From Zymomonas sp. (GTDB taxonomy: Bacteria > Pseudomonadota > Alphaproteobacteria > Sphingomonadales > Sphingomonadaceae): a DNA stretch of 13,893 nt. The translations under genes and the position numbers were made by a program. Location: positions 1 through 13,893 of the forward strand of contig JAIYAJ010000193.1 in assembly GCA_027489105.1 (NCBI GenBank). Direction: 5' to 3'. A model generated the notes under the pieces. That model did not search any database. It saw only the letters and a list, made by a program, of their open reading frames with translations, and had not been told where the DNA came from. Shown one piece after another: positions 1-13,893 of this stretch (the stretch's first letter is position 1; every line of letters begins with the position of its first letter).

Positions 1-2
1 AG

Positions 3-200
<198 letters not shown>

Positions 201-225
201 GGGTGGCGGACCGCGTCCGATAAGG

Positions 226-256
226 AAAGAGGCTCGGCACCGCCGGGCCTCTTTTC
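226..256 (+). terminator. Intrinsic terminator after thiC
   Basis: Bases 226-238 pair with 242-254 around a 3-base loop (acc, 239-241). The stem is a continuous 13 bp if the one G-T wobble (234/246) is allowed, and the right arm runs into TTTTC. It lies 25 bp after the thiC stop and before the start of the next + strand gene. The A-rich foot of the left arm could also let it act on the - strand, but no gene ends there from that side. Confidence 0.9.
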
Positions 257-317
257 ATTTGTGGTGCTCACCTGCGCGCGGCCATGGCCTTGGTGACGAC
301 GCCGGGAGAGGGGAGTG

Positions 318-959
318 ATGCATCTGATCGATCAGCGAAAGCCGCTTCTGGCGGTGACGATAGTCTGGCTGGTGGCGCTCGCCTGGTCGGGCTGGCATCC
401 TTTCGACCGCGCGACCTGGTGGATGGAGGTCGCGCCGGTGATGATCGCGCTTCCGGTCCTCTGGCTGACCGCCGCGCGCTTCCCGCTGACCGGCCTCGCC
501 CTCGGCTTGATCGCGGTTCACGGCCTCGTCCTGATCGTCGGCGGCGCCTATAGCTATGCGCGCGTGCCGATCGGCTTCGTGGTGCAGGACTGGCTCGATC
601 TGGCGCGCAATCCTTACGATCGCCTCGGCCATTTCATGCAGGGCTTCGTCCCGGCGATCGTGCTGCGCGAACTGCTGATCCGGCTGGGCCGGATTGCGTC
701 CGGCAAGCGCCTGACCGCGCTCGTCCTGGCCTGCTGTCTCGCGGTCAGCGCCACCTACGAACTGATCGAGTTCGCCGCCGCGATGCTCCTTGGCCAGGGC
801 GCCGACGAATTTCTCGGCACGCAGGGGGATGTCTGGGATACGCAGTGGGACATGCTGATGTGCCTTATCGGCGCGGCAGCGGCGCTGGCGGGCTTGAGCG
901 CGGTGCATGACCGGCAGATTGGTGCGCGCTCTGCACGATTGCCCCACGAGAGGCCGTGA
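318..959 (+). CDS. YjdF/DUF2238 family inner-membrane protein
   Basis: A protein of 213 residues, all of it hydrophobic helices joined by short conserved loops. The family signature is visible: GAYSYARVPIG, then RNPYDRLGHFMQGFVPA followed by LRELLIR, then YELIEFAAA, and finally FLGTQGDVWDTQWDML near the C-terminus. These polar residues on membrane helices are the hallmark of DUF2238 (E. coli YjdF); no biochemical function is firmly established for the family. About six membrane segments are expected. The start chosen is ATG at 318, with the purine-rich stretch gagagggg at 306-313 as ribosome binding site; GTG at 315 is in frame and would add one residue. It lies downstream of the thiC terminator and probably has its own promoter. 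Family assignment is strong, function unknown. Confidence 0.88.
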   Translation: MHLIDQRKPLLAVTIVWLVALAWSGWHPFDRATWWMEVAPVMIALPVLWLTAARFPLTGLALGLIAVHGLVLIVGGAYSYARVPIGFVVQDWLDLARNPYDRLGHFMQGFVPAIVLRELLIRLGRIASGKRLTALVLACCLAVSATYELIEFAAAMLLGQGADEFLGTQGDVWDTQWDMLMCLIGAAAALAGLSAVHDRQIGARSARLPHERP

Positions 960-990
960 CGAGGGTGATGCTGGCCATTATCAGCGCCTG

Positions 991-1245
991 ATGGCGAGAA
1001 AAAAGCGCACCCTGACCGCGACCATGGCCGACGGCTATGTGAAGACGATCGGCCCGACCGCGGCACCTTTCACCCATTTCTGGCGCATCGTCGCTCTTCT
1101 CGAAAACGGAAAGACCGAGGTCTTCTGGGGCCATAGCAAATCGGCCAAGGAGGCGGGGGGCAAGAAGGAGGCGGCAGCGGAAGCCGCGAAGGCCAGAGGC
1201 TGGCAGTCCTTTCAGTTCGAGATCGTGGAACTCAGCGAGAGCTGA
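991..1245 (+). CDS. Small conserved-looking protein of unknown function (84 aa)
   Basis: A basic, soluble protein of 84 residues, beginning MARKKRTLTATMADGYVKTI and continuing with HFWRIVALLENGKTEVFWGHSKSA, a lysine/alanine-rich helix (about residues 50-66) and a C-terminal strand-like stretch WQSFQFEIVEL. I do not assign it to a named family; it resembles small hypothetical proteins of sphingomonads. The frame stays open upstream to 907, but that part overlaps the end of the DUF2238 gene and is arginine-rich nonsense, so ATG 991 is preferred. No good ribosome binding site precedes it. A 7-codon ORF (968-991) with a purine-rich site in front ends TGATG over this start, so coupling is possible. 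It converges with the kinase-like gene on the other strand, 25 bp apart. That it is a real gene rests on codon bias and sensible composition. Confidence 0.6.
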   Translation: MARKKRTLTATMADGYVKTIGPTAAPFTHFWRIVALLENGKTEVFWGHSKSAKEAGGKKEAAAEAAKARGWQSFQFEIVELSES

Positions 1246-1270
1246 CCGGGCGGCAGGCGCCGCGCGTCCT

Positions 1271-2884
1271 TCATTCGGCCACCGGCAGCGTCAGCACGAA
1301 CCTCGCCCCTGCGCCGGGGGCGCTGTCGACGCCGAGTTCGCCGCCCATCGCGCGGGCGAGGCGGCGGGAGATGTAGAGGCCGAGGCCGCTGCCGGTGCCG
1401 TCGTGCAGGCCCAGCCGCTCGAACCGGTCGAAGATGCGCTCCTGGTCCTCGGGAGCGATGCCCTCGCCTTCGTCGGCGACGATCACGGCGGCGATGTCGC
1501 CTTCGCGGGCGCAGTCGATGCGTACCGTCCCGCCGGGCGGCGTGTGGCGGATCGCGTTGCTCAGCAGGTTGATCAGGATCTGAAGAATCCGGCGGAAATC
1601 GCCGTGCGCGACGATGGGCGAGACGGTCGGCGATGCGGACGGGTCGGGAATCGGCCGCCACTGTGCCGCCATCGGCCCGGACACGCCTCGGTGCGGGGCG
1701 GGGCGCGGAGTGCCGTCGTTCTGGGCTGCAGGATCGCCTGCCATGGCCGCCGGTGCCGCTGTCTGGTCGGGAGACGGGGAGGCGATCGGCGCTGCCGCAG
1801 GGGGCTGCGCCGCACCCGCCGACAGGGTTGCCGCGACGAGCGCCGGGGCCAGCGCAGGCCCACGCTGCCAGGCGGGGCCGATCACGCGCACCTGCGCCAG
1901 GTCGGCGCGCACAGCGAGCAGGCCGGCGGCGCGGGCGGCGGCGTCGATCAGGTCGACCGCCTCGGTTTCCGGTCGGAAATCGGGGCGCTCGATCGTCTGC
2001 AAATCGACCAGATCCTCGACCAGCGCGAGCAGGTGGCGGCCGGCCCCCGCGATATCCTCGGCATAGCTTGCATAATCGCGCCGGACGGGACCATCGCCGC
2101 GATCGGAGATGCTGTCGGCATGGGCGATGATCCGGTCGAGCGGGTCGCGCATCGCCCGGCCTAAAGCCGTGCCGAAGGCCGCGTCGAGCGGCGGCGGATC
2201 GGTGCGTCCACCGGCGCCGATGGCGTTAAGCGGGCGCGGGGCGTCGCGGCGGCTGATCAGCAGCTGATAGCCGGCAAAGCCCCCGTTCGTGCCGAAGCTG
2301 GGGACGCCCGCGACGCGCACCGCCACGCCGGGGCCGAGCAGGAAATGGGCCTCGCCATCCTCGAACCGGTCGGCGCGCATTGCCGCCGCCACGATCGAGG
2401 ACAGCCCCTCGGCATCGCGGCCGAAGGACAGGAGCGTTTCCACCGGTGCGCCGATCGTCGCGGGCAGGTTGGGCGGGCTCTGCGCGATGCGCAGCGTGGC
2501 GTCGGTCTCGACGATCCAGTCGGCGGCAGCGCGGCCGAAATCGCGCCAGCGCATCGCTTCGATCGCGGGGGCGGGCTGCGATGCGACATTCTCCTGCCAG
2601 CCGGTGATGGCAAGGATGACGCCGTCGCTATCCTCTGCGGGGCGCACCGACACCCACAAAGCGACATCCTGCTCGCCGCTCGCGGCGATAACCTGCCGCG
2701 CGATCGGAATGCCCAGCCGACGCGACAGCCGCGCAATCTGTCCCAGCTGGGGCACGGCGATCGTCCCGCCGGCGACGCCGCCCGCCTGCTGGTGCAGCCG
2801 CAGCAGCGGAGGATCGGCCTCCACCAGGCGCCCCTGCGCGTCGACCTTGCCGAACACGGGCCGTACGCCCTGCGGAGCGTTCAT
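1271..2884 (-). CDS. Histidine-kinase-like sensor protein lacking the usual phosphoacceptor His (537 aa)
   Basis: The C-terminal part is a typical HATPase domain: N box INLLSNAIRHTP (about 438-449), G1 box DEGEGIAPEDQ (471-481), an F-box-like stretch IFDRFERL (484-491) and G2 box GTGSGLGLYISRRLARAMGG (496-515). Residues 110-215 look PAS-like. The dimerisation helix is recognisable at about 236-300 (LGRAMRDPLDRIIAHADSI, then HLLALVEDLVDLQTIER), but where HisKA proteins have H-E-L-R-T-P-L this one has R-A-M-R-D-P-L, so Arg243 (codon 2156-2158) replaces the phosphorylated His. An Ala/Pro-rich insert of about 75 residues (350-425) separates this helix pair from the ATPase domain. No membrane segments are seen, so it is probably cytoplasmic. 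The frame is open upstream to 3202, but ATG 2884 is chosen because it overlaps the DUF2336 stop as ATGA and the upstream part is an arginine-rich shadow. It may bind ATP without passing on phosphate, or be phosphorylated elsewhere. Confidence 0.85.
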   Translation of the reverse strand: MNAPQGVRPVFGKVDAQGRLVEADPPLLRLHQQAGGVAGGTIAVPQLGQIARLSRRLGIPIARQVIAASGEQDVALWVSVRPAEDSDGVILAITGWQENVASQPAPAIEAMRWRDFGRAAADWIVETDATLRIAQSPPNLPATIGAPVETLLSFGRDAEGLSSIVAAAMRADRFEDGEAHFLLGPGVAVRVAGVPSFGTNGGFAGYQLLISRRDAPRPLNAIGAGGRTDPPPLDAAFGTALGRAMRDPLDRIIAHADSISDRGDGPVRRDYASYAEDIAGAGRHLLALVEDLVDLQTIERPDFRPETEAVDLIDAAARAAGLLAVRADLAQVRVIGPAWQRGPALAPALVAATLSAGAAQPPAAAPIASPSPDQTAAPAAMAGDPAAQNDGTPRPAPHRGVSGPMAAQWRPIPDPSASPTVSPIVAHGDFRRILQILINLLSNAIRHTPPGGTVRIDCAREGDIAAVIVADEGEGIAPEDQERIFDRFERLGLHDGTGSGLGLYISRRLARAMGGELGVDSAPGAGARFVLTLPVAE

Positions 2885-4086
2885 CTGCGGCGGCCGCCTT
2901 CGCCGATCTCGATAACCGCGCGGCGATAATTGGGGTCGAGCCGCCAGATCAGCACGGCTTCGGCTGCCTGACGCTGGCTCATTCGGTCGAACGCCTCGGC
3001 GCGGGCGACGATCTCGTCCTCGGCCACGCCCTCGGCCGATCCGAGGCGGTACAGCATCGTCACAGCGGCCGCCCGATCGCAGTCGATCGCGCGCAGGATC
3101 GTGCCCAGCATCAGCCCGTGCGGATCGGTCACCATCGACCAGACGCCGGTCGAATCCATCCCTGCGCGCTGGGCGATCGCAGCGGTGAACAGCGCCAGCC
3201 ATCCCTCCTCCAGCGCGTCGACCAGCAGCCGGTCGTCGATCATGTCGCGGTCGTACAGCAGTTTCGCCAGAATGTCGGCGCGCGCCTCCAGCGTGTCGGC
3301 ATCGTCATGTTCGGCGAGCAGCCCGCGCACCGCGCCCGCCATCAGAAGGTCGGCGCGGGGTTCGGCCATGCCCTGCCGGTCGACCAGATAATGGCGCAGC
3401 GCCGCCGCCACGGCCCAGAGCAGCTTGCGATGCGGGCCGGGCTGCAGATCGGTGCGGGCGAGCGCCGGATCGCCGAAGGCGTCATAGCGGCGGCTCTCTG
3501 CCACCAGCAGCGCCATCGTCGCCTCCGCCAGCACGGCGTCGCCCTTGTCGAGCAGCCGCTGGGCGAGGTCCGCGACATGATAGGGCGAATCGCGCCCCAG
3601 CATCAGCGCCAGGCGATGTTCGTCGACCCGACGGAGCATCGCGGCGACCAGGTCGGGCTCGCGCAGCAGCGGGGTTGGTTCGAGAAGCGGCAGGGCGATC
3701 GGGGTGGTGGCGGAGCCGAGCTGCGCGATCAGCACGGCGTCGGGCGTGGCCTGTGGCGGGGCGCGGCGCGCGTCGTGCGGCCCGCGTGCCGCGGCCCCAT
3801 CCGATCCAGATGAAAATCCAGTATTATTAGGGAGATAACCGCTCTCTAGCGCACCGATCAGGCGGACGCGCAGCTCGTCCTCGATCGCGCCGATCAGCGC
3901 GCGGATCAGTTGCGCGATCTGCGCGCGATGCTGGTCGGACAGGGTTATGGCGCTGTCGTGGAACAGGTCGCTGGCGGCGCGGCCGACGCGGCTTTCGACG
4001 CTGTCGAGCGCGCGCGCAGCGTCATGCAGCCACCGCGTTGCCGCGGGCTGCCCCTCCGGCCGCCACTCGTCGTCCAACCCCATCAT
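2881..4086 (-). CDS. DUF2336 domain protein (401 aa)
   Basis: An all-helical soluble protein with the look of alphaproteobacterial DUF2336 proteins: a run of short amphipathic helices resembling HEAT-type repeats, such as LLYDRDMIDDRLLVDALEEG and WLALFTAAIAQRAGMD, and the C-terminal stretch RMSQRQAAEAVLIWRLDPNY. The biochemical role of the family is unknown. Starts are ATG at 4086 or the adjacent ATG at 4083; no strong ribosome binding site is visible. The 42-bp gap to the upstream gene is AT-rich and could hold a promoter. Its stop overlaps the start of the kinase-like gene (ATGA, 2881-2884), so the two are probably translationally coupled and may act together. An internal linker (coding bases about 3790-3845, LPNNTGFSSGSDG) is much more AT-rich than its surroundings. 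Family call is fairly confident; function unknown. Confidence 0.78.
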   Translation of the reverse strand: MMGLDDEWRPEGQPAATRWLHDAARALDSVESRVGRAASDLFHDSAITLSDQHRAQIAQLIRALIGAIEDELRVRLIGALESGYLPNNTGFSSGSDGAAARGPHDARRAPPQATPDAVLIAQLGSATTPIALPLLEPTPLLREPDLVAAMLRRVDEHRLALMLGRDSPYHVADLAQRLLDKGDAVLAEATMALLVAESRRYDAFGDPALARTDLQPGPHRKLLWAVAAALRHYLVDRQGMAEPRADLLMAGAVRGLLAEHDDADTLEARADILAKLLYDRDMIDDRLLVDALEEGWLALFTAAIAQRAGMDSTGVWSMVTDPHGLMLGTILRAIDCDRAAAVTMLYRLGSAEGVAEDEIVARAEAFDRMSQRQAAEAVLIWRLDPNYRRAVIEIGEGGRRR

Positions 4087-4128
4087 GCGTCGTTCGTATC
4101 GAAATGTCGTTAAATCGAAGCTAAACGA

Positions 4129-5397
4129 TCAATCCTCGCAAGCACTTGCGCTCTTCCACACCGCCCGGAAGCGTTCGAGGAAGGATGCCATGGCATAGGC
4201 CGCAAGCGCCGCGATCGCCCAGCGCCACCCGCCCAGCACAGCCAGGACAGGCGTCAGCCACAGTAGCGCATCCCCGCTGGCGGTCCAGAGCGGCGTCGGC
4301 GAAGCGCCAAGCGCGCGGACCACGGGGCGGAGCGCCGTCATGCCGCCCAGTGCGGCGGGCACCAGCAGCGCGATCGTCCACCAGCCCCAGCCCCCCGTCG
4401 CTGCCTCCTGCCGGGCGACCAGGCCAAGCACCGTGGCACCCGCCAGCATCCGCGCCAGGCCGGGCAGGAACTCGGCCGGTGCCTCGCTCCACACCAGCCC
4501 CATGCGCCGCGCGAGCGCCCCCCCGGCGGCCGCGATCGGCAGCAGCAGCACTGCCCCCCAGAAATAGCCGAATCCCGCCAGCAGCACCGCGAGCGAGGCG
4601 ACCGCCACCGATCCCCAGGCGACCTGCCGCTCGTCGATGCGCCGGACCATCGCTTGCGGCAGCAGCGGCGACGCGATCAGTCGGTGGAGGTGACGCTCGG
4701 CCCAGTTGCCGTCGACCCGCTCCGCCCGCCTGAACAGCATATGCTCGATTGCCGCCGTACCAGACAGGCCGGTCGCGATCACCGGGGGCGGGAGCGGCGC
4801 GCCTCCTTCGGCCGGGGGGCCGTCGGGGGCCAGCGCGGGGATGCGCTGCGCGTCGCCCTGCACCATTCGCCGCAGCAGGGTAGAGCCGAAATCCCAGTCG
4901 CCCAGCATGTTGGCGGTGGCGACCAGCATCGCCTTGTCGGTCACGGCATAGCCGGCCCAGCGATCCTCGGCGTCGATCCGCTCGAACGCCGCATGTTCGG
5001 GCATGTCCGGAAGCGCGAGGAGCGCGGGGCCGGATGTTTCGACCAGCGCGTCGACCGCCGCCTGCGCCGCGACCACGCCATCGGCGACCAGAAGTACGCG
5101 TTCGTCGGGATGGAAGCGGTCGACAGCGTCGCCCACGCTGCGCGCGATCTCGATGCGCAGGCCGTCGCGCCGCAGCCGGTCGATCGCCTGCGCCAGCGCG
5201 GCAGGCACGCGTTCGACGAGCACCACGACATGCGCGGCGCCGGCCCGGCGCGCGAGCCCGGCCTGATGTTCGATCAGCGTGCGACCGGCCAGCGGCAGGA
5301 CCGCGCGCAGCCCGTCACCCCTGTCGACCTGATCCTGCGCGGCAATCAGCGCGGCGAGCGGCAATGGACTCGTCCCCCTCGGCAAGCCGGTCGCCAT
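4129..5397 (-). CDS. Nucleotidyltransferase-like plus CDP-alcohol-phosphotransferase-like membrane protein, probably catalytically degenerate (422 aa)
   Basis: Residues 1-200 follow the outline of sugar-nucleotide/inositol-phosphate nucleotidyltransferases: LAALIAAQ, AVLPLAGRTLIEHQAGLARR, AAHVVVLVE and VLLVADGV. The AAGxGxR nucleotide loop is replaced by AAQDQVDRGDGLR, and the usual lysine before the leucines is missing. Residues about 229-243 (DGNWAERHLHRLIAS) recall the DG-x-SR-x-NRPIS junction before the membrane domain of bifunctional IPCT/DIPPS-type enzymes. About five hydrophobic segments follow (260-395). Where CDP-alcohol phosphotransferases carry DGxxAR with further Asp residues, this protein has IAAAGGALARRMG (288-300), with no Asp. 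I infer a degenerate, possibly regulatory or lipid-binding relative. ATG 5397 is used; a TTG at 5421 would add eight residues, and neither has a clear ribosome binding site. It sits 85-110 bp after the Hpt-like gene and 42 bp before DUF2336, on the same strand. Confidence 0.6.
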   Translation of the reverse strand: MATGLPRGTSPLPLAALIAAQDQVDRGDGLRAVLPLAGRTLIEHQAGLARRAGAAHVVVLVERVPAALAQAIDRLRRDGLRIEIARSVGDAVDRFHPDERVLLVADGVVAAQAAVDALVETSGPALLALPDMPEHAAFERIDAEDRWAGYAVTDKAMLVATANMLGDWDFGSTLLRRMVQGDAQRIPALAPDGPPAEGGAPLPPPVIATGLSGTAAIEHMLFRRAERVDGNWAERHLHRLIASPLLPQAMVRRIDERQVAWGSVAVASLAVLLAGFGYFWGAVLLLPIAAAGGALARRMGLVWSEAPAEFLPGLARMLAGATVLGLVARQEAATGGWGWWTIALLVPAALGGMTALRPVVRALGASPTPLWTASGDALLWLTPVLAVLGGWRWAIAALAAYAMASFLERFRAVWKSASACED

Positions 5398-5506
5398 AGG
5401 GGGAAAAGGAGGATTCTGCAAAGCCGATCATGGCTCGTCCCGTCCCCTTTCGGGCCGGGTCGAGACGGCAAGGCGGCGGCCGGTTGGGAGACTGGTGGGC
5501 GGTGCC

Positions 5507-5803
5507 TCAGCGGCGGCAGTCGGCCAGGCTGCAGGCGAGCCGGTCGAGCAGCTCCGCATCGGGAGCGGACGCCGCAGCCTGGGCGGCCTGCTCCGCCAGT
5601 TCGACCAGACCGAAGCTTGCGGCAAGCCCCTGCAGGCGCAGTGCCTCGTCGCGCCAGGCGGCGGGGGAGGGTGGCTGCGACATGGCGGCGAGATGCTGGG
5701 TGGCCGAGGCGAGGAACAGCGCCCGCAGATCGGCCGCAACCATGCTGTCGGGGCCGACGGCGTCGGCGAGAAGGCGGTCGAGCGTTCCTGGGTCGATGGT
5801 CAT
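5507..5803 (-). CDS. Hpt-like helical protein lacking the phosphorylatable His (98 aa)
   Basis: A small all-helical protein of the size of a single Hpt (histidine phosphotransfer) domain. The core segment ALRLQGLAASFGLVELAEQA (54-73) aligns without gaps with the Hpt signature AHxLKGxAxSxGLxxL, but the His position is Leu55 (codon CTG, 5639-5641) and the following Lys is Gln58. It therefore cannot act as a classical phosphorelay intermediate at that site. ATG 5803 is chosen because it starts just before the first helix (MTIDPGTLDRLLADAV); the frame runs open upstream to 6256, but that lies inside the divergent coiled-coil gene. The ribosome binding site is weak. It is the first gene of a leftward group that includes the kinase-like protein, itself without its His, which suggests a shared non-phosphorelay role. 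A purely structural helical bundle is the alternative. Confidence 0.65.
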   Translation of the reverse strand: MTIDPGTLDRLLADAVGPDSMVAADLRALFLASATQHLAAMSQPPSPAAWRDEALRLQGLAASFGLVELAEQAAQAAASAPDAELLDRLACSLADCRR

Positions 5804-5885
5804 GTCGCCATCAACGCCCGCAGGCGTAAAGATTTCGTTACTGCGGGCTATGCCGCGACTCGCGATTCCTGTAGGGGATAGGCCC
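5804..5885. promoter_or_regulatory. Divergent promoter region with a dyad (5817-5847)
   Basis: This 82-bp gap separates the leftward Hpt-like gene from the rightward coiled-coil gene and must hold both start regions unless one is transcribed from further away. Inside it, CCCGCAG (5817-5823) is the inverted complement of CTGCGGG (5841-5847), and TAA (5827-5829) pairs with TTA (5838-5840), giving ten paired bases with a 3-base bulge. It could be an operator shared by both genes or a transcript hairpin. A purine-rich aggggatagg (5873-5882) in front of ATG 5886 serves as ribosome binding site of the rightward gene. I do not see convincing -35/-10 boxes. Confidence 0.45.
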
Positions 5886-8339
5886 ATGGGGAAGGCACCG
5901 CATCCGCTGGATCGCTGGCGCGCCGCCAACGCGGCCGAGGCCGATGCCGTTCGTTCCGCTGCGACGCTGCCCAATGGAGAGGAGGCGGCCGCCGCCGCAA
6001 CTTCCGAAATCCCGGCCGACAGCGGCGAACTGATCCTGGGCGAAGGCGCGCGCGAGGATGCTCCGGCGCATCTCGATCCGGTTTCGTACATGCCGCGCCG
6101 TCGCGGTGCCGACATCGCCATCGGCGTGCTGTTCGGTGCGCTCGCGACCGGCTGGGTCGCGCTGTGGGTCGGCGGCGCCGCGCCCACGTCGGTCGACCTT
6201 GCTGCAATCGCCAATGGCGTGGCCCTGCTCAGCGGGCCGCTCGCCTTGCTCGGCATCCTCTACATCCTGCTTCAGCGCGGCTCGCTCCGCGAGGCGAAGC
6301 GCTTCGGCGACACCGCCCTGTCGCTGCGGGTCGAGGCCCGCCGGCTGGAAGAGGCGGTGGGCCGGATCACCGCCGTGCTCGACAACCGCCGCACCGACCT
6401 CGCCGGCCACACCAGCGCGCTGCTCGACGAAGGCAACCGCGCGGCCGAAAAGCTCCAGCAGATCAGCATGGACATGCGCGACGAGACCGATCTGCTCGCG
6501 CGCCAGACCGAATTGCTGCAGAATGCCGCCGGCGGTGCCCGCTCGGACATGAGCGGGCTGATGCTCGATCTGCCGCGTTCGCTCGACATGGTGAAGGAAG
6601 TGGCCGAACTGATCGGGTCGATCGGCGGCACCGCCAAGGATCATGCCGACGGGCTGTCGGAGGCGCTGTCGGCGATCGTCGCGCGCAGCCATGAGGCTGA
6701 CGAGATGATCGGCACCGCTTCGGGCCGCCTCGCGACCCAGATCGGCCGGATCGAGACTCGCGCCGAACGCACCACCCGCACGATCGAGGAAGCGGCCGCC
6801 TCGCTCGGCCAGACGATCGACGGCACGCTCGACAAGGCGATTTCCGCGATCGACCAGGTCGGATCGGGCATCGATGCCCAGCGTGAGGCGATGGCGGCGA
6901 TGATCGATCATGGCCGCGCCGCGCTGGACGAGGCGGGCACGGCCGCCGCCGCCTCGATCGCGCAGCGCCTGACCGAAATGGGCGCGATGGCGAGCGACCT
7001 GTCGCGCCAGCTGACCCGCCAGGACGAGGATGCCCGCCGGCTGGTCGCCAATCTCGAACATGCGCTGTCGGCGATCGAAAGCCGGTTCGAGGCGCTGGGC
7101 GCCACCGGCACCGAACAGACCGCCGACCTCGCCGAACTGGTCGTCACCCTCAGCGACCATGTCGACAATCTGGGCCAGGCGGTGACCAACAGCATGGCCG
7201 GCGCCCGCACCCTCACCGATCGCGCCAATGCACTGCGCATCGCGTTCGATTCGATCATCGCCAATGTCGAGCGCGACCTGCCGCAGGTGATGCACCGGGT
7301 CGAAGCGGAGGCCGCGCGCGGAGACGGCGTCATGCGCGCGATCACCGCGCAGGCCGAACAGCTGACCCAGACGGTCGAGCGTGCGACCGACCGGCTCGGC
7401 TCGGCCGACCTGCTGATCGACCGCCAGCGTGAGGCGATTGCGGGGCTGGGCGATCTTGCTGCCCGCCGTATGGCCGGCATCGCCGCCGATGGCGACGCTC
7501 TGCTCGAACGGCAGCGTGAACTCTCCGACGCCTTCGCCGAAGAGGCCAATGCCCGGCTCGAGGCGCTGCGCGACCATTCGAACGAACTCGCCCGCCTGAT
7601 CGCGGAGAGCGAGGGCAATATGCGCGCTCTGTCCGAATTGTCGGGCAGCAAGCTGGTCGACGCGATCCTCAAGGTCCGCGAAACCGCGAGCGAGGCGGCG
7701 CGTGGCGCGCGCGAGGCACTCGAATCGATCATCCCCGACGCCAGCGAGACGCTGGCGCGCAGCGGCGCCGAGGCGATCGAGCGCACCTTCGGCGACCAGA
7801 TCACCCAGCGCATCCACCTGATCTCCGACACCGCCGAGGCGGCGGTCGCTGCCGCCAATCAGGCGAGCGAACGGCTGATGCAGCAGATGCTGTCGATCAC
7901 CGAGGCTGCCGCGACGATGGAAAAGCGCGTCGCCGAGGCGGGCGCGACCCAGGAAAAGACCGACCAGGAAGCGATCAGCCGCGAGGTCGCCGTCCTCGTC
8001 GAGCATCTCAATTCGGCGGCGATCGACGTCACCAAGCTATTGTCGCACGACGTGCCCGACGGCGCGTGGAAAGCCTATCTTCACGGTGACCACGGCGCCT
8101 TCACCCGCGCCGCCGTCCGCCTGCTGCGGACCGAGGAGGCGCGGCGGATCGCGGCGCTTTATGACGCCGACGTCGATTTCCGTGGCCATGTGAACCGCTA
8201 TATCCACGATTTCGAGGCGCTGCTGCGCCGCGTCCTCGCCAGCCGCGACGGCGGGGCGCTGGCGGTGACGATGCTGTCGTCCGACATGGGCAAGCTCTAT
8301 GTCGCGCTCGCCCAGGCGATCGAGCGCCTGCTGGTCTGA
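5886..8339 (+). CDS. Large membrane-anchored coiled-coil protein of unknown function (817 aa)
   Basis: The N-terminal 70 residues are Ala/Glu-rich and probably disordered. Two membrane helices follow at about 75-97 ([20 protein letters not shown]) and 106-130 ([20 protein letters not shown]), with basic residues on both sides. Residues about 135-720 are almost unbroken amphipathic helix with Leu/Ile/Ala heptads, rich in Ala, Glu, Arg and Asp, reminiscent of the helical part of chemoreceptors or of Apolipoprotein-like domains. However, I see neither the conserved chemoreceptor hairpin tip nor a HAMP domain. A compact C-terminal part (about 725-817) has [20 protein letters not shown] and [19 protein letters not shown] and looks globular. 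The frame is open upstream to 5430, but that region is the shadow of the Hpt-like gene; ATG 5886 has a purine-rich ribosome binding site and meets the divergent gap. Likely a structural or scaffold protein of the inner membrane; that is inference. Confidence 0.8.
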
Positions 8340-8346
8340 TCCCGCC

Positions 8347-8365
8347 CGCGCGGCCCGGCCGCGCG
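8347..8365. repeat. GC-rich hairpin after the coiled-coil gene
   Basis: CGCGCGG (8347-8353) pairs perfectly with CCGCGCG (8359-8365) around a 5-base loop, ten bases after the stop of the coiled-coil gene. There is no T-run after it, so it is at best a weak terminator or an RNA-stabilising hairpin before ung. Confidence 0.4.
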
Positions 8366-8416
8366 TCGCTGCCCGCCGCTCTTGTTCCTCCGCTCAAGCT
8401 GCGCCACACAGCGGCC

Positions 8417-9115
8417 ATGGCCGACATCAAGCTGCACGAGAGCTGGAAGGGACCGCTCTCCCCCGAATTCGAGGCCCCCTATATGGCGGCGCTGCGCCAG
8501 TTTCTGATCGAGCAGCGTGCCGAGGGGCGGCGTGTCTTCCCGGCGGCGAGCGAATGGTTTCGCGCGCTCGACCTCACCCCGCTCGACAAGGTGCGCGTCG
8601 TGATCCTGGGGCAGGACCCCTATCATGGCCCCGGCCAGGCCCACGGCCTCTGCTTCAGCGTCCGCCCCGGCGTCCCGCCGCCGCCCAGTCTCGTCAACAT
8701 CTACAAGGAACTGCACAGCGACCTGGGGCTGGAACGCCCGGCGCACGGATTCCTCGAACATTGGGCGCAACAGGGGGTGCTGCTGCTCAACTCGGTGCTG
8801 ACCGTCGAAATGGCCCAGGCCGCCTCCCACCGCGACCGTGGCTGGGAAAAGTTCACCGACGCGGTGATCCGCCTGGTCAACGCGAAGAGCGATCCGGTCG
8901 TCTTCCTGCTGTGGGGCAGCTATGCGCAGAAGAAGGCGGCCTTCGTCGACAGCACCGACAAGGGCGGCCGCCACCTCGTCCTGAAGGCGCCGCACCCCTC
9001 GCCGCTATCGGCCTATAATGGCTTCTTCGGCTGCCGGCATTTCTCGAAGGCCAACGCCTTTCTGGAGGCGCATGGGATGCCGCCGATCGACTGGGCACTG
9101 CCGGCAGTGGGGTGA
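8417..9115 (+). CDS. ung: Uracil-DNA glycosylase, family 1
   Basis: Ung removes uracil from DNA by cleaving the N-glycosidic bond, the first step of base-excision repair in the cytoplasm. All family-1 motifs are present and in order: [18 protein letters not shown] (65-82) with the water-activating Asp67 and uracil-stacking Phe80, [10 protein letters not shown] (122-131), [13 protein letters not shown] (161-173) and [18 protein letters not shown] (193-210) with catalytic His193 and the DNA-intercalating loop. The length of 232 residues is normal for the family. ATG 8417 is the obvious start by homology, though no clear ribosome binding site precedes it. It stands alone, 77 bp after the coiled-coil gene and convergent with the peptide cluster. 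It marks ordinary chromosome at the left side of that cluster. Confidence 0.97.
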
Positions 9116-9143
9116 GGGGAGCGTTAAAGGAGGACATTGCAGG

Positions 9144-9272
9144 ATGGCGCACCCCGTTCGAGGTTGCATCGATGTTCTGGGCCACCCGAATGTCGGCCAT
9201 TATAGTCTCGCATTGCCTCCGGGGCTTTCTCGACGAGGCTCCGAAACAGATCGCCTTCTGATGAGCAACTAA
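9144..9272 (+). CDS. Possible small ORF after ung (42 aa), doubtful
   Basis: A 42-codon ORF (MAHPVRGCIDVLGHPNVGHY at its start, TAA at 9270-9272) preceded by a good Shine-Dalgarno sequence, AAAGGAGGA (9126-9134), nine bases before the ATG. The product has no membrane segment or recognisable motif and matches no family I know. It fills the space between ung and the end of the cyclase gene on the other strand. It is listed only because the ribosome binding site is unusually good for this window; otherwise the stretch 9116-9279 holds nothing I can identify. Confidence 0.2.
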   Translation: MAHPVRGCIDVLGHPNVGHYSLALPPGLSRRGSETDRLLMSN

Positions 9273-9279
9273 CCGAGGG

Positions 9280-11196
9280 TCAGCTATTCCCGCCCTCATG
9301 CCAAGCGAGGAACCGCGCCATCTCCAGGCCGCGCGTCAACATCTGAAGATACTGGGCGCGTTGCCTCTGCGCCGACACCAGATCGCTCGGCCAGGTTTCC
9401 AGCAAAGACTGTAGCCGATCCAGATCCACTACCCGACTTGCCAGCGGCTTGGTGCGAAGCTGGGCGAGGTCCGCCAGCATGGCCGGTCGATGCGCCTTCA
9501 GGATACGGAACCAGTCGCCGTTCTGCACGCCCCGAGCCCTGCTTTCGACGATTTCAGGAGGGAGCCGGCCTCGAAGCAGGCGACGGGCAATCGACCGCGT
9601 TTCTCCATTTCTCAGAAACTGGTCCGGCGGCAGCGCTCCGAAGAAATCCACCACACGGCGGTCGGCCAGCGGTAGGCGGTGGTCGATCCCGGTTACGGCG
9701 CGTCGGATCGTCTCATCGTCCCGAGCAACCTCATCCTCCCAGACCCAGGCGCGGAGCGCTGTGATGGAGCGGTGGCCGCCGCCCGTGCGCATCCGATAGC
9801 GTCCGACGTCGAGCGCTTCTCCCAAACGCAAATCCGCCGCAAATTGCGGGTTGATGGCCGAATGGCTGGCCCAGGGTTCGGACGAGGACTGAACACGGCG
9901 CATGCGCCAAGCCAGAGGTTCCAGCGGACGCAATGCCCGCTTGGTCACCTGCCAGGCAGAACGACCCTCGACTTGCGACAACGCCCGGATTTCTCTGGCC
10001 AGACTCGCCCAGCGCAGGCCGGTCAGCATCATCGGCAGAAACGCCAGACCGCTCTCGCTGAAATAGGTATTCCCTAATTCTCCGCCAAGGCTGACGTTGC
10101 TGCCGAGGCGGGCCATGTGGCGATAGATGGGATAGAACCAGGCGACATTCTGAGGGGCGCGGCTTGGCTTTCCGCCCATCACATATGCGCGGAACGGATC
10201 GAGATCGTCTTGCTCCCGTTCGTCGCTTGCCACGCCGTGCCAGTCCAGCGAGGGCAAATGCCCGGCCAAGAGGCGAGCGCGGGGCGATTCGTCATGGTAC
10301 CGATCCGCAGTTGCTTCCGCGATGGCGCCAGAGGGGATTTTCGTCATCGCCAGATGTCGGCCCGGCGCTAGTTGGCGGGCTGCGCTTTCCACGATGGCGG
10401 CACTGTCGAGTCCGGCGGTCAGAAGTTGCGTGACCGGCCCTCGTGCCCGCAGCGCGTCTCCCACCGCCTGGTCGAGGATGTACCGGCCTTCTTCCTCATA
10501 GGCCTTGTCGGACGGACGGGTCAGGCTGCCAGGTTCCGGCGATTGCCAGTGCCGCGAAAGTCGCACAGTTTCGCGTGTCACTATAGCGAGATGTGCAATA
10601 GGGACACGGGTAATCGCGCGATACAGCGTCCGCGTCGGCGGCCCGAGATTCAGGATGAGGTGATCGGCAATCGCAGCGTCGTCGAGATCGCGGGGGATAT
10701 CCGGCAGCGCCAACAGGGCACACAGGCGGGTTGAAAAAGCGACGAATCTCTCATTGCGATGCAGGTATAGTGTGCGGCTACCGCAATGGTCGCGGAGCAG
10801 AACCAGCCTGCGCCCGGCAGGTTCCCAGATGGCGGCTGCGAAGTCGCCGAGCAGCCGGGAAACACAGTCCGGCCCCCATCGGTCGAACGCCGCCAGAATC
10901 AGGGCGCCATCTGGCGAGGAGCCATTTTCCAAGCCCAATTGCCTGGCAAGTTCACGGCGATTATTCAACCGGCAATCGGCGACCAGCCTATTCCCGGAGA
11001 GGCCGACCAGAGGCATGCGTTCGGCAAGATCTTCCGGGGTGAAGACATGCTGGCGATGGACGAGGCCGATCGCTCCATCATGCCAGAAACGCGAGGGTCC
11101 CACATTGTGACCGTCAAGGCCGGCTGCCATCCGCTTCAGATCGGATTGCGCCACCGACCGATCGTCAAAACGCCACAGGCCTGCAAAATCACTCAC
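9280..11196 (-). CDS. Asparagine-synthetase-like protein, probable lasso peptide macrolactam cyclase (C protein)
   Basis: A protein of 638 residues with both asparagine synthetase B domains. The N-terminal glutaminase-like domain begins MSDFAGLWRFDDRSV, so the catalytic Cys2 of true glutamine-dependent enzymes is absent, as in lasso peptide cyclases; it continues with LLGDFAAAIWEPAGRRLVLLRD (115-136). The AMP-forming synthetase domain has LLTAGLDSAAI (258-268), the pyrophosphate loop usually written SGGLDS, here with T-A for S-G. Later come YRMRTGGGHRSI and DHRLPLADRRVVDFFGALPP. In lasso biosynthesis this enzyme adenylates the side chain of ring Asp/Glu and closes the bond to the N-terminal amine of the core. 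The start is GTG 11196, the only sensible one after the in-frame TGA at 11223, with AGG 15 bases upstream. It follows the precursor gene by 24 bp in the same direction, which strongly supports the peptide-cyclase role over ordinary asparagine synthesis. Confidence 0.85.
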   Translation of the reverse strand: MSDFAGLWRFDDRSVAQSDLKRMAAGLDGHNVGPSRFWHDGAIGLVHRQHVFTPEDLAERMPLVGLSGNRLVADCRLNNRRELARQLGLENGSSPDGALILAAFDRWGPDCVSRLLGDFAAAIWEPAGRRLVLLRDHCGSRTLYLHRNERFVAFSTRLCALLALPDIPRDLDDAAIADHLILNLGPPTRTLYRAITRVPIAHLAIVTRETVRLSRHWQSPEPGSLTRPSDKAYEEEGRYILDQAVGDALRARGPVTQLLTAGLDSAAIVESAARQLAPGRHLAMTKIPSGAIAEATADRYHDESPRARLLAGHLPSLDWHGVASDEREQDDLDPFRAYVMGGKPSRAPQNVAWFYPIYRHMARLGSNVSLGGELGNTYFSESGLAFLPMMLTGLRWASLAREIRALSQVEGRSAWQVTKRALRPLEPLAWRMRRVQSSSEPWASHSAINPQFAADLRLGEALDVGRYRMRTGGGHRSITALRAWVWEDEVARDDETIRRAVTGIDHRLPLADRRVVDFFGALPPDQFLRNGETRSIARRLLRGRLPPEIVESRARGVQNGDWFRILKAHRPAMLADLAQLRTKPLASRVVDLDRLQSLLETWPSDLVSAQRQRAQYLQMLTRGLEMARFLAWHEGGNS

Positions 11197-11220
11197 GAAC
11201 GGGTCGGTGCACCTTAAAGA

Positions 11221-11373
11221 TCAGGATTGCGTAAATGTGCCATTTCCGTCGTTGCCCGTGGAAGAGGCGGTATGGGTTTGCTCAACCGGCAAGACCTTGA
11301 TTTCCGGCTTATTCCAAGGCTCCCGAACTTTAGCCTCGTTCATGGGGTTTTCGGTTTCACTGGTGTGATCCAT
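11221..11373 (-). CDS. Lasso-type RiPP precursor peptide (50 aa)
   Basis: A 50-residue peptide with leader MDHTSETENPMNEAKVREPW followed by NKPEIKVLPVEQTH. The stretch W-x-x-P-x-I-x-V-L-x-x-x-Q-T matches the recognition pattern of paeninodin-type lasso leaders, where Thr is the second-last leader residue. Placing Thr33 at -2 gives the core TASSTGNDGNGTFTQS (35-50), 16 residues, with Asp42 at core position 8, a normal acceptor position for an 8-residue ring, and a C-terminal Ser50. Thr as first core residue is uncommon; cleavage one residue later (Ala first, 7-residue ring) is the alternative. ATG 11373 is chosen because GGAAGGAG (11381-11388) lies seven bases upstream; the frame is open to 11490 and a second ATG is at 11343, neither with such a site. 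Neighbouring cyclase, kinase and sulfotransferase genes support it. The lasso product is inferred. Confidence 0.78.
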   Translation of the reverse strand: MDHTSETENPMNEAKVREPWNKPEIKVLPVEQTHTASSTGNDGNGTFTQS

Positions 11374-11543
11374 CAGGTTTCTCCTTCCAAGCAAAGCACT
11401 TTGCGCCGGTTCATGTCGAACATCCAGCAAAAAGCCTTTTTTTGGGAAAGGTACGTCCGATGCGATCCGATTCACGGACGTCACCCGCATTTGGATGGCG
11501 GCGCGACATTCTCGCAGTGGGTGGGGTAGCGTGCCAAAACACC
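11374..11543 (-). promoter_or_regulatory. Leader region of the precursor-cyclase pair with an inverted repeat
   Basis: The space between the sulfotransferase terminator and the precursor gene is AT-richer than its surroundings and probably holds the promoter of the precursor-cyclase unit. ACGTCCG (11453-11459) and CGGACGT (11475-11481) form a perfect 7-bp inverted repeat with a 15-bp spacer, about 80 bp before the start codon, a spacing suited to an operator or activator site. A run of seven A followed by GGC and five T (around 11429-11443, - strand) lies between it and the gene. The ribosome binding site GGAAGGAG is at 11381-11388. I could not pick out a convincing -35/-10 pair. Confidence 0.4.
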
Positions 11544-11546
11544 TTT

Positions 11547-11575
11547 AAAAGCGCCTTGTTTCAGCGTGAAGCGCT
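11547..11575 (-). terminator. Possible terminator after the sulfotransferase gene
   Basis: Read on the - strand, AGCGC overlapping the stop codon (11575-11571) followed by TTCA pairs with TGAA and, after a 5-base bulge, with GCGCT (11554-11550), ending in TTTT (11550-11547). The 9-bp stem is interrupted by the bulge and the T-run is short, so it is a weak candidate. If it works, kinase-sulfotransferase and precursor-cyclase are separate transcripts, or the precursor pair is made in excess. Confidence 0.4.
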
Positions 11576-12428
11576 ACGGTGATGGTGTGGACAGGGTGCC
11601 ATCCTCGCCATAGCCAAGGCGCGCCATCATTTTATGATGGTCGCTCCAAAGACGATCGATCTGCATCGGGCTGAGGCTCTGCTTCCAAGCACCCGACCGC
11701 CCTTGGCGAAAGAACTTCTTCTGGTCGCGTACACGTTCTCTGAATCCCTGTTGGGCTTCAGCAGCACGCAGACTTTGAAAGGATGTGGCGGTGACAGCGT
11801 CTTCCACCAGGGCGGCATTAACAGGAAGCCCAGTGAAGCGGGCCAGAGCGGTCAAGGAGGCAGCTGGTTCCGCCAACATATCTTCATACCGCAAGAGCAA
11901 CTTTGCACCGGGGGCGTCCAGCCAGGATTGGACATTGGCGGACCAGCTTTCCAGACGCTGAAGGCTGTGGCTGCTTTGATGCATGCCAGCCAGGCCCATG
12001 GCGAAATGGGCGCCGCCCATTGCCTTGATCGCGTCATCGAGTTCGACGCCCATATGGTCGGCCCAGGAGGGGGCCACGTCGCGTGGGTCACGGACGATCA
12101 GGACCGTTCCCGCGCACGACACAGGGGCGAACAAGGAGGCGGAATAGGCGTCATGGACCTTGAGGAAAGCTGGGCCTGGAGTAGTCTCGGCATATAGTCT
12201 GCAGGCCTCCGTACGCATCAGCGACTGTTCCGTCGGCGTCATGTGGCCGAGCGGGAGGTCCAGCATATCTTCCATCCAGCCCAGGGCGGCGGAATTCGGG
12301 CACAGTCCGGCGGCCCGGGAAAGATCGGGCAGGCGACCTCCGTTTACCAGGCAGGCAAGCGCGATGCGCACCCATGTGTTCCCGGACTTGGGATAGGAAG
12401 CCAGCCAGTGAACGCCGCGCGCCTCCAT
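11574..12428 (-). CDS. PAPS-dependent sulfotransferase, probable RiPP tailoring enzyme (284 aa)
   Basis: Sulfotransferases of this family move a sulfuryl group from PAPS to a hydroxyl or amine in the cytoplasm. All diagnostic motifs are present: the 5'-phosphosulfate loop SYPKSGNTWVR (11-21), LKVHDAY (89-95) with the likely catalytic base His92, the 3'-phosphate motif VRDPRDVAPSWADHMG (112-127), RYEDML (180-185) and the C-terminal FFRQGRSGAWKQ (239-250) that binds PAPS. The length of 284 is typical. Its ATG overlaps the kinase TGA (ATGA, 12425-12430 region), so the two are translationally coupled, and it precedes the precursor gene in the same direction. The likely substrate is therefore the peptide product, whose core is rich in Thr and Ser and has no Tyr; this is inference from context. 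A small-molecule or glycan substrate cannot be excluded. Base composition is clearly lower in GC than ung or the coiled-coil gene. Confidence 0.88.
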   Translation of the reverse strand: MEARGVHWLASYPKSGNTWVRIALACLVNGGRLPDLSRAAGLCPNSAALGWMEDMLDLPLGHMTPTEQSLMRTEACRLYAETTPGPAFLKVHDAYSASLFAPVSCAGTVLIVRDPRDVAPSWADHMGVELDDAIKAMGGAHFAMGLAGMHQSSHSLQRLESWSANVQSWLDAPGAKLLLRYEDMLAEPAASLTALARFTGLPVNAALVEDAVTATSFQSLRAAEAQQGFRERVRDQKKFFRQGRSGAWKQSLSPMQIDRLWSDHHKMMARLGYGEDGTLSTPSP

Positions 12429-13384
12429 CAGCCGGCTACGCTTTCCACGAGCGAGACGACCTCCTGCAATGCTTCGAAGCGCTTGGGGTGCAGCAGACGG
12501 TAAATGGGTAGCTTTGACACGATCCGCGCCGTCGTTGCGAAAAGCCGCTTATGTTGACCGAGGGCGGCGGCGACCTTCTGTTGGGGGATGTACGCCTGGA
12601 TTGCGGGGAAGGCAAAGGCCGGCGTCAGCTTCGTCAAGCTGGCCTGCGTGGCTTCCCCCAATATGACGATGGTGTCGGGTGGCAGCGGTCTCAGGTCGAA
12701 GCCTCCCTGCGGCTCGACGGCGTATTTCTCGATCTGGCCGCGTAGCTGCGGCAACCCTGATATGCTGATCGTGGCAGCGTCCAGCGCGCTTCGCCACAGA
12801 TTGAGACGAGGGAACGCCGGCACGATTTCCAGATGGCGATGCCGGTCACGGATGGCTGTTATCTCGTCGGACAGCACGGGATGCCCGCGTTGATTGAGAG
12901 CATGGGCGAGGGTCGACTTTCCGGCCCCCGATGCTCCAGCGATGACGATGGCCTGACCGCCAACGCGTAAAGTTGCGGCGCGCAGCGGGAACACGCCTCG
13001 CTGATGACACAGATACCCCAGGACGATGCCGAGGAAGAACAGGTGCCAGCTGCCCGGCTCTTCACGCTTCATAAGGTCAACCGTTACACGAGATCCATCC
13101 TCGATGAGGAAGCGCTGGCGATCGGCAATGTTCAGAAGAATGGTGCCCGCAGGATCGACCATGACGTAGCGGCTAAGTCGCTGCGCTCCGCCGAGCCATT
13201 CCGGCACGACCCCTTCCTCAACGAATATGTCCGGCGGACGGTCGTCGCCAGCGGGCCAGCGGACCAGTTCCGGGATGGGCAGTGCGCTGTGAACGCGCCA
13301 GCCGCACAGGAAATAATCATCATGCATCTTGGTTGCGGCCGGTGTCACGCATTGCTTCTCCGCGCAATCCCAGACGCGCAGCAC
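12428..13384 (-). CDS. HprK-like P-loop kinase, probable lasso peptide kinase (318 aa)
   Basis: Related to the kinase domain of HPr kinase/phosphorylase but without that enzyme's usual N-terminal domain. Visible are GYLCHQRGVFPLRAATLRVG (123-142), the Walker A loop AGASGAGKSTLAHAL (149-163), VLSDEITAI (170-178), where most relatives have SDD, and VPAFPRLNLW (188-197), a signature of kinases found in lasso clusters. Characterised members next to lasso cyclases (the paeninodin kinase and relatives) phosphorylate the side chain of the C-terminal Ser of the precursor; here the precursor ends in Ser. The start is GTG 13384, six bases after a perfect GGAGGA (13391-13396); ATG 13327, without such a site, would give a protein starting MHDDYFLCGWRVHS, where relatives usually begin. 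It is the first gene of the cluster and overlaps the sulfotransferase by ATGA. Confidence 0.85.
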   Translation of the reverse strand: MLRVWDCAEKQCVTPAATKMHDDYFLCGWRVHSALPIPELVRWPAGDDRPPDIFVEEGVVPEWLGGAQRLSRYVMVDPAGTILLNIADRQRFLIEDGSRVTVDLMKREEPGSWHLFFLGIVLGYLCHQRGVFPLRAATLRVGGQAIVIAGASGAGKSTLAHALNQRGHPVLSDEITAIRDRHRHLEIVPAFPRLNLWRSALDAATISISGLPQLRGQIEKYAVEPQGGFDLRPLPPDTIVILGEATQASLTKLTPAFAFPAIQAYIPQQKVAAALGQHKRLFATTARIVSKLPIYRLLHPKRFEALQEVVSLVESVAG

Positions 13385-13400
13385 AACACGTCCTCCGCCC
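13385..13400 (-). promoter_or_regulatory. Ribosome binding site deciding the GTG start of the kinase gene
   Basis: On the - strand GGAGGA (13396-13391) is followed by six bases and GTG at 13384, an ideal arrangement. A short inverted repeat GCCCT-GAA-AGGGC lies just upstream (13402-13414). The remaining stretch to 13583 contains no gene I can support and presumably the cluster promoter, which I cannot pinpoint. Confidence 0.5.
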
Positions 13401-13583
13401 CGCCCTGAAAGGGCAAATGGCCCGCTGGCGCCTTCGGACCGGGGTGCAGGGCGAGGCTGTTGACGTTCGCCCTATTGGCCGTAGCGCGGCCAGCCGGCCG
13501 GCGGCCATGAACTCAGGGCGGGGCTGTGGCGTGAGATGTCCGGCTTCTCTTCCCCGGAGCCCTAAATTCTCTGGTCGACGGGG

Positions 13584-13763
13584 GTGGGGCCGCTCATCGC
13601 GCTGGCTGCCTGGTTGCCGCTTGCCCTGAAGCGGCTTCCGCTGTCATTGCCGATCATCTGCATCGCCATCGGCGCAACGATCGTCCTGCACGGACTGACC
13701 GTCACGCCCGTCATGCGCTCGCTCGACAGCCTGAACGGTCGCGACCCCGATGACGCGGGTGTA
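13584..13763 (+). pseudogene. Internally deleted Na+/H+ antiporter remnant
   Basis: The + strand frame reads GPLIALAAWLPLALKRLPLS followed by LPIICIAIGAT, which resembles the first membrane helix of CPA1-type sodium/proton antiporters. It passes without a break into IVLHGLTVTPVMRSLD and NGRDPDD, which resembles the extreme C-terminus of the same family. The several hundred residues in between, with all transport helices, are missing; the junction lies near 13675-13682. There is no ATG, only GTG 13584 in a poor setting, and the frame then runs without a stop into the antisense of the next gene. I read it as a deletion scar of a once complete antiporter gene. The family call is from motif memory and is moderate. 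A functional micro-protein with one hydrophobic helix is the less likely alternative. Confidence 0.5.
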
Positions 13764-13783
13764 GGCGCGGCTGGTTCCGGACC

Positions 13784-13893
13784 TCAGGCCGCCCGATCCA
13801 GCAGCGGCCCCATCGCCACGATATCCCCCGCGCTGAAGACCATCTGGCCGGGGGTGTCGCCCTCCACGCCGTGGAAGAAGAAGGGGGTACCGA
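13784..13893 (-). CDS. C-terminal 35 residues of an unidentified protein (5' end outside window)
   Basis: Read from the window edge, the - strand frame gives GTPFFFHGVEGDTPGQMVFS followed by AGDIVAMGPLLDRAA and TGA at 13784-13786. Composition and codon use fit a real high-GC chromosomal gene, and the sequence looks like the end of a compact soluble domain. I do not recognise the family and see no link to the peptide cluster. It is convergent with the antiporter remnant. If it is an ordinary chromosomal gene, the cluster ends before it. Confidence 0.5.
   Translation of the reverse strand, partial: GTPFFFHGVEGDTPGQMVFSAGDIVAMGPLLDRAA

Follow-up and report, generated by a model that had tools for sequence, protein, structure and literature searches.

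In the window, by which we mean the whole 13,893-nucleotide stretch of DNA that was analysed, four genes with the marks of a lasso peptide locus lie together on the minus strand, within a segment that is missing from the same site of the relative G311. The features are as follows.

12428..13384, minus strand: HprK-like kinase, K (ORF; GTG start at 13384)
11574..12428, minus strand: PAPS-dependent sulfotransferase, ST (ORF and Pfam)
11221..11373, minus strand: lasso precursor, A, 50 aa (ORF; leader with WNKP, Thr at -2)
11224..11271, minus strand: predicted core TASSTGND-GNGTFTQS (limits deduced from Thr(-2) and Asp8)
9280..11196, minus strand: asparagine-synthetase-like macrolactam cyclase, C (ORF and Pfam; PP-loop motif TAGLDS)
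9114..13507, no strand: islet, DNA missing from the same site of G311

Transcription runs in the order K, ST, A, C, and all four ORFs are intact. ORF, Pfam and NCBIfam analyses confirmed the one-strand quartet of the original prediction, with its precursor, Cys-less cyclase, HprK-like kinase and PAPS-type sulfotransferase. The spacing, described there as ATGA overlap or short gaps, needs amending: K and ST do overlap, by 1 nt, but the junction is TGATG, and gaps of 200 nt and 24 nt separate ST from the precursor Met and the precursor from the cyclase respectively.

Window positions 1871–9113 align with G311 at 87.7%, and the match resumes at 13508, with 72 nt between the two in G311. The 4.4-kb islet has a GC content of 61.9%, compared with 70.0% in its left flank, and was probably gained by horizontal transfer. 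A plasmid origin was considered and rejected: a plasmid collection yielded no match at the DNA level, and protein matches there were 38% or lower. To the right of the islet (13508–13893), an antiporter-like gene, whose name is guessed from its sequence, matches G311 in two pieces that lie about 1 kb apart there, implying an internal deletion in the window gene relative to G311.

The cyclase matched Pfam Asn_synthase (E 1.6e-30), and its best NCBIfam model was the lasso cyclase NF033535, at 273 bits and under the cut-off of 525. Residue 2 is Ser, so that the protein lacks the N-terminal Cys that glutamine-dependent asparagine synthetases have, as we require of a lasso cyclase. ST contains the Pfam Sulfotransfer_1 domain (PF00685; E 3.8e-23, 82.6 bits against a cut-off of 22) and retains YPKSGNTW, H92, R113, S121 and the FFRQGxxGxW region, conserved motifs that we take to be PAPS-site residues; domain and site residues together mark it as a PAPS sulfotransferase. 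Its closest solved relatives by sequence are TEG12 (E 3.7e-15), Teg14 and StaL. NCBIfam returned no match for either ST or the precursor. For K, the Pfam match to Hpr_kinase_C (E 7.4e-6, 26 bits) falls under the cut-off of 33.3, and the best NCBIfam match, HprK_rel_A, reached 35.6 bits against a cut-off of 200. Comparison with P0122–P0130 suggests that an ATG near 13327 is a likelier start than the GTG at 13384. The Walker A motif is GASGAGKST, and K has both the P-loop (GxxGxGKS/T) and the HprK-like C-terminal part of a lasso kinase, albeit with scores under the curated cut-offs; the accompanying precursor has the C-terminal Ser that such kinases go with.

Precursor A ends REPWNKPEIKVLPVEQTH-TASSTGND-GNGTFTQS. 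It has a WxxP leader motif (WNKP) and Thr(-2), and its core carries Asp8 and ends in Ser; these features include the three anchors by which we recognize lasso precursors, namely [Y/W]xxP, Thr(-2) and an Asp or Glu at core positions 7–9. With its boundaries placed by Thr(-2) and Asp8, the core fits a predicted eight-residue ring closed on Asp8, followed by an eight-residue tail ending in Ser16. Cyclized but otherwise unmodified, it would have a mass of 1525.628 Da ([M+2H]2+ 763.821), to which phosphate would add 79.9663 Da and sulfate 79.9568 Da. Across seven aligned precursors, including those of Acidovorax, Xanthomonas and other K–ST loci, the leader Trp and Pro, Thr(-2), Asp8, Gly9 and the last Ser are invariant. 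A precursor profile search recovered 27 proteins with E values no higher than 1.2e-6, every one of which has Thr(-2), Asp8, Gly9 and the final Ser; these homologues with common anchors rule out a chance small ORF. The precursor P0254 (78%) lies on an 11,777-nt contig, as do the nearest other ST, P0002 (78%), and the kinase P0122 (82%), and the three are probably on the same contig.

We then asked how regularly kinase and sulfotransferase occur together. The ST alignment was used to scan one genome per species, and the best 80 of 566 confirmed stretches were analysed. K lay directly upstream of ST in 48 of these best 80 of 566 loci; 26 had no K in that position, five were cut at a contig edge and one, L025, had no scored ST ORF, though the local profile maps both K and ST there. 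A C, B1 or B2 gene accompanied 47 of the 48 K–ST loci, as against one of the 26 without K directly upstream (best 80 of 566). The co-occurrence of the quartet genes that had been proposed from this one sequence is thus supported well beyond this genome. The recurrent K–ST order, together with the 27 precursor homologues sharing the same anchors, confirms that the locus is a lasso-type quartet beyond chance.

A tree of 112 ST rows told the same story, splitting into two sides with support 100/100. On the kinase side, 55 of 58 rows have a K gene upstream; on the other, which has 54 rows, K was present in none of the 49 scored, five being unscored. The three kinase-side rows scored as lacking K are L126, where K and ST form one ORF, and L027, where K is 3 kb away, both of them soft cases, and L052 (Legionella erythra), which has no K in 20 kb and is a plain exception within the clade. 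The kinase-side records, several of them MAGs, are labelled Pseudomonadota, Chloroflexota, Verrucomicrobiota, Actinomycetota, Bacteroidota and Thermodesulfobacteriota. The window ST groups with those of Acidovorax and Xanthomonas (five rows, support 100/98), and not with the STs of the close relative G311. Sulfotransferase homologues parted from the other genes, which the original prediction had named as counter-evidence, amount within the clade of the window ST to L052, whereas distant STs do lack kinase and lasso genes. A general superfamily link between sulfotransferases and kinases can be dismissed, as the distant side of the tree is without kinase. At two loci, L062 and L080, at least eight sulfotransferase ORFs stand in tandem, accompanied by neither a kinase gene nor lasso genes.

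Among Sphingomonadaceae, this ST was found at E 1e-20 in 33 of 397 genomes, which gives 42 places in all. When ST and kinase places were matched by eye, using only strong kinase places beside ST, 41 of the 42 followed a same-strand kinase place and the 42nd preceded K, among the kinase matches listed. The kinase profile itself, at E 1e-8, matches 380 of the 397 genomes and must include ordinary HPr kinases. At 20 Sphingomonadaceae kinase places picked for having no ST, the local profile indeed found no ST; a C, B1 or B2 gene was present at 11 of these, while the other nine show no lasso gene in the stretch examined and some of them may be non-lasso kinases. Because STs follow K both in the clade and in the Sphingomonadaceae, while kinase places without ST exist, ST seems to depend on the K step and K to be independent of ST. 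This one-way dependence makes the order of the steps directly testable.

The B1 (RRE) and B2 (peptidase) genes by which we recognize a lasso cluster are missing here: local profiles and ORFs revealed neither of them in the window, nor a transporter gene. An overlooked B1 in the position that it takes in Xanthomonas and Acidovorax, upstream of K, was considered, and the local profile found none in the window. As regards precursor and cyclase, the compact lasso cluster first proposed holds; as regards completeness, it does not.

The relative G311, represented by a 4.33-Mb contig that is nearly a whole genome, helps to place this absence. It has three K–ST loci, L119, L120 and L121, and the local profile found no B2 in the 19-kb stretches around them; B1 was found in L120 and L121 and not in L119, which, as in the window, is an A–C–ST–K set without B genes. 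PF13471, the B2 family, matches G311 at two places only, L123 and L122, 179 kb or more from the K–ST loci. L123 contains K, C, A, B1 and B2 without ST, and has a polysaccharide pyruvyl transferase-like gene inside it; L122 is a lone B2-like protein of 391 aa, which may have another role. In G421, the sole PF13471 match is on a different contig from its two ST loci, and in G419 one of three matches lies some 5 kb away from an ST locus. Genomes G015 and G020 gave no PF13471 match at E 0.01, a model that may miss diverged B2 proteins. Because the islet lacks B2 and the K–ST loci of G311 have none nearby, the simplest reading of this comparison is that B2 probably acts in trans on the islet precursor. 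If B2 is shared in this way, cluster finders that demand B2 beside C overlook real lasso loci, and small quartets could spread between species.

Our preferred reading, to which we assign a probability of about 0.68, is that the 4.4-kb islet, probably horizontally gained, encodes a lasso quartet K–ST–A–C and borrows B1 and B2 from elsewhere in the genome. In the proposed pathway, the B1 protein would bind the 50-aa precursor through its WxxP leader, and K and then ST would modify the linear precursor. K would phosphorylate the C-terminal Ser, as characterized lasso kinases do, and ST, with PAPS as sulfuryl donor, would sulfate a tail hydroxyl, most likely that of Thr14, or else Ser16. The trans-acting B2 would then cut after Thr(-2)-His(-1), and C, judging from its motif and homology, would join Thr1 to Asp8, producing an 8+8 lasso.

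The step in this pathway that calls for most caution is the phosphorylation. The catalytic motif of K reads R135-K156-D173-E174, in place of the H-K-D-D of lasso kinases, in which mutagenesis, reviews and the BsfK study, as far as the available text of these sources goes, indicate that the His, the Lys and both Asp residues are needed (PMC9266682, PMC10368454). When the kinases were aligned jointly, 79 of 89 ST-paired sequences kept H-K-D-D in full (a fragment is among the ten that do not), as did 29 of 33 kinases not paired with ST and 117 of the 120 homologues of the window kinase listed. Arg occupies the catalytic His position in six of the 89 ST-paired kinases. The P0122 kinase, 82% identical to that of the window, has R-K-D-D, and the Arg common to both argues that it is not a sequencing error. 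Another homologue, P0121, labelled Rhizorhabdus sp. FW153, differs from the window kinase at one of 318 residues. Since Arg and Glu replace the His and the second Asp, phosphorylation by this copy of the kinase is doubtful on its sequence. The sphingomonad ST-paired kinases of L082/L119, L083, L085, L114/L120 and L115 also lack the His or the second Asp; such departures could reflect recurrent loss or a different mechanism.

The doubly tailored product that had been predicted is weakened accordingly in two respects, the R-K-D-E motif and the want of B1 and B2 in the cluster. The strongest of the competing explanations, which we consider a minority possibility to be taken seriously, is that the window kinase is dead or slow and has been retained as a binding partner of ST, so that the product is sulfated only. 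It would account for the altered motif and for an Arg that recurs in P0122 and other ST-paired kinases; the general conservation of H-K-D-D, among ST-paired kinases and listed homologues alike, speaks against it, as do the intact Walker A motif and first Asp of the window K and an ORF that is open and near full length.

To look for candidate modification sites, we assembled 54 cores from K–ST loci, hand-picked from the hits of regular expressions that did not require a final Ser, after dropping those that looked spurious. The last residue is Ser in 50 of these 54 hand-picked cores; before hand selection, a C-terminal Ser was present in 47 of 58 hits of one regular-expression set. The exceptions, L020, L070, L075 and L076, have precursors ending in Arg, Phe or Pro, and by analogy with BsfK, which modifies Ser3 according to the available text (PMC10368454), the kinase target may lie elsewhere in them. 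At the next-best tail position, 23 of the 54 cores have a hydroxyl residue, and ring positions reach up to 24 of 54; of the 22 nine-residue rings, 13 begin with a hydroxyl residue, a proportion exceeded only by that of the last Ser. Another tail hydroxyl besides the last Ser is available in 52 of the 54 cores. Neither these 54 K–ST cores nor the precursor profile matches have a second hydroxyl common to all, and sequence comparison therefore does not reveal which residue would be sulfated. Of the 23 cores that share G-[N/D]-D-G, the subfamily of the window, 22 have Thr14; this residue and Ser16 are the leading predicted sulfation sites of the window core.

The near-constancy of the C-terminal hydroxyl raises the alternative that ST has phosphoserine, or a group borne by it, as its acceptor, and that K and ST together build a composite C-terminal group. 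The dependence of ST on K, and not the reverse, would be explained, and there are precedents of a kind, in that lasso kinases can put phosphate on phosphate and in pseudomycoidin a further enzyme adds a hexose to the phosphoserine, according to the portions available of PMC9266682. We nevertheless think this unlikely: no enzyme known to do this emerged, a phosphosulfate on a peptide would be unstable, nearly all cores offer another tail hydroxyl, and the window kinase may be inactive. A broader version, in which the ST clade is an obligate lasso-kinase partner across six or more phyla, takes the kinase product as acceptor and so completes, together with the kinase, a sulfo-phospho group at the C-terminal Ser, and in which mobile sphingomonad B-less quartets share one trans leader peptidase, we hold to be equally improbable.

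It is also improbable that the locus is a decaying remnant that has lost B1, B2 and the transporter and makes no product. The absence of the B genes and the two odd kinase residues could be so interpreted, as could the loss of about 1 kb from the neighbouring antiporter-like gene relative to G311, but the four ORFs are intact, the precursor anchors are kept, G311 retains its own B-less A–C–ST–K set and two further loci without B2 nearby, and the only PF13471 match of G421 is likewise on a different contig. That K and ST are mere neighbours with different targets, for example one a peptide and the other a glycan or lipid, is the least probable reading, since they overlap or are separated by a small gap across six phyla and lasso genes accompany 47 of 48 such loci (best 80 of 566), even though the closest solved ST relatives sulfate small natural products and the cores have no invariant second hydroxyl.

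The preferred reading, a quartet that borrows its B proteins, can be set against several known systems. The SyanA/SyanK-type clusters of Sphingobium yanoikuyae and the paeninodin type (PadeK, ThcoK), as described in the available text of PMC8498205 and PMC9266682, resemble the window in having an HprK-like kinase beside a lasso cyclase, and precursors with a WxxP or YxxP leader and a C-terminal Ser; the window differs from them in the pairing of K with ST, in an islet without B1 and B2, and in the R-K-D-E motif. Lasso kinases of Firmicutes and of S. yanoikuyae phosphorylate, and even polyphosphorylate, the C-terminal Ser (PMC8498205, available portion). The same portion cites a putative, uncharacterized sulfotransferase gene in Firmicutes kinase-type lasso clusters (Zhu 2016, cited in PMC8498205); the combination has therefore already been pointed out for Firmicutes, and the pairing described here is not wholly new. 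That sulfotransferase gene is said to open the cluster, whereas in the window K and ST are adjacent, a distinction drawn by description only (PMC8498205, available portion). In gene tables for Pontixanthobacter, a lasso B2 protein, a PqqD protein and an asparagine synthase have two sulfotransferases in their vicinity (PMC10040529, available portion). We found no characterized sulfated lasso peptide in the available text of openly licensed PMC papers; if ST acts on the precursor, the locus would yield a lasso peptide that bears sulfate, a kind that we did not find described there.

Pseudomycoidin, like the window, ties a second tailoring enzyme to a phosphoserine kinase, but there it is a nucleotidyltransferase, with a hexose, and not a sulfotransferase. 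In Paracidovorax cattleyae (L001; 10849–12393, 12464–12997), K, ST, an NTP_transf_5 gene (PF14907) and B2 stand in a row, and the NTP_transf_5 gene possibly provides a third tailoring step on the same peptide. The glycopeptide sulfotransferases TEG12, Teg14 and StaL are kin of ST by sequence and differ from it in substrate; they act on glycopeptide antibiotics, not on lasso precursors.

The nearest comparison is with the K–ST clusters of Xanthomonas (L003, L005) and Acidovorax (L001, L002). B1 stands directly before K in all four, and B2 is present in L001, L003 and L005, whereas the window has neither. In Xanthomonas arboricola (L003; 7948–8706), a methyltransferase-domain gene (PF08242) lies between the precursor–cyclase side and B1–K–ST, and by likeness to L003 a methyltransferase gene lies in between in L005 too. 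These clusters contain the nearest ST clade to that of the window, and their core pattern is near-identical to that of precursor A, as in Xanthomonas maliensis P0247, whose core is NNATTGND-GNGTFTGS.
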